From Brumimicrobium glaciale (GTDB lineage: Bacteria > Bacteroidota > Bacteroidia > Flavobacteriales_D > Crocinitomicaceae), in the NCBI RefSeq assembly GCF_004152935.1, contig NZ_SETE01000004.1:372001-436000 (forward strand): a stretch of DNA of 64,000 nucleotides, read 5' to 3'. The stretch's first letter is position 1; every line of letters begins with the position of its first letter. A program made the position numbers and the translations under genes. Below, piece by piece: positions 1-64,000 of this stretch. Below the pieces are notes generated by a model. It made no database searches. It was not told where the DNA came from and was given only the letters and a program-made list of their open reading frames with translations.

Positions 1-617
1 ATCCGAAACCCGTCATTAGCGCCTTCTCCATCAATATCTATTCCTTTTTGTACCCATGATGATCCATTCCATTTATAGATTCTTACATGACCAGAAGAAA
101 CACCGTTTACTCCATCATTGTTAGACGCAACAATAGCCACGGTATTTGCATCTGGCATACTAACAGACCAGCCTGACTCGTCTCCAGTCGCTTCTCCATC
201 AATATCTTGACCTTTTTGTGTCCATGCTGTTACATTCCATTCATAGATTCTGACATGACCTGCATCCGCTCCATTCCCATCATTTAGATAAGCTCCAATT
301 GCCACTGTATTTACATCTGGCATACTAACAGATCTCCCCGACTCATCTCCAGCTGCCTCTCCATCAATATCTTGTCCTTTTTGAGTCCATGTTGTTCCAT
401 TCCATTTATGAATCCTAACATGACCAGAATAAGAACTATTACGGTAAGCTCCAATTGCCACAGTGTTTAAATCAGGCATACTTATAGACCATCCTGATTT
501 ATCGTCGGGGAATTCACCGATAATATTTGATCCTTTTTGATCAAGTCCTAAATTCTGCGCATATTGTATTCCCGTGAAAAAAAAGGATGTAAAAAAAATT
601 AAAAGAATTGTCTTCAT
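1..617 (-). CDS. FG-GAP-like repeat surface protein (C-terminus outside window)
   Basis: An open frame runs leftward from ATG 617-615 and is cut by the window edge, so about 205 N-terminal residues are visible. A signal peptide (MKTILLIFFTSFFFTGIQYAQ) is followed by tandem units of about 52-55 residues. Each unit carries DGEAxGDESGWSVSMPD, then NTVAIGA, then SGHVRIYxWNGTTWTQKG. Three full units and the start of a fourth are visible. Such units are typical of secreted Bacteroidota proteins with integrin-like or FG-GAP beta-propeller repeats, usually ending in a T9SS sorting domain; here the C-terminus cannot be seen. The repeats are very similar at DNA level, which favours copy-number change. 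Function is probably adhesion or an uncharacterised cell-surface role. The secreted repeat architecture is secure; the function is not. Confidence 0.85.
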   Translation of the reverse strand, partial: MKTILLIFFTSFFFTGIQYAQNLGLDQKGSNIIGEFPDDKSGWSISMPDLNTVAIGAYRNSSYSGHVRIHKWNGTTWTQKGQDIDGEAAGDESGRSVSMPDVNTVAIGAYLNDGNGADAGHVRIYEWNVTAWTQKGQDIDGEATGDESGWSVSMPDANTVAIVASNNDGVNGVSSGHVRIYKWNGSSWVQKGIDIDGEGANDGFR

Positions 618-1330
618 ACCAAAAAATTAGTCTTTAGTTTACAATTATACTAAAAATATGCTGAAATATGCTGCCTTTTCAAGGCGCTGGATTGTTCAAG
701 ATTACATTTTAACCCAAGGCGATGCCTTGATTTGAAATGTATTGCCTTTTCAAGGCGCACTGATACTAAGAATTTTTCACGGGCTGAAAGTCCAGATCAT
801 ATCAGCTGGATACATCGTATCCAGCTGGTATGTGATTGTTATTTTAAGCGCACTGAAAGTGCAACTCAATTTTTTAAACCTCATTTACTGTGTGAAACAT
901 ATCTGTTTTAAACTAGAGCCATTTTTTTTATAATCTCAAGATATTCAATTTGTTTTGAATTCATAATTGATAATTCTTGAGTTAAATTATCACAATCCAC
1001 TTTTGAGCGTTTTTGTCGCAAAAATTAAACAAAGTCAATTACTTCTTGCAAGGTATCTATCGATAATTCCTTAGTGTCTCACAATAACTCGTTTTACTAT
1101 TTTATTCCACTTTCAAAACTCCTTCTCCCGATTTTTGCCATTGAGAACTCTCTAGACAAATTAAAATATTTGACTAAACACTATTGTTTGAACTAGAAAT
1201 CAAAGCTTAACACTTATCTATTGCCTATGATTCAACCTCGCTCTCAAGACTAATTTAAATTGAAAATTTTAATTACTGTGACAGAATGGCGTTGAATAAT
1301 TCAAGGAACAGATTTTGACAAGCAACAAGC
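618..1330. other. Intergenic region with a hairpin cluster
   Basis: About 710 bp separate the divergent FG-GAP-like gene and the rhomboid gene. I see no convincing gene here; a possible 63-codon frame at 742-933 has no protein-like character. The left part (673-862) holds a cluster of small hairpins annotated separately. The rest is plain AT-rich DNA without a clear promoter. Confidence 0.6.
673..862. repeat. Cluster of six short hairpins, five with 5-bp stems
   Basis: Six perfect or near-perfect hairpins with 3-nt loops lie within 190 bp. They are GCCTT-TTC-AAGGC at 673-685, AAGGC-GAT-GCCTT at 716-728, a second GCCTT-TTC-AAGGC at 744-756, GGGCT-GAA-AGTCC at 781-793 (one G-T pair), CAGCTGGATAC-ATC-GTATCCAGCTG at 803-827 (11-bp stem), and GCACT-GAA-AGTGC at 850-862. 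This looks like a dispersed Bacteroidota intergenic repeat built from stem modules rather than a terminator, because T-runs are absent. Confidence 0.65.
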
Positions 1331-2194
1331 ATGAAATTAATACAGACTGAAAAAGGCAGAACTTTAGAAGCCATATTGTATCCTTTATTGATAGTGATTG
1401 TAATGTGGGTTGTATTTTTAATCGACAGACATTTTCATTTGGACTTTTATAAATATGGAGTAAAACCTCAAACTGTTGAAGGAATCAAAGGAATCTTTTT
1501 AATGCCTTTTGTTCATGGTCAGCGGAACTTTTCTCATATCATCAACAATTCTGTTCCAACGTTTATTCTAATGGGTACATTGATTTACTTTTATCGAGAA
1601 ATTGCTGTATATGTTGTGCTTTTGGTTTGGTTGGGTACTGGATTTTTAGTTTGGTATTTGGCTGTCAATACTGGATCTTATCACATCGGAATGTCAGGTG
1701 TGGTTTATGGATTGTTTGGCTTTCTATTTATCAGTGGATTTTTTAAAAAGTATTTGCCACTTCAAGCGATTTCATTGATTGTTGCTTTCGTTTATGGTTC
1801 TATGATTTGGGGAATTTTCCCAATGGAACAAGGTGTTTCTTGGGAAGGTCACTTATCTGGATTTATGGTTGGGGCTTTAGTAGCCGTTACATTTCGCAAG
1901 AAAGGTCCTGTTCCACCTAAGTACCGTTATGAAATTGAAAAGGAAATGGGAATTGAGCCTCCAGATTTAGAAGGAGAATGGAAAGAACGCAGGAGAATTT
2001 GGGAAGAACAACAACTTCAAAATCAAGAAAAAATTCGCCAAAGAGTTGAAGCTTTGGAAATGCAAAAACAAATAAATCAAACTTTGAAAAATGAAACGAA
2101 AGAAGATAATTCAATTGATGAAAAAAATTCTTCTTCAACCCAAGGTTTTGGGGTTAATTATCATTTTGTTCCTAGGAAAAAGAAAGAGGAATGA
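1331..2194 (+). CDS. Rhomboid family intramembrane serine protease
   Basis: The 287-residue protein has about six membrane segments in residues 15-190 and then a charged cytoplasmic tail. The catalytic serine motif GMSG lies near residue 120. The partner histidine is in EGHLSG near residue 172. The HxxxN-type feature of rhomboids (SHIINN) is near residues 62-67. Rhomboids cut substrate transmembrane helices within the membrane; the substrate here is unknown. The tail (about 200-287) is rich in E, K and Q and likely forms a coiled coil, which is longer than in a minimal rhomboid. The gene stands alone. It is separate from the tandem rhomboid pair at 56-58 kb. Confidence 0.9.
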   Translation: MKLIQTEKGRTLEAILYPLLIVIVMWVVFLIDRHFHLDFYKYGVKPQTVEGIKGIFLMPFVHGQRNFSHIINNSVPTFILMGTLIYFYREIAVYVVLLVWLGTGFLVWYLAVNTGSYHIGMSGVVYGLFGFLFISGFFKKYLPLQAISLIVAFVYGSMIWGIFPMEQGVSWEGHLSGFMVGALVAVTFRKKGPVPPKYRYEIEKEMGIEPPDLEGEWKERRRIWEEQQLQNQEKIRQRVEALEMQKQINQTLKNETKEDNSIDEKNSSSTQGFGVNYHFVPRKKKEE

Positions 2195-2204
2195 TTTATG
2201 GTTT

Positions 2205-2305
2205 CGTGAATTGGTGGATTCGAAAATTGGAGGATTATAGGTTTTAGAGATTGGAGGTTTTAAGGATTGGTAGATTCAAATATTGGAGGTTTTAATATGT
2301 TAATT
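2205..2305. repeat. Short degenerate GATTGGAGGTTTT repeats
   Basis: The spacer after the rhomboid gene holds four or five imperfect copies of a motif close to (G/A)ATTGGAGGTTTTA, interleaved with GATTGGTAGATTC variants. It is a low-complexity minisatellite with no coding potential. Confidence 0.55.
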
Positions 2306-2372
2306 TTCAACATCTAAGTAAATTAATCATTTTTTTAGCATATGTTTATCGCAAATTAAACACTAAAATGAT

Positions 2373-4820
2373 ATGAAATTAAAACTACTTTTACTGATCC
2401 TTCCTATCTTCGGAACCTTCTTTAGTCATTCCCAAACAGAATTAGTTGTAACAGCACCAAGCGCAACAGCTACAACAGGACTTCGTGCACCGAATGGTAC
2501 ATCAGCACACACTACTGTTCGTGGAGTAATTATCGTGACAGCTGCAGAACTCGCTGCTATTCCTACTGGAACTACAATTACAAAATTAAATATGCTGATG
2601 GCGGCTGGAGTTTCTCCCGGACCTGCCGGTGGAAATATTGAATTTTATTTGGAAAATACACCTGATGTAACGAATCTTAAATCAACTACTTGGTCGACAT
2701 GTATTTCAACTATGACGAGTGTTTACAATGGTGCATTTTCTTTACCAACTGCAATTGGACCAACAGCTCCGTTAACATTAACAACAGGTTTTGTATATTC
2801 AGGTGGTTCGGTCTACATCGCTTATGATTATCTTGGATCAACATTTACAACAATAGCTGGTACTTATGATGCAAACACAGATGTTGCAGGAGGTTGGAAA
2901 GGTATAGTTAGCTCATCTACTACTCCACCAGTAACAATTTCTGGGTCTTCAGCATTTAGACCATGTTTCCAATTTACATTTACAAATCCTTTTACAAATG
3001 AATTAAACGTTTCAGGACTTGCGGGTGAAAAAGGGATTTTTAATAATAATATAAAATCGACACAAACAATTACTTCACAAATTACAAATACTTCAGTAGG
3101 ACCTTTAACTAATATACCTGTAACGCTTATTGTTGCAGGAGCAAATCCATATACGATTAGTCAAACGATTACTACAATTGCGCCTGGAGCAACAGAAACT
3201 TTATTATTTAATAATGTACCAACATTAAACAATGGATCTCAAACTTTAACTGTTTCTATTCCTGCGGATGATGATATTACAAATAATACGCAAGTATTCA
3301 ACCAGCAAGTACAATGTGATACAATAGGATACACACAAGGATCTGTTCAAGGATCTGGTGTAGGATTTAATACTGGAACTGGAGTTATTGCAGTGCGACA
3401 CGAAATCACATCGAATTTTCCAACATTTGTTGAGAATGTTTCTAATTACTTTCCAGTTTCTGTGGACAATTCAGGAAATACAATGAAAGGATTATTAATA
3501 AACGAAGCAGGTACCATTCTTGATTCAACCAATTTATTTACAATTACGGCAGCTATGCTCGGAACGAAACAAATTTTTAGTTTCATTAATGGTGCAATTG
3601 ATGTTTCTGGAGATACTATTTATGTAGGATTTCGTCAAACCGCTAATTTAATTACTGGATATTTCCCTTTCGCAAATCAACTTAATTCTTATGTTGATCC
3701 TATTGCAGCAGCGACATTCCCTATTTTTGGTGGAGTTCCCTCTCCATTAGGCGATGGTCTTGGATACATGATGATTGACGCTACACTTACTTTTGATGGA
3801 TTTGATGTTACAAATTCATCTACTAATGGAGTACTTTGTGAAAATTCTATACTCGACATTACACCAGTGAATGGTTTCAGTAATTATGAATTTTTCATTG
3901 GTGGAGTTAGTGTACAAAACGGTATAGTATCATCTTATTCAACTGGACCATTAACCGCATCAACAGACTTTCTTGTAGAAATTACAAATGGTTCATGTAT
4001 GTTCAGCAGTAATTTACAAGCTATTACTGTTACCCCAGCACAAACCTACAATATATCAGATGGAATCTGTCAAGGAGATAGCTATACGCTCGGAACACAA
4101 ACTTTGACAACAGGTGGAAGCTATACTGAAACATTTCAATCAGCAGCTGGATGTGATAGTATCATTAACTTATCATTAGTTGTTAATCCTCCAACAAGTT
4201 CTTCTTCAACGATTACACTTTGTGCAAGCTCTTATCTGTTTGAAGGACAAAATTTAACAGCGTCAGGAATCTACACAGAAACAACTACGAATGCGAATGG
4301 TTGTGATAGTACAATTACATTAGACTTAACATTGAATGCTCCTGTAACTGTAACAACATCGCTTACCGGTGCTACACTTACTGCAACTGCAACACCAACA
4401 TCGGCAACTTATCAGTGGTTTGATTGTTTAACAAACACAAATGTCGCTGGAGCAACAGCTGCTGTTTTCAATCCAACAGTAAATGGAGAATATGCGGTAA
4501 TCGCTTCTTCATCAAATGGCTGTTCAGACACTTCAAGTTGTACAGTAGTTTCAACAGTTGGTTTAAAAGACAATGTTAAAAGCTTTGGAATAAGTTTACA
4601 TCCAAATCCAACTAATGGAGCTGTTACTGTTCTTTTAGAAAACATGGAAGCAAAGCAATACACTTTAGAGGTGATTGATGCTACAGGTCGTAAATTGAAA
4701 ACACAAACGATTACTAATAACTCCACGCAAGTAGACTTATCAAATTTCAACAAGGGAGTTTACTTGATTCGAATTTCTAATGAAACAAGAGAAAGTACGC
4801 ACAGGATTGTGAAGAATTAA
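2373..4820 (+). CDS. Secreted T9SS cargo protein with type A sorting domain
   Basis: The 815-residue protein begins with a signal peptide (MKLKLLLLILPIFGTFFSHSQ). The body is rich in T, S, N and G, with predicted beta-sandwich regions. Residues about 210-310 resemble a CARDB/Ig-like domain. Two PKD/gliding-like repeats at about 565-660 share the pattern C-x-G-x-S/Y-x-x-x-x-x-x-L-T-x-x-G-x-Y-T-E-T, ending in GCDSxI. The last 80 residues form a type A sorting domain: LHPNPTNG, VIDATGRKL, and a final strand GVYLIRIS. That signal directs outer-membrane translocation by the type IX machinery and cell-surface attachment. No enzyme motif was found, so an adhesive or structural role is inferred. The gene is monocistronic and followed by an intrinsic terminator. 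Confidence 0.88.
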   Translation: MKLKLLLLILPIFGTFFSHSQTELVVTAPSATATTGLRAPNGTSAHTTVRGVIIVTAAELAAIPTGTTITKLNMLMAAGVSPGPAGGNIEFYLENTPDVTNLKSTTWSTCISTMTSVYNGAFSLPTAIGPTAPLTLTTGFVYSGGSVYIAYDYLGSTFTTIAGTYDANTDVAGGWKGIVSSSTTPPVTISGSSAFRPCFQFTFTNPFTNELNVSGLAGEKGIFNNNIKSTQTITSQITNTSVGPLTNIPVTLIVAGANPYTISQTITTIAPGATETLLFNNVPTLNNGSQTLTVSIPADDDITNNTQVFNQQVQCDTIGYTQGSVQGSGVGFNTGTGVIAVRHEITSNFPTFVENVSNYFPVSVDNSGNTMKGLLINEAGTILDSTNLFTITAAMLGTKQIFSFINGAIDVSGDTIYVGFRQTANLITGYFPFANQLNSYVDPIAAATFPIFGGVPSPLGDGLGYMMIDATLTFDGFDVTNSSTNGVLCENSILDITPVNGFSNYEFFIGGVSVQNGIVSSYSTGPLTASTDFLVEITNGSCMFSSNLQAITVTPAQTYNISDGICQGDSYTLGTQTLTTGGSYTETFQSAAGCDSIINLSLVVNPPTSSSSTITLCASSYLFEGQNLTASGIYTETTTNANGCDSTITLDLTLNAPVTVTTSLTGATLTATATPTSATYQWFDCLTNTNVAGATAAVFNPTVNGEYAVIASSSNGCSDTSSCTVVSTVGLKDNVKSFGISLHPNPTNGAVTVLLENMEAKQYTLEVIDATGRKLKTQTITNNSTQVDLSNFNKGVYLIRISNETRESTHRIVKN

Positions 4821-4825
4821 GGTGA

Positions 4826-4905
4826 TATTTAGATGTTAGATGTTTAAATATTAGATGTTAGACAATTAGATATTAGATTTTAGACAATTAGATGTTGGAT
4901 GTTTT
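4826..4905. repeat. TTAGATGTTAGA-type minisatellite
   Basis: After the stop codon there are about six imperfect copies of a 10-14 bp motif near TTAGATGTTAGA / TTAGACAATTAGAT. This is low-complexity intergenic DNA of a kind frequent in flavobacterial spacers. No function is visible. Confidence 0.6.
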
Positions 4906-4958
4906 TCAAATAAGTGTTGAGTCTAATTTATGATGTGAATATTTTTAGAAGTTAAAGT

Positions 4959-4997
4959 AAAAAAGCCAATTTCGTTTATTCGAAATTGGCTTTTTTT
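4959..4997. terminator. Bidirectional intrinsic terminator
   Basis: A perfect stem of AAAAAGCCAATTTCG with CGAAATTGGCTTTTT closes a 6-nt loop (TTTATT) and has an A-run on one side and a T-run on the other. It lies between the convergent T9SS cargo gene and menD, so it can stop transcripts from either side. Confidence 0.88.
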
Positions 4998-5041
4998 ATT
5001 TGGGAAAAATGGTTTTTTATTGGTTTCACATGCGATAAATA

Positions 5042-5097
5042 TTTTTTTCACCCCCGTAGAGACGCAATGCATTTCGTCTCTACGGGGGTGAAAAAAA
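5042..5097. repeat. Palindromic repeat next to the menD stop codon
   Basis: The inverted repeat has 16-bp G+C-rich arms, CACCCCCGTAGAGACG (5049-5064) and CGTCTCTACGGGGGTG (5075-5090), extended to 23 bp by T/A runs. The loop is CAATGCATTT. The core GTAGAGACGCAATGCAT matches a dispersed palindrome I recall from many bacterial genomes. The hairpin plus U-run makes it a probable intrinsic terminator for menD on the minus strand. Confidence 0.75.
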
Positions 5098-5098
5098 A

Positions 5099-6853
5099 TT
5101 ACATTCCTAAAACCGGAACATCCTTCACCTTTGTTTTCTCTAAATAATCCAATAAGATTTTTCCGCTCTCGTTGCCGTCTGTAAAGATTTCAATAACCGC
5201 TGGACGATCATTGGATTGGATTTCATAGAATTTATCCAATTGCTGATCAATTTCTTCCATTGAATTGGCTGCGAAATAATTAACATTGAACGCTTCACAA
5301 ATTGATTTTGCTGAGAAGGAATGTTTGGCTACGAAAAACTCATCTCCGTTTGGTGTGCTTTGCGGTCCTGGAATAATATTGAAGATTCCTCCTCCTCCAT
5401 TGTTAATCAAGAAAACTCTGAAATTTGAAGGAACATGGTGATTCCAAAATGCATTGCTGTCATAGAAAAAGCTGATGTCACCTGTGATGAAAGTATGTAA
5501 TTTGTTTTCTCCTACTATTGCGTTTCCGATGGCTGTGCTTGTTGAACCGTCTATTCCGCTTGTTCCGCGATTACAATAGTATTTAATGCTATTAATCGGG
5601 TCAAAAAGTTGTGCGTAACGAATGACGGAACTATTCGATAAATGCAAGTCACTTTGATCGGGAACGGAATCTAAAATCAAATCGAAAACTGATAAATCTG
5701 AATAGGGTACGGTCTCCAAATATTGATCATGATTTCCTTTCACCAAGTAATCCAATTGTTTCCACTGCTCTCCATAACGCGAAGTATTTCTTGAGAATCC
5801 ATCTTCTAACAGGAAATCTAGAAATGCATTGGGTTGCATAGGAATTGAATTGGTTAACGATTGATAAGTGTCCATAAACGGAAATTCTTGACCAATCTTC
5901 CAGTTGTTTTTCGCTTTGTATTTTCGCAAATAAGTTTTGATCTTTTTAGAAATTACTGCTCCTCCGATGGTAATCAATAAATCAGGCTGATATAATTCTG
6001 GATCGTTCTCTAAAAAACTGGTAATCGTCCTGTCGATACAATGAATAAAACTTTTGTCTTGCAAATTACTTGTGTTTTCTACCACAATTGCAACACTTTT
6101 ATCATTGGCTAAATTCTTTAATTGTTCGTTCAAATATCCGTTTTTAGGCATTTGACCACAAAGAATCATTTTACGGGGAGAATTGTTCCAAATTTCACGC
6201 AATTCCTCTTTTTGAACAGAAGATAATTGCGGATTCAATTCCATTATTTCGGTAAATCCTTGAGCATTTTCAGAAGATGTTTCTTTCTCAATAGTTTTAT
6301 ATAAAGGTTCTGTAAAAGGAAAGTTAATATGAATTGGTCCTCCTTGAGCAGATTTGGCAATATTCATTACCTCATCGATTGTTCTTTTATTGAACCAAGT
6401 TTGATCTTTTGAAGTCGGCGTTTCATACAAAGTTGTAGCAGCACAAATATGATTTTGGAATGCATTTTCTTGACGAATTGTTTGTCCATCTCCATGATCT
6501 ACCCATTCATTTGGTCGATCCGCAGAAACAACAATTAGCGGAATATTTCTGTAGAAAGCTTCACTCACCGCAGGATAATAATTCAAAAGTGCCGAGCCTG
6601 AAGTACACATTACCGGGACTGGAGTACCTGATTGTTCAGCCATTCCTAAAGCATAAAAAGCAGCGCTTCTTTCATCTGGAATAACGTAACATTTGAAACG
6701 ATTGTCATTGGCAAAACTCACTACAAGCGGTGCATTCCTTGAACCTGGCGAAAATACAATGTACTTTACTCCATGTTTAAAAAATGATTCTACCAATTGT
6801 TGAACTCCTGCTTTCTCACTTACTTTTCCCATTTCACTTTTAAATTTAGCCAA
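5099..6853 (-). CDS. menD: 2-succinyl-5-enolpyruvyl-6-hydroxy-3-cyclohexene-1-carboxylate synthase
   Basis: MenD is the thiamine-diphosphate enzyme that adds the succinyl-semialdehyde unit from 2-oxoglutarate to isochorismate in classical menaquinone synthesis. The length (584 aa) is close to the family norm. The N-terminal pyrimidine-binding domain shows FSPGSRNAPL and DERSAAFYALGMA, where E is the proton-relay glutamate, followed by TSGSALLNYYPAV. The C-terminal pyrophosphate domain shows GTSGIDGSTSTAIGNA and the metal-binding GDISFFYDSNAF...NNGGGGIF. The enzyme is cytosolic. It is the last gene of a leftward operon, 33 bp after the solute-binding-like gene. An alternative start eight codons in (6832) is possible. 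Confidence 0.95.
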   Translation of the reverse strand: MAKFKSEMGKVSEKAGVQQLVESFFKHGVKYIVFSPGSRNAPLVVSFANDNRFKCYVIPDERSAAFYALGMAEQSGTPVPVMCTSGSALLNYYPAVSEAFYRNIPLIVVSADRPNEWVDHGDGQTIRQENAFQNHICAATTLYETPTSKDQTWFNKRTIDEVMNIAKSAQGGPIHINFPFTEPLYKTIEKETSSENAQGFTEIMELNPQLSSVQKEELREIWNNSPRKMILCGQMPKNGYLNEQLKNLANDKSVAIVVENTSNLQDKSFIHCIDRTITSFLENDPELYQPDLLITIGGAVISKKIKTYLRKYKAKNNWKIGQEFPFMDTYQSLTNSIPMQPNAFLDFLLEDGFSRNTSRYGEQWKQLDYLVKGNHDQYLETVPYSDLSVFDLILDSVPDQSDLHLSNSSVIRYAQLFDPINSIKYYCNRGTSGIDGSTSTAIGNAIVGENKLHTFITGDISFFYDSNAFWNHHVPSNFRVFLINNGGGGIFNIIPGPQSTPNGDEFFVAKHSFSAKSICEAFNVNYFAANSMEEIDQQLDKFYEIQSNDRPAVIEIFTDGNESGKILLDYLEKTKVKDVPVLGM

Positions 6854-6886
6854 GAAGGCCTATTCGAAACCAATAACTCAAATTAT

Positions 6887-7741
6887 CTAAAACAACTTCT
6901 TCATGTAATCCTTAGCTTCCTCAGTGGTAATCAACTTCAATTTTAACAAATAATCGATTACATTATCGAAGTCTGCGTCGAATTTCGCTCCTTCATAGTT
7001 CCACTCTGTTTCACTCAACCATTTTGTAACATCGTCCAGTTTCAAACCATATCTCCAAGACAAAATTTCTGGCGTATTTTCATTTTCTTTTACAAATCTA
7101 GCTTTCTTGTTTACTACATCAAGCATCGTTTGCAATTCAGCTTCATATTGTTCAGCAATCTCAGTACGAACAGCTATTACGAAACAAGGCCAAGGTGTTA
7201 CCACTTCATCAATGTAGCGACATTTCTCTTGTTCGACATAAGGATGCGTCGTATATTTTTCCCACAAAAATGCTTGTGCTTCATTGTTCTGCAAAGCCCA
7301 AAGTCCGCCATAAACGTCTCCTACACTATTGAATCTCAATTTATCGATATCCCAACCTTTTTGGTCAGCCAAAACATAAGACATCAAATGCGATCCTGAT
7401 CCTTCGCGAGAAATTGCGAAAGTTTTCCCTTCTAGCTCTTCCGTTCTTTGAATCGATTTATCATCAAAAGGCACATGAATTCCCCAATGTAATGGCGATT
7501 TTACATAAACCTTTAATATTTTAGCATCTAAGCCTTGAAGAATTGCTCTTGAGATTCCTTCAGTCAATAAAACAGCAACATCGATGGTCTTGTTTTGCAA
7601 ACCTTTGATCATTTGACCTGTTCCACCGCTCATGTCTTCCCAATGCAAAGCGATGTTTTCATTTTCGAAATCACCTTCTTGCATGGCCAATCTCCATGGT
7701 AAATTAAAGTGTTCTGGAACTCCACCTATTTTCAACTTCAT
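6887..7741 (-). CDS. Periplasmic-binding-protein-like (NMT1/SBP fold) protein without signal peptide
   Basis: The 284-residue protein has a type II solute-binding fold signature: KIGGVPEHFNLPWRLAMQEG near the start, SGGTGQMIKGLQNKTIDVAV, and FAISREGSGSHLMSYVLAD. It has no signal peptide or lipobox, so it is probably cytoplasmic. I chose the second methionine (7741) because the recognisable fold begins at MKLKIGG and this leaves one base after the stop of the upstream exporter gene; the longer form (7753) would overlap that gene by 11 bp. The ligand is unknown. Related folds occur in the futalosine enzymes MqnA and MqnD, but menD next door argues for the classical pathway. The position between the exporter and menD implies cotranscription. 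Confidence 0.75.
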   Translation of the reverse strand: MKLKIGGVPEHFNLPWRLAMQEGDFENENIALHWEDMSGGTGQMIKGLQNKTIDVAVLLTEGISRAILQGLDAKILKVYVKSPLHWGIHVPFDDKSIQRTEELEGKTFAISREGSGSHLMSYVLADQKGWDIDKLRFNSVGDVYGGLWALQNNEAQAFLWEKYTTHPYVEQEKCRYIDEVVTPWPCFVIAVRTEIAEQYEAELQTMLDVVNKKARFVKENENTPEILSWRYGLKLDDVTKWLSETEWNYEGAKFDADFDNVIDYLLKLKLITTEEAKDYMKKLF

Positions 7742-7742
7742 T

Positions 7743-9515
7743 CTATTCTTCATCTCCTAAAAATTGTTTTTCGTATAAATTCTTATAAAATCCATCTTTT
7801 GCCAAAAGCTCCTGATGACTTCCCTCTTCCATCACACGTCCTTGATCTAGCACAATAATTTTATCTGCTCGTTGAATTGTCGATAATCTGTGAGCGATAA
7901 CGATTGATGTTCTACCGACAGTTAATTTCTCTGTTGCTTTTTGAATTAATTCCTCACTTTCATTGTCAACACTTGAAGTGGCTTCATCTAAAATCAAAAT
8001 GTGTGGGTTGTAAACATAAGCACGAATGAACGCCAGCAATTGCTGCTGACCAGTTGATAGCACTCCTCCTCTTTCGCCTATTTCGTAATCGTAATTGTTG
8101 GGTAATTTCATGATGAAATCATGCGCTCCAACAGCTTTTGCTGCTTCAATTACTTGTTCTCTTGAGATGTTTTTATCTCCAAGCGTAATATTATTGATTA
8201 TCGTATCTGAAAACAAGAAAACATCTTGAAGAACTATCGAAATATTTTGTCTTAAATACGTTAAATCTACATCTCGAATATCGGTTTCTCCAATTGTAAT
8301 TGTTCCTTTTTGGTACTCATAGAAACGAGAAAGCAAATTAACTATTGACGACTTCCCTGCTCCTGTTGCACCTACAAAGGCAACTGTTTGGTTTGGTTTT
8401 ATCGTTAAATTAATATCTTTTAAAACCCAATCTTCATCTTGGTAAGCAAACCAAACTTTATCGAATTGAATATCTTTTTGAAAGTCAAGATTTCTAATTT
8501 CTCCAGCATCTTGAATTACTTCATCTCTGTCTAATGTTTTGAAAACACGTTCAGCACGAACAACTCCTCTTTGCAATACATTGAATTTATCTGCTAATTG
8601 ACGAATAGGTCGGTACAACATATTTACCCAAAGTGTAAACTTCACAATTGTTCCAGTTGAATCTGCCGCTTCAGAAAGTCCGCTAGAAATTGACCAAGCG
8701 CTAAAAACGATTAGGAAAGCGATAGATAAAGAGGTAAGGAATTCTACTACTGGAAAGAAGATTGAATTGGCCCAAATGGTATCAACATGCGCTTGTCTGT
8801 GACGTGCATTAATTTCTGCGAAACGTTCTTTCTCAACTTCTTCACGGTTAAATAATTGAAGAATTGACATTCCTGTTAAACGTTCTTGCACAAATGTATT
8901 CAAGCGATTGACTTCAACACTTTCTTTTTGGTAAGCTTTCTTCATTGCTTTTGCGAAAATTCGAGTTGCAATTAAAAGCAGAGGAATTGGCAATAAAACA
9001 AAGACAGTAAGTAATGAATTTGATAGAAACATCCAAACTATAATCGTGACAAGGACAAGAATGTCCTTGAACATATTGATTAATCCTTGTGAGAATATTT
9101 CAGAAATGGCTTCTAAATCTGATACAATCCGCGTAACCACAGAACCGATTGGCGTTTGGTCAAAGTATTTCATTTTAAAAGACATCATATGTTTGAACAA
9201 CTTGATTCTGATGTCTTTGATGAGTGATTGGGCTAAAAGATTGGCGAAAAATGTCGTGAAAAACTGGAAAACAGCTTCAAGAATAAGCATTCCAATAATG
9301 ACTATTGTCCAATATAAAAGAGCATCCGCATTTTGACCTTTATCGATATATTCGTCAACCATGTTCCCGATTATACTTGGGCGAAGTGGGGAAACGACAG
9401 CTAATCCTAACGTAAAAATAAACGCTAAAAATAAATATTTCTTGTATGGTTTTACATAAACGAACAAGCGTTTTAGAATGTAAAAATCAAATATTGGTTT
9501 TTTGGTATCGCCCAT
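7743..9515 (-). CDS. ABC exporter, fused permease and ATPase
   Basis: The 590-residue half-transporter resembles the MsbA/MdlB type. Six membrane helices occupy residues about 20-320. The ATPase domain has Walker A VGATGAGKSS near residue 385, Q-loop LQDVFLF, signature LSTGQQQLLAF (in place of LSGGQ), Walker B ILILDEATSSVD and H-loop IAHRLST. It should act as a homodimer exporting a lipid or drug-like substrate, which cannot be named from sequence. It is first in a leftward operon with the solute-binding-like gene and menD. A TATTTTTG promoter box lies four bases before the ATG. Confidence 0.92.
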   Translation of the reverse strand: MGDTKKPIFDFYILKRLFVYVKPYKKYLFLAFIFTLGLAVVSPLRPSIIGNMVDEYIDKGQNADALLYWTIVIIGMLILEAVFQFFTTFFANLLAQSLIKDIRIKLFKHMMSFKMKYFDQTPIGSVVTRIVSDLEAISEIFSQGLINMFKDILVLVTIIVWMFLSNSLLTVFVLLPIPLLLIATRIFAKAMKKAYQKESVEVNRLNTFVQERLTGMSILQLFNREEVEKERFAEINARHRQAHVDTIWANSIFFPVVEFLTSLSIAFLIVFSAWSISSGLSEAADSTGTIVKFTLWVNMLYRPIRQLADKFNVLQRGVVRAERVFKTLDRDEVIQDAGEIRNLDFQKDIQFDKVWFAYQDEDWVLKDINLTIKPNQTVAFVGATGAGKSSIVNLLSRFYEYQKGTITIGETDIRDVDLTYLRQNISIVLQDVFLFSDTIINNITLGDKNISREQVIEAAKAVGAHDFIMKLPNNYDYEIGERGGVLSTGQQQLLAFIRAYVYNPHILILDEATSSVDNESEELIQKATEKLTVGRTSIVIAHRLSTIQRADKIIVLDQGRVMEEGSHQELLAKDGFYKNLYEKQFLGDEE

Positions 9516-9519
9516 GGTG

Positions 9520-9527
9520 CAAAAATA
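9520..9527 (-). promoter_or_regulatory. Promoter -7 box TATTTTTG, abutting the start codon
   Basis: On the minus strand the sequence reads TATTTTTG-CACC-ATG. This matches the Bacteroidota -7 consensus TAnnTTTG. Only four bases separate it from the exporter start, implying an mRNA with almost no leader. No clear -33 TTG is present at the usual distance. Confidence 0.6.
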
Positions 9528-9833
9528 GCCTGTCGAATGAGATTTCCTTGTATTTAAAGTATAAATTATTGTAATAACATTAGAAACATTGATTGCGTAA
9601 GAAAGTTCAACAATTCAAAAGACAACAATAATTTGAAGTTACAATGTAAGAACCTTTAATAATGATGAATTCCCAAGGTTCGACAATCATTCAGAGAGAA
9701 AACGTTGGGTTGTTCTGCAAAACGTTCTGAATCATTGTTAAAATAAGGACAAATTCATGGAGTGAAGATGTTTAAAAACCCTACTAATTTTCGATAAATA
9801 AAAGTTGAAGATAGCTAATTCAAAAAGTAGCAT
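9528..9833. other. Divergent intergenic region with an extended imperfect hairpin
   Basis: This spacer separates the ABC exporter and rlmB. It holds an imperfect inverted repeat at 9683-9738: ACAATCATTCAG then AACGTT on the left, and AACGTT then CTGAATCATTGT on the right. It could be an operator or an RNA hairpin. No gene is seen. Confidence 0.5.
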
Positions 9834-9841
9834 TAACTTTG
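9834..9841 (+). promoter_or_regulatory. Promoter -7 box TAACTTTG for rlmB
   Basis: TAACTTTG followed by CACAC matches TAnnTTTG and lies 18 bases before the rlmB ATG. A TTG at 9805-9807 is further upstream than the usual -33 spacing. Confidence 0.6.
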
Positions 9842-9859
9842 CACACTACAATATAAGAT

Positions 9860-10615
9860 ATGTCATATAAAAAAGGTGAAATAGAGGATTTAATTTTTGG
9901 AGTTCATGCTGTAATTGAAGCAATTGATGCCAGAAAAGAAATCAATAAGATAATGATTCAACGTGGAATGGATAAAGCGCTCTTTAAAGAGTTAAAAGAA
10001 GCTTTAGCCAACAAGAAATATACGTTACAATTTGTTCCAGCCGAAAAACTAAATCGATTGACGCAAAAGAATCACCAAGGTGTGATTGCGTTTATTTCTC
10101 CTGTGATTTATCATGAAGTGTCTGATGTTTTAACAGATGTTTTTGAAAGAGGAGATATTCCTAATTTCTTAGTGCTTGACCGTATTACGGATGTTAGAAA
10201 TTTCGGAGCTATTGCAAGAACTGCAGAATGTTCAGGTGTTCACGCGATTATTATTCCAGATAAAAATTCAGCATTAATTACAAGTGATTCTATCAAAACT
10301 TCTTCTGGAGCGTTGACTAAAATTCCTGTTTGTAAAACAAAGGATCTTAACGAAGCTGTTTCTTTCTTAAAAGAATCTGGTTTGCGTATTGTTGCGTGTA
10401 CAGAAAAAACTCATGATTTAGTTTTCGATGTTACTATGACTGGTCCAACAGCAATTATTATGGGTTCTGAGGAAGATGGTATTTCTTCAGAGTTATTGGC
10501 ACTAGCACATCAGAGAGCTAAAATTCCACTATTGGGAACGGTTTCTTCTTATAATGTTGGTGTTTCTGCTGGGATTGTATTGTATGAGAAAATGAGACAG
10601 ATGATTTTGAGTTAA
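9860..10615 (+). CDS. rlmB: 23S rRNA (guanosine-2'-O-)-methyltransferase, TrmH/SPOUT family
   Basis: The 251-residue protein has an N-terminal L30e-like substrate-binding domain (LIFGVHAVIEAI...IQRG) and a C-terminal SPOUT knot. Motif 1 is LDRITDVRNFGAIARTAEC with the catalytic arginine, motif 2 is IIMGSEEDGIS and motif 3 is SSYNVGVSAGIVLYE. RlmB methylates the 2'-oxygen of G2251 (E. coli numbering) in the 23S P-loop using S-adenosylmethionine. Family paralogues act on tRNA; the L30e domain and length favour RlmB. The gene is monocistronic with its own promoter and terminator. Confidence 0.88.
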   Translation: MSYKKGEIEDLIFGVHAVIEAIDARKEINKIMIQRGMDKALFKELKEALANKKYTLQFVPAEKLNRLTQKNHQGVIAFISPVIYHEVSDVLTDVFERGDIPNFLVLDRITDVRNFGAIARTAECSGVHAIIIPDKNSALITSDSIKTSSGALTKIPVCKTKDLNEAVSFLKESGLRIVACTEKTHDLVFDVTMTGPTAIIMGSEEDGISSELLALAHQRAKIPLLGTVSSYNVGVSAGIVLYEKMRQMILS

Positions 10616-10643
10616 GAGATTCAAAAGAAATTTATAGATACTG

Positions 10644-10671
10644 GCCGAGGATTAATTTTCTCGGCTTTTTT
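10644..10671 (+). terminator. Intrinsic terminator of rlmB
   Basis: GCCGAG pairs with CTCGGC around a 10-nt loop and is followed by a run of six T residues, 28 bp after the rlmB stop codon. Confidence 0.8.
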
Positions 10672-10759
10672 GTTGGATGATGGAGGTTTGTGGGCGGCGG
10701 TACCGCTTTTTTTTAACCGCAGAGTTAGATGCGGTTTCGCAAAGTTCGCGGAGGAGATA

Positions 10760-10946
10760 CACCTGCGGTAAATGAGGAAACAGAGAGGTTTGGGTTGGTT
10801 AGTGGCGGTGCCACTTATTTCTAACACAGAGAACACAGAGGGTTTTCACAGAGATACACAGAGGATTCACCTGCGGTGAATGGAGAAACAGAGAGGTTTG
10901 GGTTGAGTTGGTGGCGATGCCAATTATTTCTAATATAGTGAACACA
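10760..10946. repeat. Two direct copies of a ~75-bp intergenic repeat
   Basis: The segment starting ACCTGCGGTAAATGAGGAAA at 10761 recurs at 10869, 108 bp downstream. Both copies continue CAGAGAGGTTTGGGTTG and then TGGCG(G/A)TGCCA with TTATTTCTAA. Between and around them are CACAGAG-rich tracts, and a related GCGAGATCTGCGGAAATCTG motif follows near 11080. Open frames across this area are artefacts of the repeat. No gene is seen between 10672 and 11116. Confidence 0.65.
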
Positions 10947-11116
10947 GAAACACACTGATCTTGACAATGTGAGGCTTTTCACAATTATGTAAAACTTTCC
11001 GAAGTAGAGATGCACAAACGACATTGATTTGAAGTGAATAGAGAAAATTGATTTCACCCTATTATCCTTCAAAAAAAATCTGCGAGATCTGCGGAAATCT
11101 GCAGGAGAAACACTAT

Positions 11117-11821
11117 CTAAAATCGTAAAATCAATGGTGGAATTTCTTCCAAGTGTTCGATTCTAACTAAATCAGATTTTCCTTCGTGTTTTTTCTCGGG
11201 GTCGAATAAAACTCCTCGGATCCCAGCATTTTCTGCTCCTACTACATCAGCATTTATGTCATCTCCTATCATTATAGAGTTGGCTGCTTTTGCTTTTGTA
11301 CGTTTTAACGCGCCTTGGAACACCAGTGGATGTGGTTTTGCTTTTCCAACTTCTTCACTGCACAATACATCATCAAAAAAGTGAAGTATCCCACTATTTT
11401 CTAATTTTGTAAATTGAACTTCTTTGAATCCGTTGGTGATGATATGTAAATTATAATTGTTATTCTTGAGATCTGTTAAGACTTCTTTTGTGGATGGAAA
11501 AAGATGCGTTTGATAAGGAGAGATTTCGAGATAACGGTTTCCCATTTGTTCCCCCATCTTTAAATCATCAATATTAAATTCTTTTAATGTATCTGTAAAT
11601 CGACCATTTCTCAATTGAATTTTATCAATTTTACCTTGTGCATAATCTCTCCAAAATCTTGCATTCACATCTCGATAAATAGTCATGAAAGCATCAAATG
11701 AAGAAGAATGATCGCTCAATTTTAGTTCGTCGTATATAATACGCAATGCACTTTCGGAGTTTTTATCGAAATCCCACAGTGTTCTGTCTAAATCGAAGAA
11801 CACATCTTTTATAAAATTCAT
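11117..11821 (-). CDS. HAD hydrolase, YjjG-type noncanonical pyrimidine nucleotidase
   Basis: The 234-residue protein has the haloacid dehalogenase motifs: DLDRTLWDF near residue 8 (nucleophile Asp), TNGF (motif II), K in GKAKPHP (motif III) and MIGDDINADVVGAENAG (motif IV). The DLDRTLWDFDKNS opening is characteristic of YjjG nucleotidases, which dephosphorylate damaged or noncanonical pyrimidine nucleotides. I chose the start at 11821 because upstream residues are not protein-like and the ATG there overlaps the TGA of the preceding gene as ATGA, implying translational coupling. The operon is upp, membrane protein, then this gene. Linkage to upp supports a pyrimidine salvage or cleaning role. 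Confidence 0.85.
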   Translation of the reverse strand: MNFIKDVFFDLDRTLWDFDKNSESALRIIYDELKLSDHSSSFDAFMTIYRDVNARFWRDYAQGKIDKIQLRNGRFTDTLKEFNIDDLKMGEQMGNRYLEISPYQTHLFPSTKEVLTDLKNNNYNLHIITNGFKEVQFTKLENSGILHFFDDVLCSEEVGKAKPHPLVFQGALKRTKAKAANSIMIGDDINADVVGAENAGIRGVLFDPEKKHEGKSDLVRIEHLEEIPPLILRF

Positions 11822-12285
11822 AACATTAAATCTTTGATGAAATACGTTCCACCAGTAATGATGAAACAATCTATCGTAAGGAACAAGATAATCAACGGAA
11901 ATGTTTGCTTATAGTGCTTATAAAACTTCGCAACTATTATTGTTCCTACTGGAATTGAGAGAAACAAAGGAAATGCCCAGTAAGAAAAAATTCTACCTAT
12001 TTTTTGTTTATAGCGAATTACTCTTCTATTGCTTTTGGTAAACTTCCTTCTAACAGGAATTACTTTTCCCTTGAGTTGCGCTTTTTTGACACGCTTTGCA
12101 TGTCTTTCAACTGAAAGATTCATGAAATAACTACTTCCAAAGTAAAATAAGGTTGCAGAAATATATCCTCCAATAGAACATACGATAAAAGTCTCCCAAA
12201 AAGTTAATCCAGCAGCTGGCCCGGCCAATGGAGTAAACATGAACTTCCATGAACTAAATAATGCGAAGCTTATGTAAGTCCACAT
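11818..12285 (-). CDS. Small multi-pass membrane protein, unknown function
   Basis: The 155-residue protein has about four hydrophobic segments: WTYISFALFSSWKFMFTPLA, LTFWETFIVCSIGGYISATLF, then two near the C-terminus. A very basic cytoplasmic stretch (about residues 70-105, VRRKFTKSNRRVIRYKQK) sits between pairs two and three. I do not recognise a named family. The start at 12285 is preferred: it lies 7 bp after the upp stop, whereas the longer frame would overlap upp. It is the middle gene of the upp-YjjG operon, coupled to the HAD gene by ATGA. Confidence 0.7.
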   Translation of the reverse strand: MWTYISFALFSSWKFMFTPLAGPAAGLTFWETFIVCSIGGYISATLFYFGSSYFMNLSVERHAKRVKKAQLKGKVIPVRRKFTKSNRRVIRYKQKIGRIFSYWAFPLFLSIPVGTIIVAKFYKHYKQTFPLIILFLTIDCFIITGGTYFIKDLML

Positions 12286-12292
12286 CACTATA

Positions 12293-12940
12293 TTATACTT
12301 TTTCTCCGTAAGCAAGATCGCCTGCATCTCCTAAACCTGGAACGATGTAAGCTTGTGCTGTAAGTTCAACATCTACTGCTCCTACCCAAATTTTTGTAGA
12401 TTTCGGTAACTTTTTCTCAATAAAGTTTAAACCTTGCTCTGTTGCTATACCAAACACTAAATGAATTTGCTTTGGCGTTCCATATTTTTTCAAAACTTGA
12501 TAAACACCCGCCAAAGAATTTCCAGTGGCTAGCATAGGATCACTGATGATTAATACTTTTCCATCCAAACTTGGTGATGCACAATATTCAACTTCGATTT
12601 CAAATTCTTCTTTTGAAGTATGCTTTCTATATGCACTTACAAATGCAGAATCTGCTTTATCGAAATAATTTAATAATCCTTGATGCATTGGGATTCCAGC
12701 ACGTAAAATCGTAGCTAAAACAATTTCATCATCACATGTATTCATCATCGCTTCCCCAAGTGGAGTCGTAATTTCTTTCTCTGAATACTTCAGTGTTTTT
12801 GAAAGTTCGTAAGCCATTATTTCGGCTATACGTTCAATATTTCTACGAAAACGCAAACGGTCTTTTTGCACCTTAGCATCACGAATTTCAGAAAGAAATT
12901 GATTGAATATCGAGTTGTTTTTTGAAAAATCAGTTATCAT
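12293..12940 (-). CDS. upp: Uracil phosphoribosyltransferase
   Basis: The 215-residue enzyme converts uracil and PRPP to UMP in pyrimidine salvage. The PRPP loop appears as VLIISDPMLATGNSLAG (about residues 128-144). A C-terminal uracil-binding region (YIVPGLGDAGDLAYG) closes the protein, as in the family. ILRAGIPMHQG is the upstream flexible-loop region. It is first in an operon with a membrane protein and a YjjG-type nucleotidase. A TAAATTTG promoter box lies 5 bases before the ATG. Confidence 0.94.
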   Translation of the reverse strand: MITDFSKNNSIFNQFLSEIRDAKVQKDRLRFRRNIERIAEIMAYELSKTLKYSEKEITTPLGEAMMNTCDDEIVLATILRAGIPMHQGLLNYFDKADSAFVSAYRKHTSKEEFEIEVEYCASPSLDGKVLIISDPMLATGNSLAGVYQVLKKYGTPKQIHLVFGIATEQGLNFIEKKLPKSTKIWVGAVDVELTAQAYIVPGLGDAGDLAYGEKV

Positions 12941-12945
12941 AGTTC

Positions 12946-12953
12946 CAAATTTA
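12946..12953 (-). promoter_or_regulatory. Promoter -7 box TAAATTTG of upp, abutting the start codon
   Basis: The minus strand reads TAAATTTG-GAACT-ATG. The box matches TAnnTTTG, and a TTG lies about 22 bases further upstream in the -33 region. The implied 5' leader is only a few nucleotides. Confidence 0.62.
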
Positions 12954-13142
12954 GCTCTAAAATAATACGTTATTACAATATAGAGAGAATTATGTTGATT
13001 TTTTTGGATTTTTAAGATTTGTTTAGGAATAAGATATTAACACAAGACCACGAGACACACCACGAAGTAGCACCGAAGGTAATCTCCCGTTAGCTTGCAT
13101 TAATTATTAAACGTTATAAATTAATAATTTAAAAAATTGCCC

Positions 13143-13216
13143 TTGTTTTGTTACACTATTTATTAAAAATTGGGTTTGTTCTGTTACATTATTTATTGAA
13201 AATTGGGTTTGTTTTG
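13143..13216. repeat. 33-bp direct repeat, 2.3 copies
   Basis: The unit TTGTTTTGTTACATTATTTA followed by TTGAAAATTGGGT begins at 13143, 13176 and 13209, an exact 33-bp period. It lies just upstream of the ATPase gene and may overlap its promoter region. The short open frame crossing it is an artefact of the repeat. Confidence 0.75.
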
Positions 13217-13244
13217 TTACATTTACATCAAATTACATTAAGCT

Positions 13245-14603
13245 ATGGTTTTGAAAAGAGAGCGGTTCAAGCAATTATTGGCTTGGAAAGAAAAAAAGAA
13301 CAGAAAGCCTCTAATATTGAGGGGAGCAAGGCAAGTTGGTAAAACGACACTAGTCAAGCAATTTGGTGAAACATATCAAAACTTTATTTACTTAAATTTA
13401 GAAAAATCAGATCATGCTAACTACTTCCTAAAAACGGATGATATTGATCAAATTATCAATACGATATTTCTAGTTAATGGAATCAAACTAGAGCAAAAAA
13501 ACAATACACTTCTTTTAATAGATGAGATTCAAGAAGTACCGAAGGCAATTCAATTATTGAGGTATTTCTATGAAGAATCTCCTGATTTACATGTTATAGC
13601 AGCTGGTTCACTTCTTGAATTTGCATTGGACAAAGTGGCAAGCTTTCCGGTTGGAAGAGTTGAGTTTTTATATTTGAATCCGTTCAATTTTAGAGAATAC
13701 CTTTTAGCCATCCCAAATAAATCAATTGTAAATGAACTGGATACTGTTCCTGTAGAAAATTATGCCCATGATTTATTAATGAAAGAGTTTCATCAATATG
13801 CAATTATTGGGGGAATGCCTGAAATAATAAAGAATTTTATTGAGTCAAATGATTTTACGGCACTACCTGAAATTTATGAAAGCATTTGGACCTCTTACAA
13901 AAGTGATGTGGAGAAATATTCAAAAGGATCTGTTTCAAGTAAGGTTCTAAATCATATCATAAATACAGCACCTTTTTATTTGGATGAAAGGATTAAGTTT
14001 CAAAATTTCGGAAATTCCAATTATAAATCAAGAGAAGTTGGAGAGGCTTTTAGAGATTTAACTAGCGCAAAAGTCATTCAATTAATTTACCCAACAACTG
14101 CAATAGAATTTCCTGCAATTCCAGATTTAAAGAAATCACCACGATTGCAAGTTTTAGATACAGGCTTAGTAAATCACACATTAAGAATTGCTCCAGATTT
14201 AATATTAACTGAAGATTTAAGTGAAAGCTACAAAGGTTCTCTATTACCCCACATAATAACTCAGGAGGTCATTTCTTTACAAACATTCAAGTCGGAATTA
14301 CCTAACTTCTGGGTTCGCGAAAAATCTCAATCCTCATCAGAATTGGATTTAATATTAAGTCACAGAAATATGTTAATCCCAATAGAATTCAAATCAGGAA
14401 AAACAGGTACTTTAAGATCATTGCATGAATTCATAGACCGATCCAATCATCCTTATGGAATTAGAATGTATGGTGGAGAATTTAACGTAATTAAAACCAA
14501 AACACCTAAAGGAAAAGAATATTACTTAATGAATTTACCCTATTATTTAGGTACTAAAATTTATGATTATATCGAGTTGTTATTGAACGATTATAAGCTT
14601 TAG
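13245..14603 (+). CDS. DUF4143-type AAA ATPase
   Basis: The 452-residue protein has Walker A GARQVGKTTLV near residue 28 and Walker B LLLIDEIQE near residue 92. A DUF4143 domain occupies the C-terminal half (NFWVREKSQSSSELDLIL, then IPIEFKSGKTGTLRSL). That C-terminal motif resembles the E/D-x-K core of restriction-endonuclease-like folds. These proteins are common, mobile and poorly characterised. They vary between close strains, and the lack of conserved neighbours here is consistent with an accessory gene. A DNA-related or conflict role is inference. The gene is monocistronic with a 33-bp repeat upstream. Confidence 0.85.
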   Translation: MVLKRERFKQLLAWKEKKNRKPLILRGARQVGKTTLVKQFGETYQNFIYLNLEKSDHANYFLKTDDIDQIINTIFLVNGIKLEQKNNTLLLIDEIQEVPKAIQLLRYFYEESPDLHVIAAGSLLEFALDKVASFPVGRVEFLYLNPFNFREYLLAIPNKSIVNELDTVPVENYAHDLLMKEFHQYAIIGGMPEIIKNFIESNDFTALPEIYESIWTSYKSDVEKYSKGSVSSKVLNHIINTAPFYLDERIKFQNFGNSNYKSREVGEAFRDLTSAKVIQLIYPTTAIEFPAIPDLKKSPRLQVLDTGLVNHTLRIAPDLILTEDLSESYKGSLLPHIITQEVISLQTFKSELPNFWVREKSQSSSELDLILSHRNMLIPIEFKSGKTGTLRSLHEFIDRSNHPYGIRMYGGEFNVIKTKTPKGKEYYLMNLPYYLGTKIYDYIELLLNDYKL

Positions 14604-14745
14604 GAAAATGACTAAGCTCTAATCTGTAAGCTTTGTTCAAACATTAAAAGATGAGTCCTTTAATACTAACAAGATCCCTCAGCAGTGGTAAGTTAAAAAA
14701 CAAACAACGCAACCGAATTATCAATTTTTAATTATCAATTATCAA

Positions 14746-15156
14746 TTAAACAGAGGCCATATACGATTGCAATATTATAGTAGCACTCACCTCATCGATC
14801 AATTCCTTCTGTTGTCTTTTCTTTTTAGAAACTCCTCCTGCAATCAAGGACTGCATTGCCATTTTGGAAGTGAATCTTTCGTCCATCATGACTATTGATA
14901 ACTCAGGAAATTGTTTGTCTAATGCTTCTTTGAAGAGACGAACATTTTGAGAACTGTGGGAATCCTCCATGTTTAGGCGTTTTGGTTCGCCAAGTACAAG
15001 TGTTCCTACACTTTTCTCTTTAACTGTTTTAATTAAGAAAGTCATCACTTCTCTTGTGGGAACAGTTGTTAATCCTGAAGCGATAATGTTATTTTCGTCT
15101 GTAATTGCTATTCCGGTGCGTTTCATTCCGAAATCAATTGCTAAAATTCTTTTCAT
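14746..15156 (-). CDS. ruvX: Holliday junction resolvase-like RNase H fold protein (YqgF/RuvX)
   Basis: The 136-residue protein has the YqgF fold: LAIDFGMKRTGIAITDE at the N-terminus with the first acidic residue, LVLGEPKRLN in the middle, and MMDERFTSKMA with further acidic residues. A C-terminal ELIDEVSATIIL helix carries the last Asp. The family acts in 16S rRNA 5' processing and possibly resolution of recombination intermediates. Its ATG directly follows the stop codon of the M1 peptidase gene (TAA|ATG), so the two are cotranscribed. Confidence 0.9.
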   Translation of the reverse strand: MKRILAIDFGMKRTGIAITDENNIIASGLTTVPTREVMTFLIKTVKEKSVGTLVLGEPKRLNMEDSHSSQNVRLFKEALDKQFPELSIVMMDERFTSKMAMQSLIAGGVSKKKRQQKELIDEVSATIILQSYMASV

Positions 15157-17553
15157 TTATTCTTTAATAAATTTTTGCTTTGCTATTACTTCATTTTGAT
15201 TGTAAAGCGCCACATAATAAATCCCACTTGGATATTTCTTTGTTGAAACTATTAAATGGTTTCCATCCATCTCTTTCTCGTTCATTACTTTTCCGCTGTT
15301 GTCGAAAATCTTAATTTTATTTGCTTTTTCAGCTTGTTCCCATTCAATATGCAAATTATCTTTTGTTGGATTAGGATAGATTTTCATTTGCTCAGGAAGA
15401 TTTTCTCCAGATGTATTTAATGCGCTTTTACGAAAACCAAAAGCATACTCACCTTTTAATACTTCGGACAATTCCATTCTTCCAGAACCATCCGTCAAAC
15501 TTCCTTGGCTAAAAGGAACATAAAACTCATATTCCTGCCAAGCTGATTTTTGATCAGGTCTCCACAATAAAACCAAACTATCTTCATTGAAGGAAATTCC
15601 GTTGTGATCTTTCATTAATCCATTGTCCAAATTTCCAGCTGCAGTATTTCGACTATCGTAAAACAATCTTGCTTTTGCTTTAAAACTATTAGAAATAATT
15701 CCATCTACTTTCCAATATCGGTCAGGTGAAATCACATATTCAAATCCTAAATTTGAATTATTAAATCCATCCGGCGCCACTCGATAATGTTCAATTCTTA
15801 AAAATGAAGAATCATCTTCTTCTTGAACATTCAAGTAGAAATATGCATAATTCAATTGTTCAGTTGATGTTGTAGTAATTACCAAATCTTCTCCAGTCAC
15901 AGCGTTGAGTAACTTACTTTCCTTATTCAAATAAACCATAACTGGATCAAAAGGCACTAAAACATCAACATTTTGAGTCGCACCTGAAATGTTTTTGACA
16001 ACAGAAAAAGTATTCCAATTGGCATCCATAAAAGTGATTTGAACTGGAACATCTTCGAAATAATCTGGAGCTTCAAAAAGTTTTTGTTGAATAAATACTT
16101 TTACATCTAATTGGCTTCCTTGGGTATTCACAATAAATGAATCAACTTCGAACCCGTTAAACCCTGGATTAAAAATGTAATTATCAAAGAATTTATCAGC
16201 ATTATATCCTGTTGAACTGGTTAACTCATCTCTAAATTCTTCGGCATTGATACTTTTTAAAGCATAGTTTGTTTGAATTGCTTTTAGACCTGCAAAGAAG
16301 TCAGCATCGCCCATGTGGGATCTTAAATTATGCATTAAAGTTGCTCCTTTATTATAGGTATGCGTTCCATAAGTTGCATCATGCGGAACTCCAGAAATTG
16401 ACAAAAACCCTCCATCATCAAAATGCGCTTTTTGAATTACGTTTCGATGAACGCCTTTTAATTCATTAATATAGCTTTCATAATCGTAAACATGTTCTAA
16501 GAATATCGACTCACTATAAGATGCCAACCCTTCGTTAATCCACATGTCTTCTGCCGTTCGGCAAGTCACTAAATTTCCCCACCAATGATGAGAAAGTTCA
16601 TGCGCCATTAATGTTTCGTAAGACAAACTTCCATCAACTGCAAATTTCGGATACATCACACAAGTGGCATGTTCCATCGCTCCTCCATTAAAAGGAACTA
16701 ATGCAAATGCAATTTTATTCCAGACATAAGGCCCATAATTGGCTTCGTAAGCATCCATTGCGCCAAACAAATTAGCAAATGAATTCTTTAAATCCGTTGT
16801 ATCTTGTGGTGTTGCGATTAACATAACTGGTGTTTGAGCATTTGTCAAACTACTAGTGAATGTCTGAGCCACGTGCGTATATGGAGCCGCTCCAACACAT
16901 GCCAAATAAGTTGGGATTTCTTCATCTAAAACCCAACGGCGAATATTCTCATTGTTCGGCCCTACACTTTCACTTTGGATATATCCATTACTGTAAGCTG
17001 TAATTGTTGAAGGAGTTGTTATTTCAATATCATAAGTTGCGCGTTCTTCAAAATTATCAAAACATGGATGCCAAGTACGACCATAATTATGAGGTTCAGA
17101 TTGAAATGCAACACCCAGATTATAAGCGTAGTTTCCTGAGAAATAAAATCCACCAAATCCAGAAGGGTCTGTTTGCGGCGTTCCTCTATAAAAAACGGTT
17201 ACCTCACTTTGATCTCCTGTATTCAAAGGAATTAAGAAATCGATACGTAAAAGTGTATCGTTGTAAGTATAAGTCAAATGATTGTTAGCTGTTTTTACAG
17301 AATCGACAGTTAATTTCAGTAAATCCAAAGAAATACCATCAATCGCATTCATTTTACTTTCAAAACTCACTTTACAAGAAGCGGAAAGTGTTTGAGTTGA
17401 CATCTGTGTCAAGTCCATTTTAATTTGATAATCGAGGACATTAATTGTGTCGCTGCGCATATTATCAATCTCTCCATTGGTTTGACTATAACAAGAAATT
17501 GAAGTCGCCAAAAATAAAAACAGAGTATAAATTATTGTGTTGTATCTTCTCAT
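15157..17553 (-). CDS. Secreted M1 family metallopeptidase with T9SS sorting domain
   Basis: The 798-residue protein has a signal peptide (RYNTIIYTLFLFLATSISCYS), an M1 beta N-domain and a thermolysin-like catalytic domain. Zinc motif HELSH is near residues 316-320, with the third ligand Glu 18 residues later in NEGLASYSE. The substrate-binding motif near residue 289 reads GAMEH rather than the usual GAMEN. The last 80 residues are a type A sorting domain (KIYPNPTKDNL, IFDNSGKVM, GIYYVALYN). The protein is therefore exported by T9SS and likely acts as a surface aminopeptidase digesting peptides. It is upstream of and adjacent to ruvX. Confidence 0.92.
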   Translation of the reverse strand: MRRYNTIIYTLFLFLATSISCYSQTNGEIDNMRSDTINVLDYQIKMDLTQMSTQTLSASCKVSFESKMNAIDGISLDLLKLTVDSVKTANNHLTYTYNDTLLRIDFLIPLNTGDQSEVTVFYRGTPQTDPSGFGGFYFSGNYAYNLGVAFQSEPHNYGRTWHPCFDNFEERATYDIEITTPSTITAYSNGYIQSESVGPNNENIRRWVLDEEIPTYLACVGAAPYTHVAQTFTSSLTNAQTPVMLIATPQDTTDLKNSFANLFGAMDAYEANYGPYVWNKIAFALVPFNGGAMEHATCVMYPKFAVDGSLSYETLMAHELSHHWWGNLVTCRTAEDMWINEGLASYSESIFLEHVYDYESYINELKGVHRNVIQKAHFDDGGFLSISGVPHDATYGTHTYNKGATLMHNLRSHMGDADFFAGLKAIQTNYALKSINAEEFRDELTSSTGYNADKFFDNYIFNPGFNGFEVDSFIVNTQGSQLDVKVFIQQKLFEAPDYFEDVPVQITFMDANWNTFSVVKNISGATQNVDVLVPFDPVMVYLNKESKLLNAVTGEDLVITTTSTEQLNYAYFYLNVQEEDDSSFLRIEHYRVAPDGFNNSNLGFEYVISPDRYWKVDGIISNSFKAKARLFYDSRNTAAGNLDNGLMKDHNGISFNEDSLVLLWRPDQKSAWQEYEFYVPFSQGSLTDGSGRMELSEVLKGEYAFGFRKSALNTSGENLPEQMKIYPNPTKDNLHIEWEQAEKANKIKIFDNSGKVMNEKEMDGNHLIVSTKKYPSGIYYVALYNQNEVIAKQKFIKE

Positions 17554-17713
17554 TTTGAATGTATAAAAGTGCGAAAAATCTGAATGCTTGACGAATTTAG
17601 TGTTAAATCAAAGAAAAACGAAAGTTATACTTAATAAAATACCAAGCGTATATGCCTATACACTTTTAAGAAGTATTAATACGACATTTAAAACTATAAT
17701 CGATAGAAGTCAT

Positions 17714-17721
17714 TAATTTTG
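17714..17721 (+). promoter_or_regulatory. Promoter -7 box TAATTTTG abutting a start codon
   Basis: TAATTTTG-TTTCC-ATG: the box matches TAnnTTTG and ends 5 bases before the start of the 195-residue protein. No -33 TTG is evident. Confidence 0.55.
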
Positions 17722-17726
17722 TTTCC

Positions 17727-18314
17727 ATGACCAAGGAACAAGCGCATTTATTTTTCCCAAACCCTAAAGAAGAGGATTTGGAGGATTTATGGGAACAACG
17801 ATTATTCGAACAGAAGCAATTCTTTCTAACGCGTCCACCACTGAGATTAGTTTGGATGTCGAGATTAAAGAAATTAGAAAAGCAGTTTGAAGCTTATTTG
17901 GTTTTAATAGATCAAGAAAATCCGAAGGAAAATATTCAGAATCATTTAGAAAGTGAAATTATTTTCTCAGATGAATTTGTAGCCGCATTTCATCAATTTC
18001 ATAAGCAGAGAAATGTTTATAAATCTAAACTTCTGCAAGCACAAACTTATGATGCGCTTGTTAATGTCATTGACGAATGGTTGGCGACCGAGTTTCTTTA
18101 CGCGGAATTTTGGAAAGTTGAAGAAAGTGAGCACAACGAAATTGAGGTGATTCGCAGTAAGGAGCCAGATCCTATGGACTTATTAAAAGACTTGAAAGAA
18201 ACAGAAAAGTTAATTGATTCAAAAAGAATTAAGGACCTTAAAGAGAACTACAATATTCTCTCTGAAAACGTAAAGAAAGAAGTAAAAAGATTAACTTTGT
18301 TGACGAAAGTATAG
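17727..18314 (+). CDS. Hypothetical protein, helical, charged
   Basis: The 195-residue protein has no signal peptide or membrane segment. It is predicted mostly helical and is rich in E, K, L and Q. The N-terminus reads MTKEQAHLFFPNPKEEDLED and the C-terminal half looks coiled-coil (LKDLKETEKLIDSKRIKDL). I do not recognise the family. It starts a cluster with a DUF493 protein (3 bp on) and a membrane-anchored CTD-like protein (1-bp overlap), so the three are almost certainly cotranscribed. Confidence 0.75.
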   Translation: MTKEQAHLFFPNPKEEDLEDLWEQRLFEQKQFFLTRPPLRLVWMSRLKKLEKQFEAYLVLIDQENPKENIQNHLESEIIFSDEFVAAFHQFHKQRNVYKSKLLQAQTYDALVNVIDEWLATEFLYAEFWKVEESEHNEIEVIRSKEPDPMDLLKDLKETEKLIDSKRIKDLKENYNILSENVKKEVKRLTLLTKV

Positions 18315-18316
18315 AT

Positions 18317-18583
18317 ATGGAAGGACAATTTGACAAATTAAAAATACAGCTAGAACAACAAGAGTGGCCGAGTTTATACCTATTTAAATTCATCTCTCCT
18401 AGCGACAATCACAAAATTGCATTAATCACAAATATGTTTGATGAAGTTTCGGATATCACAATTCGTCCTTCAAGCAAAGGAAAATATACAAGTATTAGTG
18501 TAAAAGAAATCATGATGAGTGCAGATAAAGTGATTGAATTTTATGAAGAAGCTGCTAAAATTGACGGTGTAATTATATTATAA
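18317..18583 (+). CDS. DUF493 (YbeD-like) protein
   Basis: The 88-residue protein matches the DUF493/YbeD pattern as found in Bacteroidota: EWPSLYLFKFISPSDNHK early, KGKYTSISVKEIMMSADKVI in the middle, and EEAAKIDGVIIL at the end. The family has an ACT-like ferredoxin fold; its role is unclear and is thought to be regulatory. It is the second gene of the cluster, 3 bp after the upstream stop and sharing one base with the next gene. Confidence 0.85.
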   Translation: MEGQFDKLKIQLEQQEWPSLYLFKFISPSDNHKIALITNMFDEVSDITIRPSSKGKYTSISVKEIMMSADKVIEFYEEAAKIDGVIIL

Positions 18584-18978
18584 TGGTACTACTAGTAATT
18601 GATATTAAACAAGCCATAGCTAATATTGCATGGATTACATTGTTCATTTCACTTTTCTTAATTGCCTACCGCATTCTTGTGAGAAGAATGAAAAGTGGTC
18701 AAATTGAGAAAAAACTGTATTTAACTTTACATCCAATTGAAAAAGATCCTGCGCTTGGTGTAGTTCCAATTTTTATGGAAATGAATACACCAATGAACGT
18801 TGAAGTAAGTGTTTTCTCGACTGATGATTCTATTCATAAAGTAATTGAACACAAGACTTATAAAAAAGGAGGAAACATTATTCAATTTGATACCCGTAAC
18901 TTTGAGAATGGTTTTTACTTCTATCAAGCGAAGACAGAAAATCAAAAGACAAGAAAACTTATTGAAATAAGGAATTAA
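18583..18978 (+). CDS. Membrane-anchored protein with a T9SS-CTD-like C-terminal domain
   Basis: The 131-residue protein has one N-terminal membrane helix (AWITLFISLFLIAYRILV) and no cleavable signal. The remaining 90 residues align well with type A sorting domains. Its ending NFENGFYFYQAKTENQKTRK parallels NFNKGVYLIRISNETRESTH of the T9SS cargo at 2373-4820. It also has the preceding LHP and VEVSVFSTDD strands. By the positive-inside rule (RRMK after the helix), this domain may face the cytoplasm, which would be odd for a T9SS signal. It is the last gene of the three-gene cluster. The similarity was judged by eye and needs profile testing. Confidence 0.65.
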   Translation: MVLLVIDIKQAIANIAWITLFISLFLIAYRILVRRMKSGQIEKKLYLTLHPIEKDPALGVVPIFMEMNTPMNVEVSVFSTDDSIHKVIEHKTYKKGGNIIQFDTRNFENGFYFYQAKTENQKTRKLIEIRN

Positions 18979-19035
18979 TGCTTTAGATTTATAATGTAAT
19001 CCTAAAGAATCCTTTATCCTTTAAAAACATAAATT

Positions 19036-19674
19036 ATGAACAAACTAATCGTTTTAGCACTTCTACTTAGCTTATTCTTCAACGCTCAATCTCAAGTAGA
19101 TTTTGCACCGAAATCTTCTTTTAAAGTTGAAATTGGTCTTCCTAATAATGTGAGTAATGTCGCTTTTCGTGAATTATTGCAAGGATTAGTAGTCGTTACG
19201 CCATCTTTTCAACATACCTTTGAAAATACTCTTTCCATAGGTGCAGGAATTCGATATGGTTTCTTCAATGTCAATGAATTTAAAAATAATGTTGACTTAA
19301 CAGGTGCAATTCACATTGCTGGAGCATTTGTAAAAGTTGGACAGGAAAAATTTTATGGAAATTTCGGAGTTGATTACGGAGTGAGAATTGGATACGCAGC
19401 TAACTTTTTTGCTACAAACTATAATGATTCATTAAGAGGTAAACCTTTTATAAATGATGCAGTATTCGTAGAACCAACACTTGGATTATCCTTAATGGCA
19501 ACTGAAAAAACTTCTTTCAGATTGGCTTTAGGTTATGCACTTCATGGATTTAAAACATCTCCATACCACATGGGTGTTGATACATTTAGTGGAATAAACA
19601 ACTCTAAATTGGACAAAAACACAAGCTATTTCACAATTGGATTTGGTTATTCATATTACTTCGGTAAAATGTAG
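19036..19674 (+). CDS. Putative outer-membrane beta-barrel protein
   Basis: The 212-residue protein has a signal peptide (MNKLIVLALLLSLFFNAQSQ). It continues with alternating aromatic strands, such as SIGAGIRYGFFNV, FYGNFGVDYGVRIGYAANFF, FRLALGYALHGF, and a final FGYSYYFGKM. This fits a small outer-membrane barrel of about eight strands, often annotated as a porin-like or hypothetical protein. No ligand motif is seen. The gene is separate from the cluster upstream (57 bp away). Confidence 0.7.
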   Translation: MNKLIVLALLLSLFFNAQSQVDFAPKSSFKVEIGLPNNVSNVAFRELLQGLVVVTPSFQHTFENTLSIGAGIRYGFFNVNEFKNNVDLTGAIHIAGAFVKVGQEKFYGNFGVDYGVRIGYAANFFATNYNDSLRGKPFINDAVFVEPTLGLSLMATEKTSFRLALGYALHGFKTSPYHMGVDTFSGINNSKLDKNTSYFTIGFGYSYYFGKM

Positions 19675-19750
19675 GAATAGATTTAATTCAGCTGATTATT
19701 GATAAACTCTAAAAGATAATTCTTGTTTTGAGTCAGTTCATTAGATGAAT

Positions 19751-20674
19751 CTAATTTTTCTTATCCTCTATTCTTTTCACCCAGTTTTCTTCACGTTTTA
19801 AGAAGCGATTGAATTTATTGGGTAACTCTATTTCAAACGAGAGTTCTTCATTTGTTTTAGGATGCTTAAAAGAAATTCCAACTGCTGCTAAAAACATTCC
19901 TTTGTACTTCAGCGTAAATCCTTTTTTACCATATTGCTTGTCTCCAACAATTGGGAATCCTAATCTTGACAAATGAATTCTCAATTGATGCTTTCGCCCT
20001 GTTACTGGTGAAAGTTTGATCAACGAGATCCATTCATTTTTAACGGATGGAAAGACAGCCATAGACTCAAAATAAGTCACTGCGCTTTTCCCGTCAATTG
20101 AACTATTTAATGTTCCGCGCCCCTCTAGCCTTCCTTGAACAATTGCTTGATAAGACTTTTTCATCTCCCGATTTTCAAACATTCTGCCCAATTCAACGCG
20201 TGTACTGTGCGTTTTTGCAACCACAACAATTCCATGAGTTGGTGCATCTATCCTATGAGCGGGCAAAGGAATGGGAAGATAATCTTTAGCTGAACTTTTA
20301 CTTACGTGATCGGGTAAAGCATTCTGAAGGGTTTTAAAAGTATTTCCAGAAACAGGAATTCCTGCAGGCTTTTCCACAATTGCCAATTCTTCATCTTCAT
20401 AAATGACATTTAACTCAATCTCAAAATATTTATGATCAACGATTTTGTTTTCAAAAAGGATAATTAAATCTCCTTGATGAACATAATCACCAGATTTCGC
20501 TAGTTGATTATTTAAATAAATTTGATCCCTTGACAATGCCTTTTTAACTCCTTTTCTGGAAGAAATAGTGACCAGTTTCCCGACCAGATAATCATAAATC
20601 CTTGTTGAATCTTCACAAACCTCCACTGTAAGCTTTTCGATTTCAGTTTTTTGTAAAGGAAGAGAATCAGACAT
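19751..20674 (-). CDS. RluA-family RNA pseudouridine synthase
   Basis: The 307-residue protein has an N-terminal S4 RNA-binding domain (residues about 30-90) and a pseudouridine synthase domain. The catalytic Asp sits in HRIDAPTHGIVV, where most RluA proteins read HRLDxxTSG. GRKHQLRIHLSRLGFPIVGD is the family C-terminal motif. It isomerises uridine in rRNA or tRNA. The target site cannot be assigned; RluD or RluC is possible. The gene is leftward and monocistronic. Confidence 0.88.
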   Translation of the reverse strand: MSDSLPLQKTEIEKLTVEVCEDSTRIYDYLVGKLVTISSRKGVKKALSRDQIYLNNQLAKSGDYVHQGDLIILFENKIVDHKYFEIELNVIYEDEELAIVEKPAGIPVSGNTFKTLQNALPDHVSKSSAKDYLPIPLPAHRIDAPTHGIVVVAKTHSTRVELGRMFENREMKKSYQAIVQGRLEGRGTLNSSIDGKSAVTYFESMAVFPSVKNEWISLIKLSPVTGRKHQLRIHLSRLGFPIVGDKQYGKKGFTLKYKGMFLAAVGISFKHPKTNEELSFEIELPNKFNRFLKREENWVKRIEDKKN

Positions 20675-20720
20675 ATTTTAGAATAAATTGTAAAGATTAG
20701 ATTTATTAGTGCTTGATCGA

Positions 20721-22052
20721 CTAATCAAAAAACACTTTGATTTCTTGTGCTTTCACACGTGAACGAACCCATGTATCAACACGTTTTTTGTCTTCTTTTT
20801 TTATGCCTAAAGAATCCAGAGTAAAAAGCACTATGGCTGTTTCATAAGGAGTATCTAATGAATCTTTAAACTTATAAGAACTGGCATAAGTACAAGTTTT
20901 AAGCTGCGGATAAATTGTTCTTATTTCATTTAACAAAACACGTCCCATATACTGGTTTTTCTGAATACTGTCTAGTTTAGAATCACGCAATTTCACTTCA
21001 TTTAAAAGATGAGATAATTCTTCTCGTAATTTTAAAGTTTCATCATTATTGTTATTATTATCCGAAAAGTTTGAAAACGTAAGTCCTTGTTGGATAATGA
21101 TATTTGCATCTTTTATTTCAAAATCATGAACTTTATCCTTAATCACTTCTTTTTGTGATTCATTTAATTCGGTCCCTCCATAAACTAAAGTGATTTCTCT
21201 TTTGTTTTGATTAACATCACTTTTCAAAAGATAATTCCCTTCAAAAAGGCTCACATTCGCTATATAGTTACTTGCTTTTTCAGAAAATTTTTCGTTTTGA
21301 ACCAATCCATAACCAAAGTAAACACTAGGTAAAATAACTACAAAACTCACTATAGTTATCCATCTGTTGACTTTCTTCTTTTGCTTGTCATCAACAATTG
21401 TTCGGATAGGTAATTTTAATAACTGCGTAACAATTACCGATGCAATCGCAATAAACACGGTGTTAATTGTAAACAAATACATTGCTCCAAGAAAGAATTC
21501 TAATTGGCCTGTTGCTAAACCATAACCTGCTGTACATAAAGGAGGCATGAGGGCAGTTGCTATCGCTACTCCAGGAATTACATTTCCTTTATTTTTACTA
21601 GTTATAGCAATGATTCCTGCTACACCTCCAAAAAATGCAATAATAACATCATAAATTGTCGGACTCGTTCTGGCAAGTAATTCAGAATGTGCAGTTGAAA
21701 GCGGACTTAAAGAAAAATACAGAAAAGAAGCGATTAAACTGGCTCCTACAGCAAATGCGAAGTTTTTTATTGCCTTTCTAAATAAATCAAAATCATAAGT
21801 CGCAATACTGTAACCCATGACATTTATAGGCCCCATCAAGGGAGAAATAAGCATGGCTCCAATAATTACAGCAGTTGAATTTACGTTCAATCCAACAGAA
21901 GCCACAACTATAGCGAATACTAAAATCCATAAATTTGTACCTTTAAACCTTAATCCTTTGAGAATTTCTGCGTGGATAAAGTCATGCGATTCAACTTCAG
22001 AGTCTAAACTAAAGTACTCGGTGATTTTTCTAAAAGCTTGCGCTGGCGTCAT
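20721..22052 (-). CDS. DUF389 family membrane protein
   Basis: The 443-residue protein has several membrane segments in residues about 35-245. They carry the DUF389 signature: AVIIGAMLISPLMGPINVMGYSI near residue 65 and PGVAIATALMPPLCTAGYGLATG near residue 160. The C-terminal half (about 250-443) is soluble and includes a coiled-coil stretch (LKLREELSHLLNEVKLRDSKL). The family has no firm function. It is leftward with a promoter box at 22072. Confidence 0.88.
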   Translation of the reverse strand: MTPAQAFRKITEYFSLDSEVESHDFIHAEILKGLRFKGTNLWILVFAIVVASVGLNVNSTAVIIGAMLISPLMGPINVMGYSIATYDFDLFRKAIKNFAFAVGASLIASFLYFSLSPLSTAHSELLARTSPTIYDVIIAFFGGVAGIIAITSKNKGNVIPGVAIATALMPPLCTAGYGLATGQLEFFLGAMYLFTINTVFIAIASVIVTQLLKLPIRTIVDDKQKKKVNRWITIVSFVVILPSVYFGYGLVQNEKFSEKASNYIANVSLFEGNYLLKSDVNQNKREITLVYGGTELNESQKEVIKDKVHDFEIKDANIIIQQGLTFSNFSDNNNNNDETLKLREELSHLLNEVKLRDSKLDSIQKNQYMGRVLLNEIRTIYPQLKTCTYASSYKFKDSLDTPYETAIVLFTLDSLGIKKEDKKRVDTWVRSRVKAQEIKVFFD

Positions 22053-22071
22053 CTTAATAGTTAATTTGTGT

Positions 22072-22079
22072 CAAATATA
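22072..22079 (-). promoter_or_regulatory. Promoter -7 box TATATTTG
   Basis: TATATTTG on the minus strand matches TAnnTTTG and lies 19 bases before the DUF389 gene start. Confidence 0.5.
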
Positions 22080-22313
22080 GTATAATGAAAATAAGTTTGA
22101 AGAAAATGTTAAAAATAATGATGGTTAAATACACAATCTCATATTGGAGGGTTCAAAAACCTTAGAAAATAAGTATTTCAAGAACCTAAAAAAGAGACAT
22201 ATCAATCGTATTAGCCACTATGACTTTAACTGAAAATGGCGAATAAGTTTTCCATAATTTCAATAACTTTTCAACAAAATACCAGTTTCATTTTTATTGA
22301 AGAAGATAAGCGT

Positions 22314-22321
22314 TACCTTTG
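22314..22321 (+). promoter_or_regulatory. Promoter -7 box TACCTTTG; decides the downstream start
   Basis: TACCTTTG matches TAnnTTTG. A possible TTG start for the flavin reductase lies inside the box, so the real start must be the ATG at 22349. Confidence 0.6.
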
Positions 22322-22348
22322 TCGACTTGCAAAAATAAAGAGACTGAT

Positions 22349-23245
22349 ATGTTAACATTAGAGCCAAAAGAGCTACCCATTCCAGAATTACATCGCTATT
22401 TATTAGGCGCTATTGGACCGCGTCCGATTGCATTTGCATCAACAATTGATGAAAATGGAACTCCTAATTTAGCTCCTTTTAGTTTCTTTAATATTTTTAG
22501 TGCGAATCCACCAATTTTAATTTTTTCACCGGCAAATAGTGGACGTACTGGAAAGACAAAAGACACTTACGATAATGTAAAAAAGGTTGCGGAATGCGTT
22601 ATCAATGTCGTGAATTACGACATGGTAGAGCAAATGAGTTTGTGTTCTTCTCCTTATGAAATAGACGTCAACGAGTTTGTGAAAAGCGGATTAACTCCAA
22701 TCCCATCAGAGAAAGTAAAACCATTTCGTGTAAAGGAATCTCCTGTACAATTGGAATGCAAAGTCATTGAAGTAAAAGAATTAGGAACTGGCGGAGGCGC
22801 TGGAAATCTAGTGATTTGTGAAGTGGTAAAAATCCACATCAATGAAGAAATTTTGGATGATAATCGCATGATTGATCAACACAAAATTGATTTAGTTTCG
22901 CGAATGGGAGGAAATTGGTATTGTCGCGCCAACGAAGCATCGATGTTTGAGGTAGAAAAACCTGTTACAGCAATCGGAATTGGATACGATAAAATTCCGG
23001 AAGACATTAGAGCAAGTTCAATCTTAACTGGAAACGATTTCGGGAAATTAGGGAGTTCAGAAGCACTTCCAAATGAAACTGATGTTAACGAACACAAGTT
23101 AATTGAATTATCAGAACTTTTTGTAACTTTAGAAGATGAACCAGCCAAATTAGAGCTTGAACTTCATAAATTAGCCAAGAATCACTTGGAGAAGAATGAA
23201 ATTGAAGCCGCTTGGATGACACTATTAGCATTTAATAACCAATAA
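22349..23245 (+). CDS. Flavin reductase family protein (DIM6/NTAB-type)
   Basis: The 298-residue protein has a FMN-binding split-barrel domain: AIGPRPIAFASTIDENGTPNLA near the start, FSFFNIFSANPPILIFSP, and RTGKTKDTYDNVKKVAECVI. The C-terminal extension (residues about 200-298) is helical. Members reduce or bind FMN for partner oxygenases; the partner is unknown. The start at 22349 is preferred over an upstream TTG because the promoter box overlaps that codon. A DUF3127 gene follows after 17 bp, so the two are likely cotranscribed. Confidence 0.88.
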   Translation: MLTLEPKELPIPELHRYLLGAIGPRPIAFASTIDENGTPNLAPFSFFNIFSANPPILIFSPANSGRTGKTKDTYDNVKKVAECVINVVNYDMVEQMSLCSSPYEIDVNEFVKSGLTPIPSEKVKPFRVKESPVQLECKVIEVKELGTGGGAGNLVICEVVKIHINEEILDDNRMIDQHKIDLVSRMGGNWYCRANEASMFEVEKPVTAIGIGYDKIPEDIRASSILTGNDFGKLGSSEALPNETDVNEHKLIELSELFVTLEDEPAKLELELHKLAKNHLEKNEIEAAWMTLLAFNNQ

Positions 23246-23262
23246 TATAAAACAACAACATT

Positions 23263-23637
23263 ATGTTTAGCATTTCGGGAATAGTAAAAGTGAAAAAAGA
23301 CACTGAACAAATCACTGAGAAATTTAAGAAAAGAGAATTTGTAATTACAGATGGTTCTGGAAATTACCCTCAAGATATCTTATTTCAATTGACACAAGAA
23401 CGTACAGATTTAATGGACAACATCAACGTTAATGACGCGGTGAATGTTACATTTAACTTAAGAGGTCGTGAGTGGACAAACCCTCAAGGTGAAGTAAAAT
23501 ACTTCAATTCTTTAGACGTTTGGAGATTAGAAAAAAGTCAAGGTGGTGGAGCTCCTACTCCAGCGGATATCGCTCCAGCAAGTGCTGATAGTGCGCAGAC
23601 TTTAGTAGACGAAGGAGACGACGATCTACCTTTTTGA
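23263..23637 (+). CDS. DUF3127 domain protein
   Basis: The 124-residue protein opens MFSISGIVKVKKDTEQITEKF, and continues KREFVITDGSGNYPQDILFQ and FNLRGREWTNPQGEVKYFNSL, all typical DUF3127. The fold is an OB-like barrel related to single-stranded DNA-binding proteins. The tail is acidic and ends DDDLPF, which strongly resembles the C-terminal tip of SSB that recruits partner proteins. Its function is unknown, but nucleic-acid binding is plausible. Confidence 0.88.
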   Translation: MFSISGIVKVKKDTEQITEKFKKREFVITDGSGNYPQDILFQLTQERTDLMDNINVNDAVNVTFNLRGREWTNPQGEVKYFNSLDVWRLEKSQGGGAPTPADIAPASADSAQTLVDEGDDDLPF

Positions 23638-23822
23638 TTATAAAACCCAATAGCGTCGTTGCAGTAATTTTTGAAAGCAGTCATTGACAAACGTCAACTC
23701 CTTGGATTTCAAAAAATACTGCGTCTAACTCTTGAATTTTCTAATTCAAAAATTGAGATTTAAAATTTAGAAATGGAAAAACGTTTTTACGGGAACATTT
23801 GTTTTTAAAATGTATAGATATT

Positions 23823-23860
23823 AAAAATCCCTTCGTGATTATTCATGAAGGGATTTTTTT
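23823..23860 (+). terminator. Intrinsic terminator
   Basis: AAAAATCCCTTC pairs with GAAGGGATTTTT around a 12-nt loop, followed by a T-run. It lies about 190 bp after the DUF3127 gene stop. Confidence 0.82.
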
Positions 23861-23937
23861 ATTTTTGCTTGCCCTTCGCTCAATAGAGTTTGTTAGTTGA
23901 TTGAATTGAGATCCATAGCTAAATCTTCATTTCCTAT

Positions 23938-24702
23938 TTAACCAAAGTGCTTTTTATAAAATTCATCTAAATCCTTTCTATTTAAATCCTTTTTAATTTT
24001 GATATTACTCATCATAATATATTCCTCCAAAAGATCTTTTTGAAAAGATAAATCTTCAAATGAAAAATCAGACGAATAATATAACCACATTAAAGCAAAC
24101 TCTAATTCATATTTATTATCAACAGAATAGCTAATATTACCTCGACTTCTATTTTTAGCAACGTGAAGTTTTAAAAGAAGGTTATACAAACCTTCATCGA
24201 ATGTGATTTTCGGATAGTATTCTGAAACCGGTTCAAAAATGAGATCTGCAAATGCTGCTTCACGATCAGAAAAGTTTTTTAATATAAATTTAGTAATATT
24301 AATATAGTTCTCGATAGCATAAAAATCAATAGTCACCAAATTAACCCTATCCAAATCAGTATTATACCTGTAATATAGGCCATTACAATCATGGGATATT
24401 GTCGTCTTTATTTTATGAAAGCTTCTAACACTATCTAAATTCAAATTATACATTAGGTATCCAAATAAAACATGGTTATAATCCTTACCTGTAGTATAGG
24501 TTGGTAAACCCTTTACATCAACAAATAAAGTATCTTGACTAATTTCAACCGTTAAGTTAAACGAGTCTTTATACAACTCATTCATAGCGTTATATAAATT
24601 TACTTCTTGATCTCCTATTCGCTCTGAACATTGAGGTTTACAGCTGTTTAAGATGCAAAAAACAAATAAAACATAAACTATTGTTCGATATTTAAATTTC
24701 AT
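23938..24702 (-). CDS. Putative lipoprotein, unknown function
   Basis: The 254-residue protein has a signal peptide with a lipobox-like CILNSC, so Cys21 may be lipidated. The rest is soluble with no motif I recognise. The upstream neighbour is a broken gene on the same strand, and the two may have formed one unit. There is no detected promoter box. Confidence 0.7.
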   Translation of the reverse strand: MKFKYRTIVYVLFVFCILNSCKPQCSERIGDQEVNLYNAMNELYKDSFNLTVEISQDTLFVDVKGLPTYTTGKDYNHVLFGYLMYNLNLDSVRSFHKIKTTISHDCNGLYYRYNTDLDRVNLVTIDFYAIENYINITKFILKNFSDREAAFADLIFEPVSEYYPKITFDEGLYNLLLKLHVAKNRSRGNISYSVDNKYELEFALMWLYYSSDFSFEDLSFQKDLLEEYIMMSNIKIKKDLNRKDLDEFYKKHFG

Positions 24703-24726
24703 CTTAATTATTTTTAAAAAATTCCT

Positions 24727-25047
24727 TTATTTTTTCTTTGAATTTACAGATTTCATAGAATCCTTTTTTGTCATTGTTGATTCAGGCAAACTAAAATCAC
24801 ATGAAATCTCTCCTTATCCATAAGAAAAAGGAATGTAAAATAATTTACCGTCCAATCTTCTTGAGGTGACAAAATTCCATGAGCCATTGTATTCATAATT
24901 CAATGTAGCTTGAACATCTATGTCTTCAGTATAATCGGATGTAGGAACCGTATTAGCTAAAAATTTAGACGATTACTTAATTGTCCACCAAGAGAATAAT
25001 ATGAGTAAGTAAATTAATCCATTAATAAATCTGAATAAGTTTTGCAT
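24727..25047 (-). pseudogene. Broken small membrane-protein gene with two in-frame stops
   Basis: Reading leftward from ATG 25047, a single frame of 106 codons ends at TAA 24727-24729. It is interrupted by TAA at 24973-24975 and at 24814-24816. The text before and after the stops is protein-like: a membrane helix (MQNLFRFINGLIYLLILFSW), then LANTVPTSDYTEDIDVQATL, then NYEYNGSWNFVTSRRLDGKL, then SLPESTMTKKDSMKSV. Two interruptions in one otherwise coherent frame suggest point mutations (for example from AAA, CAA or GAA) in a decaying gene. The alternative is chance: at this AT content about eight stops would be expected in this length, and two are seen. The adjacent lipoprotein gene is on the same strand. 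Confidence 0.6.
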
Positions 25048-25217
25048 TTCGGTCTAAGTTAAGAGTATTTCCGTTTTTATCGTAGGAGATTTGAGTTTAA
25101 TAATCGAGATTCGGAATTACAAGTATCGGCGAAGTTTTCCAAACACCGGGTTAGAATAAACACTTCTCAAACTATAATTAAAAGTTAAATCCATACAACA
25201 GAATAACAATCCTTAAT

Positions 25218-25225
25218 TAAATTTG
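25218..25225 (+). promoter_or_regulatory. Promoter -7 box TAAATTTG; decides the downstream start
   Basis: TAAATTTG matches TAnnTTTG. It overlaps a possible upstream TTG start, so the oxidoreductase start at 25253, 27 bases downstream, is favoured. Confidence 0.55.
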
Positions 25226-25252
25226 TATTATGTGTACACAAGAATTTTAAAC

Positions 25253-26260
25253 ATGAAAACAAAATATTCAATACTAGAACTCGCAATGGTGAACGAGAAC
25301 ACTTCTCACGAAACCGTTTTTAAAAACAGCGTTGAAATTGCTCAAAAAGCTGAGGAATTAGGATACCACAGATTTTGGTTGGCTGAACATCACAATATGG
25401 TGAGTATTGCAAGTTCGGCAACAACTGTTTTAATGGGACATATTGCCGCAAAAACGAATTCAATTCGTGTGGGTTCTGGCGGAATAATGTTACCGAATCA
25501 TTCTCCTTTGGTGGTTGCTGAACAATTGGGAACACTTGGGAATTTATTTCCAAATCGAATGGATTTAGGATTAGGTCGCGCTCCTGGAACAGATCAAGTT
25601 ACTGCACAAGCTATACGAAGCGATAGAATGCAATCTGTTCATAGATTCCCACAGGAAGTTGATGAAATTCAAGGTTATTTTGAGAATACATCATCAACAA
25701 CAAAAGTGCGTGCAACTGTGGCAGAAGGAGTTGATGTTCCCATTTACATTTTAGGATCAAGCACAGACAGCGCACATTTGGCTGCTAAAAAAGGTTTGCC
25801 TTATGTTTTCGCAAGTCACTTTGCTCCTGCTCAATTGCATCATGCTTTAGCCATTTATCACAACGAATTTCAGCCTTCAAAATATTTGGACAAACCCTAT
25901 ACAATTGCAGCGGTAAACATTATCGCAGCCAATTCCTCAGAAGAAGCAGAACGCCGTTCAACAAGCATGTACAGAATGATGTTGGGAGTTTTGACACAAC
26001 AATTAGATTACATGCAACCGCCAATAGACATGAATGATGAAATTCGTCAATTGCGCAGTCATCCGGCTCTAAAACAAATGTTGAATTATACATTTATTGG
26101 TGATAAAGATGAAGTTAAAGCAATGACTAAAAAGTTTATTGAAGATACAGGAGTGGATGAAATAATGACGACTTCTTATTTGTTCCATCAAGCGGATAGA
26201 TTGGAATCGATTGGGATATTTTCTGAGGTAATGGAGGAAATTAAAAATGAAGAATGTTGA
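25253..26260 (+). CDS. LLM class flavin-dependent oxidoreductase
   Basis: The 335-residue protein is a luciferase-like monooxygenase of the MsnO8 type: SILELAMVNENTSHETVFKN at the start, HRFWLAEHHNM, SGGIMLPNHSPLVVAEQLG, and LGLGRAPGTD. It should use reduced flavin supplied by a reductase such as the one at 22349, though nothing in the context proves a pair. The start at 25253 (MKTKYSI) is chosen because the upstream extension lies over the promoter and is not protein-like. The gene is monocistronic. Confidence 0.9.
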   Translation: MKTKYSILELAMVNENTSHETVFKNSVEIAQKAEELGYHRFWLAEHHNMVSIASSATTVLMGHIAAKTNSIRVGSGGIMLPNHSPLVVAEQLGTLGNLFPNRMDLGLGRAPGTDQVTAQAIRSDRMQSVHRFPQEVDEIQGYFENTSSTTKVRATVAEGVDVPIYILGSSTDSAHLAAKKGLPYVFASHFAPAQLHHALAIYHNEFQPSKYLDKPYTIAAVNIIAANSSEEAERRSTSMYRMMLGVLTQQLDYMQPPIDMNDEIRQLRSHPALKQMLNYTFIGDKDEVKAMTKKFIEDTGVDEIMTTSYLFHQADRLESIGIFSEVMEEIKNEEC

Positions 26261-26261
26261 A

Positions 26262-26560
26262 TGAAAAATTACGAATTACGAATTAGAGAAATTACGAATT
26301 TGTAGGATTTGTAGGATTTGAGTTCGATAACCTTGACTGCGGGTTCCAAACTGGCGATAGCTCGAGTAAAATAGAAATGAATATTTGAGAATAGATAAAT
26401 CAGAATTCGTAATTGACAATTGAATATGAGTTTACTTATTAAATTCTCCGATTGGAATAAGTTAAGTTTATTAATCAAAGCATTTAAGGCTATTTAGGGA
26501 AGTGAAAAAATCATAATTCCTAGTTGAATGCGTGATTCGTAATTGATAATTCGTAATTCC
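26262..26560. repeat. AT-rich AATTACGAATT / AATTGATAATTCGT repeats
   Basis: This spacer contains clusters of an inverted motif family near AATTACGAATT and GTAATTGATAATTCGTAATT. Related text recurs at 14716-14755 and 63262-63318. It is dispersed flavobacterial-type intergenic repeat DNA. I see no gene in the 400 bp before thrS; the leftward frame over 26269-26478 is not protein-like. Confidence 0.6.
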
Positions 26561-26626
26561 TAATTGTTTATTAACAAACCATAGGATATTTTACTTACTT
26601 CTCAAGACAAATCCAAATGATTCTCG

Positions 26627-26634
26627 TACTTTTG
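26627..26634 (+). promoter_or_regulatory. Promoter -7 box TACTTTTG of thrS
   Basis: TACTTTTG-CACC matches TAnnTTTG with the GCACC extension seen at other promoters here. It lies 25 bases before thrS and probably drives thrS-infC-rpmI-rplT. Confidence 0.65.
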
Positions 26635-26659
26635 CACCTCAAAAAGGTAGAGGAAAACT

Positions 26660-28615
26660 ATGAGTATTAAAGTTACACTTCCAGACGGATCTGTTAAAGA
26701 GGTTGAAAAAGGAACAACTTCTTTGGACATAGCCAAAGGTATAAGCGAAGGTTTAGCAAGAAATGTGCTTGCTGCCGAAGTAAATAATGAAGTAATCGAT
26801 GCAATGCGTCCGATTGAAACTGACAGTACCCTAAAGTTACTCACCTGGAATGATAAAGAAGGTAAATCTGCAATGTGGCACTCTTCTGCTCACTTGATGG
26901 CGGAAGCTTTAGAAATTATGTATCCTGGAGTTAAATTGGCAATCGGACCAGCTATCAAAAGTGGTTTCTATTACGACGTTGATTTCATGGACTATACTTT
27001 TACTGAGAAGGACTTAGAAAAAGTAGAGCAAAAAATGAAAGAGCTTGCTAAGCAAAAAAGTGAATTCATTCGTGAAGACATGCCTAAAGAAAAGGCTATT
27101 GCATACTTTAAAGAAAAGCAAGATCCTTATAAATTAGAATTACTTGAAGATTTAGAAGATGGTACAATCACTTTCTACACACAAGGAGAATTCACAGATT
27201 TATGCAGAGGTCCACATATTCCTCATACAGGATTTATAAAATCGATTAAATTAACATCTATTGCTGGTGCATACTGGCGTGGAGACGAAAAAAATAAGCA
27301 GTTAACGCGTATTTATGGAATCACTTTCCCTAAAAATGCAGAACTGAATGAATACCTAGAGAAACTTGAATTGGCACGTCAGCGTGACCACAGAAAGTTA
27401 GGAAAGGAAATGGAATTGTTTACTTTTTCACAAGCTGTTGGACAAGGTTTACCACTTTGGTTACCGAAAGGAGCTGAATTACGTTTGCGTTTGGAAAACT
27501 TCTTAAAGAAAGTACAAGAAAACAGAGGTTATCAGCAAGTTATTACTCCACATATTGGAAGTAAAAAACTGTATGAAATTTCTGGTCATTATGCGAAATA
27601 CGGTGCGGATTCATTCCAACCTATTCACACGCCAGATGAGAACGAGGAGTTTTTGTTGAAACCAATGAACTGTCCTCACCACTGTGAGATTTACAAAGCA
27701 AAACCTCACTCCTACCGTGAACTTCCAATTCGCTATGCTGAATTTGGAACAGTTTACCGTTATGAGCAAAGTGGAGAACTTCACGGATTGACAAGGGTTC
27801 GTGGATTTACACAAGATGATGCGCATATTTTCTGTATGCCTGAACAAGTGAAAGAAGAATTTCAAAGTGTAATTGACATTGTACTTTACATTTTCAAAAC
27901 GCTAGATTTCAAGACATTTACTGCTCAGATATCTTTGCGTGATAAAGAAGATCATTCAAAATATATTGGAAGCGACGAAAACTGGGAAAAAGCAGAAGCT
28001 GCAATTCTAGAAGCGGTTGCTGATAAAGGTTTGAATACTGTAATTGAATATGGCGAAGCGGCATTTTACGGACCAAAATTAGACTTCATGGTTGAAGATG
28101 CTTTGGGAAGAGAATGGCAATTAGGTACTATTCAAGTAGATTATAATTTACCAGAAAGATTTGAATTAGAATACATTGGAGCAGATAATCAGAAGCACAG
28201 ACCAGTGATGATTCACAGAGCACCTTTTGGTTCTATGGAAAGATTTGTTGCTGTATTATTAGAACATTGTGCTGGTGATTTCCCATTGTGGTTATCATCT
28301 GAACAATATGCAATTCTACCGATTAGTGAAAATTTTAATGAATACGCAGAAAAAGTTTCTAAAGTTTTAAAAAATTCCGATATTCGCGGCTTCATAGATG
28401 ATAGAAACGAAAAGGTAGGTAAGAAAATTCGTGAAGCAGAAATGGGAAAAACACCGTTTATGCTTATCGTTGGTGAAAAAGAAATGGAAACGAACACAAT
28501 TTCGGTGCGCCAGAGAGGTGCAGAAGATTTGGGTTCGATGCCAATTGAAGACTTCATTAAAATAATTAACAAATTAGTTGAAGAAGAGTTAAGTCATGAT
28601 GATTTAAATGCTTAA
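26660..28615 (+). CDS. thrS: Threonyl-tRNA synthetase
   Basis: The 651-residue enzyme charges tRNA-Thr. Domains in order are TGS (residues 1-62, [20 protein letters not shown]), the editing/SAD domain (about 65-225, with [11 protein letters not shown] and [15 protein letters not shown]), the class II catalytic core (about 240-535) and the anticodon-binding domain (about 540-640). Zinc ligands are visible in [11 protein letters not shown] and in [16 protein letters not shown]. Motif 2 reads [20 protein letters not shown]. It heads the conserved cluster thrS-infC-rpmI-rplT. Confidence 0.97.
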
Positions 28616-28631
28616 CTGATAAAAAGAATAA

Positions 28632-29174
28632 ATGAGAAAACCAAGAAGAACATTTAAACCGAGGCAAGAGGATCCTAACAGAATCAATGACCGTATTCGC
28701 GTTCCACAGATTCGATTAGTTGGTGATGGTCAAGAACCTCAAATTTTAGATACAAAGGACGCTATTAAAATGGCTGACGAACAAGATCTGGATTTAGTTG
28801 AGATTTCACCTAAGGCTAATCCGCCTGTGTGTAAAATCATGGACTATAAAAAGTTCTTGTACAATCAAAAGAAGAAGGAAAAAGAGCTTAAAGCAAAGCA
28901 ATCAAAAGTTGTAATTAAAGAAATTCGTTTTGGTCCAAATACGGAAGAACACGATTTTAATTTCAAATTAGATCACGCAAAGAAATTCTTACAAGAAGGT
29001 TCTAAAGTGAAAGCTTTTGTATTCTTTAGAGGTCGTGCGATTGTATTTAAAGACCGTGGTGAAATCTTACTTTTGCGTTTTGCTCAAGAGCTTTCTGAAT
29101 ACGGTACACTTGAATTGATGCCGAAACTAGAAGGAAAAAGAATGACAATTATGATTAATCCGAAGAAGGATTAG
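28632..29174 (+). CDS. infC: Translation initiation factor IF-3
   Basis: The 180-residue protein has the IF-3 N-terminal domain ([40 protein letters not shown]) and the C-terminal domain ([20 protein letters not shown]). IF-3 binds the 30S subunit and enforces start-codon choice. Its start codon is ATG, not the ATT used for autoregulation in enteric bacteria, so that feedback loop is absent here. It lies 16 bp after thrS. Confidence 0.96.
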
Positions 29175-29213
29175 TCTATACAATACTAGTGAGTAAATTT
29201 AAACATTGAGAAT

Positions 29214-29411
29214 ATGCCAAAAATGAAAACAAAATCCAGTGCTAAGAAGAGATTCAAAGTAACTGGTAGTGGATTGATTAAAAGAAAGCACGCTTTCAAA
29301 AGTCACATCCTTACTAAAAAAGGTAAAAAACAAAAGCGTAACTTAACAAAGACAGCATACGTAACTAAAGCGGATCGCCCAAATGTTAAGCAAATGCTTT
29401 GCATGAAGTAA
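29214..29411 (+). CDS. rpmI: 50S ribosomal protein L35
   Basis: The 65-residue basic protein reads [20 protein letters not shown] at its start, a clear L35 signature, and is the usual family length. It lies 39 bp after infC and 102 bp before rplT in the conserved ribosomal cluster. Confidence 0.96.
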
Positions 29412-29418
29412 AATTTTT

Positions 29419-29486
29419 CTGTCATGGTGACAGAGGTTAGTATTTAAACCCGGTGATGAGTACCTAAGACTTCTGAAAAATAGAAG
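29419..29486 (+). promoter_or_regulatory. Structured rpmI-rplT spacer, possible L20 regulatory leader
   Basis: The 102-nt spacer holds two hairpins: CTGTCA-TGG-TGACAG at 29419-29433 and CTTCT-GAAAAAT-AGAAG at 29470-29486. Neither has a T-run. In several bacteria L20 represses its own operon through an RNA structure, so an autoregulatory leader is a reasonable guess, but no known leader class was matched. Confidence 0.35.
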
Positions 29487-29513
29487 CACTTTATTATCAA
29501 AAAACATTAAAAT

Positions 29514-29861
29514 ATGCCAAGATCAGTAAATCACGTAGCGGCAAGAGCAAGAAGAAAATCAGTAATGAAACTTGCAAAAGGTTACTACGGAAGAAGAAAA
29601 AATGTTTGGACAGTAGCAAAAAATGCTGTTGAAAAAGGATTAGTTTACGCTTATAGAGACCGTAAACAAAAGAAAAGAAAATTCCGTTCACTTTGGATTA
29701 TGCGTATTAACGCTGCAGCTAGATTACACGGAATGAGCTATTCTCAATTTATGGGACAGTACAACAAAAGTGGGCTTGAATTGAACAGAAAAGTTCTTGC
29801 AGACTTAGCAATGAATCACCCAGGTGCATTCAAAGCTGTTGTAGAATCCATAAAGAAATAA
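29514..29861 (+). CDS. rplT: 50S ribosomal protein L20
   Basis: The 115-residue basic protein opens [20 protein letters not shown] and contains [19 protein letters not shown] and [20 protein letters not shown], all L20 hallmarks. It is essential for early 50S assembly. It ends the translation cluster and is followed by a strong terminator. Confidence 0.97.
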
Positions 29862-29882
29862 ATTATTAATCACTCACTAGTG

Positions 29883-29919
29883 AAAACCGAACTTATCTTT
29901 TGATAAGTTCGGTTTTTTT
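29883..29919 (+). terminator. Intrinsic terminator of the translation cluster
   Basis: AACCGAACTTATC pairs with GATAAGTTCGGTT around a TTTT loop, followed by a T-run, just after rplT. Confidence 0.92.
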
Positions 29920-29977
29920 ATGCTTTATTTTTTGTGCTTTATTTCTCGCTAAACACCAAGGAATACAATCAATTTTA

Positions 29978-29985
29978 TATCTTTG
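29978..29985 (+). promoter_or_regulatory. Promoter -7 box TATCTTTG of tRNA-Leu
   Basis: TATCTTTG matches TAnnTTTG and lies 13 bases before the mature tRNA 5' end. Confidence 0.65.
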
Positions 29986-29998
29986 TGCCACCAAAGTT

Positions 29999-30082
29999 GC
30001 CCAGGTGCTGAAATTGGTAGACAGGCATGGTTGAGGGCCATGTGTCCTTATGGATGTGAGGGTTCGAGTCCCTCTCTGGGCA
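29999..30082 (+). tRNA. tRNA-Leu (anticodon GAG)
   Basis: The 84-nt gene folds into a class II cloverleaf. The acceptor stem is GCCCAGG with TCTGGGC plus discriminator A. The anticodon stem CATGG/CCATG encloses loop TTGAGGG with anticodon GAG. A long variable arm and T-arm (AGGGTTCGAGTCCCT) follow. CCA is not encoded. It reads CUU and CUC codons. A promoter precedes it and a terminator follows. Confidence 0.95.
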
Positions 30083-30083
30083 C

Positions 30084-30122
30084 AAAAAGCGGAATAAAAA
30101 CTTAGTTTTTATTCCGCTTTTT
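30084..30122 (+). terminator. Intrinsic terminator after tRNA-Leu
   Basis: AAAAAGCGGAATAAAAAC pairs with GTTTTTATTCCGCTTTTT around a 3-nt loop, directly after the tRNA. Confidence 0.88.
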
Positions 30123-30204
30123 ACTTCGCTCTCGTTTTGTTTCTCACTCTTTCTTAGTTTTACTCCATTTCTGCTGATTCTTTTACTACCACTGATTCTT
30201 TTAT

Positions 30205-30527
30205 CGAAAACCTAGGATTAAAATCCTAGGCGAAAATACACCATCCCGCTGGGATTTTGTTGGTTTACTTTTTAGACTCGTTAGGTCTCATGCAGGATCG
30301 TATATCACAGAAATCTTAAAATTATTATCGAAAATCACTCTAAATTTAAAGGAGAAAATCCTAGACGATATTCACCATCCCGCTGGGATTTTGATTGTTT
30401 TTCTTCAGACACGTTAGTACTTATGCAGGAAGGTATATCGCAGAAATCTTAAAATTATTATAGAAAACCGCTCTAAATTTAAAGTAGAAAATCCTAGACG
30501 GATATTCATTATCCCGCTGGGATTTTG
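30205..30527. repeat. Tandem ~134-bp intergenic repeat, 2.3 copies
   Basis: The hairpin module AAAATCCTAGxCG...CATCCCGCTGGGATTTTG begins at 30220, 30355 and 30488, a 133-135 bp period. Between modules lie conserved GCAGGA(T/A)(C/G)GTATATC(A/G)CAGAAATCTTAAAATTATTAT text. The module ends are near-complementary (AAAATCC-AG-CG with CGCTGGGATTTT), forming an imperfect stem. A small palindrome CCTAGGATTAAAATCCTAGG lies at its left edge. There is no coding potential between the tRNA-Leu terminator and the EamA promoter. Confidence 0.7.
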
Positions 30528-30632
30528 TTGGTTTTTTTTTATAAAGATTAGAATATACCAACCAGGGTAACAATTTCACTTTACTTTAACACTTTTTCAG
30601 TAGTCATAGAATCTCAATCTAAAAAGTTCATT

Positions 30633-30640
30633 TAACTTTG
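30633..30640 (+). promoter_or_regulatory. Promoter -7 box TAACTTTG with a long leader before the EamA gene
   Basis: TAACTTTG-CACC matches TAnnTTTG and lies 143 bases before the EamA start, the longest leader proposed in this window. The leader holds a seven-codon frame (30658-30678, MRYSMI then stop) and the complementary pair CCTGTGT / ACACAGG. Leader regulation is possible but unproven. Confidence 0.45.
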
Positions 30641-30783
30641 CACCTCAATTAGGATTTATGCGGTATAGCATGATTTAAGAATTAAAATCCCCTGTGTCTT
30701 TATTCAACTCAACAGCATCCAGTAAACACATCATTCCTCAAACACAGGTCAAAAAATTAATCAATTCGTAATTTCATTTTATA

Positions 30784-31683
30784 ATGAAGGGTATTTTTGG
30801 TAACCGTTGGTTTTTGCTAGTCATTTTAGCACTAACATGGGGAAGTTCATTCATAATGATCAAGAAATCATTGCTTGAATTCTCACCTTTTGAGATTGGA
30901 TCTTTACGTGTATTAATTTCGGGTGTTATATTGTCATTTATTGGAATTCCTGTCATCCGAAAAATGAAAAAGAAATCCCTTTTCTATGTTGCTCTGTCTG
31001 GATTGTTTGGTAACTTCTTACCGCTTTATTTATTTCCAATAGCACAAACACATATCAGTAGTTCACTGGCTGGAGTATTAGATTCGCTTGTCCCCATATT
31101 TGTGTTGGTACTTGGATTTATATTCTATGGAGTTAGAACACAAATTTCACAAGTTTTTGGAGCAATCATAGGATTCTTTGGCGCTGCAACATTAATGTTC
31201 TTCTCTGAATCGAATACTGAAGAAACCCAAATCGGTTATGCACTACTTATTGTCTTTGCAACGATTTGTTATGCTATTGCAGCCTTGATTGTCAAAGATA
31301 AATTGGGACACTTAACTTCAATTGAATTGACTGCCAGCATGTTTACAATGTGGGCCGTTCCAGCGCTGGTTATTCTATTATCAACTGGATTCTTTAGCAG
31401 TCACGAATCTACTCCAGAAACTTGGACTGCCTTTGGATTTGTGAGTATTTTAGCAATCTTCGGAACTACGATAGCAATTGTAATCTACTACAAGCTCATT
31501 CAAGATACAACACCTATTTTCGCCAGTAGTGTTTCTTACCTTTTGCCAATTTTAGCAATCATGTGGGGATTATTAGATGGAGAAAAGTTTAGTCCTTGGT
31601 ACATTTTCAGTGGAGTGCTTATATTAATTGGTGTTTATCTCATTCGTGAAAAGAAAGCCAAACCAAGAATGGTTCCTAGGTAG
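30784..31683 (+). CDS. EamA (DMT superfamily) transporter
   Basis: The 299-residue protein has ten hydrophobic helices arranged as two EamA repeats. Typical signatures are LALTWGSSFIMIKKSL in helix 1 and AGVLDSLVPIFVLVLGFIFY in the first repeat. The second repeat ends with SVSYLLPILAIMWGLLDGE. Members export metabolites or amino acids from the inner membrane; substrate unknown. The gene stands between a repeat-rich spacer and the M23 peptidase gene. Confidence 0.9.
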   Translation: MKGIFGNRWFLLVILALTWGSSFIMIKKSLLEFSPFEIGSLRVLISGVILSFIGIPVIRKMKKKSLFYVALSGLFGNFLPLYLFPIAQTHISSSLAGVLDSLVPIFVLVLGFIFYGVRTQISQVFGAIIGFFGAATLMFFSESNTEETQIGYALLIVFATICYAIAALIVKDKLGHLTSIELTASMFTMWAVPALVILLSTGFFSSHESTPETWTAFGFVSILAIFGTTIAIVIYYKLIQDTTPIFASSVSYLLPILAIMWGLLDGEKFSPWYIFSGVLILIGVYLIREKKAKPRMVPR

Positions 31684-31759
31684 AGAATTGAACAACAATT
31701 TGTTATTTACTTTTTCATCGCTTTCAAGTCAGTATACGTCAATAAAATTACTTAATTGT

Positions 31760-31767
31760 TACTTTTG
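31760..31767 (+). promoter_or_regulatory. Promoter -7 box TACTTTTG abutting the M23 start codon
   Basis: TACTTTTG-CAGT-ATG: the box matches TAnnTTTG and ends 4 bases before the start codon at 31772. This rules out the longer upstream start and implies a near-leaderless mRNA. Confidence 0.62.
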
Positions 31768-31771
31768 CAGT

Positions 31772-33478
31772 ATGACAAAAATCAGTATCTTTTTCTTATC
31801 ACTTTTTATCGGATTCAGTGTTCATTTGAACGCTCAGAAAATCGATTATTCAAAATATGATTTGCACGCTCCAATGGATATTCCAATGGTTTTGGCTGCG
31901 AATTTTGGAGAATTAAGATCGAATCATTTTCATACAGGAATCGACATAAAAACGAATCGCAGATCGGGATATAATATTTTAAGCGTTGAGGATGGATATG
32001 TTTCACGAATCAAAGTTTCTCCTTGGGGATATGGAAACGTTGTTTATATCGACCATTATAACGGATTGACTTCTGTTTATGCACATTGTGAAGCCTTCGT
32101 TGGACAATTAGCCTATTTAGCATCCCAACAGCAAGAGGGGAATGAAGGATTTGAAATCGATTATTATCCTACCAAAGATTCTTTGAGAGTGAAAAAAGGA
32201 CAAATAATAGCTAAATCGGGAAATACAGGTGGAAGTTCTGCTCCACACTTACATTTCGAAATTAGAGAAACAATTTCAGAAAATGCTTTAAATCCATTGC
32301 TATTCAATTTTGATATTGCAGACACCCAAGAGCCAACAATTAGAGGATTGAAAGTTTACGCATTAACAGAGGAAGGGTATCGCGTTCCCGATAAATCAAA
32401 AAGCTATACTGTTTCAGGATCAAACGGGAAATATAGTATTTCTGGAAATTCAGTAAGTGTTGATGCTTCGTATACTTCTAATAAAGGAGGCATTGGATTT
32501 TCTTTTGATGTAATCGATAAACTTGATGGAGCAAATAATGTTTGTGGAATCCATGAAGCATTTTTATTGGTGGATAAGGATACGGTTTTTAGTCAGAACA
32601 TGGAAAGAATTTCGTTTGCTTCCAACAGACAAATCAATACACATAAGGATTACGAAGAATATCATAATCGAAGACGTCATTATCAAAAAGCATTTAAAAC
32701 CAAGCATAATCCGTTGCCAATTTATCGTACAATGCTTAACAATGGAATGATAAAAGCGGAACCAGGAAATACATATCCGATAAGTTATGTTGCGAAAGAT
32801 GCTTATGGAAATTCTAGCAAATTATCTTTCAACTTAGAAATTGAAGCAGGAACTAAAAGAAAGGAACACAAGCTCTATCCTAATGCGAAATTACTTTATC
32901 CTGACAGTGCATATTTGAGTTATGACGAGTTTCATTATATCCTTTTTCCACCTGGGATTCTTTATGAACCAACTCCTTTAAAATTGAAATCTTCCAAAAA
33001 TGCAATTGAATTTGGAGATGACCTAATTCCACTTCAGGAGACTTTCAAACTGATGTTGCCTTCATTGTCTAATGTAAAAGATGAAAAGCAATACATTCAG
33101 AGAATATCCAGATATGGAACGAAATACGCGGAAGGAGGAACAGTAAAAGATGGTTGGATCACCTCTCGAATTAAGTCATTTGGTGATTTCTCAGTAGAAG
33201 TTGATACAATAGCACCTGCAATAAAGGCGCGTAATTTCAGTAATAATACTGCCGTTGGAAACAAACAATTGAGTTGGAGTATTTCAGAAAAAGGCTCAGG
33301 ATTAATTGATTATGATATTTACATTAATAGAGAGTGGTACTTATTACAATACGAGCCAAAAAGCACACAGTTTTACTTTGATCCACCGAAAGATTTAAAA
33401 GGTGAAAAAACCGTAATAATTAGAGCTATTGATGCTTGTGGTAATAAGTCAATTGAAGAGTATATTCTTACCTTTTAA
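31772..33478 (+). CDS. M23 (LytM-type) secreted metallopeptidase
   Basis: The 568-residue protein has a signal peptide (ISIFFLSLFIGFSVHLNAQ) and an M23 domain in residues about 25-180. Zinc ligands are in NHFHTGID and in PHLHFEIRE, and the first ligand region is followed by VSPWGYGNVVYIDHYNGLTS. The family cuts peptidoglycan cross-links or acts as a non-catalytic activator; the full ligand set suggests an active enzyme. The C-terminal two thirds are beta-rich with Ig-like features. I set the start at 31772 because the signal peptide begins there and the region before it lies within the promoter. Confidence 0.9.
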   Translation: MTKISIFFLSLFIGFSVHLNAQKIDYSKYDLHAPMDIPMVLAANFGELRSNHFHTGIDIKTNRRSGYNILSVEDGYVSRIKVSPWGYGNVVYIDHYNGLTSVYAHCEAFVGQLAYLASQQQEGNEGFEIDYYPTKDSLRVKKGQIIAKSGNTGGSSAPHLHFEIRETISENALNPLLFNFDIADTQEPTIRGLKVYALTEEGYRVPDKSKSYTVSGSNGKYSISGNSVSVDASYTSNKGGIGFSFDVIDKLDGANNVCGIHEAFLLVDKDTVFSQNMERISFASNRQINTHKDYEEYHNRRRHYQKAFKTKHNPLPIYRTMLNNGMIKAEPGNTYPISYVAKDAYGNSSKLSFNLEIEAGTKRKEHKLYPNAKLLYPDSAYLSYDEFHYILFPPGILYEPTPLKLKSSKNAIEFGDDLIPLQETFKLMLPSLSNVKDEKQYIQRISRYGTKYAEGGTVKDGWITSRIKSFGDFSVEVDTIAPAIKARNFSNNTAVGNKQLSWSISEKGSGLIDYDIYINREWYLLQYEPKSTQFYFDPPKDLKGEKTVIIRAIDACGNKSIEEYILTF

Positions 33479-33664
33479 ACTTATCATGTGTCACTAAACG
33501 CTTCTGAAAAAATAGAAATACATTGTCTTTAAAATATTGAGGACTATCCTTTTTACCATTAAAAAAACCTTCTTAACATGGACTATTCTGCTCTTAGTCC
33601 TTATCTAGTTAGAATTTCTCTATGCTTTTAAAAAAATCTGACTATTTTAGTAAAAAGAAAGAAC

Positions 33665-34321
33665 ATGAAATTTTTTATAGATACAGCAAATTTAGCTGAA
33701 ATTAAGGAAGCTAACGATTTGGGAGTTTTAGATGGTGTAACCACAAACCCTACTTTAATGGCAAAAGAAAACATTACAGGAAAAGATGCTATTCTTAAGC
33801 ATTACCGTGATATTTGTCAGATTGTTAATGGCCCTGTAAGCGCTGAAGTTATTGCTACAGACTACAAAGGAATGATTCAAGAAGGTCAACGTTTATCTGA
33901 CTTACATCATAACATTGTGGTAAAAGTTCCAATGACAACTGAAGGAATTAAAGCGATTAAATATTTTTCTGAAAATAAAATCAGAACAAATTGTACATTG
34001 ATTTTTTCTGCTGGTCAAGCATTATTGGCTGCTAAAGCCGGTGCAACTTATGTTTCACCATTTGTTGGAAGGCTAGATGATATCTCAGGAGATGGAATTG
34101 CATTGATTGCTCAAATTAGAAGAATTTTTGATAATTATGCTTTTGACACTCAAATTTTAGCGGCTTCAGTTCGTCACCCAATGCACATTATTGATTGTGC
34201 GGAAATTGGAGCAGACGTTATGACTGGCCCACTAAAAGCGATTAAGCAGTTGGCTCATCACCCACTCACGGACAGCGGATTAGCTCAGTTTTTAGCCGAT
34301 TTCGAAAAAGGAAATAAGTAA
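33665..34321 (+). CDS. fsa: Transaldolase / fructose-6-phosphate aldolase family
   Basis: The 218-residue protein matches the short TalC/FSA class: [33 protein letters not shown], and the Schiff-base lysine in NIVVKVPMT (about residue 86). [12 protein letters not shown] and ASVRHP follow. It transfers dihydroxyacetone or cleaves fructose 6-phosphate in the pentose phosphate network. Whether it acts as transaldolase or aldolase cannot be told here. It is monocistronic. Confidence 0.9.
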
Positions 34322-34402
34322 TATCTGACTATAAAGCATGTTAGAACATATTTTATAGAATGCATAAAGAGATTAGATGTTTTATTGTCTTATGAATAAA
34401 TA

Positions 34403-35311
34403 ATGCTTTCCATACTCATTCCCGTATATAATTTTGATTGTGTAGCACTCGTAAAAGCGCTGCACAGTCAATGTATGGAATTGAATATTGCGTTTGAAGT
34501 ATTGGTTTTAGACGATACTTCTACTCAGTTTAAAGAGGAAAACAGGGCAATAAATGAATTCGAACATTGTCAATATATTGAATCTAACATTCATTATGGT
34601 CGGGCGAAAATAAGGAATGAACTCGGTAAAAGAGCACAATTTGAAAATCTGCTTTTTATAGATTCAGATGCATTGGTTAATCGTCCAGATTTCATTGAGA
34701 ACTACACGATTAATAAAGATAATGCACAGGTTATTATTGGTGGAATGAAGTACAGTGTTACTCCACCAAAAGAAAATGCGTTGCGCTGGCATTATGGATC
34801 ACAACGTGAGTTTCTTCCTGCGGAAATAAGAAATAAAACACCTTACAAATCGCTTATTAGTTTCAATATCATGTTGAAGAAATCAGTTCTTGATAAACAT
34901 CCATTTGATGAAGGAACTATTGATATTGAAAAAAGCGGTTATGGCCATGAAGACACGCTACTGGGATTGGAATTAAAGAAAAATAATATTTCTGTTTTAC
35001 ATATCGACAATCAACTCGTGCATGATTATCTTGAAACCAACGAAGGATTTATAGCCAATAGTTTAACAGCTGTCGAAAAATACGTTTTCAATCCTCAGTT
35101 TCAAGAAAAAGAAATCGTCGAACAGATTAAGATTTTTCGAGTATTTGAAAAAATGAGGTCCTTTAGAATGGTTGGAGTTTTGAGTTTTATTTATAATAAT
35201 TTTGGAAGTTTAATGAAGAGCAATCTATTTAAATCAAATCCTTCAATTCGCTTATTTGATTTTTATCGCTTGAGTTATTTGGCAAATTATTACAAAAAAA
35301 ATAGAGGTTGA
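34403..35311 (+). CDS. Glycosyltransferase family 2 protein
   Basis: The 302-residue protein has a GT-A fold: MLSILIPVYNFDCVALVKAL, VLVLDDTST, NELGKRAQFENLLFIDSDAL with a D-x-D metal motif, and ESGYGHEDTLLG-like EKSGYGHEDTLLGLELKK later. It transfers a sugar from a nucleotide donor to an unknown acceptor, probably in surface polysaccharide synthesis. It has no membrane anchor. The closest neighbours (transaldolase, Hsp20) do not suggest a pathway. Confidence 0.85.
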   Translation: MLSILIPVYNFDCVALVKALHSQCMELNIAFEVLVLDDTSTQFKEENRAINEFEHCQYIESNIHYGRAKIRNELGKRAQFENLLFIDSDALVNRPDFIENYTINKDNAQVIIGGMKYSVTPPKENALRWHYGSQREFLPAEIRNKTPYKSLISFNIMLKKSVLDKHPFDEGTIDIEKSGYGHEDTLLGLELKKNNISVLHIDNQLVHDYLETNEGFIANSLTAVEKYVFNPQFQEKEIVEQIKIFRVFEKMRSFRMVGVLSFIYNNFGSLMKSNLFKSNPSIRLFDFYRLSYLANYYKKNRG

Positions 35312-35372
35312 AATTAATCAACCCCTACTTTTAAACTCACACTATCAAACTACTACTCTACTATTCAAAACT

Positions 35373-35798
35373 TTAGTTTCCTTTCACTTCAATTTTCTTA
35401 ACAACTTTCTTTTTCATTTCAGGTTTCGGAACAGTAACTCTTAACACACCTTCATTATAATCCGCTCCGATATTTTGCCCATCGACATCTTTTGGTAAAG
35501 TAAATGATCTTGTAAATTCACCGTAAGAAAATTCTCTATGTGTATAGTTTTCTTCCTCTACCTCTTTGGATTCTTTTGCTTCACCTCTAATTGAAAGCTT
35601 GTTTCCATCCAATTCGATGTGAATATTTTCTTTATTAAATCCTGGAACAGCCATTTCAACTACATAATCTTCATCGCGCTCAATAATATTTACTGCTACC
35701 TGAGAAGATTTTGCTGTTTGACGTTTGTTAAATAATTCCTCATCTAATCCAGTTAAAAATGATGGTAAAAACCCGCTATTAATTCTTGACATTTCCAT
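35373..35798 (-). CDS. Hsp20 small heat-shock protein
   Basis: The 141-residue protein has the alpha-crystallin domain from about residue 38: DYVVEMAVPGFNKENIHIEL, LSIRGEAKE, and the conserved ending YNEGVLRVTVPKPE (GVL motif). It forms oligomers that hold unfolded proteins. Length is typical. It is leftward and monocistronic. No heat-shock promoter motif was recognised. Confidence 0.93.
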   Translation of the reverse strand: MEMSRINSGFLPSFLTGLDEELFNKRQTAKSSQVAVNIIERDEDYVVEMAVPGFNKENIHIELDGNKLSIRGEAKESKEVEEENYTHREFSYGEFTRSFTLPKDVDGQNIGADYNEGVLRVTVPKPEMKKKVVKKIEVKGN

Positions 35799-36024
35799 AT
35801 TCTATGTTTTTTAATTGTTGTTTTCTAATTCGATATATGATTATCAAATTGAATACCAATGGGAATTTTAAGAGAATTTAGAGATAAAAGTAATAAAACC
35901 TAGTGTTTTTAATGACATAAAGTCATCTTAAAGCAACACGAAATGCCATTATGACCGATTTTAGAGGTGGAGTTATAAGAAACAATCGAAAGGAGATTTA
36001 AGTTATGTTACGAATTTATGAAAT

Positions 36025-36378
36025 TCACAAACGCTTTTTAAGTAACAATATTTCATCATTACTAAACTCCATCCACCCTAAATCATAGAGCCAATTATAG
36101 GTTTTTCCTTTTGAATTGATGTTTTTATGAGTTTGGTATTTGAAATGAAAGTTCTTCTTATCCATTTCTAATCGCTTAATCTTGACTTGTCGCTTATTCC
36201 CCCCTATCAGTTCAGAAAGAATTGATCTATTTCGATGAAGAATTTTATCGATGTCTGAGGCGGCAATAGCAGTGATTGCTCTTAATTCTAAATGATAGAA
36301 GTTTTTACATTTTACAGAGCAGAATATTTTATCCGCCCGCCCTATAACTAAGTTTCTGCACACTTTACATATTTTCAT
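36025..36378 (-). CDS. Small zinc-ribbon protein, unknown function
   Basis: The 117-residue protein opens MKICKVCRN and has a second cysteine pair in DKIFCSVKCKNFYH, giving a C-x2-C ... C-x3-C type zinc ribbon. The rest is helical with RSILSELIGGN and TYNWLYDLGWMEF. Similar small proteins are common in Flavobacteriia, role unknown. I start at 36378, the first methionine that precedes the zinc motif; upstream residues look non-coding. The 108-bp array begins 140 bp upstream of its start. Confidence 0.8.
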   Translation of the reverse strand: MKICKVCRNLVIGRADKIFCSVKCKNFYHLELRAITAIAASDIDKILHRNRSILSELIGGNKRQVKIKRLEMDKKNFHFKYQTHKNINSKGKTYNWLYDLGWMEFSNDEILLLKKRL

Positions 36379-36517
36379 AATTGATTGATTTAAGTTATTA
36401 AATTGATTTAGATTGATGTAACTCTTATTCAAGATATATAAATTTAACCTTACATTCAAAATATTTGATTAGAATTTTAAAATTAAATCCCAGATGGTTT
36501 TGAAAATTGACTGCATA

Positions 36518-38220
36518 GTCGTTTTTAATGGTTAGTAAAAATAGCAAAAGCCGTTATTGAAATTTAGCGTAAATAGAGGATTTAGAATCTCTACAACTCA
36601 ATAAAATCAGGCAATAAATGCTAGTCGTTTTTAACCGTTAGTGAAAATTAGCCAATAGCCGTTATTAAAATTTAGTATAAATCAAAGATTCAAGTCCCTG
36701 TCAACTCAATGAAATCAAACAATATACGCTGGTCGTTTTTAACCGTTAGTGAAAGATAGCCAATAGCCGTTATTGAAGTTTAGCGTAATTTATGGATTCA
36801 ATGCCTCTACAACTCAATGAAATCAAACAATACAAGCTAGTCGTTTTTAACCGTTAGTAAAATCAGCAGATAACCGTTATTGAAATTTAGCGTGAATTAA
36901 GGATTCAAGTCATTTACAACTCAATGAAATCAAACAATACACGCTAGTCGTTTTCAACCGTTAGTGAAAGTTAGCCAATAGCCGTTATTGAAATTTAGCG
37001 TAATTTAAGGATTCAATGCCTCTACAACTCAATGAAATCAAACTATACATGATAGTCGTTTTTAACCGTTAGTGAAAGCTAGCCAATAGCCGTTATTGAA
37101 GTTTAGCTTAATTTAAGGATTCAAGTCCTTTACAACTCAATGAAATCAAACAATACACGCTAGTCGTTTTTAACCGTTAGTGAAAATTAGCTAATAGCCG
37201 ATATTGAAATTTAGTATAAATCAAGGATTCAAGTCCCTGTCAACTCAATGAAATCAGACAATACACGCTAGTCGTTTTTAACCGTTAGTGAAAATTTGCC
37301 AATAGCCGTTATTGAAGTTTAGCGTAAATTAATGATTCAATGCCTCTACAACTCAATGAAATCAAACAATACAAGCTAGTCGTTTTTAACCGTTAGAAAA
37401 AATAAGCTGTTAGCCGTTATTGAAGTTTAGCGTGAATTAAGGCTTCTAGCCCTCTAAAAATCAATCAAATCAAACAATACACGCTAGTCGTTTTTAACCG
37501 TTAGTGAAAGTTAGCCAATAGCCGTTATTGAAATTTAGCAAAAATAGAGGATTTAGAATCTCTTCAACTCAATGAAATCAGACAATACACGCTAGTCGTT
37601 TTTAACCGTTAGTGAAAGTTAGACAATAGCCGTTATTGAAATTTAGCGTAATTTAAGGATTCAATGCCTCTACAACTCAATGAAATCAAACAATACAAGC
37701 TAGTCGTTTTTAACCGTTACTAGATCTTAAAGAATAACCGTTACAAAAATTTAGAGAAATTTCTCAAACAATTACTTCTACAACTCAATAAAATCAAAAA
37801 AAATAAACGCTAGTCGTTTTTAACCGTTAGTGAAAGTTAGCTAATAGCCGTTATTGAAATTCAGCAAAAATAGAGGATTTAGAATCTCTTCAACTCAATG
37901 AAATCAGACAATACACGCTAGTCGTTTTTAACCGTTAGTGAAAGATAGCCAATAGCCGTTATTGAAGTTTAGCGTAATTATCCAAATAATTCCTTCTACA
38001 ACTCAATAAAACCAACATTTTAACGCTAGTCGTTTTTAACCGTTAGTGAAATTCAGGAAATAACCGTTGCAGAGATTTAGAGTATTTATCCAAATAATTC
38101 CTTCTATACATCAATAAAACCAACCTTTTAACGCTAGTCGTTTTTAACCGTTAGTGAAAGTTAGCCAATAGCCGTTATTGAAATTTAGCGTAAATCAAGG
38201 ATTCAATACCACTACAACTC
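36518..38220. repeat. Tandem array, 16 copies of a 108-bp noncoding unit
   Basis: GTCGTTTTTAACCGTTAG-like anchors begin at 36518, 36624, 36732, 36840, 36947, 37055, 37163, 37271, 37379, 37487, 37595, 37703, 37813, 37921, 38029 and 38137. The period is 106-110 bp and mostly exactly 108. Each unit holds two related 24-bp blocks, AACCGTTAGTGAAAGTTAGC and AGCCGTTATTGAAATTTAGC, spaced 24 bp, plus a TAGTCGTTTTTAA block upstream. The second half is modular: a GGATTCAATGCCTC form, an AGAGGATTTAGAATCTCT hairpin form and a TTATCCAAATAATTCC form occur in different units. No open frame crosses it. The period is too regular, and nothing is unique enough between anchors, for a CRISPR. Confidence 0.92.
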
Positions 38221-38253
38221 AAAATAGCCAATTACAAACACTCCAAAAAAAAC

Positions 38254-39741
38254 CTAATCAGCAACTAATTTAGCTTGCTTTTCAGAAAATGCCCACAACC
38301 CCAAATAACACAACAATCCATTTACACCCAAAATCTCATGCCCTGATTTGTATCCATCAAACCAAACGCCTTCATAAGTTTTGAAAACGAATATAATCAC
38401 AGGAACGATTAAGCAGACAATCCAAGTTAAATTATCATTCACTTTTCTTTTAGTTATAATTCCAAAGAAGAAAAGTCCCAGTAATGGACCGTAAGTATAC
38501 CCAGCCAGAACGAATAATGTATTAATGACATCTTGTTCCTTTAAAGCATTTGCTAAGAGTATAACCACAAACAAAATTCCAGTCATTCCAATGTGAATAT
38601 ATTTTCTAACGCGTTCTGCTTTGGCTTTGTCTTCCCAAGTATCCACTTTAAATAAATCGACACTTGTTGATGTCGTTAATGCTGTTAACGCCGAATCTGC
38701 AGAAGAATATGCCGCAGCAACCAGACCTAATAAGAATGTAATACCAATCATAGTACCCAAACCACCTTCTAGTGCAATTAACGGAAACAAACGGTCGGTT
38801 TGCTTGTCGAGATCCATTCCTTGAATAGATGATAAAATATCGGGATTTTCCTGAGCATAAAGGAAGAGCAAACCACCTAACATTAAGAAAACAAAGTTTA
38901 CTCCAAACAGAATTATAGAGAACCACATCATATTTTTCTTGGCTTCTTTCTCATTTCGGCACGTAAGGTTTTTCTGCATCATGTCTTGATCTAACCCAGT
39001 CATACCAACAGTAATAAATAAACCTCCTAAAATTCCTTTCAAAATATAATTACTGTCTTTTGGATTATCTGTTACAAACCAATCCGTCATTCCTAAAGAC
39101 TTTAAACCAACAGTAGCTTCATCTATTCCACCGATGGATTGTGTGATTAAGACAACACTCACGACCAAGGCTATCAACATAAAAAGTGTTTGCAATGTAT
39201 CGGTCCAAACAATTGTTTTGATTCCGCCACGATAGGTGTAAACATAGATCAAGAGAAGTGTTACCAAAACAGAGACTTCGAAAGGTATTCCGTAAGAACT
39301 TAGAACAAAATAATCGAGGATATCTGCCACCAAAAATAGACGAACAGAAGCACCAAGAATTCTAGAAATCAAGAAAAACCCAGCACCCACCTTGTGTGTT
39401 TTGGGTCCATATCGTCCTCCTAAATAGGAATAAATAGAAGTTAAATTAAGCTTATAATATAATGGCAATAGGACAAAGGAGATAATAGCATATCCCAACA
39501 TATACCCAATTACAATTTGCATGTAGGAAAATCCAGAGCCACCCACTAATCCTGGAATAGAGATAAAGGTTACTCCTGAAAGTGAAGCTCCTATCATTCC
39601 GAAACTTACTAAATACCATTTAGAATTTCGATTTCCAGTAAAAAAGGCATCATTTTCTGCCCCTCTGGAGGTTACTCGTGAAATGATCAACAAAACCACG
39701 AAATAGGCAAGAATAATTGATAAGATAAAGAATCCGCTCAT
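38254..39741 (-). CDS. Sodium:solute symporter (SSS family)
   Basis: The 495-residue protein has about 13 membrane helices with the family patterns: GMIGASLSGVTFISIPG (helix 2), VYTYRGGIKTIVWTDTLQTL (helix 6), GMTGLDQDMMQKNLTCR, and AAAYSSADSALTALTTSTSVDLF. It imports a solute with Na+. The substrate is unknown (sugars, amino acids or sialic acid are possible). Its stop lies about 30 bp from the end of the 108-bp array, so the array is downstream of the gene on its strand. Confidence 0.93.
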   Translation of the reverse strand: MSGFFILSIILAYFVVLLIISRVTSRGAENDAFFTGNRNSKWYLVSFGMIGASLSGVTFISIPGLVGGSGFSYMQIVIGYMLGYAIISFVLLPLYYKLNLTSIYSYLGGRYGPKTHKVGAGFFLISRILGASVRLFLVADILDYFVLSSYGIPFEVSVLVTLLLIYVYTYRGGIKTIVWTDTLQTLFMLIALVVSVVLITQSIGGIDEATVGLKSLGMTDWFVTDNPKDSNYILKGILGGLFITVGMTGLDQDMMQKNLTCRNEKEAKKNMMWFSIILFGVNFVFLMLGGLLFLYAQENPDILSSIQGMDLDKQTDRLFPLIALEGGLGTMIGITFLLGLVAAAYSSADSALTALTTSTSVDLFKVDTWEDKAKAERVRKYIHIGMTGILFVVILLANALKEQDVINTLFVLAGYTYGPLLGLFFFGIITKRKVNDNLTWIVCLIVPVIIFVFKTYEGVWFDGYKSGHEILGVNGLLCYLGLWAFSEKQAKLVAD

Positions 39742-39789
39742 AACATATAATTATGGGGATAAATGTACTTTAAATAAAATAAGGATTTA

Positions 39790-39797
39790 CAAAAATA
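39790..39797 (-). promoter_or_regulatory. Promoter -7 box TATTTTTG upstream of the symporter gene
   Basis: TATTTTTG on the minus strand matches TAnnTTTG and lies 49 bases before the symporter start. Confidence 0.4.
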
Positions 39798-39839
39798 GAA
39801 CAGTAATAGTGAATAGAAACTTGTTAAAAAGAAAATGAA

Positions 39840-40229
39840 TTATGCACCAATTACTCTTCTGAGTTCTTCAATTGTGCTTTCCCAGTACAATTGTATTTCT
39901 TCCATCTCGTCTTTTTCTGCAAAACTAGTTAAATGAAGAACTACCGCTTTTGTCATTGGGTCAACTTTAAAGCGGATTTCGACATACGTGTCTAATCCTT
40001 CTTCTTCATCCTCTAACCATTGGAATTTGATGTGATCATTTGCTTTTTTACTGATTAATCGCGCAACTTCTTCGCTCCCATTCCAATAAAAGGTATAAAT
40101 ATCATCTTTTATATTCACATCATCTGCAAACCACTCACTCAAACCACTGGGAGTCATCACCATAGAATTTAAAACTTTTGAAGAGGTTCTAAAAAGATAT
40201 TCTTGTTCAAACTTAAATTTTTCTGGCAT
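39840..40229 (-). CDS. START-like / SRPBCC domain protein
   Basis: The 129-residue protein opens KFKFEQEYLFRTSSKVLNSM and has PSGLSEWFADDVNI and IKFQWLEDEEE, typical of the short START-like (AHA1/SRPBCC) family found in Bacteroidota. These bind a hydrophobic ligand in a deep cavity; the ligand is unknown. It is divergent from the ICMT-like gene at 40297, and the 67-bp gap must hold both promoters. Confidence 0.85.
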   Translation of the reverse strand: MPEKFKFEQEYLFRTSSKVLNSMVMTPSGLSEWFADDVNIKDDIYTFYWNGSEEVARLISKKANDHIKFQWLEDEEEGLDTYVEIRFKVDPMTKAVVLHLTSFAEKDEMEEIQLYWESTIEELRRVIGA

Positions 40230-40296
40230 GTTGCAAATATTATATATTTATTATCTTCGCCGAAGATTATTTTCGCAATATACTAATAACTTTTAA

Positions 40297-41046
40297 ATGG
40301 CTCTTATACATTCTCTCGAAAAGTCGGGTAATACTTTGTTTAAATTCAGAGGTCAAATCCCTGTCATACTATTCATTTTAGCGGTTCCCGTTGTTTTCTT
40401 TACGGATTATGGTTGGATGGAATTAAATGATAATTATTATTGGATCCTATTGTCCTTTGCCACAGTACTTTCTATTTTAGGACAAGTAATTCGTGCAATT
40501 GCAATTGGAACTTCAAGTAAAAATACTTCTGGAAGAAATACAAAAGAACAAGTTGCGGAAGCTTTGAATACCAAAGGAATTTATTCTACGATGCGACACC
40601 CTTTATATGTAGGAAATTACTTCATGTGGATTGGTATTGTGGTTTTCACTGCTAACATCTGGTTTGTTGTCATTGTTTCATTAGCTTTCTGGTTATACTA
40701 TGAGCGAATTATGTTCGCTGAAGAAAGATTTTTGGAACGCAAATTCGGAAAGGACTATTTAGATTGGAGTTTGAAAGTTCCAGCATTCTGGCCTTCATGG
40801 AAAAATTACATCAAATCTCCGATATCATTTTCTATGAAAACAATATTGAGAAGAGAGTACTCAGGAATTACCGCAACAATCTTAGGATTCTTGTTTGTTG
40901 ATGTTTTACGCAATTATATCATTGAAGATGCATTTATTCTTCATACTTATTATTTAATTGTTCTTGCAGCTGCATTGTTTATCAGCTTGTTTTTAAGAAC
41001 ATTAAAACACCACACGAAAATTTTATTTGAGGAAGACCGTTCATAG
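40297..41046 (+). CDS. Isoprenylcysteine methyltransferase (ICMT)-like membrane protein
   Basis: The 249-residue protein has about six membrane segments and the PEMT/ICMT signature: GIYSTMRHPLYVGNYFMWIG, then AFWLYYERIMFAEERFLERKFGKDYLDW. These small membrane methyltransferases use S-adenosylmethionine; the bacterial acceptor is rarely known. A near-consensus TATCTTCG lies upstream. The protein ends about 75 bp before tRNA-Met. Confidence 0.85.
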   Translation: MALIHSLEKSGNTLFKFRGQIPVILFILAVPVVFFTDYGWMELNDNYYWILLSFATVLSILGQVIRAIAIGTSSKNTSGRNTKEQVAEALNTKGIYSTMRHPLYVGNYFMWIGIVVFTANIWFVVIVSLAFWLYYERIMFAEERFLERKFGKDYLDWSLKVPAFWPSWKNYIKSPISFSMKTILRREYSGITATILGFLFVDVLRNYIIEDAFILHTYYLIVLAAALFISLFLRTLKHHTKILFEEDRS

Positions 41047-41048
41047 TG

Positions 41049-41078
41049 TTTGAAATTAGAAAAAAGCTATTATCTTTG
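41049..41078 (+). promoter_or_regulatory. Promoter of tRNA-Met: TTTG-N18-TATCTTTG
   Basis: TTTG at 41049-41052 and TATCTTTG at 41071-41078 with an 18-bp spacer match the Bacteroidota -33/-7 consensus closely, the best pair seen in this window. The tRNA begins 43 bp downstream. Confidence 0.8.
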
Positions 41079-41120
41079 CACTCGCAATAGTCAATATGAC
41101 CATTGTTTTTTAGATAATTT

Positions 41121-41194
41121 GGCGAGGTAGCTCAGTTGGTTAGAGCGCAGGATTCATAACCCTGAGGTCGGGAGTTCAAATCTCCCTCTCGCTA
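41121..41194 (+). tRNA. tRNA-Met (anticodon CAT, elongator type)
   Basis: The 74-nt gene folds as a class I cloverleaf with acceptor GGCGAGG / TCTCGCT plus A, D-arm GCTCAGTTGGTTAGAGC, anticodon loop TTCATAA (CAT at 41155-41157) and T-arm GGGAGTTCAAATCTCCC. CCA is not encoded. The acceptor starts with a G-U pair rather than the unpaired C1-A72 of initiator tRNA, so it is elongator tRNA-Met; a tRNA-Ile(CAT) modified by TilS cannot be fully excluded. Confidence 0.92.
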
Positions 41195-41197
41195 CTT

Positions 41198-41231
41198 AAA
41201 AAAAACCGTTTGGAAACAGACGGTTTTTTTT
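41198..41231 (+). terminator. Intrinsic terminator after tRNA-Met
   Basis: AAAAAACCGTTTG pairs with CAGACGGTTTTTT around a GAAA tetraloop, with one G-T pair, followed by further T residues. Confidence 0.9.
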
Positions 41232-41675
41232 GTGCCCGATTTTTTTTATTTGCCTCTGTATCGAATATCACTGCTTCATGTCTCTTTAACCTTCTTTTAA
41301 CTCTAGTCCATACTTTTACTTGCTTAGTCAACTACTGATCCCTAACATGTAGCAAATGATGTGAACCCTTATCTTTTATATGTTCTTCAGCAATGTTTTG
41401 AGCATGCTCACCATCCCAAACTATTGGTTTTTTTATTTGTCAATGATTAATACTACCACTTTTAAATATTGTCACAGGTTTGAGATTAATAATTATTATT
41501 TAAAAAGTTTCATAACAGTAAATAAACAACCATTGAAACGACTTTCGGTCTGGATGTTATTAAAATGTATTATCACCCCCTATAAAAATCCTGGGAGGCT
41601 CAATCACATGTATCTATTTTTAAAATTGAAACTATATTATCAAAATTAGAAGATCAAGAGTTAGTAATTCTATGA
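41232..41675. other. Intergenic region without recognised features
   Basis: About 440 bp between the tRNA terminator and the SGNH-type gene. A short frame at 41380-41649 has no start context or protein-like content. I see no repeat or promoter motif. Confidence 0.5.
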
Positions 41676-42842
41676 TTATTTAGTTGGAACTTCTGGAGGA
41701 AAGTAAGCAGCATATAACTGATCTATAAATCCAAAAGCAAACTTATAGAGATAAGCATCTGTCGACATCAAAATTACTATATCATTCTTTTCAACCTCAT
41801 CAATAATATTGATATCACTCACCTTTATTGGTTTTTCATAGCTATCTGGATAAATCGCTTCGTTATAATACCAGAATTGACCATTATTAAATGCTTTTTT
41901 AGACAAACCCCAATTAAACATTCCCCAGTAATAGCTATCTGATATAGTAAGGACTTTAGGTTGATTATTAATCTTTTCCTTATGTATTGAAAAAACTGGA
42001 TATCCCATTTCTAAATCTGGAATATCGTAGTATAAATTCATCCCTTTTTCAATATCATCATCCGTATCTCTCATAATGTTAGAAACCTCTACCTCTCCAA
42101 TAATCAATTCTGGTGTTTTCTTAAATTGTGAGATAGAATTGATATATCGAAGAAGTGAATCTGCGGCCAATAACTCACCGTATTTACTCCAATGAATACC
42201 TGTTTTGGGAAAAAGTGGATATTTAGAAGTTGACTTTTTACTCAGAAACCACTTTCTAAAATCCAAATAGTGAATACTTGACTTTAATAGCTTTTCATTA
42301 TAAACTTCATAATTCGTGATTGTTTTGTCATTAGGATTGAATTTTTCTGGAATAAACTCTGAATAAAAGCTTCCTTTCCCTGGTGCAAAGACAACAATCA
42401 ATTCAACTCCTTTTGATTTTAATGTATCAACAACAAGACTTAACTTTTTAACTTTTGCTTGTATTTCTTTATCCCCTATGAAATCTCTGCCTAAATATGC
42501 TTTAATATAGTAAGATTCGTACAAATATCCAGATTTACCAACTACTACAGAATTTGCTCTTCCTATATTATAAAAATCGTGGTAATACTGATTATAGATC
42601 CGAACGAACAAAGGTTTGAAGATTAAACTTTCTTCTATATAATTTTGTTTCTGATCTTGATAAACTCCTTCAAACCAATTTTCAAAAGCAAATTTTGGAT
42701 CTTCAGCCTGGGAATATGATCCACCTAACGGTTTAATTTCAAATAATTTATACCGATTCGAAAACATGGGTATAAATAGCAAAGCTACTATTCCTATAAA
42801 AAGGAATTTCTTAATTAAATCATCTCTTTTCTTTTCCTCCAT
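41676..42842 (-). CDS. SGNH/AlgX-type O-acetyltransferase partner protein
   Basis: The 388-residue protein has one N-terminal membrane segment (FLFIGIVALLFIPMF). Then comes an SGNH-like domain with IVVFAPGKGSFYSEFIPEKF, GIHWSKYGELLAADSLLRYI (catalytic His region) and TISDSYYWGMFNW (Ser block). This is the AlgJ/AlgX-like pattern. It acts outside the cytoplasmic membrane and works with the adjacent MBOAT protein, whose gene ends 2 bp upstream. Together they likely add acyl groups to a secreted or surface polysaccharide. No polysaccharide synthase is nearby, so the acceptor is unknown. Confidence 0.85.
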   Translation of the reverse strand: MEEKKRDDLIKKFLFIGIVALLFIPMFSNRYKLFEIKPLGGSYSQAEDPKFAFENWFEGVYQDQKQNYIEESLIFKPLFVRIYNQYYHDFYNIGRANSVVVGKSGYLYESYYIKAYLGRDFIGDKEIQAKVKKLSLVVDTLKSKGVELIVVFAPGKGSFYSEFIPEKFNPNDKTITNYEVYNEKLLKSSIHYLDFRKWFLSKKSTSKYPLFPKTGIHWSKYGELLAADSLLRYINSISQFKKTPELIIGEVEVSNIMRDTDDDIEKGMNLYYDIPDLEMGYPVFSIHKEKINNQPKVLTISDSYYWGMFNWGLSKKAFNNGQFWYYNEAIYPDSYEKPIKVSDINIIDEVEKNDIVILMSTDAYLYKFAFGFIDQLYAAYFPPEVPTK

Positions 42843-42844
42843 CT

Positions 42845-44269
42845 CTAAAATCTAAAGTAAATAAATGGATTAAATTCTGAGGAAGTGATTGAAATCAATG
42901 ATAATATTAATAAAACAACCGAAACAAAAGTAAATACTAAATGATTTGAAATTTTTAAATAATTCTGAAAGAGTACATAGTTTTCAATTTTCTGACCCAC
43001 TTTAAATGCTGTGAATATGGAGAAGAATGTTGCTATAATGGCAATGAACCAAAAGGATGGAACTGAATTTATTTCAAAGTTTAAGTCAAAGGAGAACAGC
43101 TTGATTAAATAAATCTTTATCGATGTTAAATCTTCAAGTCTAAAAATAACCCAACCAATCATTACAATGAAAAATGTGAAAATCGTTGAGAAAATCACTC
43201 CCGTTTTATTCAATATACGAATCAAAAATAAACGATCTAGAATTAAAAATAATCCATGATAAGCTCCCCAAATAACGAAATTCCAAGATGCGCCATGCCA
43301 TAATCCAGAAAGTAAAAAGACAATCCATAAATTAAAGAACAATCTACCTTTTGATTTCACTCTATTTCCTCCTAATGGAATGTAAAGGTAATCGCGCATG
43401 AAAGCGCCTAATGTGATGTGCCACCTTCTCCAAAATTCACTGATGTTTCTTGAAATGTAAGGCGAATTAAAATTTTCAGGAAACTTGAATCCCATCATTC
43501 TACCCAATCCAATCGCCATATCTGAATAACCTGAAAAGTCGAAGTAAATTTGAAATGTATAAGCCAACATTCCAATCCATGCGCTTCCCATAGATATTTC
43601 ATTCAAATCACTGTCGAAAATCAAATCAGCTTGTTCAGCCATTACATTGGCTATTAAAACTTTCTTTGCCAATCCAATACAGAAGCGATAAAATCCAATC
43701 AATTTATCATCTATAACTTCTTTTCGATTGGTTATTTGATCAGCTATTGAACTAAATCTAACGATTGGACCAGCAATCATTTGTGGAAACGACATGATGT
43801 ACATCAAGTAATCGGTTACTTTTTCAAGCGGAGCATGTACTTTTCTATATACATCAACTGAATAAGTTAGAGTTTGAAAGGTGTAAAATGAAATTCCAAT
43901 TGGCAAGGCAACAGAAGTCCAGGCTAATTCCGTAAAACCAATAGACTCTAGGGCAGAATTTAGATTCTCAACAAAGAAATTAGCGTATTTAAAGTAGGCC
44001 AACAAACCTAAATTCATGAAGATAGATATTCCCAAAAGGATCTTCCTATGTTTTTCTTTGGTGCTTCTATAAATCTGTTGAACAAGATAAAAATCTAGAA
44101 TTGTGGAACCCACAATTACAAATACAAATTTTGGAGCTCCCCAACTGTAAAATAAAATACTAGCAATGAGGATAACAATGTTTTTCCATTTTTTGGTTAC
44201 AAGATTATAGACCAAAAGAAAAATTGGTAAGAAATACAATAAGAATAAGGTCGTACTAAAAACCATCAC
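42845..44269 (-). CDS. MBOAT family O-acyltransferase (AlgI-like)
   Basis: The 474-residue membrane protein has about 11 helices and the AlgI/DltB signature. MVFSTTLFLLYFLPIFLLVY is at the start, SFYTFQTLTYSVDVYR in the middle, SEFWRRWHITLGAFMRDYLY, and the catalytic histidine region LSGLWHGASWNFVIWGAYHG. It moves acyl groups across the cytoplasmic membrane to an outer-face acceptor, passing them to the SGNH protein. Two neighbouring start codons (44269 and 44266) are equally plausible. Confidence 0.93.
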   Translation of the reverse strand: MMVFSTTLFLLYFLPIFLLVYNLVTKKWKNIVILIASILFYSWGAPKFVFVIVGSTILDFYLVQQIYRSTKEKHRKILLGISIFMNLGLLAYFKYANFFVENLNSALESIGFTELAWTSVALPIGISFYTFQTLTYSVDVYRKVHAPLEKVTDYLMYIMSFPQMIAGPIVRFSSIADQITNRKEVIDDKLIGFYRFCIGLAKKVLIANVMAEQADLIFDSDLNEISMGSAWIGMLAYTFQIYFDFSGYSDMAIGLGRMMGFKFPENFNSPYISRNISEFWRRWHITLGAFMRDYLYIPLGGNRVKSKGRLFFNLWIVFLLSGLWHGASWNFVIWGAYHGLFLILDRLFLIRILNKTGVIFSTIFTFFIVMIGWVIFRLEDLTSIKIYLIKLFSFDLNFEINSVPSFWFIAIIATFFSIFTAFKVGQKIENYVLFQNYLKISNHLVFTFVSVVLLILSLISITSSEFNPFIYFRF

Positions 44270-44537
44270 GCAAGTTTAATCAAATAATCAACTTTTTACA
44301 ATAAACTATTGATGCCATTTCTGAATATTAAAGCATGAACTAAAAAGTAATAAAAGTTTAGAAAAAAATCATCGGATATAAATTGAAAGTACAATGAATG
44401 ACAGTTGGACACATCGGTAAGCTCAGCACAACTGGAGTAATATGACTGGAATCTCTTCTTTGGTTAATCCTTGTAGTAAACCTTAATCTTAAAGAAAAAC
44501 AACACGCTTAAGGAAAAAAGACTCGCTTAAAAAAAAA
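44270..44537. other. AT-rich intergenic segment
   Basis: The 270 bp upstream of the MBOAT gene contain AT-rich DNA with no recognised gene or repeat. The palindromic element begins at its right end. Confidence 0.4.
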
Positions 44538-44738
44538 GGATTCCTCAATGCCAAGGCATTTTCGGAATGACAGGCGTTAGGGAGAATGTGTGGAAATTAG
44601 TTGTAAAAGCGAAGCTTTTACAACTAATTTCCACACCCAACCAACCACACCTTGTCATTCCGAAGGAGTTAAACGACTGAGGAATCTCATTTTAAACTAT
44701 TCTTTATTCCAAAAACTTTCTAAGGTCGGAATGACAGG
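44538..44738. repeat. Nested inverted-repeat element (MITE/REP-like)
   Basis: The centre is a perfect 23-bp inverted repeat with a GAA loop: GTGTGGAAATTAGTTGTAAA to 44610 and its complement at 44614-44636. It is flanked by a second inverted pair: GGATTCCTCAATGCCAAGG with TTTTCGGAATGACAG on the left (44538-44573), and TTGTCATTCCGAAGG with ACTGAGGAATCTC on the right (44652-44688). A third partial copy, AAGGTCGGAATGACAGG, is at 44722-44738. The GTCATTCCGA...GAGGAATCTC text resembles a dispersed Bacteroidota intergenic repeat. No coding capacity is present. Confidence 0.8.
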
Positions 44739-44800
44739 AATGAGGATTCACTCTTTACTATTCCTTATTCCAATAAAAAAAATCTATTTTTTTCTAAATT

Positions 44801-44824
44801 AAAAAGAGCACCTCTCGATGCTCT
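44801..44824 (-). terminator. Intrinsic terminator of the 49-residue gene
   Basis: On the minus strand AGAGCA-TCGAGAGG-TGCTCT is followed by a T-run, 4 bp after the stop codon. Confidence 0.78.
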
Positions 44825-44828
44825 CTAA

Positions 44829-44978
44829 TTAGTTTAAATGAATCAGTAACGATTCTTGTTTTGTTTTTTTGACTTCTATACTTCTCGAATAATTGAGAAT
44901 AAATTGAAGTGTCGTTTGCGATGGTTTTTGTTTATCCTCCATCATCTCTGGAGCTGTTTTTGAGTAACTGTTTGCCAT
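44829..44978 (-). CDS. Conserved-looking small protein, 49 residues
   Basis: The frame runs from ATG 44978 to TAA 44829 and encodes MANSYSKTAPEMMEDKQKPS, then QTTLQFILNYSRSIEVKKTK, then QESLLIHLN. A second in-frame methionine at 44984 would add two residues. The FILNYSRSIEV-like middle resembles a family of roughly 50-residue Bacteroidota proteins that I recall only loosely. A clean intrinsic terminator follows within a few bases, which supports a real transcript. It lies between the repeat element and fabG. Function is unknown. Confidence 0.65.
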   Translation of the reverse strand: MANSYSKTAPEMMEDKQKPSQTTLQFILNYSRSIEVKKTKQESLLIHLN

Positions 44979-45084
44979 AAGCATTTAATATTTAGTTCGA
45001 TATATAAACGCAGTAAGTTATCGTTTATTACATATCATCAAAAATATCTTATTCAGTTGATCTAAAAACAGATACTTTCAGATT

Positions 45085-45831
45085 TTACATCTGCATTCCT
45101 CCACAAACGTTAATCGTTTGTCCTGTAATATAAGTCGACATATCAGAACCCAAGAAAACAACAGCATTTGCTACATCTTCTGGTGAACCACCACGTTTTA
45201 ATGGAATTGCATTTCTCCATTGTTCAACTACTTTTTCGTCTAAAACTTCAGTCATTTCTGTTTCGATAAATCCTGGAGCGATTGCATTACATCGGATGTT
45301 ACGAGAACCAATTTCTTGCGCTATTGACTTCGTAAAGCCAATCATTCCAGCTTTTGAAGCAGCATAATTCGATTGTCCAGCATTTCCTGAAACTCCTACA
45401 ACTGATGACATGTTGATAATTGATCCTTTTCTGGCTTTCAACATCGGACGTTGAACTGCTTTTGTTAAGTTAAATGCAGATTTCAAGTTGGTATTGATTA
45501 CCTCATCCCACATCTCTTCAGTCATTCTCATCAATAAATTATCGCGCGTTATTCCGGCGTTATTCACAAGCACATCAATTTGACCGAATGCTGTAATTAC
45601 GTCATCCACCAAAGTTTGTGCAGCTTCAAAATTTGCAGCATTCGATTTGAATCCTTTCACTTCTCCTCCGTCTTTAGTCAATTCTGCAATTAATGCATTT
45701 GCTTTTTCTTCTGAGGATAAATAAGTGAAGGCAACTTTCGCTCCTTCTGCAACACATTTTTCAGCGATTGCTTTCCCAATACCTCTTGAGGCTCCTGTAA
45801 TCAAAACTACTTTATCTTTTAATAACTCCAT
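45085..45831 (-). CDS. fabG: 3-oxoacyl-[acyl-carrier-protein] reductase
   Basis: The 248-residue enzyme reduces beta-ketoacyl-ACP with NADPH in fatty-acid elongation. It has TGASRGIG (about residues 13-20), NNAG near 90, the catalytic Ser in MSSVVG and YAASK. The length and ending SDMSTYITGQTINVCGGMQM are FabG-typical. I start at 45831 (MELLKDKV), the usual FabG N-terminus; the longer frame adds nonconserved residues. The promoter box at 45853 is 21 bases upstream. It is leftward. Confidence 0.93.
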   Translation of the reverse strand: MELLKDKVVLITGASRGIGKAIAEKCVAEGAKVAFTYLSSEEKANALIAELTKDGGEVKGFKSNAANFEAAQTLVDDVITAFGQIDVLVNNAGITRDNLLMRMTEEMWDEVINTNLKSAFNLTKAVQRPMLKARKGSIINMSSVVGVSGNAGQSNYAASKAGMIGFTKSIAQEIGSRNIRCNAIAPGFIETEMTEVLDEKVVEQWRNAIPLKRGGSPEDVANAVVFLGSDMSTYITGQTINVCGGMQM

Positions 45832-45852
45832 TGCTGTGTTTTTCAATTTTAA

Positions 45853-45860
45853 CAAATATA
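45853..45860 (-). promoter_or_regulatory. Promoter -7 box TATATTTG of fabG
   Basis: TATATTTG on the minus strand matches TAnnTTTG and lies 21 bases before the fabG start, inside the discarded N-terminal extension. Confidence 0.55.
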
Positions 45861-45930
45861 ATACTCCTTAAATATAGCACTTAATTTTTACGTAAATTTC
45901 ACTGATTGAAAATCAATATAAAATACGTTT

Positions 45931-46971
45931 CTATAATTTAGATAAAAACTCCATTGTGTCCACGCCATCTGCATAATCATCCAAAGCTGGAGATTGGGCA
46001 GCTCCAAAAGGCAAATAATCCTTTCCTACAATTGCTTGAATTTTCTCTTTATGTTCTTCTAAATAGGAATTCTTTTCTTCTTCAGATTCATAGAAATGAT
46101 AATGTAGAACGGCAACTGGTGCAAATAACTCCTTGATCTCTCTTGTCAAGACAAAACCATTTTCGATAATCTTTTCTTGATTCATCAAATAAACTGCCTT
46201 GTAATAATCGTAATTATTGCAGTATTTATGGTGATTAATTACTTCTCCATAACCTACAATAGCGCCGAAAATATGATCTAAGTTATATCCTTTTGGTAAT
46301 AATAGATGAGAAACATTTCTACAACCTAAACCATAATAAGTAAAGATATCTTTTCCTAATTCCTTTAATTCTTCTGGAGTTTCAGTTCCATTAATTACCG
46401 CAACAGAAGTTCTGTTCTTGCGAATAACTCTTGGTAAATGTCCAAAATACTTTTCAAAATAACGCGCTGTGTTATCGCTACCTGTCGCTATTACAGCTTC
46501 GGCAGAATTTAATTTATCAACTAATTCAATTTGTGATCTTAATTCAGGTTGAAGCTCAACTAAAATCTCAAGCAACATTGGAATTAATATCTTGTCATCA
46601 CTTGATAATTTTATACTGGCTTTATTTCCAGAAAAAACTGTTGACAAGATATCATGAAACCCTACCAATGGAATATTTCCTGCTAAGATTAAACCAACAG
46701 ACTTTGCCGTTTTCACAGTTGGATACTTTTCTAACCAAGCAGTTAAGTTTTCCTCAGACAAAGTTTCTCCTATTGCACAAAAACTCTCTTTTACTGATTG
46801 TTCTGAAAACCAACCATTATGTGCCTTTGCACCCAGAATTGCTGTATGCATTCGACTATAGAAATCTCCAGCTACGAAAGGATTAAAAGCCTCTTTTTCA
46901 GCTCCGCTCCCCCATTTTTTCATACTGTCTCCTAAAATCGAAAATGTCTTGATTGTTTTTAGTCTATCCAT
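45931..46971 (-). CDS. Acyl-CoA reductase (LuxC-like)
   Basis: The 346-residue protein matches the LuxC/acyl-CoA reductase family: SVGLILAGNIPLVGFHDILS (nucleotide-binding loop), DNTARYFEKYFGHLPRVIRK, RTSVAVINGTETPEEL, and YYGLGCRNVSHLLLPKG with the catalytic Cys. It reduces activated fatty acyl groups to aldehydes with NADPH. No luxAB genes are nearby, so lipid or hydrocarbon metabolism is more likely than light production. It is divergent from the ferredoxin gene. Confidence 0.85.
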   Translation of the reverse strand: MDRLKTIKTFSILGDSMKKWGSGAEKEAFNPFVAGDFYSRMHTAILGAKAHNGWFSEQSVKESFCAIGETLSEENLTAWLEKYPTVKTAKSVGLILAGNIPLVGFHDILSTVFSGNKASIKLSSDDKILIPMLLEILVELQPELRSQIELVDKLNSAEAVIATGSDNTARYFEKYFGHLPRVIRKNRTSVAVINGTETPEELKELGKDIFTYYGLGCRNVSHLLLPKGYNLDHIFGAIVGYGEVINHHKYCNNYDYYKAVYLMNQEKIIENGFVLTREIKELFAPVAVLHYHFYESEEEKNSYLEEHKEKIQAIVGKDYLPFGAAQSPALDDYADGVDTMEFLSKL

Positions 46972-47028
46972 CTGTATTTTGAAAAAAATTTAACTTCATT
47001 AAAACAAAATCCCTTGCTAAAGGTTTCT

Positions 47029-47036
47029 TATATTTG
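47029..47036 (+). promoter_or_regulatory. Promoter -7 box TATATTTG of the ferredoxin gene
   Basis: TATATTTG-CAAA matches TAnnTTTG and lies 35 bases before the ferredoxin start. Confidence 0.55.
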
Positions 47037-47071
47037 CAAATGTATAGAAGTAACGCTTAAAAAGTAGTAAA

Positions 47072-47419
47072 ATGGCAATAATAATTACGGATGAATGCAT
47101 CAATTGCGGAGCATGCGAGCCTGAATGTCCAAATAATGCGATATACGAAGGAGGTGCTGAATGGGCTTGGTCCGAAGGTACCACTTTGAAAGGAATGATT
47201 ACCACGCTTAAAGGAGAAGAAGTTGATTCAGAACAGGAAAACGAACCTGTTGATATGGATGTTTATTACATCGTAACAGATAAATGTACAGAATGTGAAG
47301 GATTCCATGATGAACCTCAATGTGCTGCTGTTTGTCCTGTTGACTGTTGTATTGATGATCCAGACCATCCAGAAACAGAAGAAGTTTTATTGAAGAAAAA
47401 AGATTTCATGCACTTGTAG
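47072..47419 (+). CDS. 4Fe-4S dicluster ferredoxin
   Basis: The 115-residue protein has one CxxCxxCxxxCP motif in [20 protein letters not shown] and a second in [20 protein letters not shown] with an insertion between cysteine pairs. This is the pattern of YfhL-type 2[4Fe-4S] ferredoxins, which carry electrons in the cytoplasm. It is transcribed away from the acyl-CoA reductase gene. A terminator follows. Confidence 0.93.
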
Positions 47420-47442
47420 TAATTTTCTAAAAATATTAATGA

Positions 47443-47472
47443 GGGACTTTCGAAAAGATTGTCCCTTTTTTT
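47443..47472 (+). terminator. Intrinsic terminator of the ferredoxin gene
   Basis: GGGAC pairs with GTCCC around a 13-nt loop (inner bases can extend the stem), followed by seven T residues. Confidence 0.78.
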
Positions 47473-47480
47473 ATGCTTTA

Positions 47481-47890
47481 GAAAATTCAAGGATTCAAAG
47501 AACAAACATTATACGAAGATATAATGTACGGACAATTTGCAAATCGCCCCATTCCTTTGGAAAAATTCAAAGATTGAAAAATTCAAGGATTCAAAGAACA
47601 AACATTATACGAAGATATAATGTAAGGACGATTTGCAAATCGTCCCATTCCTTTAGAATAATACAATTATTGAAAAATTCAAAGACTCAAGGATTCAAAG
47701 AACAAACATTATTCGAAGATATAATGTTCGGGCGATTTGCAAATCGTCCCATTCCTTTAGAATAATATAATTATTGAAAAATTCAAGGATTCAAAGGATA
47801 AACATTATTCGAAGATATAATGTACGGAAGATTTGCAAATCGTCCCATTCCTTTGGAATAATATAATTATTGAAAAATTCAAAAAAATCA
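47481..47890. repeat. Four-copy ~100-bp repeat with two hairpins per unit
   Basis: GGATTCAAAG(A/G)A(C/T)AAACATTAT begins at 47491, 47587, 47691 and 47787, a spacing of 96-104 bp. Each unit has a first hairpin ACATTAT-ACGAAGAT-ATAATGT and a second palindrome near GGGACGATTTGCAAATCGTCCC. The second palindrome matches the isolated element at 54017-54044. The long frame across the repeat is an artefact. No gene is seen between the ferredoxin terminator and the cyclase gene. Confidence 0.88.
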
Positions 47891-47970
47891 AAGATTGAAA
47901 AATAAATACATTCAACACTTCAAACCAATCAAAATTATTATTTTCGTTGAGAAGGTACAAACTCTATTAA

Positions 47971-49656
47971 GTGGAAAGATTTATCAACATTTTAGTCATT
48001 GACAACAACCCTGTCAACATCAGCGATTTAAGATCAATGCTTCTAGGTGGCGGAAATAACTTAATATTCTGTCAAGACGAAGCTTCTGCTATGCCTGTAA
48101 TAGAAAAACGGAAAGTTGGAATTATTCTCATCAACATTGAAACAGAATCTGTTGATGGATTTGAATTATTGCAACGGTTAAAGTCTAATCCCAATTCAAA
48201 AGATTCATATAAAATCGTAATCAGTGAAAGCACATCTAGCGGTGCACGATTGGTGAAAGGTTTTAGAGAAGGAGCTGTAGATTATATTTCAAGCCCATTC
48301 AACCATAATTTAGTTAAAGCAAAAATTGAGGTATTTAAAAGCCTTTACTTTAAAGACCTCAGGATAAGTCAACTTTTAGAAAATATTTTTCCGCAAAATA
48401 TTCTACAAGATTTAAGGTCTACTGGTAAATTCACGAAAAAGAAAGTTGACGAAGGAGTTGTAATGTTTACAGATTTTATCGCTTTTACGCAATCCGCTAA
48501 GGATCAAAACCCTCTCCTATTGTTACAAGAGCTAGAAATTTATTTCACCAAATTTGATGAAATAATGGATCGGTATAACTTAGAGAAAATTAAAACAATC
48601 GGTGATGCGTATATGGCGCTAGCAGGAGTAACTGAAAAAAATAATAATCCTGCAATTCGAGCTACTTTGGCGGCGATCGAAATTCGCAACTATGTATTGA
48701 GTAGGAAACAATTGGCAATTGCGACAAATAGTCCCTATTGGAATATTCGCATTGGATTACATTCAGGCTCTCTGGTTGCTGGAGTTATTGGTTCTAAAAA
48801 AATAAGCTACGATGTTTGGGGGAATACTGTCAATATTGCTGCTAGAGCGGAACAAAACTCAGCTGAAAATAGTATTACAGTAACGGATGCTATGGTTGAA
48901 CATATTGGTGAATATTTCGATGTAACCCACCGCGGCGAAATAAAACTAAAGTATGGTAATCATGCCGACATGTATTTTGTAGAGCAATTGAAAACAGAAC
49001 ATTCTCTTTTTAATGAAGGAAAACTTCCAAACAGTGAATTACGCACAGCATGTGATTTACCTCCAATGGATTTTGAATTTGCACGCCGATTTATCATCAA
49101 TAAATTAAAGTCATCCTTACCTGAGGAATTAGATTATCATAATATTAAACATACTTTAAATGTTGAAAAGGCAGCCATTCGCATTGCTCGTTTGGAAGGT
49201 GTTACTGGAGAAGAACTTATTTTATTAAGAACAGCAGTTTTATTCCATGATGCAGGATTTATTTATCGCTATTCTCAAAATGAAGATTTTGGTATTAAAA
49301 TGGCTCAAATTGAACTTGAAAAATTTGGTTATAGCCAAGAACAAATACAAATTGTAAGTAATATTATTTCATCTACACGAAAAGAAGTTTTTCCAATTAC
49401 ACTGCTCGAAAAAATTATGTGTGACGCTGATCACGACTATTTGGGCCGTGCTGACTATCATAATGTGGCAAAAACGCTAAGACATGAATTAGCTAATTAT
49501 GGCAAGATCATGACACAACAAGAGTGGATTGATTTCCAAATTCAATACCTCGATGATGTACATGTATATTACACACAAACTTCTCAAAACATTCGAGAGC
49601 GAGGCAAGTTTATACGCATTAATGAGTTAAAAGAAATGCGAAAGAATTATAATTGA
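47971..49656 (+). CDS. Fusion of degenerate receiver, class III nucleotidyl cyclase and HD hydrolase
   Basis: The 561-residue protein starts at a GTG directly preceded by an in-frame TAA, so no longer start exists. Residues 1-125 resemble a response-regulator receiver, but the phospho-acceptor Asp is replaced in ILINIETESVDGFELL (LIN for LLD), and the usual acidic pair reads DN. Residues about 150-345 are a class III cyclase with both metal Asp residues (MFTDFIAF and TIGDAYMALAG), the adenine-selecting Lys and Asp (KTIGDAYM; YDVWGNTVN), and the transition-state Asn/Arg (GNTVNIAARAEQN). Residues about 375-520 are an HD domain: HNIKHT, LFHDAGF, CDADHDYLGRAD. It probably makes cAMP; whether the HD part degrades it is untested. 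The gene is tail-to-tail with bshA, overlapping by 10 bp. Confidence 0.9.
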   Translation: MERFINILVIDNNPVNISDLRSMLLGGGNNLIFCQDEASAMPVIEKRKVGIILINIETESVDGFELLQRLKSNPNSKDSYKIVISESTSSGARLVKGFREGAVDYISSPFNHNLVKAKIEVFKSLYFKDLRISQLLENIFPQNILQDLRSTGKFTKKKVDEGVVMFTDFIAFTQSAKDQNPLLLLQELEIYFTKFDEIMDRYNLEKIKTIGDAYMALAGVTEKNNNPAIRATLAAIEIRNYVLSRKQLAIATNSPYWNIRIGLHSGSLVAGVIGSKKISYDVWGNTVNIAARAEQNSAENSITVTDAMVEHIGEYFDVTHRGEIKLKYGNHADMYFVEQLKTEHSLFNEGKLPNSELRTACDLPPMDFEFARRFIINKLKSSLPEELDYHNIKHTLNVEKAAIRIARLEGVTGEELILLRTAVLFHDAGFIYRYSQNEDFGIKMAQIELEKFGYSQEQIQIVSNIISSTRKEVFPITLLEKIMCDADHDYLGRADYHNVAKTLRHELANYGKIMTQQEWIDFQIQYLDDVHVYYTQTSQNIRERGKFIRINELKEMRKNYN

Positions 49657-50792
49657 AGTGCGTTAAACTTCTCTAAAACCTCTTCATACAATGCTTCATA
49701 TTGAGGAAGAATAGCATCTAAACTAAAATTCATGGCTTGTTCTTTCGCTTGAACTTTAAATCGATTTAGTACTTCTTCATTCTCTAAAATACGAATTCCA
49801 TTCTTGGCCATATCTTCTACATCGCCAACATTGGAAAGGTATCCTGAGAAACCTTCTTTGTTCACTTCTGGAATTCCTCCAGTATTTGAAGAAATAACTG
49901 GAACTCCAACTGACATTGCTTCCAAAGCGGCTAAACCAAAGCTTTCTGTTTCTGAAGGCAATAAAAACAAATCTGCAACGCTCATTAAATTGGCTGCATC
50001 TCTAATTTTCCCAACCATCATTACTCGGTCACAAGTTCCTAACTCACGGCAAAGTAATTCAACATTATGTCTTTCTGGACCATCGCCAATGAGCAATAAT
50101 CTAGATTTCACAGATTGATTGATTTTATGAAAAATCCTAACAACGTCTTCTACTCTTTTTACTTTTCTAAAATTCGAAACGTGACAAATTATTTTTTCAT
50201 CATCATTTGCATATTTTCTTCTGCGCTCTAAATCCTGAGTAATTGGATCATCGATAAATTCATTAATAAAGTTTGAAATCACCTTAATTTCTCGCTCTGT
50301 ATCAAAATGACTGTACGTATCTTGTTTTAAACTTTCAGAAACAGCTGTTACTGCATTGGATTGATTTATGCAAAATGTAATTACTGGTTCAAAAGATTTA
50401 TCTTTTCCAACAAGCGTAATATCTGTTCCATGCAAAGTGGTAATGAATGGAATATTAAGCCCTCTACTTTTTAGAATCTGTTGTGCCATATAAGCTGCAG
50501 AAGCATGAGGAATTGCGTAGTGAACGTGCAACAAATCTAAACCTTCGTTTTCAACAACGTCAACCATTTTACTGGCCAATTCTGTTTCATAAGGTTGAAA
50601 TTCAAAAAGCGGATAATTACTTACAACAACTTCATGGTAAAATATATTGTCGCGGAAAGAACTTAATCTCACCGGTTGTGAATAGGTGATAAAATGAATT
50701 TTATGTCCTTTTTCAGCTAAAGCTTTTCCAAGCTCCGTTGCTACTACTCCACTTCCTCCAAATGTTGGATACAATACAATTCCAATCTTCAT
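49647..50792 (-). CDS. bshA: N-acetyl-alpha-D-glucosaminyl L-malate synthase
   Basis: The 381-residue GT4 glycosyltransferase performs the first step of bacillithiol synthesis, joining GlcNAc from UDP-GlcNAc to L-malate. It opens MKIGIVLYPTFGGSGVVATE, a strong BshA signature, then HVHYAIPHASAAYM, TLHGTDITLVG, and the GT4 site SETESFGLAALEAMSVGVPV with SSNTGGIPE. I start at 50792, the family N-terminus. No bshB or bshC is in this window. The gene overlaps the cyclase gene end to end by 10 bp. Confidence 0.93.
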   Translation of the reverse strand: MKIGIVLYPTFGGSGVVATELGKALAEKGHKIHFITYSQPVRLSSFRDNIFYHEVVVSNYPLFEFQPYETELASKMVDVVENEGLDLLHVHYAIPHASAAYMAQQILKSRGLNIPFITTLHGTDITLVGKDKSFEPVITFCINQSNAVTAVSESLKQDTYSHFDTEREIKVISNFINEFIDDPITQDLERRRKYANDDEKIICHVSNFRKVKRVEDVVRIFHKINQSVKSRLLLIGDGPERHNVELLCRELGTCDRVMMVGKIRDAANLMSVADLFLLPSETESFGLAALEAMSVGVPVISSNTGGIPEVNKEGFSGYLSNVGDVEDMAKNGIRILENEEVLNRFKVQAKEQAMNFSLDAILPQYEALYEEVLEKFNALQL

Positions 50793-50893
50793 TATTGCTT
50801 TTATTTTGCTGAACAACAATATTCAGCTTAAAAAATGTATAGAAAAAACAAAGCATAGTCTGAGTTGTTCAATCTACTTCTAAAATTTAACGT

Positions 50894-53812
50894 TTATTTC
50901 AACGCTTCATAGATAACCCTCTGAATCTCTGTACGGATATCCATTTTAACTAATTTCCAGTTTTCAGCACTAGGATAAACACGATTCGATAAGAATACAT
51001 AATTGATATTATATTCTGGATCTGCCCATGCTAAAGTCCCAGTAAATCCTGAATGCCCGAAAGATGATTTTGATACCGCTTCTGCTGCTGGACCTCCAGT
51101 TCCTGAATTTACTGGCTTATCAAACCCGGCTCCTCTTCTGTTTCTCGGACAAAACTGACAACCTGTATATTCTTCAATTGTTTCTTTCGAAAGGTAATTA
51201 TGTCCGCCATAATCTCCCTTATTCAATAGCATTTGCATGAATCCGGCTAAATCTGTAGCGTTTGAGAAAAGCCCAGCGTGACCACCCACTCCATTTGTCA
51301 TGGCTGCTCCCATATCATGCACATATCCATGCACCAATTGATGTCTGTAATAAGTATCTAATTCTGTAGGTGCAATTTGATTTAATTCAAATCGCTCCAA
51401 AGGATGATAACCCATCGTTGTTAATCCCATTGGCGCATAAAATGTATTATTTACGAATTCATTCATTGGCATTCCTGTGGATTTTTCAACGATTTTCTTC
51501 ACAAAATAATAGCCTAAATCTGAATATTTATAACTTTTTGCTCGCAAAGGTTTAGATAAAATCACTTTCAGAATATCGTCTTCGTAATTATCGCGCATGT
51601 ATAAATGATCTGCAACAACTGAATTTTTATTGCTAAAAGGCGCGGTGGAATACAATAAGGTGTCAGGATATCCATTTACCAAAGTTTGGGTATAAAATGG
51701 AACCCAAGGAATCAAACCCGCTTGGTGCGTCATCATATCTCTCAAATTGATGTTTTCATAAGCAGTTGCTCGGGTAACTTCCCCTAAGAAATCACCTAAA
51801 GTACTGTCCAAAGAAAATTCTTTATGGTCTTGTAGATACATCAAACTCGCTGTAGATGCGGCAACTTTTGTAATGGAAGCGATATCATAAATAGTTCGAT
51901 CATCCACCGCTATTTTATTATCATAAGTTTGATGACCAAAAGATTTTTGGTACACCACTTTTCCATCTTTCGCTACAACAACCTGACAACCTGGATAAGC
52001 TTTTTCTTTCATTCCTCTATATACGATAGAATCAATTTGATTAAAAGCCGAAGCAGAAACACCTAATTCCATTGGAACGGTGAATTTTAATCGAGAAGCT
52101 TTTGGGGTTACAATTCCAAATCCTTCTTGATAATCTGCACTCAATGTAATTGGCAGAACTGAATTTGCTTGAAATCCTCCAAAAATCAATTGCGCTGCTC
52201 TATTTTGACCTGATTCCGTATTTTGAAATGCTAAAATAACAGCTTGCACTTTCTCAAAAGCGTAACTATCATCCACAGCATAAGGATTTCCAAAAATTGA
52301 AACATAAACTTTTGAATTCTCAGGCATTTCTCTTAATAACTCTTGCCATCCTTCTGGGTAACTAAAATTATTGCGTGGTAAAACAGAAGGAGCGATTAAA
52401 TTCAGATAAATATTATCATAATTTTTAAATGCAAACTTATAAATTGCATAAGCATCTTTAGCTGTTTTCGCGCTTAAAGTATCTGCATTGGTATAAAAAC
52501 TTGCTGCCTTATTAAATGCGCTTCCATTTCCTCCGATATTCAAAATCAAGTTTCTTCCCGATACATCTTTCACTGGAATTGCACTGTCGTTTTTAATCAC
52601 TGTTAATGCTTTTTCGTAAATATTCAATTGCGCAAATTCTACTTTCTCAGGTGATAAAACTGGCTTTTTATTGTTTATGTGAACAATAGCATAGAATTTC
52701 GCTCTTAAAATACGCAAGGTTTTTTCATTCACTTCAGCTTCACTGATCTCTCCTTTTTCAACTGCTTTAACAATTGCAGCGATTGATTCTTTCACTTTTG
52801 AAGGATAAAGTAAAATATCGTTACCGGCTAAATAAGCTCTTTTAACGATATCCACATCTCCATAACGCTTAGTCAATGCTCCCATATTCAAAGCATCACT
52901 AATTACCAACCCTTCGAATTTCAATTCTTTTCTTAAGATTTCTTTAATCGTTGTTGGAGATAAACTTGAAGGTAACCCACTTGCGTCCAAAGCTGGAACG
53001 TTTAAATGTCCCATCATGATTGCAGAAGCTCCAGCCAATCGACCTTGTTTATAAGGTAACCAATCTACTCTATTGAGTTCCGTTTTACTTTTATTTACTG
53101 TTGGTAAATCTTTGTGTGAATCAACATCCGTATCTCCGTGACCAGGGAAATGTTTCATACACGTTAAGACATCAAATTCTTGCATTCCTTTGATCATTTC
53201 ACGGGCATGATTAGCAACGAGTAAAGGATTTTCACCAAAAGATCTAAAACCAATTACCGGATTTTGAGGATTTGTATTGACATCAACAACTGGGGAGAAA
53301 TTCATGTGAATTCCTAATTCATTCATTTCTTTAGCCATTGCTTGCGCCACAAGATTTGTACTTTCTAATTGATTTGCAGCTCCCATTGTTAATTGAAAAG
53401 GAAAACGAGGCGAATCAGAAATCCTCATATTACTTCCCCATTCACCATCAATCCCAACTAATAATGGAATCGAACTTTTTTGTTGTAATCGATTAAGCGC
53501 CGTTTTAGTTTCATCTTTCGTTCCCTGAAAAGTGATAATTCCACCAATTTTATGAACGCTCACCAAGGAATCAATGATTTTTAGATGATCTTCTCCTTTT
53601 CTAGGCGTTACTTCAACCATAAAACTTTGTGCAATTTTTTCCTCTAAAGTCAAACTTTCTAATTTCTCTAAAGCCCATTGTGGAGAAAGTCGCATATAAG
53701 CTGGCAATCCTATAGAACTAGGAGTTTTTGGTTCATCTTCCTGATTGATAGACCAACTCATGAGTCCACTTGAAAGAATTATTAAAGAGATAAGAATTGG
53801 GGCTAATTTCAT
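50894..53812 (-). CDS. GH3 glycosidase fused to a class C-type serine hydrolase
   Basis: The 972-residue exported protein has a signal peptide (LAPILISLIILSSGLMSWS). A GH3 N-acetylglucosaminidase-like domain (about 35-380) carries MKHFPGHGDTDVDSHKDLP (NagZ motif) and GLVISDALNMGAL. A GH3 middle domain follows, and a beta-lactamase/esterase-like domain fills the C-terminus (about 590-970). There SxxK appears in IASITKVAAST near residue 645 and Y-S-D in YKYSDLGYYF. It likely acts on cell-wall muropeptides and peptides in the periplasm or at the surface. The fusion is a Bacteroidota style. It is leftward, 101 bp upstream of bshA in transcription order. Confidence 0.92.
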   Translation of the reverse strand: MKLAPILISLIILSSGLMSWSINQEDEPKTPSSIGLPAYMRLSPQWALEKLESLTLEEKIAQSFMVEVTPRKGEDHLKIIDSLVSVHKIGGIITFQGTKDETKTALNRLQQKSSIPLLVGIDGEWGSNMRISDSPRFPFQLTMGAANQLESTNLVAQAMAKEMNELGIHMNFSPVVDVNTNPQNPVIGFRSFGENPLLVANHAREMIKGMQEFDVLTCMKHFPGHGDTDVDSHKDLPTVNKSKTELNRVDWLPYKQGRLAGASAIMMGHLNVPALDASGLPSSLSPTTIKEILRKELKFEGLVISDALNMGALTKRYGDVDIVKRAYLAGNDILLYPSKVKESIAAIVKAVEKGEISEAEVNEKTLRILRAKFYAIVHINNKKPVLSPEKVEFAQLNIYEKALTVIKNDSAIPVKDVSGRNLILNIGGNGSAFNKAASFYTNADTLSAKTAKDAYAIYKFAFKNYDNIYLNLIAPSVLPRNNFSYPEGWQELLREMPENSKVYVSIFGNPYAVDDSYAFEKVQAVILAFQNTESGQNRAAQLIFGGFQANSVLPITLSADYQEGFGIVTPKASRLKFTVPMELGVSASAFNQIDSIVYRGMKEKAYPGCQVVVAKDGKVVYQKSFGHQTYDNKIAVDDRTIYDIASITKVAASTASLMYLQDHKEFSLDSTLGDFLGEVTRATAYENINLRDMMTHQAGLIPWVPFYTQTLVNGYPDTLLYSTAPFSNKNSVVADHLYMRDNYEDDILKVILSKPLRAKSYKYSDLGYYFVKKIVEKSTGMPMNEFVNNTFYAPMGLTTMGYHPLERFELNQIAPTELDTYYRHQLVHGYVHDMGAAMTNGVGGHAGLFSNATDLAGFMQMLLNKGDYGGHNYLSKETIEEYTGCQFCPRNRRGAGFDKPVNSGTGGPAAEAVSKSSFGHSGFTGTLAWADPEYNINYVFLSNRVYPSAENWKLVKMDIRTEIQRVIYEALK

Positions 53813-54188
53813 GTAAATATATACGTTGTGATTTTTGTTATAAAAGTGATACTTCCTGCAAATACACTGCCGAAAATCGCACAGTATTTTTAATTATGAA
53901 CAAATATAATCAAAGGATAAACGTGAGTATCTAAAAGAATGCTAATATTAGGTTGAAATCATTAAAAGAATTTTATTTCTGTGGAAATTATATAAATGAA
54001 ATTTCATTATGCCAAAGTAGGGACGATTTGCAAATCGTCCCTACCAGCACATTAACTTTTTGGCCGACCAAAAAGAGGGAAACATTCCCAAATAGACTTA
54101 AAATGATTTTATAACTTATAATTTTTAGCTTACCTTTATGCTTTGTAATTTTTAAATTCAAAAGAATATGTTGGAGCGAATTAAGTTC
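53813..54188. other. Divergent intergenic region with a perfect palindrome
   Basis: The spacer between the GH3 gene and the mutL cluster holds one perfect palindrome at 54017-54044, annotated separately. I see no gene and no strong promoter box. Confidence 0.5.
54017..54044. repeat. Perfect 28-bp palindrome
   Basis: GTAGGGACGATTTG pairs completely with CAAATCGTCCCTAC, two 14-bp arms with no loop. The same core occurs in the four-copy repeat at 47.5-47.9 kb, and a degenerate relative (GGAACGATTATGACCGTCCC) is at 60183-60202. This is a dispersed palindrome family in this genome. Confidence 0.88.
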
Positions 54189-54494
54189 ATGAAAGTGAAT
54201 AAAACTAAGCAGTTTGATTACACGCCGCGTTATTATGATGCACGAAAAGAGCGCATTAGAAATATGCAAAAAGCGTATGACAAAGATTCTGAATCTACAC
54301 CAACTGAGCAACAAGCTAGATTAAGAGAAAAAATGCAAAGCGCTTGGAACATTGAAAGTACTTACACCAAGCAATCTCGTTCAGCAAATATTCGATTAAT
54401 TATTATTCTTGCCGCTTTACTTTTAGCAACCTATTTCATATTGGGTTATGTTGATATTTTTGCAGCCGAAGTAATTGATATAGAAAACCCATAA
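54189..54494 (+). CDS. Small membrane protein upstream of mutL
   Basis: The 101-residue protein opens MKVNKTKQFDYTPRYYDARK, has a charged middle and one C-terminal membrane helix (LIIILAALLLATYFILGYV). Comparable short proteins are common in Flavobacteriia and sometimes carry a mistaken riboflavin-synthase label; nothing in the sequence supports that function. I start at 54189 because the recognisable part begins there; an ATG at 54168 is possible. It is 14 bp before mutL, so probably cotranscribed. Confidence 0.78.
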   Translation: MKVNKTKQFDYTPRYYDARKERIRNMQKAYDKDSESTPTEQQARLREKMQSAWNIESTYTKQSRSANIRLIIILAALLLATYFILGYVDIFAAEVIDIENP

Positions 54495-54508
54495 ACAGGA
54501 ATTAAAGA

Positions 54509-56374
54509 ATGTCAGAAGTAATTCGTTTACTCCCAGATAATATAGCCAACCAAATCGCCGCAGGAGAAGTTATTCAAAGACCTGCCTCAGTTGTTAAAGA
54601 ACTCATTGAAAATGCCGTAGATGCTGGTGCAAATAATATTGAACTGCATATAAAAGACGCTGGAAAAACATCCATTCAAATTATAGACGACGGAAAAGGA
54701 ATGTCTGAAATGGATGCGAGAATGTCTTTTGAACGGCACGCGACGAGTAAAATAACTTCAGCAGCAGACTTATTTACACTGACCACTAAAGGATTCCGTG
54801 GAGAAGCTTTGGCATCAATTGCTGCAATTGCCCATGTTGAAATGGACACCATCGAACAAGGTGAACAAATTGGAACAAAAATTCAAATAGCCGGAAGTAA
54901 AATTACTTCTCAAGAACCAAGTTCAAGAGGAAAAGGAACTTCTATATCCGTAAAGAATTTATTTTTTAACGTTCCCGCGAGAAGAAATTTCTTGAAATCG
55001 GATAATGTTGAAACAAAACATATCATTGAGGAATTCAATAGAATTGCTTTAACACATCCTGAAGTTGGATTTATATTTTCTCACAATGGAAATGTAATTC
55101 ACAAATTAGACGGAGCAGGTTTAAGAAAAAGAATCGTTGATTTATTTGGAAGAAACTTCAATGATAAATTAGTGCCTATTGAAGAGGAAACTGATATTGT
55201 AAAAGTGAAAGGGTTTATCGGAAAACCTGAATTTTCGCGTAAAACGAGAGGAGAACAATACTTTTTTGTGAATAACAGGTACTTTAAAGACAGTTATTTT
55301 AATCATGCTGTTGTTGCAGGATATGACAATTTGATGCCACCAAAACATTATCCTTCCTACTTTATTTATCTTGAAGTACCTTCAAATACATTGGACGTTA
55401 ATGTTCATCCAACAAAAACGGAAGTAAAGTTCGAAGATGATAGAAGTATTTACAGTATAATAAGGAGTGCGGTTAAATTGGCGCTTGGAAAATATAACAT
55501 TGCTCCTATTTTAGACTTTGAACATGAAGCACAATTTGATTTATCAATAGAACAACAAAATAGTCCAATTCGTCAACCTGAAATTAGAGTAGATTCATCT
55601 TTTAATCCTTTTAAAAGTAGTTCATCTGGATCATCCTCTGGTTTTAGCGGAAGCGGAAGTTCAGGAAGTTTTGGTAGTTCAGGAGGATCAAATAGCTTTA
55701 AAAGTCTAAAACCTAATAAAGAAGAATGGGAAGATTTTTATAAAATTACTGAAGAAGCACAAGAAGAATTGAAAACAGAAGAGGAAGAGGAAATTAGTTT
55801 TGAAGAACCTTTAAAATCGAGTTCAAATAAAATACAATTACACCGCAATTTATTATTGATTCAAGTTAAATCTGGCGCCATGTTGGTTCATATTAATCGT
55901 GCGAATGAACGCGTACTTTACGATGAATTAATGGAACATTTTATGCTTTCTCCGATTGCAGCTCAACAACTCATGTTTCCTTATGAATATAATTTGCTCT
56001 CCACGCAAAAATTAGAATGGGAAAACAATTCCAGTACATTAAAAAGACTAGGTTTTGATTGGGATTGGAAAAACAACACACTTGTTTTATCAAGCGTTCC
56101 TTCGATGTTGGAAGTGGAATATGTTACCCAATGTTTGGATGGAATTATTGAAAAAATAACCCACGAAGAACTTGACAAAGGAGAGTTGGTCCACGAATTA
56201 ATTTTATCTTTATCCGCTGCAGCAACGAATCACCGAAGTAAGGCACTTTCTGAAGAAGAAATGAACTACTTGATTGATCGATTGTTCCAAAGTGAACAAC
56301 ATCAATATTCGCCAAGTGGAAAAAGAATTTTGAACACAATTTCGATTGAAGAACTGAATAATTATCTATCATGA
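54509..56374 (+). CDS. mutL: DNA mismatch repair protein MutL
   Basis: The 621-residue protein has the GHKL ATPase (residues 1-330: ELIENAVDAGANNIELHI, IIDDGKGM, TTKGFRGEALASIAAI) and a glycine/serine-rich linker about 369-395. The C-terminal dimerisation domain is about 430-620. The endonuclease motif DQHA(x2)E is not intact: the equivalent place near residue 460 reads LVHINRANERVLYDE. Later zinc-site motifs are not obvious. It coordinates MutS recognition with strand removal. It overlaps the next rhomboid gene by 4 bp (ATGA), so the operon continues. Confidence 0.95.
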   Translation: MSEVIRLLPDNIANQIAAGEVIQRPASVVKELIENAVDAGANNIELHIKDAGKTSIQIIDDGKGMSEMDARMSFERHATSKITSAADLFTLTTKGFRGEALASIAAIAHVEMDTIEQGEQIGTKIQIAGSKITSQEPSSRGKGTSISVKNLFFNVPARRNFLKSDNVETKHIIEEFNRIALTHPEVGFIFSHNGNVIHKLDGAGLRKRIVDLFGRNFNDKLVPIEEETDIVKVKGFIGKPEFSRKTRGEQYFFVNNRYFKDSYFNHAVVAGYDNLMPPKHYPSYFIYLEVPSNTLDVNVHPTKTEVKFEDDRSIYSIIRSAVKLALGKYNIAPILDFEHEAQFDLSIEQQNSPIRQPEIRVDSSFNPFKSSSSGSSSGFSGSGSSGSFGSSGGSNSFKSLKPNKEEWEDFYKITEEAQEELKTEEEEEISFEEPLKSSSNKIQLHRNLLLIQVKSGAMLVHINRANERVLYDELMEHFMLSPIAAQQLMFPYEYNLLSTQKLEWENNSSTLKRLGFDWDWKNNTLVLSSVPSMLEVEYVTQCLDGIIEKITHEELDKGELVHELILSLSAAATNHRSKALSEEEMNYLIDRLFQSEQHQYSPSGKRILNTISIEELNNYLS

Positions 56375-57132
56375 ATAATATATTAGGAAACATGCCACCA
56401 GTAGTAAAGAGCTTACTGCTGCTGAATGTAATCATGTTTATCATTACCATGTTGGGAGAATCCCAAGGGATTCCTATGACACGAATTTTAGGAGGATACG
56501 TTTTTAACTCACCGAACTTTGAGCCTTACCAAATAGTGACTCATTTTTTCATGCACGGTGGATTTTTTCACATTCTTTTTAACATGTTTGCCCTTGTCAT
56601 ATTTGGTTCTGCATTAGAGCAAGTGTGGGGACCAAAACGATTTTTTATATTCTATATTGCAACAGCGCTTGGTGCTTTTTTCTTGCATCAATTAGTTGGA
56701 TATATTGAAGTAAGAAACATCGAAGAACAGCTAATAGCAGCGGGATATACTGACCTCTACAGTTTACAAGATAAAATTGTAGAGCTACAGAATGGATACA
56801 TTCAAACATTCAACGTTATACCCAATACGAATAGCCTTGTGCAAGATTACATTGCAGGAATATCAACTCCAGTTGTAGGTGCATCAGGTGCCGTTTACGG
56901 TGTATTGGTTGGGTTTGGTTATTTGTTCCCGAATACAAAACTTATGTTACTTTTCCCTCCTATTCCAATCAAAGCAAAATGGTTAGTAACAATCATGGTG
57001 GGAATTGCAGTTTACAACTCTTTCCAAAACAATCCAGGAGACAACGTAGCGCATTTAGCGCATTTAGGTGGAGCAATTGTTGGATTTATCATCGTGCTTT
57101 TCTGGCAAAAGGACAAACGAAAATTTTATTAG
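56371..57132 (+). CDS. Rhomboid family intramembrane protease (first of a tandem pair)
   Basis: The 253-residue protein has the rhomboid motifs: HGGFFHILFNMFAL (H...N), the catalytic serine in VGASGAVYGVLVGFG, and the partner histidine in HLAHLGGAIVG. Six hydrophobic segments are visible. An insert of about 45 residues (QLIAAGYTDLYSLQDKIVEL) sits between helices 3 and 4. It begins inside the mutL stop codon. The substrate is unknown. Confidence 0.92.
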   Translation: MNNILGNMPPVVKSLLLLNVIMFIITMLGESQGIPMTRILGGYVFNSPNFEPYQIVTHFFMHGGFFHILFNMFALVIFGSALEQVWGPKRFFIFYIATALGAFFLHQLVGYIEVRNIEEQLIAAGYTDLYSLQDKIVELQNGYIQTFNVIPNTNSLVQDYIAGISTPVVGASGAVYGVLVGFGYLFPNTKLMLLFPPIPIKAKWLVTIMVGIAVYNSFQNNPGDNVAHLAHLGGAIVGFIIVLFWQKDKRKFY

Positions 57133-57135
57133 ACT

Positions 57136-58059
57136 ATGAACCGTAATTTTAGCGATGAGATAAAGTACCAATGGAAACATGGAGGTATGCAGATCAAGTT
57201 AATTGGTGTGAACTTAGCTGTTTTCGTTTTAATCAATATACTCTTAGTTTTTGGTTCACTTATGGTGAGCAATGGAGGATCTAATCCACTCGAATCATTT
57301 GTTTATAATTTCTTCACTTTACGAGGAGATTTCTTTGGGTTCTTGACGCATCCTTGGGGAATATTCACCAGTATATTTGCGCATTTTGACTTTATGCACC
57401 TCGCATTCAATATGCTTTTCCTCTATTTCATTTCGAAGTTCTTTATGATGTATTTCTCTAATCAGAGATTACTTTACACTTATATATTAGGTGGAATAAT
57501 GGGAGGATTTTTTCAAATTGCAGCTTATTCACTTTTCCCTGCACTACAAGGAACACAAACTTTTGTTGTTGGAGCATCTGGATCGGTAAACGCAATTTTT
57601 ATGGCTGCAGCTTTCCACCGTCCAATGGCAATTGTTCATCTTTTCGGAAGGTTTAAGGTGAAGATGATTTACTTGGCAGGAATATTTATTTTGATGGATC
57701 TCGTACAAATGGGTGGAGCTGATAATGTTGCACATTTCGCACATTTAGGAGGAGCAGCTTTTGGGATTCTTTCTATTCGTAACATTAATTCTAAAAATAA
57801 CGTTGTCAATTTCACCCGTGTTACAGTCGAAAACATCAAAGCAAGTTTTAGCGGTAAACCTAAAATGAAAGCACATAAAGGCGGTAAAAGCACGACAAGT
57901 TCTTCAACTAAAACACAAAAACAAACAGACTCAGAGTACAACCTTGATAAAAAGAAGAAACAAGCGGAAATAGATGCTATTCTTGATAAAATTTCTAAAT
58001 CTGGTTACGATAGTTTAACCAAAAAAGAAAAGCAAATTCTATTTGACCAAAGCCAATAA
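57136..58059 (+). CDS. Rhomboid family intramembrane protease (second of a tandem pair)
   Basis: The 307-residue protein has HFDFMHLAFNMLFLYF (H...N), VGASGSVNAIFMAAAF with the catalytic serine, and the histidine in VAHFAHLGGAAFGI. A basic C-terminal tail (about 225-307, rich in K, S and T) is absent from its neighbour. It lies 3 bp after the first rhomboid. Duplication and divergence, possibly with different substrates, is the simplest reading. Confidence 0.92.
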   Translation: MNRNFSDEIKYQWKHGGMQIKLIGVNLAVFVLINILLVFGSLMVSNGGSNPLESFVYNFFTLRGDFFGFLTHPWGIFTSIFAHFDFMHLAFNMLFLYFISKFFMMYFSNQRLLYTYILGGIMGGFFQIAAYSLFPALQGTQTFVVGASGSVNAIFMAAAFHRPMAIVHLFGRFKVKMIYLAGIFILMDLVQMGGADNVAHFAHLGGAAFGILSIRNINSKNNVVNFTRVTVENIKASFSGKPKMKAHKGGKSTTSSSTKTQKQTDSEYNLDKKKKQAEIDAILDKISKSGYDSLTKKEKQILFDQSQ

Positions 58060-58079
58060 CTACCTAAAATGAGAAAAGA

Positions 58080-59180
58080 ATGCTCTTTCGATTAATAAAA
58101 TTAATTGTTCGCTACACCACCCTATTCGTTTCATTAGGTCTTCTTGTAAGTTATACAAGTTCAGTTATTCCGCCTCAAAAATTCTGGTTTCTTCAATTAT
58201 TTGGACTGGCTTATCCAGCCTTATTGGTAGCTACAATTCTTTTGACAATTCTGAATTTCTTAATGAACAGAAGACTTGCGTTTTCAATTCTAGTGCTATT
58301 CGTTGGAACATTTACACATGCCAAATATTTTGGAATCGATTTTAAATCTCCAGATCTCACATCATATTCAGAGAAAGAAATTAAAGTGATGTCATTCAAT
58401 GTACGATTATTTGATGCATATAAATTCCTAACTCCTGAATTAGTTGATAGCAAAGGAGCATTCACGGAATTATTCAAATCAGAATCTCCAGACATTTTAT
58501 CGATACAGGAATATGCGGAAGATGAATCCAATAAAAGGATCATCTCACCAGAGGAAATTAAAAAAGCAGGAGGATTCAAATATCACACCACTACAATGAC
58601 TTTGGAACTTAAAAAGATGTTTTCGGGTCAAGCTATTTATTCTAAGTATCCGATTATTCATTCAGAAATAATCAGTGATTCTACCCAAACTATTCGCAGT
58701 TTATTTGCTGATATAGTAAAAGGAAAAGACACCATTCGTGTCTACAATTGTCACTTAGAAAGCATACGTTTTCAGAAAGATGAGTATTCATTATTCGATA
58801 CTGAGGTTGCCAGCACAAAAACATATTCTTCACGCATAAAAGGACTTGTTTCAAAACTCAAAAAAGCATATCCATTGCGTGCAGACCAAGCTCAAAAAAT
58901 CATTGATCACGTTTTAACTTCTCCCTATCCTGTTATTATTAACGGAGACTTGAATGACCCACCAACATCTTACGCTTACTCCATGTTCAACAAGCATTTC
59001 AAAGATGCTTTTTACGAAGGAAGTTTAAGCATGACAAGAACTTATGCCGGAAAAGTTCCAGCTGGAAGAATTGATTACATTTTCCACAATGAAGGTTTTG
59101 CAGCTGTTTCTTTCAAAACTTGGAAAGAAAAGGTATTATCTGATCATTATCCGGTAATGGCTAGTTTTAGGATGCGGTAG
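58080..59180 (+). CDS. Endonuclease/exonuclease/phosphatase (EEP) family membrane-anchored protein
   Basis: The 366-residue protein begins with two or three membrane segments (about 1-90), then an EEP domain. Active-site landmarks are VMSFNVRLFD, ILSIQEYAED (Glu), IINGDLNDPPTS, and the final SDHYPVMASFRMR with the catalytic Asp-His. This arrangement is common in Bacteroidota; the substrate may be lipid or nucleotide phosphodiesters at the membrane. It follows the rhomboid pair by 20 bp and is probably in the same transcript. Confidence 0.87.
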   Translation: MLFRLIKLIVRYTTLFVSLGLLVSYTSSVIPPQKFWFLQLFGLAYPALLVATILLTILNFLMNRRLAFSILVLFVGTFTHAKYFGIDFKSPDLTSYSEKEIKVMSFNVRLFDAYKFLTPELVDSKGAFTELFKSESPDILSIQEYAEDESNKRIISPEEIKKAGGFKYHTTTMTLELKKMFSGQAIYSKYPIIHSEIISDSTQTIRSLFADIVKGKDTIRVYNCHLESIRFQKDEYSLFDTEVASTKTYSSRIKGLVSKLKKAYPLRADQAQKIIDHVLTSPYPVIINGDLNDPPTSYAYSMFNKHFKDAFYEGSLSMTRTYAGKVPAGRIDYIFHNEGFAAVSFKTWKEKVLSDHYPVMASFRMR

Positions 59181-59334
59181 GAGATAATTGTTAATTATTA
59201 ACGTGTTGTCAATGTTCTTCTTGGAATGCAATTTGTGCCTTCGAAAGGGGCTAAACAAAAGATTCTTTGAAGAGTTAATATTTTAATTGGACAGCACTGA
59301 ATTGAAACATAAAGTTTCAATATAACATTCTAAA

Positions 59335-60141
59335 TTATTTACCTCTTCCAGTAAAAGACTCCATCGTTTTATAAATCCCTAATACACTTCCTGCGAACCA
59401 GTCGAACATGTTTATAGGCATAATTGCTTGACCCAATCTTGTTATGCGATAAATGTAGCCTGGCAATGTCACCGTCGATTTCTTCTTTTCAATGGCATTT
59501 ATAATTGTTAATGCTGCGGGTTCTGGTTTTAAAATTGGAATTTTAGATTTAACTCCGTCAAACATTCCTGTATTGATGTAATAAGGCATTATTGTAGTGA
59601 AATGAACATCTTTATTGAGTTGTTTCATTTCTAATCTTAGACTATCTGACCAACCAATCAACGACCATTTACTTGCGGCGTAGACTGACATTTTTGGATT
59701 GGAAATTAATCCACCTGATGAAGCTATGTTACACACATATCCAGAATTTTGATTCATCATGTCTTGAATAAAACAACTGGTAATAATCATTGGAGCACTG
59801 GCATTAATTGCAGTCGTTGATGTGATTTCCTCGACTGTGTGTTCGTGGAAGAATTTTCCGACTATAATTCCAGCGTTATTAATAAGAATGTCTACAACTC
59901 CTTTTTCTTGCTTTACTTGTTCAGCAGTTAATTTTACTTGTTCAATATTTGAAATATCGACTGTGTAGCCTGATATTTCTCCTTTCGAACTGAATTCCGT
60001 AATTACTTCTTCGATTCCCTTAGGATTGATGTCCCAAAGGATAACTTTTGCTCCGCGTTCTAATAATAAACGCGCCATTATTTTACCAATACCAGAAGCT
60101 CCTCCTGTGATTAATGCTGTTTTGTTTTTGAAGTTCGACAT
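59335..60141 (-). CDS. SDR family oxidoreductase
   Basis: The 268-residue protein has a Rossmann dinucleotide motif (LITGGASGIGKI, residues about 8-18), NNAGI, catalytic Ser in NIASSGGL and YAASK. Its C-terminal half is longer than in FabG and has a conserved-looking MPYYINTGMFDGV. It resembles membrane-associated short-chain dehydrogenases acting on lipid or retinol-like substrates; the true substrate is unknown. It is leftward and monocistronic. Confidence 0.9.
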   Translation of the reverse strand: MSNFKNKTALITGGASGIGKIMARLLLERGAKVILWDINPKGIEEVITEFSSKGEISGYTVDISNIEQVKLTAEQVKQEKGVVDILINNAGIIVGKFFHEHTVEEITSTTAINASAPMIITSCFIQDMMNQNSGYVCNIASSGGLISNPKMSVYAASKWSLIGWSDSLRLEMKQLNKDVHFTTIMPYYINTGMFDGVKSKIPILKPEPAALTIINAIEKKKSTVTLPGYIYRITRLGQAIMPINMFDWFAGSVLGIYKTMESFTGRGK

Positions 60142-60182
60142 ATTATTGGAATATAAAATATTATTTCTATTTTCTTGAAAAA

Positions 60183-60206
60183 GGAACGATTATGACCGTC
60201 CCTACT
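60183..60206. repeat. Degenerate copy of the GGGACGATTTG palindrome
   Basis: GGAACGATTATGACCGTCCC keeps the arm pairing GGAACG / CGTCCC imperfectly and ends CTACTC, like the palindrome at 54017-54044. Confidence 0.45.
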
Positions 60207-60225
60207 CAAAAATAGTATAAAATCT

Positions 60226-60657
60226 TTACTTCATCTCAGATGGCTTTTTATTCTTGTACAATTGTGATAAAATAAATACTAAAATCATTGAAGAAGCTAA
60301 GCTTTGAATGAAGAGTGCTACACAAAGTCCTGAATAACTATTGGCTGCAATAACTGGACTAATGTACCTTTCTAAATCTGGTTCTAAAACTTGAAGGTAT
60401 ATGAATAGAGAAATAGCACCTAATGTCATTGCAATAAATACAGTCACTATTCCAACTGCCAGTTTGCTGAGATAGTTTTCGCCATTCTTAACAGCGGATT
60501 TCAAGGTATTGTTTACCATAAGAAATATAAATACATAGTTTCCCAGTCTTAGAAATAAATTATCTGCCCATCCTAATGCGTCTAATAAAAGGAAGTATAA
60601 TCCCAAGATAGCAAAAAGAAGAAGTCCGTTCCGAATAGCATTTGTACGTTTTAGCAT
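60226..60657 (-). CDS. Four-helix membrane protein (DUF4199-like)
   Basis: The 143-residue protein has four hydrophobic segments, including LLLFAILGLYFLLLDALGW, VGIVTVFIAMTLGAISLFIY and ALFIQSLASSMILVFILSQL. The topology resembles Bacteroidota DUF4199 proteins, but I cannot confirm the family from sequence alone. No catalytic motif is visible. It ends 84 bp upstream of the SDR gene in the leftward direction. Confidence 0.7.
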   Translation of the reverse strand: MLKRTNAIRNGLLLFAILGLYFLLLDALGWADNLFLRLGNYVFIFLMVNNTLKSAVKNGENYLSKLAVGIVTVFIAMTLGAISLFIYLQVLEPDLERYISPVIAANSYSGLCVALFIQSLASSMILVFILSQLYKNKKPSEMK

Positions 60658-60890
60658 AATTTCAAGTTTAGTTTGTGTGTAATTTATTTGGCAAGAGTTT
60701 GCTTACCAATATTTTCAATTTAGAAATTATTATTTGCTATTGCAAGTTGAATCAGTGAGAAACTATAGAACTGTCAACAGTCTTACTAAAATGATGCTAT
60801 TGTTTACTAATTTAAGGCTGTGAAGGTTACTTATTTTTTGTAAAGTTTAAAATTGCGATGTTGATGGTAACAACCATTAAATTATTGGGT

Positions 60891-60926
60891 AAAAAAAATG
60901 CGTTCCAATTTCTTGAAACGCATTTT
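60891..60926 (-). terminator. Intrinsic terminator of the secreted-protein gene
   Basis: On the minus strand AAAATGCGTT pairs with AACGCATTTT around a 12-nt loop and is followed by further T residues. It lies 20 bp after the gene at 60947-61660. Confidence 0.85.
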
Positions 60927-60946
60927 ATAATTTGTTAAAACTTAAA

Positions 60947-61660
60947 TTACTTCTGGCAGTTATCAAAGTAAGTTTGTACATGAATAGGGAATTCTTTCCA
61001 TGTTGATTTGGAGTTATTAAATGCATCTATTGCTTCTTGACAGTCACCGTATAAAGTTGAACCATTTTTCTTATACTCTGATTTATCTGTATAAATAGCA
61101 GCTTCATCTCCATTTTTGATATAATAAGACTTATCTAAACCTCCTGCAACATTTATTCCGCCAATAGAAGCCGAAGCTCCACTTTTTGCCAAAGGATCAA
61201 AGTATATTCTAATATCTCCAGCAGAAGTTGTATTTACCAATTGCAACATACCCGTAAATTCTTTTTTCTTCTTTTTGAATTTGGTTGTTTCAAAAAACGC
61301 ATATCCATCTTTTATTAAAGCTGGATCTAAATCTGATTTATTCCATCTATTTACGTCTGTTGCTTTCTCAAGACCAGAACCCATTTTTTGTAAACCACTC
61401 GGCGCTAAATACATTTGCTTTATATCTTTAGCTGCGTAAGCTACTTTTGCTCCTCCATTCTCTATTGTGATACTCACAAAGTTTCCTTTTTTTCTTTTCA
61501 ACTTACTGATTAAACCGTTAACTTCAGTTCCATCATTCAAAGTTACTTTAGCAGGTTTTTTCTTAGAAAAGCCATCCATTCCATTTGTAAAGCTTTGAGC
61601 ATTTAATTGTGTACCTAACGAAATCGTTAGCATGAATAATAAAATTTTAATCTTTTTCAT
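60947..61660 (-). CDS. Secreted hypothetical protein
   Basis: The 237-residue protein has a clear signal peptide (IKILLFMLTISLGTQLNAQ). The mature part is lysine-rich, with a KKPAKVTLNDGTEVNGLI-like opening that resembles small surface or matrix proteins. No recognised domain or sorting tail is present. It has its own promoter box (61701) and terminator. Confidence 0.75.
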   Translation of the reverse strand: MKKIKILLFMLTISLGTQLNAQSFTNGMDGFSKKKPAKVTLNDGTEVNGLISKLKRKKGNFVSITIENGGAKVAYAAKDIKQMYLAPSGLQKMGSGLEKATDVNRWNKSDLDPALIKDGYAFFETTKFKKKKKEFTGMLQLVNTTSAGDIRIYFDPLAKSGASASIGGINVAGGLDKSYYIKNGDEAAIYTDKSEYKKNGSTLYGDCQEAIDAFNNSKSTWKEFPIHVQTYFDNCQK

Positions 61661-61700
61661 TGTAATTGTGTTTTGTTTTATAAATATTGTATTAGTAAGA

Positions 61701-61708
61701 CAAAACTA
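61701..61708 (-). promoter_or_regulatory. Promoter -7 box TAGTTTTG
   Basis: TAGTTTTG on the minus strand matches TAnnTTTG and lies about 40 bases before the secreted-protein gene. Confidence 0.45.
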
Positions 61709-61893
61709 TTGCAATTAACCTAATTAACAGTCTATTCCTATTTTAAATTTTAGTTAACGAAACATCAAAGCCTTATTCGCTAACTTTTTAAAAACAATAC
61801 TTTTTTAGAAATTATAGACTGCGCTTAGGCTACAGTTCAATAAATTTAGATGATGTTAATTTACATAACAAAAATCTTACACCATTTCACCTT

Positions 61894-62523
61894 CTAAAAC
61901 AAACCTAATTGCCCATCACTTTCTATACATTTAGTTTTCAAGCAATCATTCAAATTGATATTTCCATTTCTCAACCATTCTTTGGCTTGCTGTGTATCCA
62001 TAATCAATGGCATTCGTTTTTTGATGTTATGAATTTCTGCCATTATCTCATTGGCTTCAGTTGTTAACAATGAAAAGGAATCGGTGATTTCTCCGTTTTT
62101 TGGATTGGTCCATGAACTATACAATCCTGCTAATCCAAAAACGGGTTGTTTTTCCAATTGAATTAAGTATTTCTCTTTGCGTTTTCCTTTGCTGTCCAAC
62201 CATTTCCATTCGTAGAATCCTGTGACAGGCAAAACACAACGTTGGTCATTAACGTCTTTAAAAGAGGCCACCTCTCCTATCGTTTCAAGTTTTGCATTTA
62301 ATGTGTTCTTGCGAATTTCTTCATCTTTTGCCCAATGTGGAATTAATCCCCAATTCAAAAATTGGAAAACTTCTGGAGCATCGCTCTTTAAAACAGGAAG
62401 TAATGGAAAATCGAATCCACTGATGATATTCTTTGGATTGTACAAAGCTGGCATATCGAATTGAGCGTTAAATCGCTCCGTTAATTCCTTTATAGTTGCT
62501 TTTTGTTGAACGTTGTAACACAT
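61894..62523 (-). CDS. SOS response-associated peptidase (SRAP/HMCES family)
   Basis: The 209-residue protein has the family signature: catalytic Cys at position 2 (MCYNVQ), exposed after methionine removal, VTGFYEWKW (Glu), and AEIHNIKKRMPLIM (His). It covalently traps abasic sites in single-stranded DNA. Length and motifs are typical. It is leftward with its own promoter box (62547). Confidence 0.93.
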   Translation of the reverse strand: MCYNVQQKATIKELTERFNAQFDMPALYNPKNIISGFDFPLLPVLKSDAPEVFQFLNWGLIPHWAKDEEIRKNTLNAKLETIGEVASFKDVNDQRCVLPVTGFYEWKWLDSKGKRKEKYLIQLEKQPVFGLAGLYSSWTNPKNGEITDSFSLLTTEANEIMAEIHNIKKRMPLIMDTQQAKEWLRNGNINLNDCLKTKCIESDGQLGLF

Positions 62524-62546
62524 TATACGAAATTACATTTATTATT

Positions 62547-62554
62547 CAAAGTTA
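62547..62554 (-). promoter_or_regulatory. Promoter -7 box TAACTTTG of the SRAP gene
   Basis: TAACTTTG on the minus strand matches TAnnTTTG and lies 23 bases before the SRAP start. Confidence 0.5.
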
Positions 62555-62598
62555 TAAGACTCAACCCGTTTTATACTTTGATAAGCAAACGTTAGCGA

Positions 62599-63255
62599 CT
62601 ATAAATGGAAGAACGAAAACGAACGAGAATTATGCTCTCCTTCAAAAAGATGCGGATAATACTTTTTCATTTCAGCATTCATTAACTCTACAGGAACATC
62701 ATCAAACTCTCCATAGAAATGTTTGTATTCCATAAATTTCTGATCCCCTTGATAAGCTTGAAACAAAGCGTCATTTTCTCCATCCCATTCCAATGGATCA
62801 ACTCCAGAGAGTTTACAAATTAAAGGATCAAAAGCCGGTGTTGACTTTACCCATTTACCATTCAAATAAGCAGAAACATAACCGTGAAATACAATTTCTT
62901 CGCGTCGCAGAACCTTTGTTAATTTTTCGACTCCAATATGATTCACTACATTTCCATAACCTAATTTTGAAGGAATTCCCAAAGCGCGCAATCCAGTTGC
63001 CAAGACAATTGATTTCTCCACACACCAAGCGCGACTTTGTTTCATGATTTTACTCGATTTTAATCCTTCAGGACGTAAATCTAAATGGTAAGGATTGTAA
63101 ATAAAGCCATCTCTCACTTTATAGTACAAAGCAATGGCCTGCTCTTTTTTAGATAAAGAAGTATCAATAGTTGAAATCAATTCTTTGGTACTTTCATGAT
63201 TTACCTCAAGAATTGATGTCGCTCTTAAATATCTTTGTTGTTCCTCCTCAGTCAT
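62599..63255 (-). CDS. Transglutaminase-like domain protein
   Basis: The 218-residue protein has the papain-like transglutaminase triad: Cys in RAWCVEKSIVLATGLRALGI, His in FHGYVSAYLN and Asp in PAFDPLI. Proteins of this kind in bacteria may act as proteases or crosslinkers; the substrate is unknown. No signal peptide is seen, so it is probably cytoplasmic. A promoter box sits 4 bases before the start codon. Confidence 0.85.
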   Translation of the reverse strand: MTEEEQQRYLRATSILEVNHESTKELISTIDTSLSKKEQAIALYYKVRDGFIYNPYHLDLRPEGLKSSKIMKQSRAWCVEKSIVLATGLRALGIPSKLGYGNVVNHIGVEKLTKVLRREEIVFHGYVSAYLNGKWVKSTPAFDPLICKLSGVDPLEWDGENDALFQAYQGDQKFMEYKHFYGEFDDVPVELMNAEMKKYYPHLFEGEHNSRSFSFFHL

Positions 63256-63259
63256 ACTT

Positions 63260-63267
63260 CAAAATTA
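63260..63267 (-). promoter_or_regulatory. Promoter -7 box TAATTTTG abutting the start codon
   Basis: The minus strand reads TAATTTTG-AAGT-ATG. The box matches TAnnTTTG and is 4 bases from the start of the transglutaminase-like gene. It may share sequence with an AT-rich intergenic repeat, so confidence is moderate. Confidence 0.5.
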
Positions 63268-63316
63268 CGAATTATCAATTGAGAATTCGTAATTGATAAT
63301 TGATAATTCGTAATTG

Positions 63317-63416
63317 ATTTGCATTAGGGATAGCAGCGGCATCCTTTTTTAAAAAAAGATACAGCGGATAGCCCGACCCTGATATTCTTTGGAGTTTACG
63401 GAGAAGAATATCAGGG
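63317..63416. repeat. Structured intergenic element with two hairpins
   Basis: GCATTAGGGATAGCAGCGGC is followed by ATCCTTTTTT / AAAAAAAGAT, a short stem, and ACAGCGGATAGCCCGA. A second inverted repeat of 13-bp arms, CCCTGATATTCTT (63377-63389) and AAGAATATCAGGG (63404-63416), has a 14-nt loop. I recognise the AGCGGCATCC...AGCGGATAGCCCGA text as recurrent in flavobacterial genomes. It is preceded by AT-rich AATTCGTAATTGATAATT repeats (63262-63318). Confidence 0.7.
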
Positions 63417-63561
63417 GAATGCCCAAAAAAGAAGAAAACTCAATTCCAAAAGAATAAAGCCAATTGATCTCGCCTCAATACTCCTTACTCCCACTCAATA
63501 ATGTAAAAGACTCAAGTCTTTCATTGTGACTTTTGTTTCATAAATTCTTAATCCTTACATT

Positions 63562-63569
63562 TATATTTG
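63562..63569 (+). promoter_or_regulatory. Promoter -7 box TATATTTG of the DUF3365 gene
   Basis: TATATTTG-TATG matches TAnnTTTG and lies 33 bases before the start of the lipoprotein gene. A TTTG at 63532 is further than the usual -33 spacing. Confidence 0.5.
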
Positions 63570-63602
63570 TATGTACAATTAAACAGCACAAAACCTGAAA
63601 CA

Positions 63603-64000
63603 ATGAAAAAATTAGCACTTCTATTTATTACCGCATCACTTTTCGCAGCTTGTTCATCACCAAGTAATCAAGAATTAGCAGAAAAAAATCAAGCTACACT
63701 GGATTCACTTGAATTAGTGGAACAGCAGCAGCACGATGAAGAGATTCAAAAATACAGCGATATTGGTTTCAAATATGCCTCAACTACAAAAGCAACTTTA
63801 GGGAAAAATTTGATGGCTGCGATTATGGAAAAAGGAACAGAACATGCACTTGATTTTTGTAATGTTCAAGCGATGCCACTTACGGATAGCATGAGTCAGG
63901 TTCACAATGCGAAAATCAGACGTGTGAGTGACAAACCACGTAATCAAAACAATGCTGCAAATGCCAGAGAATTAGATCAAATTGAGTATTACAAAGGCTT
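63603..64000 (+). CDS. DUF3365 lipoprotein (C-terminus outside window)
   Basis: About 132 residues are visible before the right edge. It opens KKLALLFITASLFAACSSPS with a strong lipobox and Cys17, so it is anchored by lipid. Then a DUF3365 (Tll0287-like) domain follows: LMAAIMEKGTEHALDFCNVQ, AMPLTDSMSQVHNAKIRRVS and DKPRNQNNAANARELDQIEY. In some relatives this domain carries a haem-binding CxxCH; here only FCN is seen so far. The role is probably periplasmic sensing or redox, unconfirmed. Confidence 0.88.
   Translation, partial: MKKLALLFITASLFAACSSPSNQELAEKNQATLDSLELVEQQQHDEEIQKYSDIGFKYASTTKATLGKNLMAAIMEKGTEHALDFCNVQAMPLTDSMSQVHNAKIRRVSDKPRNQNNAANARELDQIEYYKG

Follow-up and report, generated by a model that had tools for sequence, protein, structure and literature searches.

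Results

A tandem array lies upstream of a zinc-finger gene

The 64,000-nucleotide stretch analysed here (the window) spans positions 372001-436000 of contig C4 in a Brumimicrobium genome of 4.27 Mb and 12 contigs (G000; G denotes a genome, C a contig and L a fetched locus). It holds a non-coding satellite array of 16 tandem units, each with one short box, and to the left of it a gene for a 117-aa zinc-finger protein, whose family we call ZNF (Table 1). The ZNF start codon is 137 bp from the array and the gene is transcribed away from it, placing the array upstream of the gene. A regular expression found 16 anchors at spacings of 106, 108, 108, 107, 108, 108, 108, 108, 108, 108, 108, 110, 108, 108 and 108 bp, and the final unit is truncated. 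Together with TRF, this bears out the 16 anchors and 106–110-bp period given in a preliminary description of this DNA, which was also right that a long open frame is lacking (no ORF of at least 80 aa inside the array). That description overlooked three sister arrays and the adjoining 117-aa ORF. Further tandem repeats occur in the window at 47482-47883, 30220-30536 and 20-429 (96/200 bp, 133 bp and 165 bp, respectively); the box is absent from their printed consensus units.

Table 1 Coordinates of the window array, the adjoining gene and the sister arrays (window positions unless a contig is named)
Feature	Position	Strand	Basis or remark
ZNF gene, 117 aa, clade A	36025..36378	-	ORF list, family and co-location, AF2, dN/dS
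Tandem array, 16 units, non-coding satellite	36516..38222	+	TRF (period 108, 15.8 copies), anchors, alignment
Unit 1 box	36520..36534	+	Degenerate, CGTTTTTAATGGTTA
Unit 2 box	36626..36640	+	CGTTTTTAACCGTTA
Unit 3 box	36734..36748	+	
Unit 4 box	36842..36856	+	
Unit 5 box	36949..36963	+	One mismatch
Unit 6 box	37057..37071	+	
Unit 7 box	37165..37179	+	
Unit 8 box	37273..37287	+	
Unit 9 box	37381..37395	+	
Unit 10 box	37489..37503	+	
Unit 11 box	37597..37611	+	
Unit 12	37705..37814	+	Mostly C6-array type; box 37705-37719
Unit 13 box	37815..37829	+	
Unit 14	37923..38030	+	Chimera, local type then C6 type; box 37923-37937
Unit 15	38031..38138	+	Mostly C6 type; box 38031-38045
Unit 16 box	38139..38153	+	Last unit
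Hairpin-form linker, unit 1	36575..36592	+	
Hairpin-form linker, unit 10	37546..37563	+	
Hairpin-form linker, unit 13	37872..37889	+	
Sister array, G000	C6:381946-383606		108 bp x 15.4
Sister array, G000	C4:208978-210009		108 bp x 9.6
Sister array, G000	C3:223138-224179		226 bp (107+119) x 4.6

Two related CCGTTA blocks are visible in a 14-unit alignment, as first described, and the third, weaker CGTT block is present but is in fact the left arm of a palindrome. The linker can take the hairpin form reported earlier (AGAGGATTTAGAATCTCT), which is restricted to 3/16 units. The reported lack of a TAnnTTTG motif was nearly right: the whole array has none on its plus strand and two on its minus strand.

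The window ZNF protein carries a CxxC...CxxxC motif and had no family match above cut-off in Pfam or NCBIfam. Sub-cut-off Pfam matches of four ZNF proteins were to zinc fingers and stray families, none a transposase, and a weak DUF2116 match to homologues suggests that the finger may be a treble clef. The AlphaFold2 model (mean pLDDT 93.6) comprises an N-terminal zinc-finger region, a 37-residue helix and a strand-rich C-terminal half, and neither PDB nor BFVD contained a close fold (E ≤ 0.001). PHROGs gave a single weak HNH match (E 0.00029), to the zinc finger of locus L239, and PADLOC gave none. A phage or plasmid origin was considered and rejected: ZNF had no matches among phages and three among plasmids (29–32%), and the palindrome occurs on 11 IMG/VR stretches, with a single site on each.

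ZNF homologues number one to four per genome in 20 genomes. Thirty of the 50 matches were taken as loci for a tree, which has 28 rows of 31 loci (L136, L141 and L143 were dropped by the regular expression). One half of it, clade A (15 rows, fork 90/83), includes the window protein. Among three Brumimicrobium species, ZNF dN was 0.28–0.32 and dS 1.74 and 2.19, with the third pair saturated; pN of 0.23–0.26 against pS of 0.68–0.76 indicates purifying selection in Brumimicrobium. The closest Brumimicrobium homologues of the window protein (61–62%) likewise have boxes upstream, three in number.

Four arrays share a core and exchange units

Exact copies of the 15-mer CGTTTTTAACCGTTA number 40 in G000, every one inside an array (window 14, C6 14, C4:209k 7, C3 5, elsewhere 0), and 9 of the 10 one-mismatch copies also fall within arrays. 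The reversed control gave no exact copy and one with a single mismatch. So many exact copies in 4.27 Mb, 14 of them in the window, against none for the control, exclude a chance origin of the array core. Outside arrays the exact 15-mer is weak evidence, being held by 16/240 family genomes compared with 9/240 for the reversed control.

Between arrays, identity was 0.966 in the first 14 alignment columns and 0.563 in the rest, for aligned units (the window group excluded units 12, 14 and 15, and six end or odd units were omitted). Within arrays, identity outside the core was 0.80–0.85 for the three 108-bp arrays and 0.66 for the C3 array. This likeness of the non-core sequence within 108-bp arrays differs from the identical repeats with unique spacers of CRISPR. 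The arrays have the features of a non-coding satellite family, with tandem, non-coding, related arrays at several loci (four in G000, others in G451 and G444).

The window-array and C6-array consensus sequences differ at 37 discriminating positions. Units 12 and 15 of the window array carry the C6 variant at most of these, and unit 14 begins as window type and turns to C6 type mid-unit, indicating that units pass between arrays on separate contigs. The switch point in unit 14 is away from the box, in keeping with homologous exchange or gene conversion. The mosaic structure first noticed in the sequence is therefore real and extends past the window array, and the recombination between units proposed from it is confirmed, with exchange between arrays in addition.

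The G000 core is part of a palindrome of ~28 bp that two sister species carry whole. In G000 the right arm has decayed (no strict palindromes were found), so that a symmetric dimer site would be imperfect there.

The palindrome recurs in other genera and orders

The 108-bp window unit had no match in 39 relatives. A search of the genus, proposed in the preliminary description, found arrays in 2/9 other genomes (G002 and G004), with the same core and different units; the patterns used gave none in the other seven. Units in G002 and G004 are mostly 105–119 bp, with the core in fuller palindromic form (for example, CGTTATTAACCGTTAWAAACG). Array or site position is kept at two loci within the genus: the icd-adjoining arrays of G000 and G004 occupy the same place, and the G002 C7 array corresponds to a single site in G004. 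The C4:209k array of G000 and an array in another genus (G091, 185-bp unit) lie near the same three genes.

Across 399 genomes of the order, the pattern GTTWNTAACSGTTANWAAC had 58 sites, compared with 4 sites (3 genomes) for the reversed control; it was found in 11 genomes, 10 of them Crocinitomicaceae. The same core with other linkers recurs in other genera and orders, and array-bearing lineages belong to different orders (Crocinitomicaceae and Bacteroidales MAGs), with unit lengths of 96–97 bp in G451, 116 bp in G444 and 90–104 bp in G452. In the Bacteroidales genome G444 (L331, L332), a second palindrome, CCGTTTACAAACGG, is close to the box.

Four strict sites in the one-contig genome G075 (4.55 Mb) lie within 82 kb of one another and of its ZNF gene (968445). 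Such clustering, together with the location of one G000 array 10 kb from parB, would fit an element for chromosome organisation, whether resembling parS or not, to which ParB or some other host factor binds. We consider this very unlikely: a ParB-family gene is present in 10/10 genomes tested, including the siteless G007 and G013, and the G075 parB is 0.87 Mb from the sites, which cluster at the ZNF gene instead. The parS idea was dropped on these two grounds. GC skew, taken at 20 samples each from G075 and G000 for origin and terminus placement, was noisy.

The box accompanies ZNF

Eleven of 15 clade A rows had the palindrome core in the fetched ~3 kb, compared with 0/13 within about 1.5 kb for clades B and C (p = 7e-5; the thirteenth row, L010, is 1.9 kb from the G000 C3 array and was counted as boxless within about 1.5 kb). 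The proximity of this clade C homologue (L010 9099-9461) to the C3 array may be chance. In 20 genomes that were chosen knowing which have sites, and so are not random, clade A ZNF was found in 9/9 with strict sites and in 2/11 without. For G006 and G009, its absence was judged from score only, and several genomes have second copies that were left unplaced. G023 and G073 have a clade A ZNF and no strict palindrome. No clade A ZNF lies within about 9 kb of three of the four G000 arrays.

Scanning the genome collection with the clade A alignment and one peptide pattern gave 145 ZNF relatives, of which the best 80 (Bacteroidota/Chlorobiota) were used. Of these best 80 of 145, 64 had the core TAACNGTTA in the 500 bp upstream of ZNF and 16 did not, against 43/4000 background windows of the same loci; its median distance to the start of the ZNF match was 63 bp. 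Box arms were compared with both proteins at the 51 loci where a box and the tyrosine recombinase described below were found. Partial Spearman coefficients were 0.587 for ZNF (permutation p = 0.001) and −0.037 for the recombinase (p = 0.63), showing co-variation with ZNF only; given the physical linkage of box and ZNF, this correlation can be hitch-hiking.

These results bear on whether the array is an ordinary minisatellite, grown from chance intergenic sequence by slippage and unequal exchange, beside which ZNF is an irrelevant neighbour. Its within-array identity outside the core is that of any tandem repeat, and linkers vary freely between species. Against it, the near-invariant core is common to four arrays whose linkers are largely different, and it reappears in further genera and orders, joined to different linkers, and in a consistent position upstream of a single gene family; we regard this origin as unlikely.

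TAnnTTTG occurs between box and ZNF at 15/58 loci (1.7 expected), and the box-plus-TAnnTTTG layout is repeated at a second gene in L233, as expected if boxes were transcription-regulatory operators and arrays amplified the regulation of neighbouring genes in a ZNF regulon. However, 20 non-ZNF Crocinitomicaceae arrays or sites, read manually, comprised 6 convergent, 10 in-line and 4 divergent (one doubtful) gene orientations, so promoters are not preferred. A regulatory operator cluster is disfavoured as the array's role, and we rate the reading as quite improbable. Where found, the motif is downstream of the palindrome, which also counts against a long structured non-coding RNA, a role suggested earlier. 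Palindromes can fold and one linker form is a hairpin, but Rfam gave no match at E 1, folding z-scores were −0.53 to +1.94 (four units, both strands), and compensatory change was seen in 1/10 predicted pairs, with a covariation term of −0.04. The RNA reading is unsupported by these measures, and we think it highly implausible.

A mobile module of recombinase, palindrome and ZNF

Upstream of ZNF and divergent from it, a tyrosine recombinase is encoded at 64/80 loci (best 80 of 145; those of L167, L205 and L223 are in two pieces), and 51 of the 64 also have a box upstream of ZNF. Five recombinases were tested and are related to the IntI and XerA models, all under the cut-offs. Against TIGR02249 they scored 174.6–223.7 bits (cut-off 265) in two or three stretches, short of assignment to the IntI-family integrases with their extra insertion domain; the gap between the stretches may correspond to the IntI insertion.

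Fifty-four locus pairs, from 27 loci, had exactly one blastn stretch in common, of 1450–1760 bp and 70–90% identity (for example, 1556 bp at 90% for L213 and L230), with no second match at E 1e-10 in the locus DNA compared; because some loci are short or ended by contig ends, flanks are not always long. Another 23 pairs had >2.5 kb in common, flanks included. Recombinase, palindrome and ZNF form a compact mobile module of ~1.6 kb (recombinase <- box -> ZNF). The common stretch continues beyond the box on both sides, so the box is internal to the module and not its end. The L179 group, though not every group, has an inverted repeat, TATAACTACAAT...ATTGTAGTTATA, beyond the recombinase at the left end of the module (L179 4668-4740; also L187, L195, L202 and L175, with variants in L177, L172 and L169), a candidate attachment site or terminator.

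A second kind of divergent zinc-finger/recombinase pair in the same family, without the TAACSGTTA palindrome between its genes, occurs in L276 (6851-8447; G002:C5), L277 (4093-5693; G009:C133) and L278 (7418-9027; G013), and is probably a sister module with another box. G000 itself encodes a 361-aa IntI/XerA-like recombinase 1.8 kb from a contig end (L275 1789-2871; G000:C1). We rejected it as the array driver: similar-scoring recombinases are present in four genomes without strict sites (G001, G005, G007 and G008), and the 12 kb examined contain neither ZNF nor box. Twelve tyrosine recombinases of 291–300 aa with near-equal scores (312–316 bits) on contigs C1 and C2 of G007, also a member of the genus, look like a recent burst of a mobile element.

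Arrays occur at ZNF loci that lack the recombinase

Among the best 80 of 145 loci, at least three boxes were present at 8/16 without the recombinase (L165, L166, L203, L206, L216, L232, L239 and L242) and at 0/64 with it (p = 4e-7). These counts use a narrower box pattern; with a wider one, under which L224 has four boxes, L233 alone was viewed among the 64. The fetched DNA of the eight array-bearing loci contained no recombinase (the contigs of L203 and L206 begin in the array). In 24 whole genomes with recombinase–ZNF pairs, the strict pattern TTAACCGTTANNAACG was found 0 times in 7, once in 13 and 2–4 times in 4. In ten genomes without the pair it was found 17 (B. mesophilum), 16 (G444), 12 (G451), 6 (B. 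oceani), 6 (G452), 3, 2, 1, 0 and 0 times; this pattern misses boxes with a three-base gap, and the two zeros are the genomes of L203 and L239. The array-bearing G000, G442, G444 and G446 do encode a recombinase of the family, unlinked to the arrays. At E 1e-60 none was found in G075, G451, G452 and G453, among which MAGs may be incomplete.

ZNF lies between boxes 446–476 bp apart in L232, L242, L239 and L224, and boxes also occupy both sides of it in L216. There, two boxes 238 bp apart make up a segment that recurs 755 bp on, across ZNF (5704-6697).

Integrons and CALIN elements have, in the former case, IntI next to its site, and arrays of a repeated site with genes between some copies. By analogy, boxes could be the core sites of the tyrosine recombinase, with strand exchange inside TTAACCGTTA, arrays could be gene-less cassettes (attC-like or CALIN-like) and ZNF could be the first cassette. 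An IntI-related recombinase adjoining the box, boxes on both sides of ZNF, the exchange of units and the unlinked recombinases of some array-bearing genomes all speak for this reading. Against it, box arms do not track the recombinase, and the box persists beside recombinases only 31–43% identical to that of L173. Recombination would need two boxes, whereas most of the 24 recombinase–ZNF genomes have one or none, and in G075, which has both boxes and ZNF, no such recombinase was found at the threshold above. Unlike integron cassettes, array units lack ORFs of 80 aa, ZNF was the sole gene boxed on both sides in eight loci viewed, and the recombinase was not seen at arrays. Integron-like sites, once the leading idea, were downgraded because the module extends beyond the box and the arms correlate with ZNF; we now judge them improbable.

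Discussion

Four arrays in one genome and a palindrome in front of ZNF point to protein-bound satellite DNA, which has seldom been reported in bacteria. On sequence evidence, we consider it probable that the window array is a satellite of binding sites for the adjoining ZNF protein, which would bind the palindrome as a dimer. ZNF, we infer, has mobile-element ancestry. Within the module, it would act on the single box as an operator to control its own gene and the divergent recombinase. Where a lineage lost the recombinase or left it behind, ZNF would have remained, and box-bearing segments, mostly of 95–119 bp, would have multiplied in tandem by unequal exchange. Gene conversion would have homogenised the resulting arrays, and further intergenic sites would have been colonised. 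That conservation is confined to the box would follow from the protein reading nothing else. At present the array would most likely be a nucleoprotein coated with ZNF. It could be selfish, a satellite that maintains itself while ZNF autoregulates, or an array domesticated for condensation or titration. The set of roles first put forward for the array is in this respect partly supported, a cluster of protein-binding sites and a selfish satellite jointly fitting best.

CENP-B is a DNA-binding protein derived from a mobile element, and its short box is found in otherwise diverging alpha-satellite monomers. Brumimicrobium arrays similarly combine a conserved short box in diverging monomers with a protein of apparent mobile-element descent. 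By this analogy, we tentatively raise the possibility of a bacterial counterpart, in which ZNF, freed from its module, would coat its own dispersed arrays, maintained as a self-propagating satellite or recruited as a chromosome-organising array. One box would then be phylum-wide and the unit genome-specific; in the self-propagating version, the autonomous unit would carry the ZNF gene and the ~100-bp units would be non-autonomous. Unlike CENP-B, ZNF is bacterial, and it is presumably an unrelated protein; its arrays are 1–2 kb, and the comparison does not extend to a link with segregation. The sopC centromere of the F plasmid, with a 43-bp unit at a single plasmid locus and a ParB-type protein, is also a tandem array of an inverted-repeat protein site (putative in Brumimicrobium), in contrast to the four chromosomal arrays of G000.

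Among dispersed repeats, a close parallel is REP/REPIN–RAYT (TnpA-REP; also the subject of PMC3116915), in which the presence of RAYT goes with the abundance of its repeat (PMC2817692). RAYT belongs with the transposases of IS200/IS605 type and has catalytic motifs, and REPs are 20–40 bp, many of them tagged GTAG or CGTC (PMC2817692, PMC3733652). As far as these accounts describe it, the likeness to the system studied here lies in intergenic palindromic repeats genome-wide, one fast-evolving gene flanked by them and descent from a mobile-element protein; ZNF and box likewise adjoin and co-occur. However, the 117-aa ZNF is a zinc-finger protein in which no catalytic motif is recognised and which had no Y1/HUH transposase match in Pfam, and its boxes stand one to a unit in tandem arrays with units mostly of 95–119 bp.

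Long-unit non-coding satellite families dispersed over a prokaryote genome are described in Leptospira interrogans and Methanocella conradii, the only two species of a prokaryote satellite survey in which the cited text reports such families, with a rare transposition mechanism inferred (PMC6749651). The Brumimicrobium arrays are similarly long-unit, non-coding and spread over the genome but, unlike those families, for which the cited text names no partner protein, are accompanied by a gene family and a conserved box. Among the matches listed from open-licence PMC literature, we found no earlier description of a recombinase–palindrome–zinc-finger module.

The analysis brings to light a compact mobile module of recombinase, palindrome and zinc finger. 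The satellites are accompanied by a candidate partner gene and a defined box, and they have a mobile relative in which a single box is usual. With array-bearing lineages in different orders as well, this makes questions about satellites directly testable in small bacterial genomes: how a satellite originates, why its unit length is near 100 bp, and whether it is selfish or useful.
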